Assembly: GCA_037893245.1 (NCBI GenBank) | Contig: JBAIAA010000241.1 | Coordinates: 124,001 to 188,000 of the forward strand | DNA from: Crossaster papposus | Lineage: Eukaryota > Echinodermata > Asteroidea > Velatida > Solasteridae | Length of the DNA: 64,000 bases | Reading direction: 5' to 3' | Part shown: in pieces, positions 1-64,000 of the stretch | How the letters are laid out: every line of letters starts with the position of its first letter | Position numbering within the stretch: the first letter of the stretch is position 1 | Position numbers and translations under genes: made by a program | The notes under the pieces: model-generated | What the model was told of the DNA's origin: nothing | Database searches by the model: none | What the model saw: only the letters and a program-made list of their open reading frames with translations

Positions 1-1722
1 AATATTGACAATATCGCCGACATTGCTGATACATTAAATGAACACTTTTCAACAATCGGCAAGCGTACTGCTGGAAATTACCCTTTGCGTGAACTTGAAA
101 TAGATGACAATACTGACGCCTCTATATTTGATTCTGTTGATGAAGATTGCGTAGTACCTAACATTACAGAAGAGTTTGTTCGAAAGCAAATATCATCCAT
201 GTCGGTTGGGAAAGCAACAGGTCCGGATGGAATTAGTGTTAAAATGATTAAAATTGCTTCACCTTATATCATTAAATCTTTAACTCATATTGTTAACCTG
301 TCTATAAGATGTGAGCGATACCCTAAAGATTGGAAACATGCTTTAGTAACACCAATTCACAAGGGAGGAGATAAATGTAGTACAGGTAACTATCGTCCAA
401 TTTCTATACTGCCAATTATCTCTAAGATTTTAGAAAGATGGGTGCACTCATCGGTATATAGATATCTTGATGAAAACAATCTGATTCCTAGTTGCCAGTC
501 GGGATTTAGACCCCTGCACTCAACTGAAAGCACCCTACATGACTTAACAAACAAGTGTTTTGCGGCCATGGAGAATGGACAAGTTACAGGCAGTGTGTTT
601 ATAGACCTCAGTAAAGCATTTGATTGTGTTGATCATGAAATCTTACTAAAGAAACTAGAAAGGATGAACATGTCATCTTCTGTAATAAATTGGTTTAAGT
701 CGTACCTAAGTGAACGTAGTCAGTCTGTGAATATTGGCGGCACCATATCAAAGGTCCTGTCCGTAAACACTGGTGTTCCACAGGGGTCGATACTAGGTCC
801 ACTTTTATTCATTGTTTATACTAGTGACCTTCCATTTTGTATTGCCCCAAACTGCAATTTATTTATGTATGCAGATGACTCCACATTAACGTGTAGCTCC
901 TCCAACATTAATATAATAGAAAGTAGCTTAAATACAGCTCTTACTAGTTTTCACAACTGGTGCGGAAGAAACAAGCTAGCTTTAAACGCCACCAAAACCA
1001 ACTGCATGCTTATTGGTACTAGGCAGAAAATATCTAATGTTAATTTAAATGTATGCATTGCTGGTAGTCGTATTGAAAATGTGAAGTCTTATAAATGTTT
1101 GGGTGTAATTATTGATGAAGCATTACGTTGGGGCCCACATGTCGAATACGTAAGAAAAAATGTGGTGTCTAAATTAGGTATACTAAGAAGAATCCGTGAT
1201 TGTATTCCTCAGCACAGCTTGCACACACTATTTGTAAGTCTAGTTATGCCAACATTAGAGTATTGTTGTACTGTGTGGGGAGGAAGGTACATATCTCACG
1301 ATAATATGTTAAACAAATGTCTCAAAAGAGCCGCGCGGATAATCCTTAAATGTACCTTCCTCACCCCTTCAGAGGATATGTTTGCTCGTCTTAATTGGGC
1401 CCCTTTTTCAAAAAGAGTCAAGTCAAAAAAGGCTATTCTTGTCTTCAAAAGTATCAACAAAATGACTCCTTTGTACATGACAAATATTTTCAAACCACTT
1501 ACAGTAATTCGCGAAACAAGGCAATCAACCCACACGGCACTGAAAGTTCCTTTCGCCAAAAAAGAATGCTACGCCACAAGTTTCGCTGTGAGTGGTGCAA
1601 ATATTTGGAATAATCTGCCCGAACAATTGCGAACATTGGACTCATTAAAGATGGACTACAACGGAATAATGATAAAGGCTTTGTTGCCTTTTTTTGTTCG
1701 AGAAATGTATAATGATTACTAA
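1..1722 (+). mobile_element. CR1/L2-type LINE reverse transcriptase, 5' end cut by window
   Basis: Reverse transcriptase of a non-LTR retrotransposon, which would copy its own RNA into the genome by target-primed reverse transcription. The frame is open from base 1 to the TAA at 1,720-1,722, so the protein begins upstream; the first ATG-like start near 85 (a TTG) is not a real start. Landmarks in order: GPDGISVKMIK near 225, NYRPISILP near 390, SGFRPLHSTES near 500, FIDLSKAFDCVDHE near 600, GVPQGSILGPLLF near 775 and the catalytic YADD at 867-878. The thumb-type C-terminus is ordered as in CR1/L2/Rex-like LINEs, with LEYCCTVWGG near 1,255 and ANIWNNLPEQLR near 1,600. No frameshift or stop interrupts it, so this copy may be young. 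The endonuclease domain should lie upstream of the window. Clade assignment within the Jockey/CR1 group is by motif memory only. Confidence 0.9.
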
Positions 1723-1767
1723 TATATCATTAGTATTCAATAAATCTTGTTCCTTCATGCAAAAAAA
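1723..1767 (+). terminator. LINE 3' UTR with AATAAA and A-run
   Basis: A short 3' UTR follows the reverse transcriptase stop. AATAAA lies at 1,739-1,744 and a seven-base A run at 1,761-1,767, which probably marks the 3' end of the element. Confidence 0.6.
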
Positions 1768-1994
1768 CCCCAAAATTGATCGGCGTTCTACGACCCAGAA
1801 AAACTCAGTTTCAGCAAAAGCCCTTAACTCATGAATAATTCATACGTTGTGTGTGACGTACTACCCATGACGATTTACTCGGGTCGATCGTGTGCGTGCA
1901 ATTTTTACCGTACAATGCAATGCGGAATATAATAACAGCGGACAAGCTAGGCTATATTTTGGTACAACTATTTTCGACCGAAAAACAGCGAAAA

Positions 1995-2378
1995 ATGTCC
2001 GATAGCAGCGAGTATTGGGAAGACCACAGTATAGATGAGGAAGAGGCATTTCGTGGAGGTACTTCTGAGGACAGTGATGGCAGCTCTAGCGATGAGGGGA
2101 GCTCACCAGACGAGAGAGAAGGCGACGACTCTGCGGCCACGGCAGACCCGGCGGTTGCCGATGACTCGGCCGACGTAGAAGCAGTAGGCCTGGTGGTAGT
2201 AGTACGAATTCTCTCGATGTTTGGCGCTTTCAATGTGGGGATCGATCCAGGCTTTAAACGAAACTTTGTTGTCAATCCCAGTGAATTTTTCAAAGCACTT
2301 GAAGGTTCAACACAGTCCTCTGAAAAATGTGCTGAACAAATCAAAGGCCTACTTCTTGCCGAGAAGGTCAGAAGGTGA
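1995..2378 (+). CDS. Acidic Ser/Asp/Glu-rich ORF opposite a THAP remnant
   Basis: An ORF starts at ATG 1,995 in a good context (GAAAAATGTCC) and begins MSDSSEYWEDHSIDEEEAF. About 60 residues rich in S, D, E and G follow; the later part shows no recognisable domain and the stop is near 2,378. It runs convergently with, and overlaps, the minus-strand THAP remnant at 2,230-2,515. The same arrangement (THAP exon converging on an acidic ORF) occurs at 33,315-33,668 and in its inverted copy, which argues it is more than a chance frame. It may be the first exon of a second gene of a THAP-carrying transposon. Function unknown; low complexity makes coding status uncertain. Confidence 0.35.
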   Translation: MSDSSEYWEDHSIDEEEAFRGGTSEDSDGSSSDEGSSPDEREGDDSAATADPAVADDSADVEAVGLVVVVRILSMFGAFNVGIDPGFKRNFVVNPSEFFKALEGSTQSSEKCAEQIKGLLLAEKVRR

Positions 2379-2515
2379 AATCCTTTCGTGTAATATTTAC
2401 GAACTTCACCCATTCCTTTGATAACGCAGGATCCCGCGGAAATTGCACAAAATGAATCTCTGGATTCTTCGAACAATTTCTCGTGCATCCAGTCCACCAA
2501 CAACACATGAAGTTG
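2230..2515 (-). pseudogene. THAP zinc-finger domain, frameshifted
   Basis: THAP domains are C2CH zinc-dependent DNA-binding modules found in P-element-like and other transposases and in host regulators. On the minus strand a start MPTSCVV lies near 2,515. The expected landmarks then appear in three different frames: GCTRNCSKNPEIHFVQFPRD and KEWVKFVNITRKDF, then RPLICSAHFSEDCVEPSSAL, ending in the typical basic/proline segment FRLKPGSIPTLKAP near 2,240. At least two frameshifts and a stop separate these blocks, so this copy cannot make an intact domain. The downstream minus-strand frame is Ser-rich and may be only the shadow of the acidic plus-strand ORF. Identification of the domain is confident; the transposon superfamily is not known. 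Confidence 0.75.
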
Positions 2516-2849
2516 GCATTATTGTAGCTGATAGTGATACACTATAAAAAAAAGATTCGTAAAAACTTCATGCCTCTGCATGAAAACGCATACATAATAC
2601 ACACGGAATAACATGGCGTTTTTTGTTTACTCTCGGTTGCTCATGGGTAGTACGTCATCACTTTTCGCTGGTTTACAAGTCCGCTGGTACCATATCGTGG
2701 ATTTCATTGTGGTTTTCAGTGGATCTTTGCCGGGAACCAGTACAGGGCGGGAAATTTCAAAATCGAAGAATCGAGGTCTAATTTTTTCGGTCAAATTGCA
2801 ACAAAATTATTTAGAGAAAAACATGACCGTAACAATAAAGTGTTACCTG

Positions 2850-3015
2850 AACACAACATAAACAAGGTCCGATAATAAATTTAATGTGTGAGTTTTCGTT
2901 GTAGTCCATCTTTAAGCACATTTAAATCAGAGCTCCGACATGCCATCTGAGTGTTAGATATTATGCCAATTGCGCTGATCTACGGAGTTAGAACTTGGTT
3001 GCCACTATAATGTGG
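2850..3015 (-). pseudogene. LINE C-terminal scrap
   Basis: The minus strand shows a short stretch reading about DLNVLKDGLQRKLTH. It resembles the end of CR1/L2-like ORF2 and shares the word AAAGATGGACTACAACG with the LINE at 1,648-1,664. It is too short and broken to assign with confidence. Confidence 0.35.
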
Positions 3016-3114
3016 AGCCGGATAGGAATTTCCCCTTCTTATTTTTCACCTAAAAGGTTTTTTTATTTGGCGGGTTTTCGCCTATCTCGTAAATCAGAAT
3101 TAGTATTAATGTTT

Positions 3115-3255
3115 AGAATTCCTGTAATATCCTTGTATTTATAATATGTACTGTTATTTTATTTGATGATGTATGCAGGGCCCCAATGAAAACCAGTTTT
3201 AAACTGTTTGGGCACACCCTGGGTAAAGAAATGGAATAAATAAATAAATAACTAT
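3115..3255 (+). mobile_element. CR1/L2-like LINE 3' tail
   Basis: The segment around GGGCCCCAATGAAAACC is followed by TTTAAACTGTTTGGGC and then the tandem AATAAATAAATAAATAA near 3,232. This is the arrangement at the 3' ends of many L2/CR1-type LINEs: a short hairpin followed by a microsatellite instead of poly(A). No coding part is attached. Confidence 0.6.
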
Positions 3256-4005
3256 AACTTATATTATTATTATATGCAGAAAATAACTTCATTTCTATAT
3301 GCCCTGCAGTGGACAGGTTAATTGGTTTATGCACTGAAGGGGTCACCCTGGTGTGCACTGCTGTGTTCTGCCTCACTGAGTTGTTCAGGTATGATGTACT
3401 CAGCACAAGCTTACCTGATAAACATATGTGCTGGCTAAAACCACTTGTCTGGTGGGCACGACAGGGCAGGTTGTCTAAAAGCCAACCTGGTCTTATTTTT
3501 TTGGGGTTTATCTGAAATTCCTACTACATGTATGAGGCTTTAAATTAGAAATGTTTTATATAAAGTAGTATTTTGAGTGAAGTGTGTATTCCACACTGAC
3601 AGTTTTGACATGTTCTGAATTTAACACGAAGGCTGTAATTAACAGAACGGGGTATGTCTGGAAAATGTACTGTCCAACCTAATAAGAGTTTAGACTGATT
3701 TATATTTAAATCTTGGCTGTGTAAATATTGTAAGTATTTATGAATTCAAATGTTTTTTAAATATTCAATAAATTTGGGAATATTTTTTAACTAAAGAATC
3801 TTATGTGATTTTATTTCTCTTCTTGCCTCCGGTATGGGTGAAAATTTAATTCCGGCATAATCTCACAAATCTAATTCCCTAAGTGTGCCAAGCTAAATGC
3901 TCTACGATATAGAGGAATTATCATCCTCTCCATTAGTATGGCGGAGGAAACCCCTCTATTATATATATAAAAAATGTTAACATTATATCATTGTATCGTT
4001 GCAGA
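3256..4005 (+). other. Non-coding stretch upstream of the transposon-type ORF
   Basis: No protein, RNA gene or inverted repeat could be supported here. An AATAAA lies at about 3,767. A polypyrimidine-poor but plausible splice acceptor (TTGTATCGTTGCAG) ends at about 4,005, just before the next ORF, so part of this stretch may be an intron or 5' UTR of the ORF at 4,025. Confidence 0.35.
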
Positions 4006-4024
4006 TTCAGAAGACAGTTCCACC

Positions 4025-5514
4025 ATGTCCAAGAGCTTCAGACTAGCTGATGTTGAGCGAACTTCACCATCAACATCACAGCACCTCACCACAACTGACT
4101 GGAAGTTATGCCTTATATGTCAAGAGGACAAGACGGAGACACTGACCAAACCTGACCAATCAAAGAGAAAAAACATTGGGAGTGGGTACTGTTCACTCGC
4201 AGAGAACTTGGTCAAATTCAGTGAACTTGGAGAGCTTCCAGGATCATTTCACCTGGAAAGACTCAATGATGGTCATAGCATTGAAGCTGCGATGGTTGCA
4301 CACGGTGCAAAATATTATCAGACATGCAGGCTACAGTACAACAACACCAAACTGCAGAGAGCACAAAAGAAAGCACTCGAGAAAGAATGTGAGAGCGATA
4401 AGGAACAAGCTGTATGGAAACGCACCAGGTTACATTCACGCTCATCGAGTACAGAGAAGAAGGTCCCAGAAAATTGTTTCTTCTGTGAACAACCTGCTGG
4501 GGCTGACAGTCGTCGGAAAGCTGCAACATTCCAAATGGACAAACGGGTGCGTGCCTGTGCAACCCTTCTTGGTGATACAGAACTGCTGGGCCGTCTCAGT
4601 GGTGGGGACATGATAGCGTTGGACGCCCAGTATCACCCACGGTGCTTGATAGGACTTTACAATCGCACAAGAAAGGCCCAGTCAACAGGATCACAGGACA
4701 CAAAACAAGAGCGAGCAATGTCGGCAGTTGTCTTCGCTGAACTCGTCCTGTACATTGAAGAAACCAGACAAGATGAGGAGACGGCAACAGTATTCAGATT
4801 GGCTGACCTTGTCCATCTCTATCAGTCCAGAATGGAACAGCTAGGAGTCCAGCTCGACACGAGAGTCCACTCCACACGACTGAAACAGAGACTGTTGGCT
4901 CAGTTTTCTGACATGCGGGCACACACCAAGGGGAGAGACATCCTGATGGCATTTGAAGAAGATGTCGGTGCTGCTCTTGCCAAAGCCTGCGAGCTGGACA
5001 GTGATAGTGATGCAGTCCATCTTGCCCATGCTGCACAGATTGTTCACCGTCACATGTTTGGAGAAGCCAAGCCCTTCCCTGAAGTATGTCAAGAAGAATC
5101 TGTGCCACCGTTGCTGCTTGCCCTAGTCAGTATGATCCTAGAGGAACCCAGCATCAAGGAACAGATGGCAGACACTAACCCTGCAGCAATTGCCACAGCT
5201 CAGATACTGAAGTTCAACAGCATCAAACACAAGCGAACACGTGGCACCACATCATCCACCAGTGTCAGGCACAGTGTTGCACAGGAGACCCCACTTCCAA
5301 TATACATAGGGGTGATGCTGCATGCTCCGCTCAGAAAACGTGTTCAGAAAACACAGATGGTGTTCTCTTCAATCCCGATTGACCAGGCACATGGGCAGAA
5401 TAATGCCTGCATCAAAGGAGACGGTGGAGCAGTAATTGGGCTCACTGACAACCCTAGTGCCCTACGTGCTACGTCGCTGGTTCCCGTGCTCAGGAGATGG
5501 TGGTTGACTTTGAG
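4025..5514 (+). CDS. Large uncharacterised transposon-type protein, N-terminal part, fused to MULE
   Basis: The chosen start is ATG 4,025 (TTCCACCATGTCC), just after a likely acceptor; the same frame is open from 3,974. About 480 codons run without a stop. Features in order: a Cys-rich module (CLICQEDKTE near 4,110, then YCSLAENLVKF and YQTCRLQY); a second module (CFFCEQPAG near 4,480, then YHPRCLIGLYNR near 4,635); a long helical region; and IPIDQAHGQNNACIKGDGG near 5,380 followed by GLTDNPSALR. From general knowledge, this last motif marks large, poorly described proteins common in invertebrate genomes and thought to be mobile-element derived. After a frameshift near 5,478 the product continues as VAGSRAQEMVVDFE and passes into MULE sequence at about 5,506-5,514. 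The two Cys-rich modules are probably zinc binding. The biochemical role is unknown. Confidence 0.7.
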
Positions 5515-7480
5515 GTCGGGATGTGGTCGGCCATTCGACGAGTCTTTCCTGCGGTCAACGTCCGGGGATGCCTATTCCACTGGAATCAAGCTGTTTGGCG
5601 GCAGTGTCAAAATCTTGGACTAGTCGTCCCCTTCACCAATGATGTATCTGTGCGGCAGTACATAAAGAAACTGATGGCTCTACCCTAAGCTTCCTCCCTG
5701 AAGAGCACATTCCGAGAGCTTTCTACAAGTTGCAAGAGCGAGCTACTTCACCTGCCCTCAGCGAGCTACTTCACCTGCCCTCATCGAGCTGTGCAACTAC
5801 ATTGAGAACACGTGGATCATCAGCACCAAGTGGCAGCCTTCAAGTTGGTCGGCCTCAGTGTTGTAGTCGAGTCACCTATGTCGAGTCCGAGTCCCGAGTC
5901 ACTTGGTCCGAGTCCCGAGTCACTCGGTCCGAGTCCGAGTCCGAGTCACTTAAAAAAACACTTCAACCAGTTCACTTAGATGACTGGATCACTATTGATT
6001 GCAAATTATGTCGTAAAATAAGAATTGAAAATGACAAAATAAAACACATTTAATTTAAACAAAGTTCTGTGCCTGCAGTTAACATTTTATTTTACCAATA
6101 CTCCTTGCCCCTTCTCCAGAATATCTTTTATTTATTTATTTTCGTCAAAATAACAAATTATATACTGATTTAGTTATTTCAGAAAGGCAGGTAGCCAACA
6201 AGTTTTATATTTTAGAGAAACAAATAAAGAATGTTATGTAAATCTGTCTGTCATGTTTAATCATGGAGATAGGTTTAATTAAGTTACCGTGCACCCATGA
6301 GTGATAATGGTGGTACATGATGTCAGACTCAGATTTGGAAGTTTCAGAATTTGTTTTAAAGTTGGTGTAACCAAAAGAAACAATACGAGGAACGACAGAT
6401 GCCATGGTTCAAAAAATTGTTGTAGCGACTAGCGATCCCGTGACGTGATCAAGCGTGTCCGGTTGATATGGTTGCGTGTGTCGACATGTGTGAAAACTGG
6501 GGCAAACAACCCACAGCCATCTCAGGCGGTGTTTTACAGTACCAGACATGCCAGACTTCGGTCAGCTTCGGTTGCGTCTATGGCTAGATCAGCGTGTAAG
6601 ACGCCTATGTTTTAACATTAAAAAGAGGTAGCGATATAGCCGCAGCCGTCATTCGGATTCCGGAGACGAATTCCTATTTCCCTGGTAATATGCATCAAGC
6701 AGTGGCTATGGTGTTAAGGTTGACAGAATACCAGCGTTAATATTGGTGTCGTGCACAATAATGCTTTTACATAAATATATCCCAGTGTTATTATGCGTAT
6801 TGAACATACAATACACATACTGTACATGTACATGCGCTGTACACTACATGGCCATAGCAACACAGTAATCACGAACACTATTACTTGCAACATCAGTGTT
6901 CTTATTTCGTGTGCTAAACGTAAATTTTCCTCCATGACCATGACGATCGGATCATCGGAATTGTTTTTAATATTTACAAAAAACTAAACAAGGTATTGTT
7001 GGTGAAAATACGTGACTCGAGTCACGAGTCCTCGAGGTCAAGTCCGAGTCATGGTAGTCGAGTCCGAGTCCGAGTCTTTTGCCGACGTGACTCGAGTCGA
7101 GTCCGAGTCATCAAAATTGTGACTCGAGACGGACTCGAGTCCGAGTCCTTGACTCGAGTCATACAACTCTGGACTCGGCCTTCATGCAGAGTACGCGCAC
7201 CAACAATGATGTGGAGGGCTGGCATCGTCGCATCAACTGGAAGGCTGGCCGCCATGGCCTTCAGTTTTACAAGCTGATCAACCTGCTGCACCAAGAGGCA
7301 ACTTTGGTAAACATTCAAGTTAAACTCATCAAGCATGCCAAGCTGTGTCGGTACCAGCGCAAACAATACCGTCAAGCTCAAGGCAAGGCGTTCAAGCTGT
7401 GGGACAACTACAAGGCAGGGCAGCTGACGACGTCTGGTCTTCTAGCTGCATGCAGTCACCTCATCGGTCCATCCATGTAA
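5506..7480 (+). pseudogene. MULE transposase C-terminal half, split by an insertion
   Basis: Mutator-like (MULE) transposases cut and join DNA with a DDE-type catalytic core. Visible are VVDFEVGMWSAI (second catalytic Asp within DFE), then the C-x2-H block GCLFHWNQAVWR near 5,555 and MALP near 5,680. A frameshift after 5,685 leads to LPEEHIPRAFYKLQ and ELCNYIENTWI. The frame is then broken at 5,855 by a 1.3 kb insertion and resumes at about 7,181 with NNDVEGWHRRIN (C-terminal catalytic Glu region) and FYKLINLLHQEATL. It ends at TAA 7,478-7,480. Joining across the insertion restores a sensible reading through the target codons. The half containing the first catalytic Asp is absent, so this copy is inactive. 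It lies in line with the upstream ORF, forming a chimera. Two histone-type stem-loops follow the stop. Confidence 0.8.
5856..7171. mobile_element. hAT-like non-autonomous element with GACTCGAGTC repeats
   Basis: The left end reads CAGTGTTGTAGTCGAGTCAC and the reverse complement of the right end reads CAGAGTTGTATGACTCGAG, a CAG-type inverted repeat as in hAT transposons. Flanks are GTCGGCCT (5,848-5,855) and CTCGGCCT (7,174-7,181): an eight-base duplication with one mismatch and two extra bases at the right junction. Both terminal zones (5,865-5,950 and 7,010-7,165) are packed with GTCCGAGTC and GACTCGAGTC words. The middle holds no transposase. It interrupts the MULE coding frame. Confidence 0.7.
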
Positions 7481-7509
7481 CCAGGCCAAGACAACCAAGC
7501 AACACCAAC

Positions 7510-7525
7510 GGCTCTTTTCAGAGCC
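7510..7525 (+). promoter_or_regulatory. Histone-type 3' stem-loop, copy 1
   Basis: GGCTCTTTTCAGAGCC is a perfect six-base-pair stem with the loop TTTC, preceded by CCAAC and followed by ACACA. This matches the metazoan replication-dependent histone mRNA 3' stem-loop that binds SLBP. It lies 30 bases after the MULE-type stop codon. No histone ORF was found nearby. Confidence 0.8.
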
Positions 7526-7543
7526 ACACAACCAAACACAAAC

Positions 7544-7580
7544 GGCTCTTTTCAGAGCCACACATGTTCCAAAAAGAGAT
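7544..7580 (+). promoter_or_regulatory. Histone-type 3' stem-loop, copy 2, with purine-rich downstream element
   Basis: The stem-loop GGCTCTTTTCAGAGCC recurs at 7,544-7,559, 34 bases after the first and inside a 34-base tandem unit. A purine-rich AAAAAGAGAT at 7,571-7,580 lies about 12 bases downstream, where the U7 snRNP-binding histone downstream element would be expected. Together they make a complete-looking histone pre-mRNA processing site behind a transposase reading frame. Confidence 0.75.
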
Positions 7581-7740
7581 TGAATCCTGCATTTAATAAA
7601 AAAATAACAGCAGCTATACCCACTCCCCCCTCCCCCAATTATTAAGAATAAAGGATAACAAATACAAAATCACCTACCCTAAACAAATACATTTAAAAAA
7701 AAGGTTCAAAAACGGACCTCATTTTTGACCCCAAAAAAAT

Positions 7741-8053
7741 CACAAGTCCTTAATGTTAAACAAATAAGAACCCAATAAATGTTACTTTATATATAAGAAA
7801 TAATCAAAGTAAAAAAAATTCACAAGTCCTTAATGTTAATCAAATAAGAACCCAATAAATTTTACTTTATATATAAGAAATAATCAAAGTAAAAAAAAAT
7901 CACAAGTCCTTAATGTTGAATAAATAAGAACCCAATAAATGTTACTTTATATTATAAGAAATAATCAAAGTAAAAAAAAATCACAAGTCCTTAATGTTAC
8001 ATAAATAAGAACCCAATAAAGTTTACTTTATATATAAGAAATAACCAAAGTCA
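7741..8053. repeat. Tandem repeat, ~80 bp unit, four copies
   Basis: Units start at about 7,741, 7,821, 7,901 and 7,982, each beginning CACAAGTCCTTAATGTT and containing AACCCAATAAA and TTTATATATAAG. Divergence is low. Non-coding. Confidence 0.9.
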
Positions 8054-8175
8054 ACAAAAATGACATGTCGATCACGCGTGTCGATGGTTTTAATTTTTGA
8101 GCAGAAGTTTCTGAATAACAAAGTAGTCGTTTCAAATCCAAAACCTGAAAAGGAAAAAAAAAATTATATTGATAC

Positions 8176-8270
8176 ATATTTAGATATTTATGAGAAAATA
8201 TATTGTAACATCAAACAATACTTATTTAGATATTTATGAGAAAATATATTGTAACATCAAACAATACTTG
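8176..8270. repeat. Tandem repeat, ~46 bp unit, two copies
   Basis: A unit containing TATTTAGATATTTATGAG and TATTGTAACATCAAACAA occurs twice in direct orientation. No function seen. Confidence 0.8.
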
Positions 8271-8402
8271 TATCGACCGTACCTCTGCCACGCACTTTAT
8301 AGGGTATTTTCTTACTCCAAAAATGAATTCCGGTTTCCTGTCGCAATTTATAATCGATTCCTATATAATATTGTATATCGCGAACATATTTTATAAGTTT
8401 TA

Positions 8403-8622
8403 TACGAGTTGACTTAACTGAAGGTACGAGTTGACTTAACTGAAGGTACGAGTTGACTTAACTGAAGGTACGAGTTGACTTAACTGAAGGTACGAGTTGA
8501 CTTAACTGAAGGTACGAGTTGACTTAACTGAAGGTACGAGTTGACTTAACTGAAGGTACGAGTTGACTTAACTGAAGGTACGAGTTGACTTAACTGAAGG
8601 TACGAGTTGACTTAACTGAAGG
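8403..8622. repeat. Minisatellite, 22 bp unit x10
   Basis: Ten uninterrupted, essentially identical units built from TACGAGTTGACT followed by TAACTGAAGG. It abuts the 16 bp array that begins at 8,623 and shares the first eleven bases of its unit. Confidence 0.95.
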
Positions 8623-9175
8623 TACGAGTTGACCAAGGTACGAGTTGACCAAGGTACGAGTTGACCAAGGTACGAGTTGACCAAGGTACGAGTTGACCAA
8701 GGTACGAGTTGACCAAGGTACGAGTTGACCAAGGTACGAGTTGACCAAGGTACGAGTTGACAAGGTACGAGTTGACCAAGGTACGAGTTGACAAGGTACG
8801 AGTTGACCAAGGTACGAGTTGACCAAGGTACGAGTTGACCAAGGTACGAGTTGACCAAGGTACGAGTTGACCAAGGTACGAGTTGACCAAGGTACGAGTT
8901 GACCAAGGTACGAGTTGACCAAGGTACGAGTTGACCAAGGTACGAGTTGACCAAGGTACGAGTTGACCAAGGTACGAGTTGACCAAGGTACGAGTTGACC
9001 AAGGTACGAGTTGACCAAGGTACGAGTTGACCAAGGTACGAGTTGACCAAGGTACGAGTTGACCAAGGTACGAGTTGACCAAGGTACGAGTTGACCAAGG
9101 TACGAGTTGACCAAGGTACGAGTTGACCAAGGTACGAGTTGACCAAGGTACGAGTTGACCAAGGTACGAGTTGAC
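8623..9175. repeat. Minisatellite, 16 bp unit x~34
   Basis: About 34 copies of TACGAGTTGACCAAGG, nearly perfect apart from two 15 bp units near 8,751-8,800. All three minus-strand frames stay open only because 16 is not divisible by three and the unit has no stop there; the resulting repeated peptides are artefacts. The unit is the 22 bp unit with its middle replaced, so one array probably grew out of the other. Confidence 0.95.
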
Positions 9176-9344
9176 TCGAAAGCGGTGAACTAGATCAGCA
9201 ATTGGCCTTGTTGTCGATCTAACCATAGAAAGAAACCTAGTCTTGACTATGGTCTAACGACGTATACTACGCCAATTAAAACTAGTAGTAAGACGGCTCG
9301 GCATCTCAGACACACTCATTGCTATGTTCTCATGGTAGCCAACT
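9176..9344. other. Unique spacer between minisatellite zones
   Basis: No gene or repeat is seen here. It separates the 16 bp array from the ACTCGGCACC-bearing element. Confidence 0.5.
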
Positions 9345-11480
9345 CGGCACCCGGAATTTTACCTCCTGCTCACGACTTCCAACTCGGCACCTGACCGACT
9401 CGGCACCTAACCAACTCGGCACCTGACCTCGGCACCCCATGGGCCGTGCCCGAACTACCATCTACATTAGTTTTATACATTTCAAGAAAAACTATATTAC
9501 ACAAAATATATAAAACGAACATTTACAGCTCAGCTAGCCGGCCCGCGCGACAGACGTCGGCGCGCGCCCTGCAGCGGTACATCCGCCGAGTTACCCTTCC
9601 ACTCAGCATTTGGGGCCAGTATGCGGTGTAGGCCTATTATGACAAAAACGGACTCATTATATTGTGAGAGCATTGTACATTCTTAAGTGGAGATATTATT
9701 ACCATTAGGAGCCGAGACAGGGTTAATAAACTTAGGTAATAGAGTCCGATTTTTATAGCAGTCTGAAGTTCATGGCGAAGGTGTACCGCGTATGCGGGCA
9801 ATGCACTGCACTGGTAACAGCGAACCCCGACGCACAGGGCTTTTTCCCGGCCCCATGAATGCGCGTTAACGGCAACCCACCAGGCCCAGGCCCCCGGGCC
9901 CGGCGACGGAGCCGAGCGTTTCTGGTCTTGCTGATTTGTTTGATACTTAGGCCTACATAATTGTATCTATATCTTTTTGTTTCGTAGGGTGTAGACCCTA
10001 CCGCCCACATCGGTATTTTGTGCTATAATGACGTAGGCCTATTATTATGTAAAGAACTAAAGGTACGATTCAGTTGTAAGTTGGTTTATGTATTTTTTCC
10101 TTTATTTTTCCTTTGTTATTTGTCCACCTTTCCCCCCTTTTTATGATAATTCATAATTTATATTATTAAATTTAATAATTGCAAGAATGTGAGGGTAGGG
10201 CATGAATTCCATACAGCCCCTCAGACCCCCTGCACAAAGTATATGGGCCCCGAGAGAAAAGGTCTAAGTATTTTCAGTAGCTTGAATTTTGTTCACTCCG
10301 AAATTAGTGTTTCTTTATCAGATTTACAACTTGTGGTACTTTTCAAGTCATTTAAAGGAATGAATGAGTGGCGGCTGTGTATGCAATGCTTTCCCACAAG
10401 AATCCCGCTAGCCCAACTACTAGACATCGGGAACCTTTTTTATGGCAACTTTGCTGAATATTGAACATAATATATGAACCCCTCAATTTTTTTTTTAATT
10501 GTAGAATTTGCTCAGAATATAATAATTTCATTACAAATCTTTAGATTTTTTGGATTTCCTCACAACTTCCTTTTTTTCCCCATTTCATTAGAAATTCCTT
10601 GAGAAGTAAAAAAAATCCTTAAAATAAGGAAATGTCCTTGAAAGTGGAAGCACGGAGTTGACATGACCAGTTGACAGGCAACGCCCGGCAACAAAGTACC
10701 CGCTTAACGCTGATTGGTCTTCGTCGCTACACATCACAACGGGCACAAAAGGATGCCGACTTCTGAACCTTCCAGTTTGGCGCTCGCGTCTGTGGAGGAT
10801 GCTGAGCCGCTGGCCCATTGAAAAGGGATCTCATCAGTCCAGCGTGTCGCTTTGGTCTAGTATAATGGGTGATGATGCAAACATTCTCATCGAAATTGAA
10901 GAGAGTGGCAAAAAACCCGTATGGACTGATATGTCACTGTCTGCATCTATATCTGTATGTGTTCAGGGCCAACCAAGAACAAGTCTGACAATTGCAAAAA
11001 TGACACGGACCACAACAACGTGCTTTAACTTTTGTTGGATTTTTCTCTTCGTGAAAACTAACGACGATTCAGGAAAATTTTTACATTGATTAATTCTCAT
11101 GCGTGATCTCGAATTATTCTTATCTGATTTTTAGAAAATACCTTTTCCAAGAAGTTCGTTTCAATCCACTTAATCGATTTCGGCCAAAAAAGAATTTCGA
11201 AAACATATTGATTCTTGCCAGATTTGTCCCTTCGAATTTTGTTCGATCATTTTGTGTCCTTTTTCTATATGTACGTTTAATGGTTTTCTATATGTTACTC
11301 ATGCATCTGAATTAATTCAGGTGCCGAGTCGGTCAGGTGCCGAGTCGGTCAGGTGCCGAGTTGGTTTTTGTGCAGGTGCCGAGTTGGTGGGTGCCGAGTT
11401 GGCAAGGTGCCGAGTTGGTGGGTGCCGACTTGGCAAGGTGCCGAGTTGGTGGGTGCCGACTTGACCAGGTGCCGAAGTGA
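9345..11480. mobile_element. Element ended by inverted ACTCGGCACC minisatellites
   Basis: The left zone (about 9,340-9,435) repeats ACTCGGCACCTGACC-like units; the right zone (about 11,325-11,480) carries the reverse complement, GGTGCCGAGTTGG-like units. Flanks outside the arrays are GTTCTCATGGTA (9,327-9,338) and GTTCTCATAGTA (about 11,490-11,501), a candidate duplicated target. The interior has no transposase. It holds a CG-rich patch at 9,540-9,600, another at 9,780-9,915 with a run of GGCCCAGGCCCCCGGGCCC, and AT-rich sequence near 10,080-10,170. A short ORF at 10,868-11,089 begins MGDDANILIEIEESGKK and is unidentified. Confidence 0.55.
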
Positions 11481-11629
11481 CCGACATTCGTTCTCATAGT
11501 ACATGTACACATGTACCAATACGATTACGATGTTTAATAATTTTTCAACATTTACCGGTACTCGATCGGTAGGCCTACCTTGGATTCCGAGTTGGAACTA
11601 TGGCTTTTTAAACAGCAGCAGTTAACGTT

Positions 11630-11676
11630 ATGGGGAACTGCCTGGGTTCATGTTTTGGTTCTATCCGACGAAGAAG
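11630..11676 (+). CDS. Host gene exon 1: myristoylation/palmitoylation-type N-terminus
   Basis: ATG 11,630 gives MGNCLGSCFGSIRRR followed by a good donor (AG|GTAAAT, intron from 11,677). Gly2 with the small and basic residues after it fits N-myristoylation. Cys4 and Cys8 fit palmitoylation and the Arg cluster would help membrane attachment, so the product is probably tethered to a membrane. The exon leaves two bases (AG), which the T at 17,281 completes as a Ser codon. It sits between two mobile elements. I do not recognise the protein. Exon assembly is by eye and unproven. Confidence 0.5.
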
Positions 11677-11699
11677 GTAAATTATTATACTACTGACAC

Positions 11700-12020
11700 T
11701 AGTCCTTCATGATTTGAGGTGTGCGATCGCACCCCCACGCCATCGCACACCTAAAGCTTCCTGAGAATTGTGAATAATTGCACGCCTGAATCCTGCTGTA
11801 CCGCACACCTCTTCATACATTTACAGCATAAGTAAACTTCCTAATTTGTGAAAAAAAAGTGGTGAAGAGAAGATGAATATTATATTTTAGATGCCATATT
11901 GTTGCACTGCGGTCCCAGCCTGGACCACAGAATCACACGCCAAGAAAAATCACACGCCTAGAACAATTCAGGTGTGCCTTTTTCACACGCCTGTGATTTT
12001 CAAACCAGAAGGACTGCCGA
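11700..12020. mobile_element. CACACGCC/GGTGTGCG-repeat element fragment
   Basis: GGTGTGCGATCGCACC and related GGTGTGC and CACACGCC words recur. About 11,800-12,010 matches 56,330-56,540 in the same orientation, with shared blocks TTTACAGCATAA, TGGACCACAGAAT and CACACGCCTGTGATTTT. This is therefore a dispersed family. No coding sequence. Confidence 0.55.
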
Positions 12021-12030
12021 GTACTGCGTC

Positions 12031-12906
12031 CGAGTTACTGGACTCTAGTTATCGCTTTTTTAACAATTTGACATCATCTGGCGCTATACAGACGGACGAG
12101 TCCGAGGAAGTACAACATGAATCAGGCCAAATGTCTTAAATGTGGTTCCAAATGTCGCCAAAATCCACAAAAATATTTAACAAAATCCCCTAAATCGCCT
12201 TCCATATGTGTCCAAGATCAACTTTCTGGGCTTCGGTGATATTCGCAAACAATTTCTGACCTGCAAATCCAGGAAATTCGACGACGATATTCAAAGTAGT
12301 GTGCACTGTTGCTCGCCATTTTCAAAAGTGAACCCAAATGTTTATGGATACGGTAGCCCGGACCGGACATAATCAGTGGTGATTATTTTTCAATGTCGTG
12401 AATATTTACGACTGGTCGTAAATATAATTTGTGGCATCGTAAATTTTTCACGACTAGTGAATATGTTTGCCAGGTCGTGAAAAATGATGACGTAATTTTT
12501 TTTTTTTACAACCATTCGTAAATAAATTTACAACGTCGCAAAATAAAGTTTACCACCGATTATGTCCCGTCTGGGCCACCGTATCCGTCAAAAATTTGAA
12601 GATGGCGAGCAACAGTGCACACTACTTTGAATATCATCGTCGAATTTCCTGGATTTGCAGACCTGTTAGAAATTGTTTGCGAATATCACCGAAGCCTAGA
12701 AAGTTGATCTTGGACACATATGGAACCCAAAAATTTAGGAGATTTTGAGGTATTTTGTTAAGTATTTGTGTGGATTTTGGAGACATTTTGAACCACATTT
12801 AAGACATTTGGCCTGAAGCATGTTGTACTTCCTCGGACTCTAGTACTTAGTAGCGCCAGATAATGTCCAAATGTTAAAAAAGCAATAACTAGAGCCCAGT
12901 AACTCG
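12031..12906. mobile_element. Foldback element, ~876 bp, centred near 12,470
   Basis: The left arm begins CGAGTTACTGGACTCTAGTT and the right arm ends with its approximate reverse complement near 12,906. Arms of about 400 bases pair through blocks such as GAGCAACAGTGCACAC and CAAACAATTTCTGACCTGCA. The centre carries several TCGTAAAT and GTCGTGAA words in both orientations. No ORF of note; probably a non-autonomous DNA transposon. Confidence 0.75.
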
Positions 12907-14335
12907 GACTAAAACTACTGGTACTACTGCTAATGCTATACCCGTGAACGTGGCGACCTAATTTTAATACACCGCCACGCGCTGTTGTTATTTTAAACAC
13001 GAGAAATTTATTGATAAAAGCCGCATGTCATTTTCCAGCCCGATTTGATAACATTTTCCTGTTAATTACTAACTCATGCCCTTGTACAACAAATTTTGCA
13101 AGCACATTACCTAGCAAAACGATGAACTGTGGAGAGTTTTTAACTTTAGTGCAAACCTTGAACAGTAAAAAAAGCTACCTTCCGCGTTACGAGGCAAGTT
13201 TTTAAAAAAAATTGGCGGCAAAAGGAAAGTTTGTTTAACATAATATTGGCCGAATTTGGTGTCAATCTGGATTTGCTCCCAATCTGGATTTGCTCAATTT
13301 AATGCGCCCTCTTGCGTTCTTATTTGGCACCTTATTTTGTCATTGCCGTCGCGTCCGGCCTGCCTGGCGGGGTTTTTATGTGGTTTTGTTTCCTTATGTT
13401 TTTTTAAGACACTCAAATATAGTGAGGTTAAAAAACAGTTTTGTAAGAGAATGGCTTCGATTGTTCTCAAAAAGTGCGTAGCTTGCGCAATTTTCAAAAG
13501 TGGCGCAAGGATTGCGCAACAAAAATGTTGCGTAGCCGCGCCATTTCCTTACGAAAGCATTTCACGAAACTTGGCGTAGCTGCGCAACATTTTAAACGGC
13601 GTTTACGACGACTGTTTGCGTACATTTGTGTTTCTTCATGAAATCGTCATTGTACCACCTACGCCCACCATTTTGAAAATAGTTTTGTCCGACTTTCCGA
13701 GAAATCGAGCGGCAACAATTACAAATTCTGTCACAGGTAAAATAGTAATTCCTTTACTTCAATCATAAAACTATGAGTGTCTTTCATCAAGCTTAATCAG
13801 TGAGCAATGACGGGCTCCACGTCAATTACGATTTGCTGGTAAGATAGGTCATTTCAGTCGCTACGCCATATCTTACGGCGATCGCGAAATAACACAAATA
13901 ACATAAGAATAACTGCTCGACGCCGGTTAAAAACGAATGCCGTTTTTCGTGCTTTTCTCGGCATCCATGATTGTAAAACTTCGGACAGGTCAGTTAAATG
14001 ATAATTTACTATAAAATGTAACCCTACAAATCTACCCATTCATGATAATTCAACCAATTACCAATGGTGTATTCTACCTTAAAAAATCATTGTTTGGGGA
14101 GTAAATCTCAGTCGATTTCGCTCGTGTTTTTTTACTTTTAATGCAGCAATCAGCGATATCCAATATGGCATCTGTATCAACGGTGATTTCCCATCATGCT
14201 TTGCGCCAACCCCAGGAGAGCTGCGAAAAAAAGTTTGCGCTGCAAATTTGGGATGTGCAGTAGGATGTGCAGTAGGATGCGCAGTAGGATGCGTAGTAGC
14301 ATGATTGCGCTCACTAATACTGGTGCATACACGGT
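12907..14335. other. Non-coding; scattered repeat fragments
   Basis: No gene seen. At 13,460-13,600 the words GCGTAGC and GCGCAA repeat in both orientations. About 13,870-14,090 matches 60,170-60,366 directly (shared blocks AACATAAGAATAACTGCTCG, GGCATCCATGA and the end ACCAATGGTGTATTCTACCT). GGATGTGCAGTA-type units repeat at 14,240-14,300. Confidence 0.55.
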
Positions 14336-15706
14336 GGGTCTTTCCATAAATAAGGGGGCCAAAGCGTGACATATGGTGTTATATCTCAATAGATAATGTA
14401 CTTTCTATATTCTTTGCATACAAGTGGTGGGGATAGCTCATACGTTTATTGTATAACTTCAATTTCTTGAATTAGATGTTTTGTTTTCATATACGATCCA
14501 AAACTATCCATCACATTGTAACGGAGACACCGGTGTCTCAGTTACAGTGTGAAGTGTGAAACTTGTGACTTGTTTTGCCATAAATTAGTAGGTTTTCATT
14601 GAAAATTTAAATTTCAAAGGGTAATATGTAAACATTATTGGTATACTGTAATTCAGCTATTTTCAATGAAAACCTTCAAACGTTGGCCAAGCAGTAAAGG
14701 CCGACAGTTTTACGCGACAGTTTTACGCGTAACCGTGACAGTTTTACGCGTAACCGTGACACTGGTGTCTTTGTTACACCGTGACTCAAAAAGTCCTGTC
14801 TCTCTTATTATGCATCATAAATGTCTGAATCTAGCAAAGTGCATAGTAATACATGCTACATACATGTACATGTAGCATGTGGCTCATTCTATAAATTTGG
14901 GGTCCAAGGTGTGACATGGGGGTTCAAATTTTAAATTGCTTTAATTGACAGTTTAAATGCATTTTTACCTAGTCCCAAGTATCAATATTTATGATTTAAT
15001 TATCATTAGTGAACAGCTTTATGTATGAAAATTTTTCAGCCGTTTGAATTAAAGGGCAGCCTAAATATTACCAAGGTAACAGGGACGGGAAAATTTGCAA
15101 TGCCCACCCATGTAAAAGGATGAAGCTTGACTATTTTAAGATGCCTTTTTCAACCATTAGGCAGAGTTTCATATGGGAATTAATAAATATAATATAGAAT
15201 GAGCCACATGCTACATGTAGCATGTATTACTATGCACTTTGCTAGATTCAGACATTTATGATGCATAATAAGAGAGACGGGACTTTTTGAGTCACGGTGT
15301 AACAAAGACACCAGTGTCACGGTTACGCGTAAAACTGTTGACCTTTACTGCTTGGCCAACGTTTGAAGGTTTTCATTGAAAATAGCTGAATTACAGTATA
15401 CCAATGATGTTTACATATTACCCTTTGAAATTAAAATTTTCAATGAAAACCTACTAATTTATGGCAAAACAAGTCACAAGTTTCACACTTCACACTGTAA
15501 CTGAGACACCGGTGTCTCCGTTACAATGTGATGGATAGTTTTGGATCGTATATGAAAACAAAACATCTGATTCAAGAAATTGAAGTTATACAATAAACGT
15601 ATGAGCTATCCCCACCACTTGTATGCAAAGAATATAGAAAGTACATTATCTTTTGAGATATAACACCATATGTCACGCTTTGGCCCCCTTATTTATGGAA
15701 AGACCC
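14336..15706. mobile_element. Foldback element family A, copy 1, with nested insert
   Basis: Ends are GGGTCTTTCCATAAATAAGG and its reverse complement. Arms of about 540 bases are almost identical and contain the dyad GACACCGGTGTCTC beside GTTAC words (CCGTTACA, CAGTTACAG) and GTGTCACGGTTACGCG. A second inverted repeat, GGCTCATTCTATA at 14,881 and TATAGAATGAGCC ending 15,206, marks a nested ~326 bp insert in the loop. No transposase. Confidence 0.85.
14881..15206. mobile_element. Nested small element in foldback loop
   Basis: A perfect 13-base inverted repeat GGCTCATTCTATA bounds 326 bases. Copy 2 of the host element (36,511-37,478) lacks this sequence, confirming it is a secondary insertion. 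Confidence 0.7.
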
Positions 15707-17280
15707 ACATCCATGTATGATTATTTTAATCGTCATGCCAATCGGCTGCATCACCCGTTTTAATTGCTGCCTGAAGCGTATACAAATTAAATGGACATTA
15801 TCCGTTAAACTTCTTGCAGATAGCACAATGCGCAATATGGATGTATGGTTAGTATGGACGTACATACATTTGTACATGTACATGTATAATACACGTTATT
15901 TTTTTATAGTTTTTCCCATCGCGCAGTGTGCACTTTACGTTTGACATACGACGAACACATGAATTATGGGATATACAAAATTATAATACAATTTATATTC
16001 AATGTATACATATGTAGCTCCATTTAAAGCTCTTAGGCGTTTTACATGCAATAATACCGGTACAAATATTTACGTTATTTAAGTTTTAAAACTAAAAGGA
16101 TGCCAACTTACATGCAAGTAAAACAAAATATAACAATGAAAAAATATTAATCGTGAAGATCAATACATTAAAATTACTTTACGCCGAGGTATAAAACCAC
16201 CAAGTTATGAAAAATCAATTAACATTAACCCTAACTCCCTACACAACAAAGGAAGTTGGAGGATTTTGAAGGAATTGTATTGTTTAATAACAATGGTGAG
16301 GGAGTTAGGGTTAATATACCATTATCCCTGACTGTTTTTAAACTGCAAATGAGTTGAATAAATAGAACTAAATACAATAATAAATACTAACATTATAACA
16401 ATGAAGTAGCTAGGATTAAAAGTGAGGATTAGGATTATACGGAATAGTTTACAAATAAAATAAAAAGAAAATACTAGGCCTGTGATTAACAACATAAAAC
16501 ACATGCACTGACCTACATGTACATGTACCGGTACATGTACAAAAAAAAGAGATTCAACAAATTACACGAAATAAAGGAATTAACAAACTTGATAAAACTT
16601 AAAGTTAATATTATACTTTAAAAAAGTAAAACTGTTCAGATGTTGCTCTGAAATACTTGACAAGGGATTACAAATGTATGTATGCATAGAGTAAGACTGA
16701 GTTACATGTACCGGTACCATAATTCATGATCTACATTGACATAAAAGCAATGGATGACTAAAAACTGGGAAATGTGCATGGGTAAAAATCTTGGAATTAT
16801 GGGTAAAAAGCTTGGAATTATGGGTAAAATCTACTGCTAAAGTGTTGTTTATGGAAGGTGCTGATGCACGGTACATTGGAAGTACATTGTATACTGCATG
16901 TCTCTCGTGGACAACCAAACACCTCAATTTGGGGGTTAATCGTTACCTCGCCTACAAAATACTAATTATAACAAATAAGCAGTATACTACATGTACTTGT
17001 ACACAAAAGTATGTACATTAATTGGCTTACAATTTTGTGAATGTATTTTAGTACATGTACCAGTACAGTATACACTGTAATACCCCCAAAGGATTGCGCT
17101 ACATTATTATAGTTAAGTAACAACACAGTTAACAAATATCATACAGTACGGGTACACTGCCCACTGCCTGTATGTAGGAGCAACCAAAATGTTACATCAA
17201 CCCTGTATGAGTGTACAGTACTTACATGTAAAAGAAAATTCTTTCTACTTATTATTGCCCTTTTGATTTTAAATTTTTAG
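15707..17280 (+). other. Probable intron 1 remainder of the host gene
   Basis: No gene seen. It is rich in TACATGTA and ACCGGTAC words. A compact hairpin at 16,224-16,315 has the 17-base arms ATTAACCCTAACTCCCT and its reverse complement. A related word, AACCCTAACTCCCTA, recurs near 28,473. Confidence 0.5.
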
Positions 17281-17353
17281 TAAGATTAACTACTTCAGAG
17301 GACAATACAAAGAGTACAACGTTGGAATTGAATTTGAAAGCCTCATTGAGGAC
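17281..17353 (+). CDS. Host gene exon 2
   Basis: A 73-base exon lies between an acceptor (AAATTTTTAG, ending 17,280) and a strong donor (GAC|GTAAGT). The phase carried from exon 1 gives KINYFRGQYKEYNVG then IEFESLIED, ending in phase 0. The other two frames are less protein-like and one begins with a stop. The charged, helical sequence would lead into the coiled-coil-like exon at 55,432. Confidence 0.5.
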
Positions 17354-18021
17354 GTAAGTATTGAACCTTTTGTATGGTGTATACATGTGGGTGTTTACAT
17401 AAATGTTGAGGCCAGAGTGTGACATTAGGGGTCAAATTTTAAAATAATTATATGAAATTCAGCTTCACCTGGTTTTGTAGTCTAGGGTTTACATTTTGTC
17501 AAAAACAAAACCATTTTCCTGTACCGGTAACGCGATTCGTTTTAGAGTAAAAACATTATAAAACAGCACTTGGGACACAAATTCCACCTGAAATAGTGAC
17601 ACCAATTTGTGTCAGAGCTCTTACAAGCATACAGTATTGTTGACATAATGGTAATGACTTTATTTAAGTTTAAAAATAACTTTCACACTATCTTTGTTCA
17701 ACATTAGTTGTAAATCGATCATCAAGTTTCACGAAATTCAGCATATTATGACAATTTACTCTCACTGTGTATGAAATTGTCATATCTTTAAAAAAATTCA
17801 CTTGCTTTTTTCTGAAATCACATTTGACGGCACAAGCAGCAACTATGAAGAGCAATTATAGTTGACAAACACCACTAGAAAGCATGTAATTGTAAGTAAA
17901 TTCTGGTGTTTACTGACATTTCACCTGTAACGCTGACACCAAATATTTGGTGTCACGGTTACAGAGTGACACTCCTAATAAACTAAACTATACACTACAC
18001 TAAACCTACACTGGTACTTAT
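17354..18021. other. Intron 2 start; GTTAC-dyad sequence
   Basis: No gene seen. It contains ACATAAATGTTGAGGCCAGA and GTGTGACATTAGGGG, words found in other elements of the window, and the dyad CTGTAACGCTGACACC paired with GGTGTCACGGTTACAG at about 17,926-17,968. The same half-dyad recurs near 23,441. Confidence 0.45.
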
Positions 18022-18419
18022 AGACCATGGGACGAGTGCGATTATTGTGTTCGTTCGTGATCCCCATTTTGGTACAAAATGAAAACATCGAAGTTCATTC
18101 AAGTTGTTGTTGCTAAATACAAAATGACTGTTCATTTGTGCAAAAGTGGCACTTTTGGTGTATTTTTGGCGAAAATATGGACTGATTTTTTATTTTTTTA
18201 CAAAACTTGCCGTTACTTGAACCTAGGCTTTGGCCCGTGTTTGGCTCCAGCGTTATTGCCAAACTGCATAACTGAAGCCAAAACTTGAAACACAGTTTCA
18301 TTTAACAAAACGGCACTCACGTGACTAAACCTAAATTGTGACCAATCGGAAATACGGTGTTATGAGTCTTCATCGGTATCCAATCAGCGCTCTCGTTACG
18401 CACAGTTTCTGACCCGGTG

Positions 18420-19319
18420 GGTGACGTATATTTTTTTTACACTGCAGCGAATTTTTTTTTGTCCTAACACTGGAATTTCCACTCTTGAAAAGAGACTAGA
18501 GAATACGAAGTCGTGTACATTTATGTACAGTGTACAGCGCGCGTAAAAATAGACCGTGCATGCGTGTACACATCCACATAGTATGATCCTACATTGTTTG
18601 TACAAATACAATTAATTAGCTCCTTGCTCCATGGCTCCATCATATTGCTCCATGGCTCCATTATATTGCTCCATGGCTCCATTATATTGCTTCATGGCTC
18701 CATTATATTGCTTCATGGCTGAACTGATCTGAGTCGAGCACGATGAACTGTGATCCATCCAGGATTTTCAAAAAGGAGAGGTCAGGGGCACTTAACCCCC
18801 CCCCCCCCCCCCCCCCCCCCTTCTACCCCAATCACACTACCCCCTTTTTCGGGCATGTTTCCATATCAAGATGCAAAATGTATTCTTCCATGCCACAAGT
18901 AACTGCATTAATTATCAAATTCAAACATGAAAAGTGAAAACAAAAAGTAAAAAACCCAGCAAAACCAAGATGGATTGAAAAATTAATTTAGGAATAACGC
19001 TATAATACTGGTGATAGTGTTTGAAATTAGTACGATGTAATGTTATTGTATCGTATTACGATTGAGGATCGAAGCACAAAAGAGAACAAAGGGAACAAAG
19101 GATCTTCGAAGGCTGGTTTACTTGTCCGAATTCGGTCCTCGATCGTTGGGGTAAGCGCTAGGTAATGGGGTTAGGGTATAGTAAAGGAACAAAGGAAAAC
19201 ACAATATCGATCCTCGGTCGTTATGTGGTTCACGACTATATTCGCACGTATTCATAGACTTGTTACAAGGCCGTAAATACAGATTAAACCCTTCGCTGCG
19301 GTGTAAAAAAAATATACGC
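18420..19319. mobile_element. 900 bp insertion with 9-base target duplication
   Basis: GACCCGGTG occurs on both sides (18,411-18,419 and 19,320-19,328) and only once in the uninterrupted copy (CACCGGGTC at 53,464-53,472). The ends share GTATATTTTTTTTACAC then GCAGCGAA in inverted orientation. Inside are a GCTCCATGGCTCCATTATAT tandem array (18,627-18,720), a poly(C) run (about 18,799-18,820), and a ~190 bp segment shared with 29,757-29,945. Eight- or nine-base duplications fit the hAT, P, Merlin or Mutator groups; the superfamily is not fixed. Confidence 0.8.
19053..19240. repeat. Short dispersed repeat, copy 1
   Basis: About 190 bases matching 29,757-29,945: shared blocks AGAGAACAAAGGGAACAAAG, TTGTCCGAATTC and CAATATCGATCCTCGGTCG. 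The ends are weakly inverted (CGATTGAGGATCGA and TCGATCCTCGGTCG), suggesting a MITE. Confidence 0.7.
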
Positions 19320-19342
19320 GACCCGGTGTACAGCAATCCAAC

Positions 19343-19700
19343 ATGGCGGCTTCTAAAGACGACGCCGAGCCTTTATTTACGTGCATTTTGCACTGTGATT
19401 CTGGAGCCAAAGGCAGGGTTTCACCTTCTTCTATTCAAAGCTGGTCTCGCTTCCTCGAGTTTGCTGACAAATGGAAGAGTTTGAAGGGAAAACAGTCAGA
19501 TATTGCGAGATAATTTCTGGCCAAACATGACTCCGCGTTGCAGAGAGCAGATGTGTTAGCATCGGCAGGCGGACCACCGAAACATGTTGGATTTCATCGA
19601 TCTTGTTACGCCCGGTTTACGGACATTAATAAGATAGAGGAAGTCACAGCTGTCCAAGAGAAACGACAAATGGAAATCTTTGAAGCCGGTAGGTGTTGCA
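19343..19700 (+). pseudogene. Exon-like zinc-binding module, copy 1
   Basis: ATG 19,343 begins MAASKDDAEPLFTCILHCD and continues with SWSRFLEFADKWKSLKGKQS. An in-frame TAA follows at about 19,511, after which HDSALQRAD, HVGFHRSCYARFTDI and VQEKRQMEIFEAG follow in the same frame. The end (GCCGGTAGGT) could be a donor. The C-x3-HC and HRSCY pattern resembles the Cys-rich start of the ORF at 4,025, so this is probably the first exon of a related transposon protein. The inverted copy at 53,192-53,449 has an intact codon at the stop position but is frameshifted later; each copy is broken independently. Confidence 0.6.
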
Positions 19701-19924
19701 GTAACGTTCAGGCCTATAGCCCATGAATATTTGTTGTCTGTTGTCGAATGAATGCGCATGATCCTGCCTCCACTTTATCACTTTAGACTTTGTTTAGGGC
19801 AGGGCGAAGTTTATAACACCTTACTTAGGCTTAGTGTTTGTTTGTGGTTCCAAAAAAAGATTCTGATGCTCTTAAATGACATTTACGACAACAGGCCACC
19901 GCCATATTATCTTAACTATGATGT

Positions 19925-21355
19925 GGTGGCGGTGGCGGCGCTGCGCTGCGCGGATGTGCTGGTGGCGGCGCGCTTGGGCAGATTTTTCACTGCAACGCTC
20001 GCGCGCTTCTTTTTGGCTTTCGCCGTACGAGCGCCAGCGACGTGACCGAGCATCGTCATGTCGGCGCCGGGCGACTGTACGATTTGCATGGCAGGCGTTG
20101 GGAGCGACGTCTGCTCGACCGTCACGGGCGGCGCCAGCAGCGCTTTTGCGCCCGTTTGCGCCCACCACTGCGCATCCTCTTTGAAGAGGAGCTCGATGAT
20201 GGTGGCCGGCGACGGCGGCAGCAGCGCTTTGACGCCCGTGTGCGCCCACCACTGCGCATCCTCTTTGAAGAGGCGGGCGATACGCCGCTTGTGCATTTTC
20301 TCGTATGCCGCCTAGAGGCGCGCGCAAATGTACTCGGAGGGTAGACTTGACCCAAGTCGGACTTACCATGGAGTTAAGACTACCAATTTGCTTTCGTCAA
20401 TCCGGCCGAATAGTTATGTGCGCCGTCATCTGGTTGTCGTTCCGCTATCGGCATCAACGCGATGTCATCATGTCAGTGCAGTAAATCCGACTTGACGGAT
20501 CGGCCAATCAAACCCCCCGCGGTGATATGTAGTTATTCATAAATTATTTGCATACGCATCACATGGTTATAAATGCGCGATGTATGCCAAATAAGTCCGC
20601 CAATCGGTACGGACTCGCTAGACCGCTAACGGACTATGGAGGAATGGTAGGCAGTACTGTCACTAGATGCTTTTTTCAAATTAAATAACTGCGTCCATAC
20701 TTCGTTTATTTAGTTAGAGTATGGTATAGTGCAAACTTAACGGCCGGACAATGTACACGATAGCAAGACTATTAAACCGTTTGTACATTTACACATAATG
20801 TACACTATGCACATGTGTATGTACATGTACATTGTACATCACAATGTCCACGTATGTCCGTCACACAACTGGGTCAAAGTTCATATTATTACAGATATAT
20901 GCTAATTCACATTGTTTGTCATTGTCAGATGGTCAGATTTGTATGACAACCCCCTCTGAGAAGTCGAAAATCAAAATTCTGTCCCAATAGAACTCATGCC
21001 CTTGATCTCCTGATCATTTTCGTTATTGGGTTCTTTTCGATTCCGTGGAGCGATCGCGAGTTATTCCAGTCGGACTGAAGAAAGAATAAAATTAACGCAA
21101 AATCGGTGCACTGGCAAAGTAAGGGTGCCGCGGCGCTGCCACTCCCAGCCGGGCGAACCCGTTGGGCGTGACGCTCCCGCGTCACCCTAGATACCATTAA
21201 TTTATGCTTTTAACTCTTGTTTAAATATAAAGCCTCAAAAAATCTTGTAAAACAGGCGGGCTAGTGAAAAAACCTGCGGGCTAGTGAAAAGTCTGGTTCA
21301 CTAGCCCGGCCAGCGAGTGAAAACCCCTGACATATGTACATGTAGAGGTAGCTTA
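19925..21355 (-). other. GC-rich insertion with basic ORF remnant
   Basis: This segment is absent from the inverted copy near 52,955 and is much more GC-rich than its surroundings. On the minus strand a frame reads EYICARL, stop, then AAYEKMHKRRIARLFKED and AQWWAHTGVKALL. The KEDAQWWA(H/Q)TG(V/A)KALL block occurs twice because of an 84-base tandem duplication (about 20,150-20,275). A basic tail AKAKKKRASVAVKNLPKR follows. It looks like a decayed DNA-binding or nuclear protein but I do not recognise it. The part from 20,340 to 21,355 shows no gene. Confidence 0.4.
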
Positions 21356-21612
21356 TGTCAAATAACGTGTACTTCAATTTTGCCAGCTCTGGCTTAGTAC
21401 ATACATGTACACCTATCTTTTATCCCCTTTTTATCAAGGAGGGGTGTGTTTGAGAAAACATTAGGTGTGAGCAATTCTTTGTTTATACAAGGTTACAAAT
21501 AAAACCATACCGGTATCTCAGGAAAATGCAATGTACGGCAAGTTTGCATTTCAAATTGTAAAAATTCCGTTCAACTATAGAAATTGTATTTCAATTTATT
21601 ATTTTGTGGTGC

Positions 21613-21643
<31 letters not shown>

Positions 21644-23484
21644 TGGGGGTGGGAAGTTTGGGGGTGGGAAGCGTGTGCAACGCGTGTGCAACTTTGGCTC
21701 CATATTTTTGTGTAGAACATTTAAAAAAAAGGAAAATAGGGACAAGTGACAAACTAAATTTCTTTTTTTGTAATTCCATCATTGATTGTATTTTTCCCTT
21801 CTTTTTTCTCTCTAGATTTAACCATGCAGTTGCTAATCAGGAGACGAGCAGTGATAATGACAGACCTCCAAAGACGACTTGTGTTTACTCAGATCCAGTG
21901 CCAGCCTACCATCTAAGCCCCAACGTTAGAAGCATGTCATACCGGCTATGTGCATTATCTGCCAAATATCGCATGGGTTGTAAATGTGGTAACATTAATG
22001 TGCTCACTTCAGGGATTTTGTGATTGTTATAATTCTTAATTTTAAAGGGAAAAGCTGAAAGAATTATGCTCGAACTGGTTTTTGTGTACTAAATGACTAA
22101 ATATTTAAGACAAGTCAGAAGCATTTTTCTGACACTTTTTATTCTTTTCACGCAGTTAACTTCCACTATCCCTGTTCCAATGAGGGCAACTATTTTCAAG
22201 GCTCTTTCTAATTACTGAAGCATCCATGATGAAGTATGAATATCCCTCTTACTGAGAAAAGATGGTACTCAAATAGGCATTTACACAAATTTAAATGTAA
22301 TTATTATTTGCAAATGGTGCATACAATTCACCATTTCTGTAATTTTAAATGTTATTACAACATTGACTTTAATCACAAACAATTCAGCTTCCCAGTAATG
22401 TTACTTACAGGTCCAGTGTAAAATAAAACTGTAGGGTTGGGGCAGGCACTATCACTCGTGGACCACAGCAACCAAAACGTGGGTACAGGGCCACAAATTG
22501 TGAACATTTGTTAATTCTCAATTTTCGTGTGATTCTATGTATTTTGATGTCACTTTGCAATGTTATGTTCCATAAAAAAAATGAGTGAATACTGAAGTTT
22601 ATGTACTAGTGCTGACAACAATAAAATGACAAACAATAAATATTGTGTGGATCTTATCTTTTGATGTATTTCATTATTATGTATTTCATTACAAGCTTGC
22701 CTTGCATGAAACCCATTAAAATTCCCCTTTGAACAAAACACTGAGCTGATTGACCCCCCTCCCCCCCCCCCAAAATAGAAAATAAATATTGCAGATTGAA
22801 ATTGAATATACATGTAATTATAAGCCATTTTATTTATCAATCAATTATCTAATAACACACTTAAATGGATCCATCTGGGCACCCATCAACCCAAAGAGAG
22901 TGATTTACATTTAAACGGTGGTAATAGTTCATGTTTGTCACCAGCAACTTTTCCCTGTCATGTACATGTACAATATTAGGTGAACAAAAGTATGGGGCGA
23001 ACTGGCTTTGGGGCGAGTTTGTTATGAAAACAAGGCGAGAAAAACCAACTCGCCCCATGTTATTTTCGCCCCATGAAATTGTTAACGTGAAATAACTCTC
23101 CAAAGTGCCACTTTTGTTTGTACATGTATGCCCTAAAGATCAATTTGTGAAAGTTTTATCATGTACCAAGTTGGGGATCACAAAAATGTCTGTCTGAAAG
23201 GATTTTTTGACTTCGTCCCATGGTCTATTAATAACTTTATTTCAGCTGCAATTGATTTGAGTCACTTGAACATAAATCTGAGCGTCACGGCTTTGATTTG
23301 CATTTTGCTTGTATGAGGTTAATTTGTTACGTTCAACGTTTGAGTAAAGACATTTTCTTCATTGATGAATTTTACTTTTCTGTTTGTCTTAGATTGACAT
23401 TAACAAGTTAACTTAGGATTTGGAAATATTTATCATATTTCACCTGTAACGCTAACACCATATACTGTATGGGTATATAAATTT
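21356..23484. other. Element sequence without a supported gene
   Basis: 21,356-21,960 is the sequence duplicated in inverted form at 51,900-52,460. It includes a plausible acceptor CTCTCTAG at about 21,817 and an open frame after it (NHAVANQETSSDNDRPPKTT). In host-gene phase this would begin ATT TAA, so it is not an exon of the gene at 11,630. The rest (22,020-23,484) holds AT-rich sequence and a small CGCCCCAT inverted repeat at 22,994-23,076. Confidence 0.45.
21616..21642. repeat. Poly(G) run
   Basis: About 26 consecutive G residues, followed by GGGTGGGAAG units. The corresponding place in the inverted copy (near 52,177) has only short C runs, so the tract has expanded or contracted since duplication. 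Confidence 0.85.
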
Positions 23485-23743
23485 ACAGACAAATAAAATT
23501 ATTATGTAATAATATTTAAAACATCATTTATTTTTAAGCAAAGTATCAACAAGTAACTATTTTTAAAGTCTACAAAGAAGAATTGGGTAGAAATTGTTTA
23601 AACAAAAATTCATAACCATGAAGATTCGCGCACCACTCCGTAACATTTCGTGTCAGCACATGTTACCGTGTGAAACGTCTTTACAAATCATTACTACATT
23701 CAAACATAACCAAAAGAGATGCAAAAAAGCAACATTTTGTATT

Positions 23744-25976
23744 GGGCCAATTCCACCGTTACGGACGTTACATACAGAGCGAGTAGCATTTATTTGAAAA
23801 ACAAAGTAACATACTTATAGTCAAAGCAGATTTTACTTAGTTTGCACATTGTTACTTTAGGACCTACGGTAGTGTACAACATGACATGGTGGAATTGCAC
23901 TTGGCTTGATTTATTTATTAAATACAACAACTGCAAACGAGCGTTACGGATGTTACGTGTTCTGACGAGGCTTTTCAACCTCTGTAACATATTGATAAAA
24001 CTCTGTGAAGTTTTTGGTCAGAGCTTTTTGAAATAATTATATAGTAGTAGATGTCACTTCCCTCTGTACAAACATAATTGACAATTTAGAAAAAGTCATT
24101 CTGATAATGGAGAAAAAGGAAGTTTTTGCCGTTACGGACATTACATTTTAGCGTTACGGACGTTACATTTAGCGTTACGGATGTTACGGACGTGGGCAAA
24201 AACTTAAAGAATCATTATTTTCTCAGCTTTAATTTGTTTTCTTCATCTTTTTAATATTTAAGATAAGCCTTTCAAACATGTCAGAAATGATATTTGACCC
24301 TAAAAATGCAAGGTAATCTTACTGACCTCACTAAAAGGACCATTAACCTGGTTTAGCGTTGAAAGGCTTTTTGAGGCGTTTTAATCATTAAGAAAACTTA
24401 CCAATTTTGTTTAGGGCAAACAATTGGGAATCACATTAAAACATGTAAAATAGGAAAAATATCATGCATGTCTGCATTATGGAATCAATAATAACTATAA
24501 CATCAATCAGGGGTGTTCACTTAAATAATATTGTTCATTTAAACTACATTATGTAAACACTGAACAATCGTAAAAACTGAACGAACTGTCCATTTTCAAT
24601 GAGCCTCCATGTAGAATTGGACCTGAAATGTCTATGATTTTGAAGAGGCATTGCCAAAAACAAAAAGGGAATCTTTAGGTAATTCCATTCTAGCCTTGCT
24701 GACATCAAAGTCAAAGAAAATTCTGCTTCCTACATGTAGCATAACAATTTTGGGTTGCTCAAATTTTGCAACAACATCCTCCTTTGGGTGGCTGAAGATG
24801 TGTTCCTCCCCGGCTACCTCTATGGCTTGTCCTACATGGTGAAGCATAAAGATCTGTTTAAACAGATCTTTATGCTTCACCATGTGGGACAAGCCACAGA
24901 GGTCTTCCTTCTGAGAGTCAATCTGTAAAACCAAGCCCAACAAAACAGAGTTTTACCAACATGCTACCGGTACCGAGATTAAAAAAACTTGTTCATGCTG
25001 CAGTACATGTATACACATTTAGAACATTTCCCTAATAATCAGGATTTTTAGAAACGGTTATAGTTGATTTGTTGCAACATACTAAAAATGGCAAATTTTT
25101 TTAAGAATAAATTGATGAAAACAATTAAAATCATTAACCTTTTTGTGGGCTTGTACTGACATGTACATATATACGTACACATACTGCAATCTCAGCTGCC
25201 TGCTACTATACTGCCTGCCTAGTACACATTGGCCTAATTCCCGCCACAAGCCATAAAATTGATACAATTTATATACGACCTACATTGTAATTCTGTGTGC
25301 ATGAGGTTTTTAAATTTTTAAAATAGGGATGTGTAATTATTACCATACCTGTACATACATGTACTTGTGCATTGTAAAATGTGTAACGTCCGTAACGTAA
25401 CGTCCGTAACAACATTTTGTAACGTCCTAACACTCGTTAGCATAGTTCTAATTATTGGATTTTCAAGTTTCATACTGGATAAAGTTACCCATCAAAAACT
25501 AGCTTTAAATATGTAGTAAAGAAAAAAAATCTCCATTGGATTATATTTTAGAGGAAAAAGATAACCAAAATGTTACGGACGTTACATGTCCCGTGGAAAG
25601 AAAAAAACGTAAAATACATTAATGTGCAGCACCCTTAAGCACTTGAGTGGAAAACACTTTTTTTTCTCCAATTTCTTAGAGAAGGTATCCTAAGTGCTAT
25701 TTTGCATAATTTTTTTATTTTTTTTTAAGTTCAAGGCTTAGATTTTTGAAAGATTAAACAAATATTGCTATTTTTGCAATGTTTTTGAAAATTTGACGTT
25801 TTATTATGCGTACATATTCAAATTAGTATTCAAATATTAAATGAACAAATTTTGGTGATTTCAATGCATTTTCATATAAGGTTTAGGTATCAATCTTACC
25901 TGTAAAAGTGAAAAAAGTTTTAAAAGTTCTATTTGAAATTGTTTGGGTCATGTCAACTTTCGCGTGTAATTGGCCA
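23744..25976. mobile_element. 2.2 kb element family B with repeated CGTTACGGACGTTAC
   Basis: Ends GGGCCAATTCCAC and GTGTAATTGGCCA form an imperfect inverted repeat flanked by TTGTATT on both sides (23,737-23,743 and 25,977-25,983). Related copies at 32,750 and 51,085 have the uninterrupted site TTGTATGG. Around ten CGTTACGGACGTTAC-like words in both orientations sit near 23,757, 23,943, 24,129-24,195, 25,383-25,410 and 25,570. An ORF-like segment lies at 24,632-24,943. Confidence 0.75.
24632..24943 (-). pseudogene. Protein-like segment inside element B
   Basis: A 103-codon minus-strand frame contains EVAGEEHIFSHPKEDVVAKF and EQPKIVMLHVGSRIFFDFDV, which reads like ordinary globular protein. 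It is preceded by an abrupt DNA palindrome (24,816-24,903) that mirrors the reading so that both strands give MVKHKDLFKQIFMLHHVGQ. Possibly a captured gene fragment or a transposase scrap. Not recognised. Confidence 0.4.
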
Positions 25977-26575
25977 TTGTATTTGGCCCCCAACTTTTCA
26001 ACAGAAAAATGAAGAATGCTATTATTTACGGGGATCGAGAAAATATTCCACCATATTCTGAAATTCTTGAGTATTTGGAGTCGTCCGATTTCGTTACGGA
26101 ATGGTGTTTCGATGCACTATAGAAAACACAAACATGATTTTTTTATGAATGAGTATTACATGATACTACATCACATGATGTTGCCTCAGTTAGTGCTGTG
26201 TCCAAAATTTCTGCTCGAACTTCAGCACACTGCAGCCGGACTGAATTTGTTTTTCGTGTTGAGCTGGTTACGAAGTTTTCAGGTCACGGCGTGATCTACC
26301 CTTTTTCCGGGTCATCCAAGTTAAGCTTCTACATGTAATTTAACTTTTACTTGTGAATAAAATGCGATAAAATGAGTCACTAGAATTAAAATACGAACTT
26401 TTGAATTATTTAGAAGTTGTATTAAATGACCGGATGTCATGTGTAGAGTATCGTGTAGCTTCCGTTTAACGCACGACCAATCTTGTGCTTGTGTTACGGC
26501 GTGTTCATTCTTAATCGATCTTATGATATTTATCATTAAATTACAATCATATTTTTATATGGAAATATTTTACCA

Positions 26576-27188
26576 AGCAGGGTTTTATTCATGAACAATA
26601 TTCTGCCCAATTGCTAGGCCTACACGAGCATGACTAGCTAGTCTGTGGCCCTGCACTAGAGTACATATACTGTACAGTATACACACTCTGTGCTTTATAA
26701 GCCAACGTCCATCAGTGCATGGAGGTAGTTTCCTACCTCCATGATCAGTGCAAGAAACCCGGGATTTTTTTCACTTAAAATCATTCGGTCTCAAACTCGG
26801 CATGCCTGTATATTTATTTTAGCGCATCAATATTTTCCGATATGTAATTTGTAATACATGTAGGTGTAATTTGTCTCTAATTCTGCGTTATAACGTTTTA
26901 AAAAAATTCGCGATAAACGCAAAACAATATGGCGGAACAAGTCTGCGCAGGCGAGAACAGCTCGTCGCACCAAACAAACAGAGGGCGCTCTGCTAGTGCC
27001 CTCTGTTGTTCGTCGTGACGAGCTTTGTATGCCGCGCCTGCACAGACTTGTTCCGCCATATTGTTTTGTGTTTATCACGATTTTATTTAAAACTACAAGT
27101 GCAGGCCTAGCAATTGGGCAGAATATTGTTCGTGAATAAAACCCTGCTTGGTAAAATATAAATAGTTTGGTATCTCTCTAATGTATGT
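26576..27188. repeat. Centre of inverted duplication near 26,992
   Basis: AACAATATGGCGGAACAAG and GAGGGC at about 26,926-26,986 face their complements GCCCTC and CTTGTTCCGCCATATTGTT at about 26,998-27,065. Further out CTAGGCCT and CAAGCAGGGTTTTATTC pair with 27,100-27,150. The loop is about 11 bases. Confidence 0.8.
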
Positions 27189-29525
27189 GGCTATTTTCAC
27201 AATCGGTGGTGTAACTTTGTTTCCAAGAGTCCAAAATTTCAAACCTATTATATTTAATTGTTTCCATTAAAATAATCTTAGTTAAGACATATATTTTAGG
27301 AAATCAATGATTTTGGAGCTTGATTTATTCATTATTGTCACAAAAATTGATGGTAAACATGATTTGAGGCCTGAAATTTGACAAAAACAGCATTCTTTTG
27401 GTGCAGATTTATTATTACCCCAAATATCTGCATACTTAGTTAAGGCATGTTTTGTTGTAAAGTATTAGTAAAAGCTCCAAACTAAAAACCAGAAATCCCC
27501 AAACTGAAGTTCATTTTTGTCGAGAAATAATATTTAATCCCATTTTAGTGTTAAAAATCACTATTTGTCAGACAAGTTTTAAATTTAAAACACTTTCCTA
27601 GGACAGTGGCCAAGTATTGTGCCCTGTACAAACAGTGTTCACTTGGGCCAACATACCTGTGAAGGTAACAGGAAAATCCCATGATCTGTCCAAGAGTTGG
27701 AATTTTTCTTATTCAGTGTTTCGGAGGTTACTGTTAACAACTGATATGTTTCGGAGGTTACATAAGTGTTAACATACCTTCTGACAAGAGTTAAGGAATC
27801 ACTACACAGAACAAAGTATTTTCATGAGCTAAACAAGTTATTAATCCATCAAAGGGGCAAGAAAAGATTTGTATTGTTTTAACTCTGGTGTTCTTGCATC
27901 ATACTTTAGCATCGAACAAATGTTGGCAATATTAATAAACCACTTTATTTGAGTTAACAAATTAAGTGGACTGTTTACATGTAGTTTTATTCAGTTCTGA
28001 AGAAGCCTTGTAATTGAGACACTCAGTATATTTGAAAAAAAATCGTTTCAAATATATATTTCTGGTTTCTAAAGCAGTGTTTCAGAGGTTACTGTTAACA
28101 ACTGCTATATGTTTCGGAGGTTACATTTAGTGTTAACATATACCTCTGACAAGAGTTGAGGAATCACTACACAGCACAAAGTATGTTCATGAAGTTAACA
28201 TGTTATTAATCCATCAAAGAGGCAAGAAAACATTTGTATTGTCAGCTTTGGTGTTCTTGCATCAGACTTCATCATAAAACAAATGTTTGCAATATTAATA
28301 AACCACTTACATGTATTTATAGAGTTAACAAATGAAGTGGACTGTTTACATGTAGTTTTATTCAGTTCTGAATAAGCCTCGTAATAGAGACACTTGGTAT
28401 ATTTGAAGATAATCGTCTTAAATTTATATTTCTCCCTCTGCTTGAGTAATTGCTGATAAATTTGTACTTAAAAACCCTAACTCCCTATATGGTGTGTGCA
28501 AACTCATATTAAAATTTAAGGATTCAGCTAGAACTGTGAGGGTAACCCTCATACTGTACAACATACATTTTAGCTAGTTTTTGTAATCATAATCTTATTT
28601 GACTATCCTGTTTCATACGTACCTGTACACATTTTGTTTCAGAGATAAGTTTTTACAATGTATTCAGTTATTTCTTATTTTTTATTTTGTTTGGAAGGGT
28701 CCAACACCTACAATATAGGATGTACCGGTACAACAATGTGCAGTGTTTTGTTCATCAAAAAGTTAGCAGAGTATGCATTTTATTGTAACTTCATGGGCTC
28801 AATAATAATAATAATAATATCAATAATAATATCAAACATCAAATTACGGGAAATGGTATACCTTTTGGAGACGCACCCTTACACTTGTGCACAACAACTT
28901 TCAAACTTTAATAACCCCTAAACCCAATTTTCTCTTATCCTACCCCCATGAATTTGTGTTATTGGACCATGAGCGATTGATCTACATGTACATGTATATG
29001 TAGCCAATTTGCAATGGTAACATTTTGCCTCTTGTAAATAGCGACTAGACTGTGACATTAGGGAAACATTGAAATGTCCCAAATTACAGAGGCGTGTATT
29101 TATAATCCAAACAGTCATATTTACTGAACATGTGCGTGCCAAATGTGTAATGCATGATACACAAAATTTTACGTTAGTTGGTAATAATATCCTGGTATTG
29201 AACAATAACAATAACGTTTTAATTAACAATAACAAGTTGATATTTTGTTGCAAACAATCTCAGAACAGTGCCCTATACATGTACCTCGCTAGCTTAAGTA
29301 CATGTAATATAACGGTACATCCTAGCATCGTTCTTCCGAAGAACTATTTTCATAAAATTATTAACCCTCTGAAATTAAACTGCAAAAGTGGAAACAGGGA
29401 GCTGTTCATTAAGCTCTGATCAAATATCCAACTTTGTACTCCGCTTGCTTACACGTCCTAGAACTGTTTTCATCGTAACCATTTTCCCATTTCAAGTTCA
29501 ACCAGGTTACATGTATGTCCGTGGC

Positions 29526-29712
29526 TCATGAAGCTTCAACAAAATCATCATAGAAGTCTCGGATTGTGCCTTTGAGATTTCCACATGTTGAGCAGCTGCC
29601 TTGGATGCATTTGGCTTCTTGAAATCTGTTAGCATGGGATTTTTCACACATCAGCATGTCCATGTAGTCCGTCTCATCATTGAACCTTCTCCCATTCAAC
29701 AGAGCTTTTCCT
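29526..29712 (-). pseudogene. Cys-bearing coding-like segment inside element C
   Basis: The minus strand is open from a TAA near 29,718 to TGA 29,526-29,528. It reads KGKALLNGRRFNDETDYMDM, LMCEKSHANRFQEAKC and IQGSCSTCGNLKGTIRDFYD. The C-x4-C-x2-C pattern and balanced composition look like real protein. It could be the last exon of an element-encoded or captured gene; no start or upstream exon was found. Not recognised. Confidence 0.4.
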
Positions 29713-29756
29713 TTATGTTAACACAGTAAACACACAGACATGCTACACTGTTCTTG

Positions 29757-29945
29757 TCTTGCATTACGATCGAGGATCGAAACACAAAAGAGAACAAAGG
29801 GAACAAAGGATCCTCGATCGACGGTTTGCTTGTCCGAATTCTGTCCTCGATCGACAGTGCAAGCGCAAAGCAATGGGGATTGGGTTAAGTAAAGGAAGAA
29901 AGGAAAACACAATATCGATCCTCGGTCGTTATGTGGTTCACGACT
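29757..29945. repeat. Short dispersed repeat, copy 2
   Basis: Second copy of the ~190 bp repeat at 19,053, here inside the 4.5 kb TTTCGGAGGTTAC element. Ends are CGATCGAGGATCGA and TCGATCCTCGGTCG. Confidence 0.7.
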
Positions 29946-31869
29946 GTGTGTACATGTATGTGTCTTGAATGTGACAGCGACTTGACGTTTCAGTTAGGTT
30001 TCAGTTCATAGAACTTAGTAGTAAACCCAAGCTTGCTTTGATGTTGGATTTTCTGATTTCCAAGTTGAGTGAGCTCTCATGAAGCTCCTCTGCATGATAA
30101 AAGTATGTGTATACCGTCTGGTCCTTTTTCACTCGGTAGTATTGCGTCTTGACCCTTATTCTATCTTTCTACACACATGTATTTCAGATCTTCTCTGTGG
30201 ATTTGTGTTCTTAATTTTATTTTGCCAAATGGTAGATCTTGAAGGCTGTGATACATCAACATCAGCAGAGATGTTTGACTCAAACTAATCAATTAGTTAC
30301 TGCTACATTGTATATACTGCAATGAGTAGTGTATAATTTGTTCACTCTGCATTAAAAATGCAGGTTGAGTGAGTTGTAAACAGCTAATGTAACCTCCGAA
30401 ACAACATTGTAATCCACAACATGACTTCTTTATGTTGTGTGCAAACTAAGCTATGGAAGAATTTGAACAAAAAATGCAGTGTTAAGTAGTTAACATTAAA
30501 AGCAGGAATGGTTTGACCAACTGCAGTTACAAAAAAAGTGAATTTTTTGAAAATGTTGTCGTCAAAAACCTTTACAATCTGTGTTTTGTTTTGGAAATGT
30601 TACACAAATTACTAAAGATCGCAGCCTAAGAACAAAATCAAAGGTAAACTAGACTTTTTTTGTCATTTTGCAAATAGTTCTCAGTGGGTAGGAAAGCAAC
30701 AAAACTAAAAAATTGAAAGAAAAGAGTGCACTGTTCCTACAAATTACATTATGTGTTGTAAACGTTAACATGTAACCTCCGAAACAGGTTTTTTCAGAAT
30801 CATGTGTTCAAACAGCACACTTTCTTGATTTTTTTGTTACAAACCTAACTATTTTAATCCTTATGACTGCAGTGTTAATACATATTATGTTAAGGTCCGA
30901 GAGTTTTTTCTTGTAAACTGAATGAAACCAAACTGAAATGTTTCGGAGGTTACATTGTGTTTCGGAGGTTACCCGTGTTAACGGAAATGTAACATTACAC
31001 ATTAAACCAAAAAGTCAACATTCCTTTCCAAAGATATTTTCTATGGATGATGGGTTGTCTTATCAGTACTTTTTAGTTTATTCAATTTATGACCACCTTT
31101 TTTCATTTCAGAGGTAGACCACATAATCCAATGTTTCAGAGGTTACGAAACTGTTAACGGAAAAGTTAACAAATATATTTGAAAGCATGTAATCTCTCGA
31201 AGCTGCCACTAAGCAAAAAAAACAAACATATCAAACAAAAGTAGATGTAATCAGCAGCAACAAGCTTGAAAATGTGGGATATTTGTCATTTCCAAATATC
31301 AGAAGTGATGCATAATATATTGACAGTAAAAGTTAACGGAAAATGTAACCTCCGAAACACGACAACCCTTAGTGACCTAGTGACAGAACGGAAACAGAAT
31401 CAGAGGTCAAAATTATATGGCAGAAAGATCCATCTCTTGTGCTTAATCATAACCCAAAAGCAACCTAAAATTGCATGCATAACAAAAAAAATAGGTTGAA
31501 TAACAAAAGGTACAACAAAACGGACCACTCAATGTGGTAGGATTTACCCACTTCTGGGGTCTGGGATATCCATATGAAGAAACACAGGAACTTTGTTAAG
31601 CTACCCGAGGTAGCCCCTACCCAGGATAGTTGCATGACCAAAAATCTAAGAATTCTATCCACTGGTTAAAAAAATACAGACCCAAACCTCAAAATTTCAA
31701 AGTTACACCACTGATTGTGAAAATAGCCATGTAGCATTATTGAAACATTTCCATATAAAATATGATCGTAATTATCATAAGATTGTTTAAGAATGAACAC
31801 GCCAAAACACGAACACAAGCGTGGTCGTGCGTTTAACGGAAGCAACACGATGCTTTACACATGACATCA

Positions 31870-32316
31870 GGGGTGCGTTACACTCACGCGAACGTTGCCA
31901 ACGTTGGCCAACGTTAGCGTTGTTCGCTTGAGTGGAACGCAATGTGCATCAATTATGTTGGCTAACGTTAGCGAAAACGGCGAACGACATTCCGAGCTGT
32001 TCGCTGTTGGTCAGTGACGTATTTTAAAGATGGCGAAGAGGTTAGCAGACGGCAGTGCTCTTTTCACGGTTTTGATTTACGTTTCATACTTTTCGTTATA
32101 AATGGTGGATTGTTTTGAGCAGTTACAGGGACCTTTTTAAGAAAAATAAGGAGTTGGACAAAAAGCAGCCAACTAAACGATCACTGATCACTGTCACTGG
32201 GCGCCACCATTTTGAAAACGTAGTTTTTAAAATATCGTTTCACTTCAAATAACGCAATTTCAAAACGTAGGCGAACGTTCGCGCAAACAGTTCGCGTAAG
32301 TGGAACGCAGCCGGGG
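31870..32316. mobile_element. MITE with GCGTTNCACTNACGCGAAC ends
   Basis: The left end GGGTGCGTTACACTCACGCG and the complement of the right end (CGGCTGCGTTCCACTTACGCG) form an imperfect inverted repeat, with CGAACGTT and GCCAACGTTGGCC words inside. The related segment near 26,430 lacks it (CATGACATCCGGTCATTT), proving insertion. Exact target duplication unclear. The outer edge of the large inverted duplication (31,946) falls inside this MITE. Confidence 0.7.
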
Positions 32317-33314
32317 TCATTATTACAACTTCTAAATAATTCTAAACTTTGCATTTCAAATCTAGTGACTCATTTTATCGCATTTTATTCACAAGTAGAA
32401 GGTAAATTAGAAGCTTACCTTGGATGACCCGGAAAAAGGGTAGATACGCCGTAACCTGGCAACTCCGTAACCAGCTCAACACGAAAAACAAATTCAGTCC
32501 GGCTGCAGGTGCCGGAGTTCGAGCAGGAATTTTGCAGACGGCACTAACTGAGGCAACATCATGTGATGTATCATGGGATACTCATTCATAAAAAAATAAC
32601 ATTTGTGTTTTCTTTAGCGCATCGAAACACCACTCGGTAACGAAATTGGATGACTCAAAATACTCATATGAATTTCGGAATATGGTGGGATATTTTTTCG
32701 ATCCCGGTAAGTAATAGCATTCTACCCTTTTCTGTTGAAAAGTTGGTGCCAGATACCATACAAAATGTTGCTTTTTGCAACTCTTTTGGTTATGTTTGAA
32801 CGAAGTTATTATTTGTAAAGACGTTTCACACCGTAACATGTGCCGACACAAAATGTTACGGAGTGTGCGCAAATCTTCATGATCCAGATTTTTTTTTTAC
32901 AATTTCTCACCAATTCTTATTATTAGACTTCAAAAATAGTTACTTGTTGATACTTTGCTAAGAAAATAAATAATATTTTAAATATTATTACAGAATAATG
33001 TTATTTGTTTGTAATTAAAGGAAACATGTATCTAATAAGGTTTTTTTTTGGCTTAAATCCATGAAGTATAATGTTGACAAAAACATTATGTGTGGGGTTG
33101 TGTTTATTTTCTGTGATAAATGGGGGGAAATAATTTTTGAAAATGTTTAGTCATACCACTCCGCCCCTCGAAGGGAAGCCTCATTAACATAAAACTTAGC
33201 GTGTTGTATGACGAAAATCGAGGCAGAGAATTGCCGGCCTAGACTGCGCGCAGTGTCCGTCTTTACATTGTTTTTCATTCTGAATCGGGGTAGGAATACA
33301 ACCATTTTTTTGTC

Positions 33315-33470
33315 ATGCCGACTACATGTAGGTGTGTAGCCGCTGGGTGTAGCAAAACTACTAAGGATGGAGTAAGTCTTAATTTGTTCCCGGCTGATCC
33401 TAAATATCGGAGGATTTGGGCAGCAAAAGTAAAGCTTACCAGAGCGAAGTGGTCCAGGAGGGCCTAGTGA
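33315..33470 (+). pseudogene. THAP domain N-terminal exon (left arm)
   Basis: ATG 33,315 begins MPTTCRCVAAGCSKTTKDG, then LNLFPADPKYRRIWAAKVK and LTRAKWSRR, before TAG. Cys5 and Cys12 and the FPADP...RxxW block are the hallmark first half of a THAP zinc finger. The second half (CSxHF) is not in frame, so either an intron follows or the gene is truncated. In the right arm (about 50,370-50,525, minus) the same exon has a 3-base deletion that creates TAG at codon 5. Confidence 0.75.
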
Positions 33471-33539
33471 TTTTCGGCCCTCTGCAGCGACCATTTCGAG
33501 TGGTCGTGCTTCGACCTATCGGTAGAGCGTCTAGAGGGA

Positions 33540-33668
33540 CCCCATATCTTTATCCTCGCTCAAGTCAGTGTCTGAATAAGAAATACTGTGATTAGAATGA
33601 GACGAATCAGTACTGTATTCGTTGGATTCAACAACTTCCGAGAAAGAACTTTCACGATCGTCCATGCT
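33540..33668 (-). CDS. Acidic Ser-rich ORF converging on THAP exon (left arm)
   Basis: The minus-strand ATG near 33,668 gives MDDRESSFSEVVESNEYSTD, continuing HSISYSDTDLSEDKDMGSL to a TAG. Its composition and position relative to the THAP exon parallel the ORF at 1,995-2,378. The identical copy is at 50,182-50,318 on the plus strand. Function unknown. Confidence 0.4.
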
Positions 33669-33669
33669 A

Positions 33670-34922
33670 AATTTGATTACCGACTACATGTACATGTACA
33701 AATGTACGTTGTACGTGTGTGCACAAAGCGTATGCGATTCGTACACTGTGGGTACATGTACCGTACACACAACAATGTGGCCGCGCGAACCCTTCTCGTA
33801 CCTAGACGTCGCGTACCGACTATCGAGAATTTGTTCGGGCTCTGCCTCGGTTTACGTCACTCATTTTGAGTGGCTGCGAAATTAAAAAAGGGGGGGTCAA
33901 TTTCTAGACGGCAAATTACAACACTAAACGTACACTAGAACCAGTTTTGCTTTTTATTCACATTTGATACACATAAATATATTAATTTAAAACAAAAAAT
34001 GCGTTTATGTCACAGAAATTTCGTCCTAAAATTGGTGACTCCCAAACATTTTCTAAAGTTTAAATAAAATTATGCTGAGCTATTTTGACAACTAATGAAC
34101 CTAACATACATGTATTATAGACAAATATGTTACTAAAAACCAAACAAAAAATGTCATTGATCTTTGTTAATTTGCTTAAATTGGCAAAATACATTGCAAG
34201 TGCAAGAATTCACTACTCAGGCCTCCACATTTATGTAAACATGCATACATGTACAGTATGCATGTGTATGGATGTGGGTGTTTCTTTGTATTTGGGTGCC
34301 AATTAGGAATTAACTTGATGAATTTGAAATGACCATTTTCAACATGTGTGATAAGGTTACCAACATGTTATCATTAATCAATAAACAGTGAAAATATTCA
34401 TATTTGTTGCAAAATGAAATTTTGATAAAAAATGTGCATTTTGATAACAAATGTTGTGATGTCTCCCTATTTTTTAGGTACACTGTGTGACATTAAAACT
34501 GACCTTCTTTATGATACCTTCCCGGTTTAATGAAAATACACACATCGATTATTGTACAATTAAGTTATTAACAGTAAGCCAAAGCATGAAATTACAATGT
34601 AAGTGTAATTTCAAACTTGGAGCGACCTGGTTTAGGATTGGGGTTAAGTTGATTTTCGATAGCACATCGTAACTTTTCGTTTCTCTAAATGTTACGTTGT
34701 TAATGTTCATTTTCATGACGAAAAAATCCAAAAACCGTTTCAAGAAAATGTTAAGTATACAATTTAACTTCAAACTACCACTAGCAAATACCTGAGACCC
34801 CTATTTATCTTAAATCCAAAACATCTCCAAAGATATCGCAGTTTATATGTGACCTGCTCCCACACAACCATACAGTATGTAAGTGGTTATTTTTAAAAAG
34901 TGAGATATTGTTATTTCTATTA
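33670..34922. other. Left-arm sequence without a supported gene
   Basis: Matches 48,923-50,180 in inverted orientation. It contains TACATGTACA repeats, a CGCGCG-rich patch near 33,780-33,830, and the word TGTGTGACATTAAAAC at 34,483 also seen near 17,418 and 29,050. No gene seen. Confidence 0.5.
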
Positions 34923-35180
34923 CACACTAAAAAATAAAGGTGCAAATATCCACCTTTAGGGGTGCAACAAAATGCAACACCACGAGCACCTTTTAGGGTT
35001 CATATTTGCACCCCTAAACGGGGGTGCAAGTTTGCACCCCATGTAAAAGTTCAAATGTGCACCTTATAGGTTCAACTATGCACCTTTTTTAGGGTTCAAA
35101 TTTGCACCCTATATTTTCAAAAGGTGCAAACATGCTCCTTTAATTCACTGGTTGTGAACCTTTATGGGTTCATAATAGCA

Positions 35181-35341
35181 CCTTCAGGGGGTGCAAACGG
35201 GCACCTCAGGGGGTGCAAACGGGCACCTTCAGGGGTGCAAACGGGCACCTCAGGGGGTGCAAACGGGCACCTCAGGGGGTGCAAACAGGCAGCTCAAGGG
35301 GTGCAAACGGGCACCTCAGGGGGTGCAAACGGGCACCTCAA
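35181..35341 (+). repeat. Tandem array of GGGTGCAAACGGGCACCTCA
   Basis: About eight 20-base units, one with CAGG in place of CGGG. They match the GGTGCAAA motif scattered through both ends of the surrounding element. Open in one frame but non-coding in character. Confidence 0.85.
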
Positions 35342-36510
35342 TTCAGCTGAAAATTGCTTGGTTTGGTTAAATTGTGAAACAAAACAAAAGAAAACAAATT
35401 ATATTACAATTACTATCGAAACATCGCATAGCAAAAACATTTAATTCAATAAGGTTTTCAAAATATACAATCATCACATATTATTAAAAAACTATCAACT
35501 AACGTACTATTCTGAGATTTTTGTTGAAATGGTTCATTTTCACAAGCCTATATTGTGTACGCTAGGTGGGGAATCAGCACAGAAATGTATTATTTTAGAA
35601 GTGGAAATGTAGACATTTCCTCAGTCGTATGCGGTTTACGTGTGAATCTTGGCGTATCCTTGAAATAATCTATATCAGCAGCGCTTTTCGAGTGGGGAAA
35701 GGGGGTGATCAAAACAATCTTTACGCTTGTGAAAATGTTAAACCATCCCTAAAACTGCACTTTGAATATTTTTCATTTGCAAGATCATCATTTATATTAA
35801 AAATGAAAGGCAAGAATTCCAACAGCTGCCTTTGAAGAATATGTACAATTGTTATAAAAAAGTTACCTCGACTTGCCAAATAGAATTTTAACAAGATTCT
35901 ATGACAACAATCAGCTATACTTTGCTTTCATAATTACATGTAATAAGAATTTGTTTTTATAGTCTATAGTACTATATTTAGAAAAAGTGTGCGTGCAGTG
36001 GCTAACAAATTTATAGTTGTAAACATTTGAGGCAATGTAAAAAAAACACACACAAAAAACCACGAACTTACCAACATGCATTACATGTTTATAAAAAAAC
36101 ATTTAAACATTTATATCGAGTCCTTATCAAAAAATTAATTGTGGCATCAGTTTCCGATCAATCGTGGGTGGATATAGGAGAAACAAGTTGATATTATATC
36201 TGTCAACCAATACTTTACGTTTGTGTATTATGTACACAGAAAGAGATGCAGCTAAAAAATAGGCAATTGATTCATGGCAATTTAGTTGATGAAAATTAAA
36301 TGAACAGACAGGGTCTAAGATCTCGGTTATAAGACTTCGAGACCACAATACATATTGTACCAATAAATCATCATAAATTATAAAATAGTTTGGACACTAC
36401 TATCTTCATTTGTTTTAACAAATGTTATATTATAAGTATTTCTTAACACCCTGTTTAATACTGAAGGTACATGTACATTGGATTAAAGGTAGTATACATC
36501 ATTTGCAAAT
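35342..36510. other. Element interior, no gene seen
   Basis: AT-rich sequence inside the TA-flanked element. No domain, splice pair or repeat could be supported. Confidence 0.4.
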
Positions 36511-37478
36511 GGGTCTTTCCATAAATAAGGGGGCCAAAGCGTGACATGGTGTTATTTCTCAAAATGTAATTTACTTTCTATATTCTTTGCATGTTCGTAT
36601 GGTGGGGATAGCTCATACGTTTAATGTATAACTTCAATTTCTCGAACCAGATTTTTTGTTTTCATATACGATCCAAAACTATCCATCACACTGTAATGGA
36701 GACACCGGTGTCTCAGTTACAGTGTGAAGTGTGAAACTTGTGACTTGTTTTGCCATAAATTAGTAGGTTTTCATTGAAAATTTAAATTTCAAAGGGTAAT
36801 ATGTAAACATCATTGGTATACTGTAATTCAGCTATTTTCAATGAAAACCTTCAAACGTTGGCCAAGCAGTAAAGGCCGACAGTTTTACGCGTAACCGTGA
36901 CACTGGTGTCTTTGTTACACCGTGACTCAAAAAGTCCTGTCTCTCTTATTATGCATCATAAATGTCTGAATCGAGCAAAGTGCATAGTAATACATGCTAC
37001 ATGTACATGTATGATAGATTCAGACATTTATGATGCATAATAAGAGAGACAGGACTTTTTGAGTCACGGTGTAACAAAGACACCAGTGTCACGGTTACGC
37101 GTAAAACTGTCGGCCTTTGCTGCTTGGCCAACGTTTGAAGGTTTTCATTGAAAATAGCTGAATTACAGTATACCAATGATGTTTACATATTACCCTTTGA
37201 AATTTAAATTTTCAATGAAAACCTACTAATTTATGGCAAAACAAGTCACAAGTTTCACACTTCACACTGTAACTGAGACACCGGTGTCTCCATTACAGTG
37301 TGATGGATAGTTTTGGATCGTATATGAAAACAAAAAATCTGATTCGAGAAATTGAAGTTATACATTAAACGTATGAGCTATCCCCACCATACGAACATGC
37401 AAAGAATATAGAAAGTAAATTACATTTTGAGAAATAACACCATGTCACGCTTTGGCCCCCTTATTTATGGAAAGACCC
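36511..37478. mobile_element. Foldback element family A, copy 2
   Basis: 968 bases with the same GGGTCTTTCCATAAATAAGG ends as 14,336-15,706 and nearly identical arms, meeting at about 36,995 in a TACATGTACATG loop. AAAT flanks both ends (36,507-36,510 and 37,479-37,482), a possible short target duplication. It lacks the nested insert of copy 1. The GACACCGGTGTCTC and GGTTACGCG words are kept. Confidence 0.85.
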
Positions 37479-38108
37479 AAATACATGTACATGTAGAACA
37501 ATATATACACCGGTATACTGAATTTTTATGAAATACCTTTTTGACCTTAGGCGAGTAACAATTTCAAGCATGCTGTGAAATCACAGCGCATGATGTACTG
37601 TGGTTTTCAAGAAAAGCAGAATTTTGTATCAATTTCCAACGATTGCCAACCGACAATCATTGGAAATATTACCCGACTATTTTTAAACACTGTCCACAAT
37701 TTAGTACATTTAGTTAGTCCAAATTTTATTTGCAAGCCAAATAGCTTGGTTTCCTAACCTGATAATTCCGAGACACATACATTTGTTACTTTGAAGAAAG
37801 TCAAGAAACCAGACTGCAAGAACAGCATTTTTTTCTTGGTTTTTCTAGCTTCTATAAATACAAAACTTTAAAAACGGGTTGGCGTCACAATATCTACTAT
37901 AAATATAAACCCCTAAACCCATCGAAAATTACAGCAAAAGCAAATGGACAGGTGTTGTAATGTCTCGTCCCAATGCAGCAATGTACTGTGTTTCTTACTG
38001 GCTTGGGATATTCGACCTCATACAAATAGTAAGAAGCGAACATTACTGCCAAGCCCATTACTAGACTAGATTAGAAGGCGAACACACACCGACCACATCA
38101 AGAAATAC

Positions 38109-38179
38109 CTGCATCCCATGTCCGCCGTATTGAATGCATCTCCTTTCATGACCAAGCAGGGCGTGGATGCAATTGGGTC
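38109..38179 (-). CDS. Candidate exon on minus strand
   Basis: A 71-base segment has a good acceptor (TTTTTACACTTACAG) and donor (CAG|GTATTT). Two frames are open: DPIASTPCLVMKGDAFNTAD in phase 0, and NCIHALLGHERRCIQYGGHG in another. It may belong with the exon-like segment at 39,016-39,122, but the phases do not join directly, so an exon is missing or one call is wrong. Confidence 0.3.
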
Positions 38180-39015
38180 CTGTAAGTGTAAAAATCACAA
38201 AATAACACACAATTATCATATGACATTTACAATTGTAAAGGCACAACAGTACATTTTGAGTGGGTTTTTTAAACGGTGATTCCATGACAACTAAATTAAT
38301 TCAGATGCTTTTTATTTGTTGAGTTAAAAAAAAATCTGTTTAGCCAACTAGCCGTATTTGAACAGATTTTGGTTTTAATTTATGTGTCAAAATCTATCAG
38401 AGCATTATTACCACCGATAGTCATTTAAGTCATGACGTCTCACCCAAGAATGTGTCTTAAATAAAAAGAATTTACGTCGGACATGTCTATACATGTGATG
38501 TATGATCAGATTTCGACATGACAGACATTGATGGTGTGATTAAAAAGGTGGTTTTTTTTTACCACGTGCAGGGGGTAAATAGTTATTGAAAATGGTGTAA
38601 TTACTTCCCATAATTATGAATATTGTTGATTTTCCATGATTTTAAACCAAGCTTTATACTCGGTGATTTCAAAGAGCCTGTAAAAATGTGTTTTTGTTTT
38701 TGGGGGCTGGCTTGCTTGGATGGGTTGGAACCAATGATCCTGTGCCTGCAGGCATGGTTATTAAAAAATAAATAAACAGTTTTCACATGTAGTTAGCGTA
38801 TCAGTGCAGTAAATGTACCATACTCTGCTTTTTTCTAGAAATAATGCAATGGTCAATAACAACGAACAAGGGAATAATATAAAAATACAAATGTATACAA
38901 GTATCCAAACTCCCTGGAGTAAACTGGAAACTGCAATTTACCATTTATTTCCTTGTCCTCTGTGCTGTCAGCAACCGCTGCTTTGTATGTCTCCAGCAGA
39001 CCTTGACGGGCTTAC

Positions 39016-39122
39016 ATCTTGCCGCCCAACTGCAAGATTGTATTGTTGCATGTATGGATGGTGCCCCTCAAACACATGTACATGTTTTTAGCTCCAAAAT
39101 ACACCTCCACTTCTTTCAAGAT
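39016..39122 (-). CDS. Candidate exon on minus strand
   Basis: A 107-base segment lies between an acceptor (CCAAATTTAG) and a donor (AAGAT|GTAAGC). It is open as ILKEVEVYFGAKNMYMCLRG then TIHTCNNTILQLGGK. The composition is protein-like. Upstream on the same strand, 39,672-39,850 looks like a CpG-bearing 5' UTR exon ending in AAAAAAT|GTAAGT. It lies inside the TA-flanked element and may be its own gene or a captured one. Confidence 0.35.
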
Positions 39123-40105
39123 CTAAATTTGGAAAAAGAATGAACCACTGAATAATCATGTAATGAGAAATAGGCATATGTTTTAGTATAAATTTAATTT
39201 AATAAAATTTCTAATCAATGGAACTTAGATTTAGAAGGCAAGTAGAAACCTATATCAGGATGAACTAGTACAAGGCTAGCCTATTCAACTATTTTCAAAT
39301 TTAATTACAAACACCACGACAACGACGGTTTACCAAAACGAGTCATGACTTGACACTCAACAGGTGTGATTATATATGGTTTAGGCCTTGATTCTTCATT
39401 AATCAATAAATCATCAAAAATAGAAAGGCTAACAACACGAGAAACGAAATGTTGGTGAAAACAATACTGCCCTACAAAAGGCTTGACCTATACACGTGGT
39501 TTCATCCGGCGATCCGATGGCACCGAGTTTGTGTGGAATTCAAAATTATGTGCACTTGGTCAGGCACAAAGAGCTAAGGCACGTGAACGTTATACGACTA
39601 TATCCCGCCGACATGTTCGACGGTCCGAGTCATGCAGCGATTTGATTTGATTTGATTTGGCTTAACTTACATTTTTTGGCTGTCTAACTTGTGACAGACG
39701 ATGATAGTACCAACAATGCTTCCACTCGAGTAGTTTGAATAAGAGACACACACGCAGAAACAGCTACAATAATGGAAGTTTCAGCACCTTTGTCGAGGAC
39801 GGGCAACTGCCACGGCTTTGAAAATGGCGGCAATAATGCCGCACGCATGCGCAATTGTGGACATACAGTGCCAAAACTATGGTTTGTTTGTCGTAACTAG
39901 ATTTTTTGTAAAGGGTCGGTCGTCGCAGGTTTTTTTTTCATTATTGAATTATAATGTACATACATTTTCAGGCAGAAATTGTTACAAATAATAGCCTCAG
40001 GGTGAAGAAAATCACGGCTTGGTCGGCAGATTAATTGTTTGTTTTAATATTGAAAAGATTACATGTAATTTGGGTCAGTTTTTACGGCGTGGAGGACCCC
40101 CGTGG

Positions 40106-41038
40106 CCGGTGTGAAAGGTAATTCTGTCCCCCCTGGTAAATGTGTCCCCCCGGACAGACTTACCAGGCCGTGACCCGGTAAATCTGTCCGGGGGGACACA
40201 TTTACCTAGGTATTTCTGTCCCCCTCCAGGTAATTCTGTCTCCCTGCCCAACGTTAACCAGTTCGCGCCGGGATTATTTTAACATCGCCAAGCCCACGGG
40301 CGGGATTATTTTTAACGAAACTCAATCCGAAGTGTGTTCAGGCCGATAGTGCCGGGAAGCACACCCACGCATTTCCGGCCTTGCCCGCTGCTGACATACA
40401 TTTCCGAACTTGAACTTGGCGTGTTTATGCGTCATCCGTTTTTAATCTGGGGAAATATTTGCGTTTATATATACGTCATCCGGCGCGAACTGGTTAAACG
40501 TGTCCCCCTGGTAAAATTGTCCCGTGCAACGTCACAAGTCTAGCACCCACCAGACGCAACAACCAGTGTAGTACAGGTTCACCTCTTCATGGTGCATCAT
40601 TTGTGGCAGACTGTAGGATGTGTAGCGTACTACAAATTACAGGTGGTCAAAAGTGCTGCCACATTTCGTGCTGGGTATACAGAATTTGTACGCGTGCAAG
40701 AAGTCTGAAAATACTGATTACCGCTAATTTCCCTTTCGCGCAGAAACGTAGATCGGTTGATTTAATTAATTAATACAGTTATTTATATTTTTATTTCTAT
40801 TTTGATAAATCGATGAAGGGAACAGAAGTCCAAATAATAAATTCCATGTAGGCTTTTCATTGAAATAACATCAAAATAACCACTTATGTGTGGAACATTG
40901 GGGGACAAAATTACCTAGAGAGGGGACAGAATAAACTGGAGGGGGACGGAATTAACGGCTCTAGGGGGACACTTTTACCTAGGTAATTCTGTCCCCCCGG
41001 ACAATTTTACCGGGGGACAGAATTACCGTCCACACCGG
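40106..41038. mobile_element. 933 bp element with repeated GGTAATTCTGTCCCCC
   Basis: Ends CCGGTGTGAAAGGTAATTC and the complement of GAATTACCGTCCACACCGG form an inverted repeat. Words of the form GGTAATTCTGTCCCCC or GGTAAATNTGTCCCCC occur about a dozen times in both orientations, clustered at the ends. A TTAA-flanked MITE (40,258-40,493) is nested inside. No target duplication identified. Confidence 0.75.
40258..40493. mobile_element. 236 bp MITE with TTAA target duplication
   Basis: The perfect inverted repeat CCAGTTCGCGCCGG / CCGGCGCGAACTGG is flanked by TTAA at 40,254-40,257 and 40,494-40,497. TTAA specificity is characteristic of piggyBac and Kolobok transposons. Nested in the GTCCCCC element, itself nested in the TA-flanked element: a three-level stack. 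Confidence 0.85.
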
Positions 41039-41996
41039 CAAACAATTTTTGTGGGTGCCTTGGCGCGGCGCAATGCATTACCATACTACTGTACATGTAT
41101 GCAATGCAGCGTTATACATGTACATTGTATACGGTGCCCGCGCACGCATATGGCCTAGTTATCCGGCCCGATCGCGCGTCAGTTTGATGATGACCTTGCA
41201 TTGGATCTCTGAACCAATCTCAGATCAAATGCAATAAAGCGGTAAGAGGAAACATTATGTTGTTTACTGGTTTTTATTGTATGTTTAAAACCAGGCTCAT
41301 GGGTCTGGATGAGGTACATGTAATAACTTACGGGCGTTGTGTGAAACCGGAATGAATGAACCTGCCACGGTGTAATCCACAAACAAAGTTTTAAAACAAA
41401 CAAAAAAGGGGGAAAAAATGACTATACTCCAGTCTGGATCAATGTCCTAAATTAATACGGACCTATAAATTAAAACAATGCTCACGGATGCGTCCTAAAC
41501 GTATTAAGTCACATTTAATAATGAACGCCGTGCTGTTCAAACAATCTGTGTAACGCAATCTATATGCAACATAATGATGTAACGCAAAATATAATGCTCG
41601 GAAACTGAAACTAAGGTGCAATTTTGCACCTTCAACTTCACTCTCCATTTTTGTACTTCAAAGGGGTGCAAAGTTGCACCTTTTTTATACTAAGATGAAC
41701 TTTTCACCTTTTTTTGAAAAAAGGTGGAACTTTGCACCTTTTTTAGTGAGTCTGCACCTTTTTTGCACCTTTAGTTTTTAGTGTGTATAGTACACACCTT
41801 TAGCTTTTATTTGGTACCAAAACCACCTTTATACATACTTCAAATTTTATGAGGATTTTATTTCGATGTGTATGTATTTGGGAGATAAATTAACACTTTT
41901 AGAACACAGTTTCCCTCAATAAATGCATGATTTTTGTACTTTTTCATAAATAAAGTTGATTTTGTTTAACTTAGGGGTAAAGTATATTATTATTAA

Positions 41997-42577
41997 GGGA
42001 ATAAATGTGTGTTCGAGAGGTTTTAATCACTCTGTTTAATACCGATTAGAGTCTGGGTGCTGATAATTACCCGAGCCGAAGGCGAGGGTAATTATCAGCA
42101 CCCAGACTCCAAGAGGTATTAAACAGAGTGATTAATACCGACCGAACACACATTTATTCCCATTCATAAATACCTTTTTTGTAAAATTCAGCCCAAAAAG
42201 CCCCGAAAATCCCGGAAAATTGTCGCAAGTAAATTTCGGTGTTTCGTCATTCTGTCTGTGTCAAATGACATGTTTCCGCCTCTGTCGCTCTCTACACAAT
42301 ACATGCAATAAAGCGTATTTACTGTGAACCAGACTATTACAGCCATTGGCAACCTCGTTCCCAAGGTGTCGAGCTGTACGCGCTCAACACTACCCGCTCT
42401 TATTATTGGAGACGAGGTACTGTTCAAGGTTGGAAATAAATTGAGCCCTGGGGACGGAATGTTGTTTCCATCTATGTTTAAACACTTCCAGCCATGTCTT
42501 TATCGTCCGTTTAATACCGGCCACGTGACGGGCTCTCGACCAATAGGAATGCCTAAACTGTCCCAGGTATTTATGAA
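41997..42577. mobile_element. PIF/Harbinger-like MITE, copy 1
   Basis: Begins GGGAATAAATGTGTGTTCG and ends GGTATTTATGAA, flanked by TAA at 41,994-41,996 and 42,578-42,580. The right arm near 48,710 has one TAA and no insert, proving a three-base target duplication of the TWA type. Inside is a 23-base palindromic arm (AGTCTGGGTGCTGATAATTA and CCC) at about 42,050-42,110 and GTATTAAACAGAGTG words in both orientations. Confidence 0.85.
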
Positions 42578-44615
42578 TAAAGAATAAAAACATAACGAAA
42601 AACAAAAATCGATGTCCGCCCGATTTATCACCCCATCTTAACTTTGACGAGCTGTATCTCGAAATAGCATGTGCGACTTATGTCGGGTTTCGTAGGAGCG
42701 CGTCACATACAAGTATGCACCGTAGAGAATATTGGTTTCTCACGAAAATCGATACGTTGTGCTACACGTGAAGTCCATATATCATTGTTAGTGCGACGAG
42801 CGAGTGCAGCGATTCAATGGCCAGGATGAAAGATCATGTGATCTATCAGGTGATTACACCAAGTTGCCATGTTCTGGAACTTTCGACAATTATTTTCTCG
42901 TCTCCGACGATACGAGGTGACCGCGTGTTACGAATACCTGTGGGGCATATTTTTAATAACACAAACTTTCCATGAGTGTAGAATATTAAAAAACTTTCTA
43001 ATGAAGTTGTAATCACACACGTTATGCGCTGTACATGACAAAAAAAATAAAAACAATACACGAATGCAAGTTTCCAAATGATTTCTGTCTCCTGTACAAA
43101 ATGTTCAAGTTCACTTTAACTGTAATTAAATAAGTTTCACGTCTGTACACATGTACAGTGAGTTTGTACAGGGGTAACTTAAATTAAATTAATATCACCA
43201 CGACCAGTCACAAAAAGTTGTAGCAGTTTGGTTGAAATTACATTTTTTGGTGCTAATGTACATTTTCTTATTTTGATTAACCCATGAAAAACCATGACCC
43301 ACATTTTGGAACCATCCTCAATCGATTCTGCAAAATCCTCCACCACGTACATTTGGATTCATTCTTAATCCTCCAAAATGGTCTGTTAATTCTTAAATTT
43401 GTCCAAGGATTCTGTGAAGATTAAAACAAAAAATATCACAATAATTTTTGAAAATGAAATTTCAGAGTGTTAAAAAGGATCTACAAAGTGTTAAAAACAT
43501 TTTTCTCTTGCATTTTTGAAACATTGTATGAAAAATATAACGGAAAAAGAATCCCAAAGACACAAAATCTACTTTAAAAAAAACACGGAGTATTGGTATG
43601 AAATAAGGTACCGGTATATTGGGTCGAAATTTCAACCCAGGAAAATAATTGTGGTTAAAATGGGAGCATTTTGAAAAACGTGCTCGACTTTTCAACCATT
43701 TTGTACATGAGAACAAAGCCATGTCTCCACAGTGATACAAAAATGTGAATGGGTGTACCGGTGGACATGTACATGTATGTAGGCTATTTCTGACTATTTG
43801 TGGTCGTTTTCAATGAAAATAACCCACAAAACAACCAAACAAAATCTTTAATAAAATTTGTGGACAGAAAAGCCGAACACACGAACGGACAAAGAAAACC
43901 TTAACGAACGAATGAAACCCTCGTGTTTTCAACCACTGCCGTACGTCGACATTATTGTCAGCAAACACTTGAGGGCTCTATTTCAAATGTCAAACTTGTT
44001 GGATCCAATGGTTCTCTGAAATCGAGCTCGATGGCTCCTCGATCTCTCTCGTTTGAATACACTTCAGTTTCCGCTCGATTCGTGCCAGATTTCTGCTCGA
44101 TTTTCGCTCATTTTTTTTGCTTGATTTTTGCTCGATTTTCAATCGGTCTGCGCTCGGTCACGGCTGGACGCAATTTTGATTGAGCGGCTCGATAATAAAG
44201 CCTTTCGAGCGGCTCGATATGTAATAGTGCTGCAGCAGAGGCCTAAAAAAGAGGAGGGTACCGGCAGCCGAATAATAACATTTGTCCTCATGTCTAAAAT
44301 TAATCATTAGGGTGTAGGGATCACGAAACTGCATGATGACATCGTCAACTTTGCGTGCGATTTGAATATGGCCGCCATTTTCCAAGATGGCAGCCATTCC
44401 TCTACAGCATCTAATAACCCGGTAACAGGCCAGCGTAGGATGTTTTTTTTGTCAAACCATGTATGTTTTCGGCGTCAAGGAATCCAATAAAGATATTTTC
44501 AGATCATTTAGATGAAGGCGAAGCTGAAATTCAAAATGGCGCGACTGAGGTACTGGAAGCAAGCACGCTCCTGTCAAAATGCACCCCTGGATTATATTTA
44601 AATACCAGGATTTAG
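42578..44615. other. Left-arm sequence without a supported gene
   Basis: Mirrors 46,673-48,709. It holds a run of CTCGAT/GCTCGATTTT words at 43,990-44,140 and a CCGCCAT-containing patch near 44,370-44,400. A 92-codon frame at 43,462-43,740 (minus) is conserved in the other arm only because the arms are recent; it shows no domain. Confidence 0.5.
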
Positions 44616-45110
44616 GTGTTTATTAAACTGCCTTTGATATGTGACCTGTCACTACAAAATGAGAGTAAAGTCGCACGATGTGATGCTGAGATACCGGTAT
44701 GGCTATCCAAAGTCAAAAACCGGTGCCTGCGTGAAAGCCGGGTCCCGTCCTCCTGGAAGTCAGCTACTACTGTCCTTATACACAAACAGTGGGACCCTAC
44801 CGACCCGTTGTCCACCGTCGTGAAGGATGCCCGTCAAAAAAACAGAAAACCTCAACGTCGCCTGGCTCGATCTACAGAACGCCTTTTGCAGCATCCCTCA
44901 CGACGCTATGTTCACCGTGCTCACCTACATCGGGGCCCCGGAGGGCCTGGTATCCCTGGTGCGGGATATCTACACAGATGCCACCACCGATTCTGTCACA
45001 CCCACTGGCCGCACTGCAGCAGTCCAGCTCCTTTCAGGCGTAAAGCAGGGCTGCCCCATCTCTCCACCAAAGCAGCCTCTCTGCTATCATCATCATCGTC
45101 GTACGCCGGA
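44616..45110 (+). pseudogene. Non-LTR reverse transcriptase fragment (left arm)
   Basis: Blocks RCLRESRVPSSWKSATTVLI and HKQWDPTDP, then (after an internal deletion removing the expected middle motifs, with a frame change) NLNVAWLDLQNAFCSIPHD, LVSLVRDIYTDATTD and SGVKQGCPIS. This order resembles R2/NeSL-type site-specific non-LTR elements. The catalytic YADD motif is absent. A further 43-base deletion after CPIS separates it from the right-arm copy. Confidence 0.65.
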
Positions 45111-45129
45111 GGCGCCTTGGCGGCTATGA

Positions 45130-46080
45130 CTTCTTAGCACCATTGAAGTTGATCTGGTTCCATGTTCCTTCTGTGGCATGGGGGCTGCTGCGTCGTCGGC
45201 GAGAGCTGCTGCCGGCTTTCCGGACCATCGTCGCAGTCCATCCATCCATCGCAGACGCGGCCTGCCAGGAGTAGGGCGTGCGTCAGTCGGCAGACCGGTG
45301 ATCAGAGCTGGGTGGTTTGTGTGACGCTGGAAGTGCCCCAGCCACGTCCATTGCTGGTTCATCAGAGTGGCCTCAGTGAGTTGCCAGCGATCGCCTATAC
45401 GTTGTCCAAGTTCAGTGTTTGAGACGAAGTCGCTCCAAACAACACCAAGCAGCTTCCTCCACATAGTTCTGCCAAACGCGTCAATTGAATTTGCGCTTGT
45501 GGTGCTGACTGTCCAGGTCGCTGCCCCGTACATCATTTTTGAGAGAATGAGCGCTCTGGCGAGGTGGAGCTTTTTTTCGATGCGTATACATACGTGATTT
45601 CTGGAGGTAGATGCATGAGTTCAAGGCACTCTTTGCGATGGCGATGCGGGAGCGAATCTCAGAGGAGTCATCTAGGGTGTTGTTGATGCTGCAGCCCAGG
45701 TATCGGAAATTGGTGGTCGGCTTGATGGGGTTGCCATGGAAAGTGACTGGAACGTCTGGAGCGTTCAGTGCTAGGTGTTCGGTTTTTCCTGGATGAAGTT
45801 TCAAACCATAGGAGTTGGCAATGAGGTCGAGCTTATCCAGCATAAAAGTGGCATCTTCTGCAGAGCGCGCAAATAGCACCAAGTCGTCGGCGTATCTCAG
45901 TTCCCAGTACTTGTCACCACTGACATCTGGAGGGAGTAGATGTGACACCTCTTCTTTCCACTCTCGCATCATCGCTTCTGTGTATAAGTTGAAAAGCACA
46001 GGAGACAAGGGGCAGCCCTGGCACCCTGACAAACTGGATGCCAAACTGGATGCCCTGCCTGGCCTACACCCTGCGGGCTA
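45130..46080 (-). pseudogene. RTE-like reverse transcriptase remnant in duplication spacer
   Basis: The minus strand reads GCPLSPVLFNLYTEAMMRE and ELRYADDLVLFARSAEDA (catalytic YADD), then KLHPGKTEHLALN and FRYLGCSINNTLDDSSEIRS. After a frameshift come MYGAATWTVSTTSANSIDAF, RKLLGVVWSDFVSN and GRPRLRWMDGLRRW. This is the palm/thumb and C-terminal tail order of RTE-like and related LINEs, a different family from the flanking fragments. It fills almost all of the ~1 kb spacer between the arms. Confidence 0.75.
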
Positions 46081-46136
46081 ACGTCCGTCGATGTCAGTTT
46101 TTTATAATAATCATCGCTTCTGTATTGAATTTCCGG

Positions 46137-46672
46137 CGTACGACGATGATGATGATAGCAGAGAGGCTGCTTTGGTGGAGACTGCACGTATGAGTAAGTC
46201 CAACGTCAGGTTGAACAGCACAGGAGAGATGGGGCAGCCCTGCTTTACGCCTGAAAGGAGCTGGACTGCTGCAGTGCGGCCAGTGGGTGTGACAGAATCG
46301 GTGGTGGCATCTGTGTAGATATCCCGCACCAGGGATACCAGGCCCTCCGGGGCCCCGATGTAGGTGAGCACGGTGAACATAGCGTTGTGAGGGATGCTGC
46401 AAAAGGCGTTCTGTAGATCGAGCCAGGCGACGTTGAGGTTTTCTGTTTTTTTGACGGGCATCCTTCACGACGGTGGACAACGGGTCGGTAGGGTCCCACT
46501 GTTTGTGTATAAGGACAGTAGTAGCTGACTTCCAGGAGGACGGGACCCGGCTTTCACGCAGGCACCGGTTTTTGACTTTGGATAGCCATACCGGTATCTC
46601 AGAATCACATCGTGCGACTTTACTCTCATTTTGTAGTGACAGGTCACATATCAAAGGCAGTTTAATAAACAC
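46137..46672 (-). pseudogene. Non-LTR reverse transcriptase fragment (right arm)
   Basis: Inverted copy of 44,616-45,110 that keeps the extra block PVLFNLTLDLLIRAVST after CPIS, showing the pre-deletion state. It shares the same internal deletion after DPTDP, so decay preceded duplication. The frame ends in a CATCATCATC-type repeat (SSSSSY). Confidence 0.65.
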
Positions 46673-49600
46673 CTAAATCCTGGTATTTAAATATAATCCA
46701 GGGGTGCATTTTGACAGGAGCGTGCTTGCTTCCAGTACCTCAGTCGCGCCATTTTGAATTTCAGCTTCGCCTTCATCTAAATGATCTGAAAATATCTTTA
46801 TTGGATTCCTTGACGCCGAAAACATACATGGTTTGACAAAAAAAACATCCTACGCTGGCCTGTTACCGGGTTATTAGATGCTGTGGAGGAATGGCTGCCA
46901 TCTTGGAAAATGGCGGCCATATTCAAATCGCACGCAAAGTTGACGATGTCATCATGCAGTTTCGTGATCCCTACACCCTAATGATTAATTTTAGACATGA
47001 GGACAAATGTTATTATTCGGCTGCCGGTACCCTCCTCTTTTTTAGGCCTCTGCTGCAGCACTATTACATATCGAGCCGCTCGAAAGGCTTTATTATCGAG
47101 CCGCTCAATCAAAATTGCGTCCAGCCGTGACCGAGCGCAGACCGATTGAAAATCGAGCAAAAAATCAAGCAAAAAAAATGAGCGAAAATCGAGCAGAAAT
47201 CTGGCGCGAATCGAGCGGAAACTGAAGTGTATTCAAGCGAGAGAGATCGAGGAGCCATCGAGCTCGATTTCAGAGAACCATTGGATCCAACAAGTTTGAC
47301 ATTTGAAATAGAGCCCTCAAGTGTTTGCTGACAATAATGTCCACGTACGGCAGTGGTTGAAAACACGAGGGTTTCATTAGTTCGTTAAGGTTTTCTTTGT
47401 CCGTTCGTGTGTTCGGCTTTTCTGTCCACAAATTTTATTAAAGATTTTGTTTGGTTGTTTTGTGGGTTATTTTCATTGAAAACGACCACAAATAGTCAGA
47501 AATAGCCTACATACATGTACATGTCCACCGGTACACCCATTCACATTTTTGTATCACTGTGGAGACATGGCTTTGTTCTCATGTACAAAATGGTTGAAAA
47601 GTCGAGCACGTTTTTCAAAATGCTCCCATTTTAACCACAATTATTTTCCTGGGTTGAAATTTCGACCCAATATACCGGTACCTTATTTCATACCAATACT
47701 CCGTGTTTTTTTTAAAGTAGATTTTGTGTCTTTGGGATTCTTTTTCCGTTATATTTTTCATACAATGTTTCAAAAATGCAAGAGAAAAATGTTTTTAACA
47801 CTTTGTAGATCCTTTTTAACACTCTGAAATTTCATTTTCAAAAATTATTGTGATATTTTTTGTTTTAATCTTCACAGAATCCTTGGACAAATTTAAGAAT
47901 TAACAGACCATTTTGGAGGATTAAGAATGAATCCAAATGTACGTGGTGGAGGATTTTGCAGAATCGATTGAGGATGGTTCCAAAATGTGGGTCATGGTTT
48001 TTCATGGGTTAATCAAAATAAGAAAATGTACATTAGCACCAAAAAATGTAATTTCAACCAAACTGCTACAACTTTTTGTGACTGGTCGTGGTGATATTAA
48101 TTTAATTTAAGTTACCCCTGTACAAACTCACTGTACATGTGTACAGACGTGAAACTTATTTAATTACAGTTAAAGTGAACTTGAACATTTTGTACAGGAG
48201 ACAGAAATCATTTGGAAACTTGCATTCGTGTATTGTTTTTATTTTTTTTGTCATGTACAGCGCATAACGTGTGTGATTACAACTTCATTAGAAAGTTTTT
48301 TAATATTCTACACTCATGGAAAGTTTGTGTTATTAAAAATATGCCCCACAGGTATTCGTAACACGGGGTCACCTCGTATCGTCGGAGACGAGAAAATAAT
48401 TGTCGAAAGTTCCAGAACATGGCAACTTGGTGTAATCACCTGATAGATCACATGATCTTTCATCCTGGACATTGAATCGCTGCACTCGCTCGTCGCACTA
48501 ACAATGATATATGGACTTCACGTGTAGCACAACGTATCGATTTTCGTGAGAAACCAATATTCTCTACGGTGAATACTTGTATGTGACGCGCTCCTACGAA
48601 ACCCGACATAAGTCGCACAGGCTATTTCGAGATACAGCTCGTCAAAGTTAAGATGGGGTGATAAATCGGGCGGACATCGATTTTTGTTTTTCGTTATGTT
48701 TTTATTCTTTAATAATAATATACTTTACCCCTAAGTTAAACAAAATCAACTTTATTTATGAAAAAGTACAAAAATCATGCATTTATTGAGGGAAACTGTG
48801 TTCAAAAAGTGTTAATTTATCTCCCAAATACATACACATCGAAATAAAATCCTCATAAAATTTGAAGTATGTATGTATAAAGGTGGTTTTGGTACCAAAT
48901 AAAAGCTAAAGGTGTGTACTATAATAGAAATAACAATATCTCACTTTTTAAAAATAACCACTTACATACTGTATGGTTGTGTGGGAGCAGGTCACATATA
49001 AACTGCGATATCTTTGGAGATGTTTTGGATTTAAGATAAATAGGGGTCTCAGGTATTTGCTAGTGGTAGTTTGGAGTTAAATTGTATGTACTTAACATTT
49101 TCTTGAAACGGTTTTTGGATTTTTTCGTCATGAAAATGAACATTAACAACGTAACATTTAGAGAAACGAAAAGTTACGATGTGCTATCGAAAATCAACTT
49201 AACCCCAATCCTAAACCAGGTCGCTCCAAGTTTGAAATTACACTTACATTGTAATTTCATGCTTTGGCTTACTGTTAATAACTTAATTGTACAATAATCG
49301 ATGTGTGTATTTTCATTCAACCGGGAAGGTATCATAAAGAAGGTCAGTTTTAATGTCACACAGTGTACCTAAAAAATAGGGAGACATCACAACATTTGTT
49401 ATCAAAATGCACATTTTTTATCAAAATTTCATTTTGCAACAAATATGAATATTTTCACTGTTTATTGATTAATGATAACATGTTGGTAACCTTATCACAC
49501 ATGTTGAAAATGGTCATTTCAAATTCATCAAGTTAATTCCTAATTGTCACCCAAATACAAAGAAACACCCACGTCCATACACATGCATGTATACTGTACA

Positions 49601-50181
49601 TGTATGCATGTTTACATAAATGTGGAGGCCTAGTGAATTCTTGCACTTGCAATGTATTTTGCCAATTTAAGCAAATTAACAAAGATCAATGACATTTTTT
49701 GTTTGGTTTTTAGTAACATATTTGTCTATAATACATGTATGTTAGGTTCATTAGTTGTCAAAATACCGGTAGCTCAGCATAATTTTGTTTAAACTTTAGA
49801 AAATGTTTGGGAGTCACCAATTTTAGGACGAAATTTCTGTGACATAAACGCATTTTTTGTTTTAAATTAATATATTTATGTGTATCAAATGTGAATAAAA
49901 AGCAAAACTGGTTCTAGTGTACGTTTAGTGTTGTAATTTGCCGTCTAGAAATTGACCCCCCCTTTTTAAATTTCGCAGCCACTCAAAATGAGTGACGTAA
50001 ACCGAGGCAGAGCCCGAACAAATTCTCGATAGTCGGTACGCGACGTCTAGGTACGAGAAGGGTTCGCGCGGCCACATTGTTGTGTGTACATGTACCCACA
50101 GTGTACGAATCGCATACGCTTTGTGCACACACGTACAACGTACATTTGTACATGTACATGTAGTCGGTAATCAAATTTAGC

Positions 50182-50318
50182 ATGGACGATCGTGAAAGTT
50201 CTTTCTCGGAAGTTGTTGAATCCAACGAATACAGTACTGATTCGTCTCATTCTAATCACAGTATTTCTTATTCAGACACTGACTTGAGCGAGGATAAAGA
50301 TATGGGGTCCCTCTAGGC
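50182..50318 (+). CDS. Acidic Ser-rich ORF (right arm)
   Basis: Identical reading to the ORF on the minus strand at 33,540-33,668 (MDDRESSFSEVVESNEY...), ending at TAG near 50,316. Conservation of both copies simply reflects the recent duplication. Confidence 0.4.
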
Positions 50319-50369
50319 GCTCTACCGATAGGTCGAAGCACGACCACTCGAAATGGTCGCTGCAGAGGG

Positions 50370-50525
50370 CCGAAAATCACTAGGCCCTCCTGGACCACTT
50401 CGCTCTGGTAAGCTTTACTTTTGCTGTCCAAATCCTCCGATATTTAGGATCAGCCGGGAACAAATTAAGACTTACTCCATCCTTAGTAGTTTTGCTACAC
50501 CCAGCGGCTACACACTATGTAGTCG
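50370..50525 (-). pseudogene. THAP domain N-terminal exon (right arm), nonsense copy
   Basis: Inverted copy of the THAP exon at 33,315. A three-base loss turns the codons after MPTT into TAG, so this copy cannot start the domain. Otherwise CVAAGCSKTTKDG and FPADPKY are kept. Confidence 0.75.
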
Positions 50526-51899
50526 GCATGACCAAAAAATGGTTGTATTCCTACCCTGATTCAGAATGAAAAACAATGTAAAGACGGACACTGCGCGCAG
50601 TCTAGGCCGGCAATTCTCTGCCTCGATTTTCGTCATACAACACGCTAAGTTTTATGTTAATGAGGCTTCCCTTCGAGGGGCGGAGTGGTATGACTAAACA
50701 TTTTCAAAAATTATTTCCCCCCATTTATCACAGAAAATAAACACAACCCCACACATAATGTTTTTGTCAACATTATACTTCATGGATTTAAGCCAAAAAA
50801 ACACCTTATTACATACATGTTTCCTTTAATTACAAACAAATAACATTATTCTGTAATAATATTTAAAATATTATTTTTTTTCTTAGCAAAGTATCGACAA
50901 GTAACTATTTTTGAAGTCTAATAATAAGAATTGGTGAGAAATTGTTTTAAAAAAATCTGGATCATGAAGATTTGCGCACACTCCGTAACATTTTGTGTCG
51001 GCACATGTTACGGTGTGAAACGTCTTTACAAATAATAACTTCGTTCAAACATAACCAAAAGAGTTGCAAAAAGCAACATTTTGTATGGTATCTGGCACCA
51101 ACTTTTCAACAGAAAAGGGTAGAATGCTATTACTTACCGGGATCGAAAAAATATCCCACCATATTCCGAAATTCATATGAGTATTTTGAGTCATCCAATT
51201 TCGTTACCGAGTGGTGTTTCGATGCGCTAAAGAAAACACAAATGTTATTTTTTTATGAATGAGTATCCCATGATACATCACATGATGTTGCCTCAGTTAG
51301 TGCCGTCTGCAAAATTCCTGCTCGAACTCCGGCACCTGCAGCCGGACTGAATTTGTTTTTCGTGTTGAGCTGGTTACAGAGTTGCCAGGTTACGGCGTGA
51401 TCTACCCTTTTTCCGGGTCATCCAAGGTAAGCTTCTAATTTACCTTCTACTTGTGAATAAAATGCGATAAAATGAGTCACTAGATTTGAAATGCAAAGTT
51501 TAGAATTATTTAGAAGTTGTAATAATGACCCCGGCTGCGTTCCACTTACGCGAACTGTTTGCGCGAACGTTCGCCTACGTTTTGAAATTGCGTTATTTGA
51601 AGTGAAACGATATTTTAAAAACTACGTTTTCAAAATGGTGGCGCCCAGTGACAGTGATCAGTGATCGTTTAGTTGGCTGCTTTTTGTCCAACTCCTTATT
51701 TTTCTTAAAAAGGTCCCTGTAACTGCTCAAAACAATCCACCATTTATAACGAAAAGTATGAAACGTAAATCAAAACCGTGAAAAGAGCACTGTCGTCTGC
51801 TAACCTCTTCGCCATCTTTAAAATACGTCACTGGCCAACAGCGAACAGCTCGGAATGTCGTTCGCCGTTTTCGCTAACGTTAGCCAACATAATTGATGC

Positions 51900-53862
51900 T
51901 TCTAATGTTGGGGCTTAGATAGTAGGCTGGCACTGGATCTGAGTAAACACAAGTCTTCTGTGGAGGTCTGTCATTAGCACTGCTCGTCTCCTGATTAGCA
52001 ACTGCATATAAGGTTAAATCTAGAGAGAAAAAAGAAGGGAAAAATACAATCAATGATGGAATTTGGAAATGACTTGTTACAAGAAAAGAAATTTAGTTCG
52101 TCACTTGTCCCTATTTTATTTTATTTTTAAATGTTCTACACAAAAATATGGAGCCAAAGTTGCACACGCTTCCCACCCCCCCCAAAAAAAAAAAAATTGA
52201 AATAACATTTCTTTAGTTGAACGGAATTTTTACGATTTGAAATGCAAACTTGCCGTACAATTTTCCTGAGATACCGGTATGGTTTATTTGTAACCTTGTA
52301 CAAACAAAAAATTGCTCACACCTAATGTTTTCTCAAACACCCCCCCCCCCCCCACCCCCACCCTTATAAAAAGGGGCTAAAAGATAGGTGTATATACATG
52401 TACTTAGCCAGAGCTGGCAATTTTTTTTGGACATAAACGAGATTTGACGAGCTACATGTATGTGTAGCTAAGTTGTCGTGAATCCAACAATTTCATTTAT
52501 TAAATTAGCACGCGGAGTTTCTGTAGGCTGTGTCCGGATTACTTGGCTGCGGCTTGAAATTATGCATGAGTCTATGGTAGCAGCTACAACCACATTTTAT
52601 AGACTCATGCATAATGTCAAACTGCAGCCAGAAGGCAAAATAGCGGCCAACGTTCATGCTGGATATAGAAAAAAATTCGCGTGAAAAAAGATATCCATTT
52701 TAAAAATGAATTGTAACCTCGAGTTGAATGACAATCTTTTGACTTTTTGTATTGTATTATTACAGTTCTCTTCCTCTTTGGTCAATATCAAATATGTTTT
52801 GTATTATTAGTATGACCCCCGACAACATGCACAGCACCGACAACACATTCATTCCATAACATATTCTACATTGACAAATGACAAAAGAAAGAGTTACAGA
52901 ACTATAATAACATAAAGCGTGTTCGAATGTGTGGCCCCGTATATAAGGTCAATATCATAGTTAAGAGAATATGGCCTGTTGGTGTAAATGTCATTTAAGA
53001 GCATCAGAATCTTTTTCGGAACCACAAACAAACACTGAGGTGTTATAAGCTTCACCCTGAACGAAGTCTGAAGTCTAGGCCTGAACGTTACTGCAACACC
53101 TACCGGTTCCAACGATTTTCCTTTGTCGTTTCTCTTGGACAGCTGTGACTTGCTCTATCTTATTGATGTCCGTAAACCGGGCGTAGCAAGATCATAAAAT
53201 CCAACATGTTTCGGTTGTCCGCCTGCCGATGCTAAACCCATCCGCTCTCTGCAACGCGGAGTCATGTTTGGCCAGTAATTCTCTCGCTATATCTGACTGT
53301 TTTCCCTTCAAACTCTTCCATTTGTCAGCAAACTCGAGGAAGCGAGACCAGCTTTGATTAGAAAAAGGTGAAACCCTGCCTTTGGCTCCAGAATCACAGT
53401 GCAAAATGCACATAAATAAAGGCTCGGCGTCGTCTTTAGAAGCCGCCATGTTGGATTGCTGTACACCGGGTCAGAAACTGTGCGTAACGAGAGCGCTGAT
53501 TGGATGCCGACGGAGATTCACAACACAGTATTTCCGATTGGTCACAATTTAGGTTTAGTCACGTGAGTGCCGTTTTGTTAAATGAAACTTTGTTTCAGTT
53601 TTGGCTTCAGTTATGCAGTTTGGTAATAACGCTGGAGCCACGTACGGGCCAAAGCCAGGTTCATGTAACGGCAAGTTTTGAAAAAAAAATTATAATCGGT
53701 CCATTTTTTCGCCAAAAATACACCAAAAGTGCCACTTTTGCAAAAATGAACAGTCATTTTTGTATTTAGCAACAACAACTTAAATGAACTTCGATGTTTT
53801 CATTTTGTACCAAAATGGGGATCACGAACGAACACAATAATCGCACTCGTCCCATGGTCTAA
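51900..53862. repeat. Inverted, rearranged copy of 18,022-21,960
   Basis: Read on the minus strand this segment follows 18,022-18,410, 19,320-19,924 and 21,356-21,945. The 900 bp insert and the GC-rich block are missing. An unrelated ~490 bp stands at 52,460-52,950 and includes a hairpin (GACTCATGCATAAT near 52,600 with its complement near 52,563). It ends in CGTCCCATGGTCTA at 53,849-53,862. Confidence 0.8.
53192..53449 (-). pseudogene. Exon-like zinc-binding module, copy 2
   Basis: Starts MAASKDDAEPLFMCILHCD and continues through KSLKGKQSDIARELLAKHD. It then shifts frame after QRAD, so the HRSCYARF block at about 53,190 falls out of frame. At the position of the stop in copy 1 this copy has a sense codon. 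Related in pattern to the Cys-rich start of the ORF at 4,025. Confidence 0.6.
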
Positions 53863-55056
53863 AGGAGAATATTTTCTGATATGGAAGCATTTTATATATA
53901 TGTACATGTATCAGTATCTGGTAACCTTCGGGAGGTCAATGACTTTGAAAACACCACCTGTGACTAATAAAGCCTATGTCATTATCTTCAGGCTATGAAA
54001 ATGACCAGATTCAAAAATTATTAACAACTCGAAAGGTGCTGCTACAGTCAGTTCGCAGCTTTCGGAAAGTGATTTCTTTTATTAGCTACATGTACGTACG
54101 CATAACTCTCTTGGTAAAATTAATATTCATGTGATTGAATACCACATTTTTAAATTAATTTTTTCGATAATGGGTCTACATGTACATTAAACAACAATTT
54201 TATCCAAAATTGAAGATTTCAAAAAAATGTTGAAATATTTAGAGAATATGGGTTGAAACGGTGTTGTTACTGTCGTGAGTTTACGGTTGGCAAAAATGTT
54301 TCTAGGTATATAAATTGAAAGACGGCAGACCAAATTCACAATTCTGTGAAAGGTTTTAGATTAATTAGATTAACTTATTCACTTGATGATTTGAAATATA
54401 AGCAGGGTCGCCAACAATTCCCAAGCATTCCATACGATTTTTTATGAAATTGTAAACGAACGTTATTGCACCATTGTTCACGTCCTGACCAATCACATAA
54501 ATTGACTCTGCCGCACAATAAGCTGCCGGCTGACCGGATCATGTGATCAAAAATGCCAAAGACAACATTTCTGTTCGAAAAGAAATTGGCTTTTCTCCCT
54601 TTAAATTGATTTTTTAGTTTAATTTGTTTTGTCCACGTGCAGTCAGTTAAATTATCAATTGTATGAAACAAAGGTCCATGAGAATAATTTTATAATAATG
54701 TTACTTTGGATTTTGCATTTTAGTACTGGTAGCCCTTATGCACATGTACCCTGTAAGTTCATGACAATCGGATCTACCAGTACCCTTGTTTTTAAAACAA
54801 AAATATTCATTTTGATTTGTTTGACGTCTACGTGAGTTCACACATTTGTCAGTTTTTTTATATAAATATACCTACATGTAACAAGTTACTAAATAAATTA
54901 TGTATACTACATTGATAAGACATGGCCCAAAGGTTCAAAAATATAATTCATCTTAAAATGTTTGATGGCGTCATGGTACCATTGGATTTTCATATATCTA
55001 CAAACACAATTTTTAAATAATTAGACCAGGATGATTTTGGGCCTATTCACCGGCCT
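53863..55056. other. Intron sequence, no gene seen
   Basis: AT-rich with TACATGTA words. No exon, domain or inverted repeat could be supported. Confidence 0.45.
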
Positions 55057-55064
55057 ATTGGTAC

Positions 55065-55378
55065 CACTGACCTCTATACATGGACAGATCATCATTGTTT
55101 CATTTTGAAGTCGGCATGCAGAGAAGTGCAACATGGCGGACCCACGACGTGACTCTGTGAGCCAATGAAATGTCCAGGTGTTGGTACGATACGCATTACG
55201 TAATGTTTATAAATACAAAATGTACAGAATAAATCCGCTGACCTCCACACCTGGACATTTCATTGGCTCACAGCAGTGACGTCTCGGGTCCGCCATGTTG
55301 CACTTCCAGTTCGCGCCGACTTCAAGTGTTAGCACAGCAGAATATGGACAATGGTCCGTCCAGGTGTAGAGGTCAGTG
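55065..55378. mobile_element. hAT-type MITE, 314 bp, 8-base target duplication
   Basis: Ends CACTGACCTCTA / TAGAGGTCAGTG are flanked by identical ATTGGTAC at 55,057-55,064 and 55,379-55,386. Long internal arms pair (CCAATGAAATGTCCAGGTGT with 55,248-55,268; CAACATGGCGGAC with its complement near 55,292). The right end is 54 bases before host exon 3, so its right flank forms part of the branch-point/acceptor region. Confidence 0.85.
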
Positions 55379-55431
55379 ATTGGTACATGTACATGTAGCT
55401 CCAGATTTCATGGTTTGTGTTTTCTTCACAG

Positions 55432-55554
55432 GAATTAGCTCAACAATCTGAGCTAGCAACAGTGACTGACAGGGAGAGGGACCATCTACTGAATAAAAGA
55501 TACAGTGATCTGATAAGGGACCAGAAGAAAAGAGATGCAGAAATTGATGCAGAG
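55432..55554 (+). CDS. Host gene exon 3: coiled-coil-like segment
   Basis: A 123-base exon begins after the acceptor TTTTCTTCACAG (ending 55,431) and reads in phase 0 as ELAQQSELATVTDRERDHLL, then NKRYSDLIRDQKKRDAEIDAE. It ends at GAG|GTCTGT, a weak but usable donor. The 41 residues are strongly charged and helical, consistent with a coiled coil. Start phase matches the end of exon 2. If the donor is not used, the frame would run nine more codons to a TGA. A hAT-type MITE ends 54 bases upstream of the exon. Next exons were not found before the window end. Confidence 0.5.
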
Positions 55555-55649
55555 GTCTGTAAAATCTCAGCTGCATCTATGTGATCACTGTTAGTTCATT
55601 GGGGTGGTGAAACAATAACAAATTATGTCTTAAATTAAACATTTACTAA

Positions 55650-56248
55650 GGGAATAAATGTGTGTTCGGTCGGTTTTAATCAATCTGTTTAATACCGCTT
55701 GGAGTCTGGGTGCTGATAATTACCCGAGCCGAAGGCGAGGGTAATTATCAGCACCCAGACTCCAAGCGGTATTAAACAGAGTGATTAATACCGACCGAAC
55801 ACACATTTATTCCCATTCATAAATATCTTTTTTGTAAAATTCAGCCATAAAAGCCCCGAAAATCACGGAAAATTGTCGCAAGTAAATTTCGGTGTTTCGC
55901 CATTCTGTGCGTGTCAAATGACATGTTTCCGCCTCTGTCGCTCTACACAATACTGTACATGCAATAAAGCGTATTTACTAGGAACCAGACTATTACTGCT
56001 ATTGGCAACCTCGTTTTCAGCGTGTCAAGCTGTACGCGCCCAACACCACCCTACTATTGGAGACGATGTACGGTTGGAAATAAAGTGAGCCCTGGGGACG
56101 GGTATAATGCGACATCGCGTGACGTATTTTGCTACCAGCTAGTTTTAAACACTTCCAGCCATGTCTTTATCGTCCGTTTAATACCGGCCACGTGACGGGC
56201 TCTCGACCAATAGGAATGCCTAAACTGTCCCAGGTATTTATGAATGGC
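55650..56248. mobile_element. PIF/Harbinger-like MITE, copy 2
   Basis: Same family as 41,997-42,577, 599 bases long, beginning GGGAATAAATGTGTGTTCGG and ending TATTTATGAATGGC. TAA lies at 55,647-55,649 and 56,249-56,251. The long hairpin GGAGTCTGGGTGCTGATAAT is fully preserved. It lies about 95 bases after host exon 3. Confidence 0.8.
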
Positions 56249-56814
56249 TAATTAATATATCTTCCTCAAAGATGGCCATCTCAAATTGAAACTATGCAAT
56301 CACGCATGTGGAAAAATGTCCAAGTAAGCACACCTCTGCTTACATTTACAGCATAATAACATATACTTCATAATAGTGAAGAGAAAATGGCTTCACTGAA
56401 AACCAAGATGAATAGTTTTTTTTAAATGCCATATTATTCACTCCCAGCTTGGACCACAGAATTATTGCACGCCTAGAAAAAATTTCAAGAAAAATGTAGG
56501 TGTGCATTTTTCCACACGCCTGTGATTTTAAAATTGAACGGACTGACATACATGTATAGATGTAGGTATGCAGCAATATACAATGTGCCCTCAATCTGTT
56601 TACATATTGAAATGTGCCCGGCAGTATATGCTCACGCATCATAATTTGCATAATATTTGGATGATGTCGCAGGTTGCATAATTCAGAGGCGATCTGACCT
56701 GCGACATCACTCCACAAACCAAATTGTGTGCAAATCATGATGCGAGCGCGTACCCCCGGCCACTTGCCAAGCTTGTGTACTTGTACTGGTACGCGATTTT
56801 TGTTTTATAAATTT
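56249..56814. other. Repeat fragments, no gene
   Basis: 56,330-56,540 matches 11,800-12,010 (CACACGCC family). 56,640-56,720 holds a small inverted repeat around GTCGCAGGT/ACCTGCGAC. No gene. Confidence 0.5.
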
Positions 56815-58036
56815 ATATTTTTTGGGAATAATTACAGGATATCTAGCTCAATCATTTTGCTGGATGCCTAGAATCATTATTTACTTTCAAATGAGTAAGA
56901 TATTTCTCAAAAATTTGGTAGTACATGTAAATATTTTCAATATCTGCAAATGGTGTATTCTACCTTTAAAGGTACAGTGATGATTAAATTGAAGTACCCC
57001 TCGCACTCGTACTCGCACGCAATTCACCTGTTAACGCACGTATCTACTCGGCCATTGTCTGAGGATTTACGAGGTCTCGCAGTTACGCGCGAGGATTAAC
57101 GGGGTCTCGCAGTTACGCGCGAGCGCTTCCGAGGTGCGTGAAGAACGAGCACTTACGAGGGCAGTCATCCATGCATAACAATGACTTCGTGTGATTCCCA
57201 AGTACGTGTAGTGGCCCATTTACCAATCGATCGGGCTTTTCAGTTGGGACAACTGTTCTGAGGGATTGTTGCGCTACACAAAAGCCCAATTGAGAGCGCT
57301 TTTACTGCGAACATGGAGCTATAAAAAGGTTATTGGTTGAGGGCCAAGGAACGACCTACATTTATTTTCATTATAATTAGTGCACCGTGCTTCTTTTGTG
57401 GGATCTTGTTGGGTGCTCTACATGTACATGTATGTCCATTGTGTCGGTGAGTTTTAAAGCTGAATGACAAAGTATTGTTGATCTCTATTCGTATTATCGA
57501 GCGGTGTATTCGGAAGGACAAAAACCGTTGGTGAGAATGAGATCGTGCAAAAAAAGAACTTCCAATCATGTCCTTCTAACAAATTACCTTTTTCATTGGT
57601 TGTAATTGTATGCCACAAAGAGACATTCCCCAGCCAATTAAAATTCCAATGTGGTGGTCGGCCACATGTTGGCCAGCTTGCTTTTTGTAGGTCAGCTGTC
57701 AATCATTATCTGGATTTCTTGTGCCTACTTGGATTATATTCAAAATATTAGTTTGGGGGGGTCTTGGGGTCTTGGGGTCCTGGATCGGGATTTTGTATCA
57801 CCTTGATTATATTCCTACATGTATTTATTCTTGGCTGTAGGCCTATTGGTTTGGTGGAAGTTTTTGAAAGCTATCCTTGTAATTTACGGGCCATAAAATA
57901 GATCGTTTTTGTTAAATACATGTACAAGAAAAACGGAAAATAATTCGTATTAAATTTTTCCCTTAAATCCGTTTAAAATTGTTTAGGTGTTAAGGTCCCG
58001 TTTGTTGTGGTTTTTTTTCAAACAATGAAAGCAGAA

Positions 58037-58437
58037 ATAAATGTTATTAAATAAACCTCTGAAATTTATTTCGCTAGCCTCGTAATTTAATGGTCCGGTG
58101 TATGTTGATTTTATTAGATACCAGAAAAACCAAGAATAAATCCTATTATTATTTACCCCTGAAATCGGTTGGGGAAATGTTTAGGAGTTCAGACAAATAA
58201 GTCTTTAGGTACCCTTTCCCCCTTTTTTCTATAAAAAGACAATATAAGGACAATTTCAAAATTAACCGTAGGAATATATTTTGGATGACTAGGGTTTCGT
58301 AAATAAACAGGCTCGGAATTTTTTACACCTTTTTATTTGTACATCTAAATATATTTTGTAAACGAGTACGGCAAACTTTTGTAAAAGTACTTGCATCCAA
58401 TTTAATGACCATCGGTTAGGCCAAGAGATAAATACAA
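58037..58437 (+). repeat. Direct repeat ~400 bp, copy 1
   Basis: Shares AAATGTTATTAAATAAACCT, TTTATTTCGCTAGCCTCG, TTTAATGGTCCGGTGTATG and TTACCCCTGAAATCGGTTGG with 58,999-59,384. The ends are not TG...CA, so these are not typical LTRs. A more diverged third unit seems to lie at about 57,880-57,995. Confidence 0.75.
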
Positions 58438-58998
58438 CTTATATTATAAAATTGTGTGATGTTTCATTAAATGTACATTTATTTTGTGAGAATAGACACC
58501 AGAACTGCACATTTCCTCTGGCTTTATTATTTTCCCCTACTTTATTATTTTACCACTTCTAGTACTTGCCCTTTCCCCAAGTTGCGTAAAATAATCTCTC
58601 TACTAGGAGAACTCCCCGATCCTTTTGTGGAGCCTGTCAATCAAAACCTATTCTTCACAGTCATCAAAGCTTAACGCCGCCTCCATAGCGCCTGGGCCGG
58701 TTTCCTTTGATTTATTTAGCCAATCAAGAACGAGTCATCGGGGCTATGATTGGTTCTTCAATAACAGAGGGTGTCTTTAAAAGGGCTCGAATTACTACCC
58801 GCGGGCAAAAGCAAAGGGTGGGGCGCGTGGGAAAAAAGGAGATTGTGTTTGCTGGTGGCGTCTGACAATTGCTGTAGCTGACAAAAGCAAAGTGGCTATT
58901 AACTGTGAAGCTCTGCCGTGACAATCTTGCGGTCATCGGACATCCCCAAGCAATGCCTGGATTTAAACAGAGTGAGGAAAGGAAGTGAAATTTCAAAT

Positions 58999-59384
58999 GT
59001 TATTAAATAAACCTCTGACATTTATTTCGCTAGCCTCGTAATTTAATGGTCCGGTGTATGTCGATTTTATTAGATATCAGAAAAACCAAGAATAAATCGC
59101 ATTATTATTTACCCCTGAAATCGGTTGGAGAAATTTTTGGAGTTCATTCCAATAAGTCTTTAAGTACCCTTTCTCTTCTTCTTTTTTCTATAAAAACATG
59201 GACAATTACATAATTAATCTAAGGAATATTTTTGTTTAGGACTGTGGTTTCCTAAAGGAACAGGCTCGGGGTCTTAACATGTTTTTATTTGTACATCTTA
59301 ATACCTTCTGTAAATCAGTACGGCAAGGTAGGAAGGTACTTACAGCCAATTAAATGATCTTCGGTTGGGTTAAGAGATAAATAA
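58999..59384 (+). repeat. Direct repeat ~390 bp, copy 2
   Basis: Second unit of the repeat at 58,037, separated from it by about 560 bases that hold no supported gene. Confidence 0.75.
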
Positions 59385-60140
59385 ATTCGCTCGATAAATA
59401 CACCGACCAACGCATTTTAAATAAATTTTGTATCTGCCAGGCATGGGTTAGTGTAAGTAAATACAATGTATCTTTGTTGGAGATAGCGGGCCGGTACAAC
59501 ATTCTATGAGATTGAGTACCACTTTGTGTTGAGAGAACGTCCGCTCTGAAAGAAGAAAGTCAACACCCAATGACAATAAAGATTTGTTTAACTGGACTTC
59601 ATGATTGGATAACGATCTTGTCACTGGGAAGTAGTGAGCGGTGCTAAGGCTTTGATGTTGGTCTTTTCAAGAAATTGTTGTCGGGTCATCACTCAGTTAC
59701 TTGGGGAATCCTGCAGTCTACAGTCTAGTCTGCGACATTCAGTGTACATACACACAGGCGGTCGTTCGTACATGGAAACCCAAACTGGAATTTCACGGGT
59801 CAGTGATCACCGCTCGTACGGTCGCTCGACACACGCGGGGATTTTCGAGCGGGTTCGAGCGAGTTAATTTAATGCTGAGGGTTTTCGAGACGGTAAGAGT
59901 GATTTTGAGATCTCGTAAACACACTTAAACGCACGTACCTCCTCGTACTCGCTCGCAAATTAATGGGTACTTCAATTTAATCACCACTGTAGTATACACC
60001 ATTTGCAGATATCGAAAAAATTTACAACCGAATTATTAAGAAATATCTTACTTATTTAAAAGTAAATAATGATTGTAGGCATCCAGCAAAATAAGGGCCC
60101 TAGATATCCTGTAATTGTTCCAAAAAATTGAATTGTATAA

Positions 60141-60689
60141 ACCAAAATTCATTCTCGCCGTCCGGCGAGCGCGAAAAAACAAAGATAACATAAGAATAAC
60201 TGCTCGACGCCGGTGGAAAACAAACGCTGTTTTTCATGCTTTTCTCGGCATCCATGAATGTAAAAATTCGGACAGGTCAGTTAAACGATATTTACTATAA
60301 AATACAACCCCCCAAATCCACCCATTCCTGGTAATTCAACAGATTACCAATGGTGTATACTACCTTTAAGTGGTAGTGTAGGCATATTTGCAATTTCGTG
60401 TATTGCTTTTGTTAAAAGCCACAACTCATGATTTTGTAAGAAGGTATCATAAGCTTTAAAAAAAGTGGCATTTTTTCTGAACATTCTAAGGGTATGAAAT
60501 CCAAGATGGCGTCCAAAATAGCCGCCGAACACTAATAATGCGATATCTTCGCGAATACATGTACATGTGATACAATTACAAATAAAGTGTCTAAATATGT
60601 TTTCTGAGACCAGGAATCTAATAGAATCATCAAATTTATGTTATATGTATGATCGTCATAAAAGGGTAAGCACAAATTTAGATAGCAGG
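60141..60689. other. Repeat fragments next to BEL element
   Basis: 60,170-60,366 matches 13,870-14,090 in direct orientation. 60,490-60,530 has an ATGGCGTCC/GCCGCC word common in dispersed repeats. No gene. Confidence 0.5.
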
Positions 60690-61456
60690 AAGGACCTGCG
60701 TTACATCCCGGCATGCATGTGAATAAACATCCGTATCGTTTTACTCTGCTATGGCCTTGTTTGACGTAGCATGGCCCGAAACAGTCCACTCCAACATATG
60801 TAAATGGTGGTTCACCGGGGGTAACTACTCTGCAGCATGCGGGAAGATTAGCCATATGCGCTGCTCTCCAGGTGATCCTCGCAGCCTATTATCAAGAAGA
60901 GAACATGCTCTTTGCCAGAATAACCAGACAAGGACTCATGTGCATGTCGAACAACCAAGCTTGATAGGTGGTGATCTCGAGGTAGTGTCGCTGGGTACTT
61001 GCTATTCTCCTAAATTTGTGCAAGTTGAATTCTACCTCCAAGCCTGAGTGTACCCCTCTCATTAAGAAACGGCTCAAGGCTGTAGATTGAGCTTTGTCTC
61101 TGTACTGAGGTCTTGCCCATCTGTAGGTCGTGGAGTTCCTTCATGTAGCTCTTTCCCTAGACATATCTCAACAAGACTAGTTCCGCTTCTCGCAGCTCGA
61201 CGACTGTCTGTCTTCTTGTGCCTTTATCACCACCCAGAGTCTGAAGCTTATGACCAAGGAGCCATTGCTTGAACCGAAGGAGCCATGCCACAGCCTTTCT
61301 GAGACGGTACCAAGATGATAATCTATTGATCAGTCTGTCTATGATGTCATCTTGTTCAGCCGCATCAGTTGCTCTGGATACTGCTTCCTTCTTCACATCC
61401 TTGTTCCTCTCAAGTAGATTTGGAGCTTCCGGTGTCACCAGCCATGTGGCCTCATC

Positions 61457-62057
61457 CTACCAAAGGAAGTTCGGACCCTTTCTCCACCTATCTCTGTTAA
61501 TCATGTCCTGAGCATCAAGACCTCTGGATGTGTCGTCAGCAGGATTTAGCTCGGATTGCACGTACCTCCATTGACTTGCTGTTGAACCGTCATGAATCAC
61601 AGCTACCATGTTTGCCACAAAGGTATGGAAACGCTTTGTTTGGTTGTTGATGAACTGAACCACCAACATGCCGTCAGTCCAAAACATTGACTCCTGTACC
61701 TCCAGTCTTAATTCTCGCTTCAGCATCTTTTCCATCCTAACTGCTACTACAGCTGCAGACAACTTCTTGGGTGTTAACAAGACGTAAGTAGGAAACGCTC
61801 CCATATGCGTCTTGTGAGGCATCGGATAAGTGATGGAGTTGACACTCACGAATCTGCCCAAACCAGTCTGAAACAAGACACCTCTCCATGGTAAACCTAT
61901 CCATCATTAAAAGATCTTCCAACCACCTGACCCAGTGCCGTTCGGTGTCAACCTCCAAGGGATTATCCCAGCCTTTACTCATAATTATGCACTCGTTCTG
62001 GAAGAGAATCTTGGCTTGAAGGATGTATGGACACACAAACCCAAGGGGGTTGTACAC
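61457..62057 (-). pseudogene. BEL/Pao RNase H region
   Basis: YNPLGFVCPYILQAKIL and LHHLSDASQDAYGSVSY (first RNase H Asp) lie in one frame. After a shift follow LSAAVVAVRMEKML, FWTDGMLVVQFINNQTKRF and NPADDTSRGLDAQDM. Order and spacing match BEL pol. Confidence 0.8.
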
Positions 62058-62111
62058 AGAGCAGATGACACTAAAGCAGACATATTTTGGTGTGACATCT
62101 GGACTTTGATT

Positions 62112-62944
62112 TTATCTTGATACCGAGCAGATCATTCTCTGTGTCCCAATTAAGGCTCTCTTCACCGGAAGGCTGTCTCGGTCAAGGATCAGGTCCTTGA
62201 ATACTTTAGCCCCGTCAACTTGTGGTAAAGATTCTAATACCTTTCCGCTGCTACCAATCCACTTGGTCAAGCGAAAACGTCCCGTTGCCAACAGGCCAGT
62301 CAGCTGCTTTTCCATCTGAAAAGCTTCATCTTCAGACTGCATGGACTTGAGGCAGTCATCAACATAGAAGTTTCTTTTACCGTGACACCACATCAGCACT
62401 GAATTTGTCTTTGTTGTCTTCTGCTGTGCGTCTTAGTGCGAAGTTAGCACAGCTCGGGCTCCAAACGCCCCCAAACAGGTAAACTGTCATTCGGAAAACA
62501 TCTGGTGGCTGAGTTGTGTCTCCTTCCGGCCACCAAGGAAAGCTCAGGGCATCTCTGTGCTCTTTCTGAACTTGCACCTGGTGGAACATTTGTTCGACGT
62601 CACCCATCAAGTCGACCTTGTACTCACGAAAGCGCATGATGACTCCCGCAAGTTCAATTCATCATATCCGGCTCCTGTAGAAAAGTGTCATTGAAAGACA
62701 TCCCATGACTCTTGGCTACACAGTCAAACACGACTCTCAGCTTATCTGGTTTGTTGGGGTTGATAACGGCGTGGTGAGGCAGGTACCAGGTTGCACCGGG
62801 AGAATTGTTCAGCTGTTCGTCTGCCACCTTCTTGACGTAGACCTTCTCAACCAGCTGGTTCATCTCTTTGATATATCTAATTTTCCGGAGGTTTCCTTTC
62901 GTTAATCTCTTGCCGAGAGACGAAAGACGCCTCTCTGCCATCAT
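62112..62944 (-). pseudogene. BEL/Pao reverse transcriptase region
   Basis: Three frames hold consecutive parts: YLPHHAVINPNKPDKLRVVF (62,654-62,944); the first catalytic Asp block MGDVEQMFHQVQV with FPWWPEGD (62,377-62,637); and FYVDDCLKSM with the two catalytic Asp residues (62,112-62,399). All motifs are recognisable but not in one frame. Confidence 0.8.
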
Positions 62945-63451
62945 CTTGTTGTTAGGCAGGTCTGAGGGGTCGCGCTTAAAGGGAATGGCTAGCTGGTAAT
63001 GGCCATTGACTATGCTTATTGACCCTTTCTATATTTGTTTACCGCCCTCATATAGTCAACTGACATAGCAGGCAAGTCACTTGCCAAGGATAGGCTGATA
63101 TCCAACTTCCAAAACCTCTCTACCTGAGCCTCAAGGTTTCCTTGGACAAAGTTAGATACAGCACTACCGGTTCCCTTGTAACCCAACGGACCATTATTAG
63201 TCCATCCGAGTGATGTTTTGACAGCATAGGGATCCTCCTCCTTGCCATGTCGTACCTCAAGAGAGACTAATATATCGGGTACATCTTGGCCATTTAACAT
63301 GGTGACACCTTCCTTAGATATACGAGGAAATGGGATGTCCTTTAGGTGCTTGTGAGGGCTCAAATCTTTGTGAGTGGCACAGCTGTCTCGCAGGGTAGGA
63401 AAGTCCTTCAAGGCGTAGACTCGTAGCAGGTGGAACACTTTGCCCGTGTTG

Positions 63452-63694
63452 TTACCGGATATGTTTAGAGTGACCGCCAGTGCCATGTACTTGTGATTCC
63501 TTGTTCAGTGTGTCGAGGGACAGGGCTTGTGGACTACCCTGTATGTCAAGCATCCTCACCAGATCTACGGAGCAGAAACTCTTGTTACTGCCAGGGTCGA
63601 GTAGCGCATGAGTCTTGATGCTGTCACTTCTGCCGACGCCCTTCACGATTACCGCAACGATAGGCAAAGCCACCTTGTTAGTAACATGGCCCAC
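63452..63694 (-). pseudogene. BEL/Pao aspartic protease region
   Basis: An 80-codon frame with VALPIVAVIVKG, then the catalytic D in ALLDPGSNKSFCS. BEL proteases carry this D-x-G-S motif. The following DUF1758-like part lies in a different frame (63,016-63,486), so the polyprotein is frameshifted here. Confidence 0.75.
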
Positions 63695-64000
63695 TCCGCA
63701 TGCAAGACGATAGCTCCCATGTTCTGGCTGTCAGTTGACCGTAGCTCTGTCGGGGCTTGAACGTTGATACTGGAAGACATTGTGCAGTAGTTTTTAGTGT
63801 CTCACTTTGCAACCTCCAACTCCACATGCGACCTGATCACATCTTCTGGCAAAGTGGCGTCTAACCGTCAGGCAATTGAAACATAACCTGTTCTTTCGGG
63901 CTACATCGAGACGATCATGTGGACTCATCATATGAACTGGCTACACTCAACTAACTGATGCCCTCCAGAGCACAGGGGACAAGACTGTTTCTGAGCATGC

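Follow-up and report, generated by a model that had tools for sequence, protein, structure and literature searches.

Replication-dependent histone mRNAs carry near their 3' end a hairpin with a 6-bp stem and a 4-nt loop, of consensus GGYYYU...ARRRCC, and the SLBP consensus calls for pyrimidines in the 5' arm and purines in the 3' arm at the variable stem pairs. To our knowledge, stem-loop ends of this type are held to be confined, among animal mRNAs, to replication-dependent histone genes. One published account (PMC7026596) identifies the U7-pairing purine core as AAAGAG and reports that, in mammalian extracts, cleavage stays at a fixed distance from the U7-pairing element. The transposon clade described here, from Crossaster papposus, exhibits similarities to these histone ends (RF00032), including the hairpin and loop, an ACCAAA-type upstream flank, the AAAGAG core, a 12–14 nt spacing between hairpin and core and a place just after the stop codon, but there are also differences. 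The gene is a transposase, up to three hairpins stand in tandem, two subfamilies are interrupted by an intron-like sequence, and one form of the hairpin, GGTCC, is absent from the four host core histone genes read.

With Mutator-like (MULE) transposons the clade shares the PF10551 transposase domain, terminal inverted repeats and 8-bp target duplications; it differs in having a histone-type 3' end on its transposase gene, which none of the 12 copies read of four other MULE lineages in this genome (J, seven; K, two; M, two; N, one) possesses. Pack-MULEs are MULEs that capture host gene fragments, and host-like sequence inside a MULE is common to them and to the present elements, whereas here it is a regulatory 3' end, on the transposase gene itself, common to eight subfamilies. 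Sea urchin TU, or foldback-type, elements have minisatellite terminal repeats, and inverted ends built of short tandem repeats are found here as well; a search of the open PMC literature found no paper on TU elements. Among the open PMC papers listed on the histone stem-loop, SLBP or U7 in connection with transposable elements or non-histone genes, no title or abstract opening reports a transposon with a histone-type 3' end, and no relative of the MULE was found in viral and genome contig collections, among which there is no other animal genome.

The window, that is, the whole stretch of 64,000 nt that was analysed (G000:C241:124001-188000 of a 1.02-Gb assembly), contains the following features.

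5479–5855, plus strand: middle part of a MULE transposase, frameshifted; 91% DNA identity to the copy on contig C1; PF10551 match, E 9.9e-5, on 5458–5685
5862–7170, limits approximate, no strand: insertion of about 1.3 kb splitting the transposase, with CGAGTC-rich repeats near both sides
7175–7480, plus strand: C-terminal part of the MULE transposase (NNDVEGWHRRIN...HLIGPSM), stop codon at 7478–7480; 99% identity to the end of the L009 ORF (row L010)
7510–7525, plus strand: first histone-type stem-loop, GGCTCTTTTCAGAGCC, exact; RF00032 28.1 bits, below gathering level
7544–7559, plus strand: second histone-type stem-loop, exact, adjoining the downstream element; RF00032 38.1 bits over 7539–7583
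7571–7579, plus strand: purine-rich histone downstream element, AAAAAGAGA, with AAAGAG core at 7573–7578; putative U7 pairing site
7595–7600, plus strand: AATAAA, possible back-up poly(A) signal, read from the sequence
8403–9183, plus strand: 22/16-bp minisatellite of the GGTACGAGTTGACC type ending in GTACGAGTTGACTCGAAAGC, the element's 3' terminal repeat; 3' end at 9183

The initial annotation of this DNA had reported two perfect stem-loops, and both are indeed exact; they are the window's sole matches even when up to three mismatches are allowed, and each has the 6-bp stem and 4-nt loop of the histone form. Shuffled windows held a mean of 0.30 matches at up to three mismatches, and two or more such inexact matches occurred in 2 of 100 shuffles. 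In the genome, the exact hairpin GGCTCTTTTCAGAGCC occurs 3022 times and its reversed control pattern 0 times, and for the GGTCC form, GGTCCTTTTCAGGACC, the counts are 192 and 1. A chance origin of the window's stem-loops is ruled out by these shuffles and reversed-pattern controls. The Rfam comparison proposed at the outset gave the expected family: Histone3 (RF00032) reaches 38.1 bits at 7539–7583, against a gathering level of 34 (E 1.4e-7), and is the only Rfam family to attain that level in the window. The purine-rich element does follow the second copy at the usual distance, its AAAGAG core lying 13 nt 3' of the stem-loop. The first copy scores 28.1 bits, below that level, and has no downstream element of its own ahead of the second hairpin. 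The signal does lie just after the stop codon, but the stem-loops start 29 and 63 nt past the TAA of the 98-codon ORF and not 30 and 64 bases as claimed. The AATAAA at 7595–7600 is weak as a poly(A) signal because its surroundings are AT-rich.

The upstream ORF had been called a MULE transposase end, and this assignment is borne out because the C-terminal piece shares 99% identity with the last part of the L009 ORF, an uninterrupted frame that bears PF10551 at 48.6 bits. In the window itself, the C-terminal piece has no significant Pfam match, and the PF10551 match on 5458–5685 is weak (23.1 bits, below the 27.6 cut-off). The window copy is a broken member of its family, in which the signal looks intact and the transposase does not: the 5' part is missing, the remainder is frameshifted and split by the insertion, the frames do not join, and neither a 5' end nor a target duplication was found for this copy. 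Positions 5479–5855 and 7175–7725 match the C1 copy at 91 and 95% DNA identity, respectively, and the 3' region recurs almost unchanged on contig C783. A different ORF of 549 codons (3974–5623), with no Pfam match, takes over upstream of about 5479 and runs straight into the MULE fragment. Elsewhere in the window, long inverted repeats at 36941–37048 and 24819–24900 appear in Rfam as sub-threshold miRNA-like hairpins and are perhaps of MITE type.

A histone pseudogene or other histone gene debris in the window is rejected, as the suggested search for adjacent histone ORFs gave no coding match to H2A, H2B, H3 or H4 in the window or in ten 9.9-kb loci around copies or fragments of the element; this search covered these core histones and matched its positive control, L004. 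A local accident of the window copy is likewise rejected, since other MULE copies carry the signal. Among the genomic hairpin matches listed, the first lies on C1 and the rest on C9, where those sampled belong to tandemly arrayed histone genes. On C1 the hairpin lies in another copy of this MULE, whose uninterrupted frame of 633 codons (585 from the first ATG) comprises a PHD-like N-terminus, below the Pfam cut-off, and a PF10551 match (1.1e-12). Positions 7175–7620 of the window, used as a DNA query, gave at least 44 matches (40 of 395 candidates scored), and a protein search with the transposase gave at least 98 (89 of 421 candidates scored); because only part of the candidates was scored, the family is larger than the copies examined.

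The 3' ends that were read are those of protein matches reaching residue 470 or beyond of 476, together with C641, C231 and C568; matches ending short of residue 470 (e.g., C260, C305, C674 and C1040) were left out, as were L016 and L027, 3' fragments with no transposase match, and L082, whose transposase is truncated. A fully paired hairpin follows the stop codon in 37 of 43 in-clade 3' ends, spread over eight subfamilies, 34 of them by a scripted stop-anchored count and three (L013, L025 and L030) by inspection. Because the DNA query behind the first copies itself held the stem-loops, ends whose transposase came from the protein search alone were counted separately, and 33 of 38 have the hairpin. 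These counts are not counts of independent events, because the near-identical L010/L011, L062/L063 and L064/L065 may be duplicates or alternative assemblies. In the six remaining ends the hairpin is not intact: L014, L015 and L039 have decayed, and L022, L050 and L068 have lost the 3' end. L054, counted among the 37, has a mismatch in the hairpin adjoining the element but keeps its other hairpin intact. Of 12 clade copies submitted to Rfam, seven (L009, L020, L031, L034, L042, L043 and L067) reach the RF00032 cut-off with 34.6–40.0 bits; below it are L014, which is decayed, as well as L017, L024, L051 and L055, among which are B, G and E copies. The initial annotation had held that its reading would fall if other copies lacked the stem-loops or if these came from a deleted histone cluster at this locus; the genome search found the stem-loop at the same place in other copies, and no core histone coding sequence was present at the loci examined.

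The number of hairpins is not the same throughout. Subfamily G (L051–L053, L055, L061, L078 and L079) has one to three, in 47-nt tandem units past the stop codon, and subfamily C (L026, L029, L031, L033, L034 and L039) has more hairpin-like copies 146–258 nt past the stop.

The signal moves with the element. Three D copies and one A copy are complete elements with the signal inside, flanked by 8-bp target duplications (TATTCGCA, ACACGTCC and GCATAAAC for D; CTCTGGTT for A), which were examined in these four sister copies and the window copy; the ends of the complete copies are inverted minisatellites, which serve as terminal inverted repeats. One pair of copies in each of B, D and F is 99.7%, 99.1% and 99.9% identical, respectively, across the final 225 codons, which indicates that some copies moved, or were duplicated, recently.

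An inverted repeat within a mobile element might be conserved for reasons unconnected with mRNA, for example as a DNA site for the transposase, and the position in the transposon's 3' region and the one to three tandem hairpins of G copies would fit such a site. This explanation, however, predicts neither a hairpin and loop of SLBP type, nor a histone downstream element at its spacing, nor the place after the stop codon, and we consider it exceedingly improbable.

In a protein tree of 22 sequences, one branch parts the signal-bearing from the signal-free lineages (bootstrap 100, FastTree 1.000). A single gain of the signal is thus likely, although the tree is unrooted and a single loss may account for the same division. 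Three stems occur, namely GGCTCT/AGAGCC (subfamilies A, D, E, F and I), GGCCCT/AGGGCC (C) and GGTCCT/AGGACC (B and G); where pairs have changed, fully paired variants still have a pyrimidine in the 5' arm and a purine in the 3' arm, in line with the SLBP consensus. Changes in the stem are compensatory: in 13 rows, hand-chosen from 22 distinct segments with no decayed copy among them, two of the six stem pairs are altered on both sides, and 98.7% of cells pair. The covariation score, the number of paired cells and the number of both-side-changed cells were each reached by 0 of 500 shuffles, and slid structures give lower scores. Two other measures are not unusual: the count of pairs with both sides altered, which 220 of 500 shuffles reach, and that of further pair types, which 500 of 500 reach.

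The signal is also conserved against a much-altered background. Over about 225 codons, silent differences amount to 0.72–0.80 of sites in seven of eight subfamily pairs, which is near saturation, and to 0.61 for B–G, with pN of 0.12–0.29 across the eight pairs; fourfold sites differ at 51 of 77 (A–E), 43 of 63 (A–B), 35 of 57 (A–C) and 44 of 90 (B–G). Among eight subfamily representatives, pairwise identity falls from 88% in the hairpin to 72% in the 10 nt upstream of it, 56–65% just beside hairpin and core, and 33–37% in the outer flanks. The AAAGAG core is present in all eight, its 100% identity being by construction as it was the alignment anchor, and single copies (L034 and L045) have a damaged core. 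The spacing from hairpin to core is 12–14 nt in seven of the eight; in E it is 30 nt, and in each of the two E copies that were folded the inserted spacer stretch forms a separate hairpin.

Could the signal be no more than a passenger, captured from a histone gene, of no use and simply copied along with the element? MULEs do capture pieces of host genes, and several broken copies, the window's among them, retain perfect hairpins. Set against this is the persistence of hairpin and core, with paired changes, in spite of near-saturated silent sites in seven of the eight subfamily pairs, and a passenger status is accordingly very unlikely. The same persistence indicates selection on the signal, and the best reading is that a histone-type 3' end was gained by a MULE lineage and is maintained there by selection.

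The host's own histone genes have a hairpin and element of the same kind. In the unit read from the C9 array, H4 and H2B have GGCTCT hairpins, H3 has GGCCCT and H2A has GGCTCT/AGGGCC; each of the four is followed by a purine element, with AAAGAG in H4, H2B and H3, and RF00032 scores are 39.6 bits for H4, 37.7 for H2B and 35.4 for H2A, with H3 below the cut-off. Both array loci covering the stretch show a U2 snRNA match (182.3 bits) beside the histone genes (L002:191-383 and L004:189-381). The 3' end of MULE subfamily A resembles the host H4 end past the hairpin (AAAAAGAGATTGA.TCC), as judged by eye, and because the likeness extends that far, a host-type histone gene end is the most likely origin of the signal, acquired before the eight subfamilies diverged. 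The two readings first offered, use of SLBP/U7 processing and capture of a histone gene end, are thus both supported, the one as present use and the other as origin.

Repeated re-acquisition from host histone genes, or gene conversion by them, might also keep the signal alike, and the host H3 hairpin, GGCCCTTTTCAGGGCC, is the same as that of subfamily C. However, the flanks in subfamily C are unlike those of H3, none of the four core histone genes read in the one array unit carries the GGTCC form seen in B and G, and the listed part of the 192 GGTCC places includes no tandem array. Such renewal from the host would seem very improbable.

The host has SLBP, whose RNA-binding domain is found on C944 with 46.6 and 37.2 bits (cut-off 27), and the two neighbouring stretches jointly span the profile and so probably belong to one gene. 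A search with RF00066 gave no host U7 match, but its control was likewise unmatched, so that this is no evidence of a missing U7 gene, and the one genome match to a U7-like pattern is taken as chance, having no clear 3' hairpin and no Rfam U7 match.

Since the MULE lineage appears to keep its histone-type 3' end under selection, the transposase mRNA is probably processed by SLBP and U7. In the mechanism that we propose, the hairpin nearest the core would be bound by SLBP of the host and the AAAGAG element would be paired to the U7 snRNP; cleavage by CPSF73 between the two would then yield a transposase mRNA that ends in the stem-loop and has no poly(A) tail; transposase would accordingly be made mainly during DNA replication. 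Both the cleavage and this S-phase limitation are inferred. Overall, we think it quite likely that the window holds the 3' end of a MULE transposase gene with a histone-type signal inside the element and an SLBP/U7-processed mRNA. Several features count against this, namely the 30-nt spacing in E, the 6 of 43 copies with no intact hairpin, the B, G and E copies, L014 and the host H3 end that score below the Rfam cut-off, the two covariation measures that are not unusual, the host U7 gene that the searches did not find, and the AATAAA-like motifs that trail the signal in several copies and make polyadenylation possible.

Subfamilies D and F (L020, L021, L032, L036, L037 and L041–L044) have an intron-like GT...AG interruption, at the same codon (AAGAAG/GT), which the A, B, C and E copies examined do not have. 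This is unlike replication-dependent histone genes and also counts against the proposed processing. Both the interruption and the AATAAA-like motifs, present downstream in several subfamilies, would fit if the hairpin were used on a polyadenylated or mixed mRNA, where SLBP might aid export, translation or turnover and a downstream poly(A) signal would make the end. Such an arrangement is unlikely, in our view, as it offers no account of an AAAGAG core kept 12–14 nt off in seven of eight subfamilies while the outer sequence is random. SLBP/U7 processing of the transposase mRNA is therefore the reading that we prefer.

In addition to the MULE clade, a second dispersed repeat carries the same type of signal. 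The GGTCC matches listed are dispersed, and 16 of 20 sites read belong to a repeat different from the MULE (L086–L094, L096, L098–L103; L104–L109), the remaining four being three of MULE subfamily G and one B-like; the 20 were chosen by the exact GGTCC hairpin and are thus silent on repeat copies that lost it. In the eight repeat copies translated, some of them interrupted, an ORF terminates with LLSFFTRPYQPTRGIKRNRQH or a close variant of it, and about 25 nt past its stop the hairpin begins, followed by a CAAAAGAGATAAA-type element. An ATGGCA start follows in 11 of 14 aligned copies, and L103 diverges soon after the element. Three copies were read downstream: in two, C45 (L105) and C31 (L109), a broken reverse transcriptase frame follows, while the third, C18 (L108), departs from the repeat about 190 nt on and continues into unrelated DNA. 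The motifs LPKIHK, GRPIISGC and VVKPYDKG of the reverse transcriptase frame are of a kind that we take to be Penelope-like; in L105 the frame has no significant Pfam match. Because both the MULE clade and this Penelope-like-linked repeat carry the signal, one might think that unrelated mobile elements share histone 3' processing, with mRNAs that have no poly(A) tail and are made mainly during DNA replication, a suggestion that we put forward tentatively and would not yet call probable. If it is true, these mRNAs would be made when new copies of an element are most easily gained.

Finally, it should be noted that the finding, a transposon clade whose histone-type 3' end is conserved and moves with the element, is stronger than was first drawn from the window. 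The clade provides a natural set of variants for the biochemistry of SLBP and U7, with a GGUCC stem, one to three hairpins, an extra spacer hairpin, and genes with and without an intron-like interruption. If the proposed processing is true, these elements would constitute a natural test of what the histone pathway needs outside histones, and production of the transposase would be tied to DNA replication.
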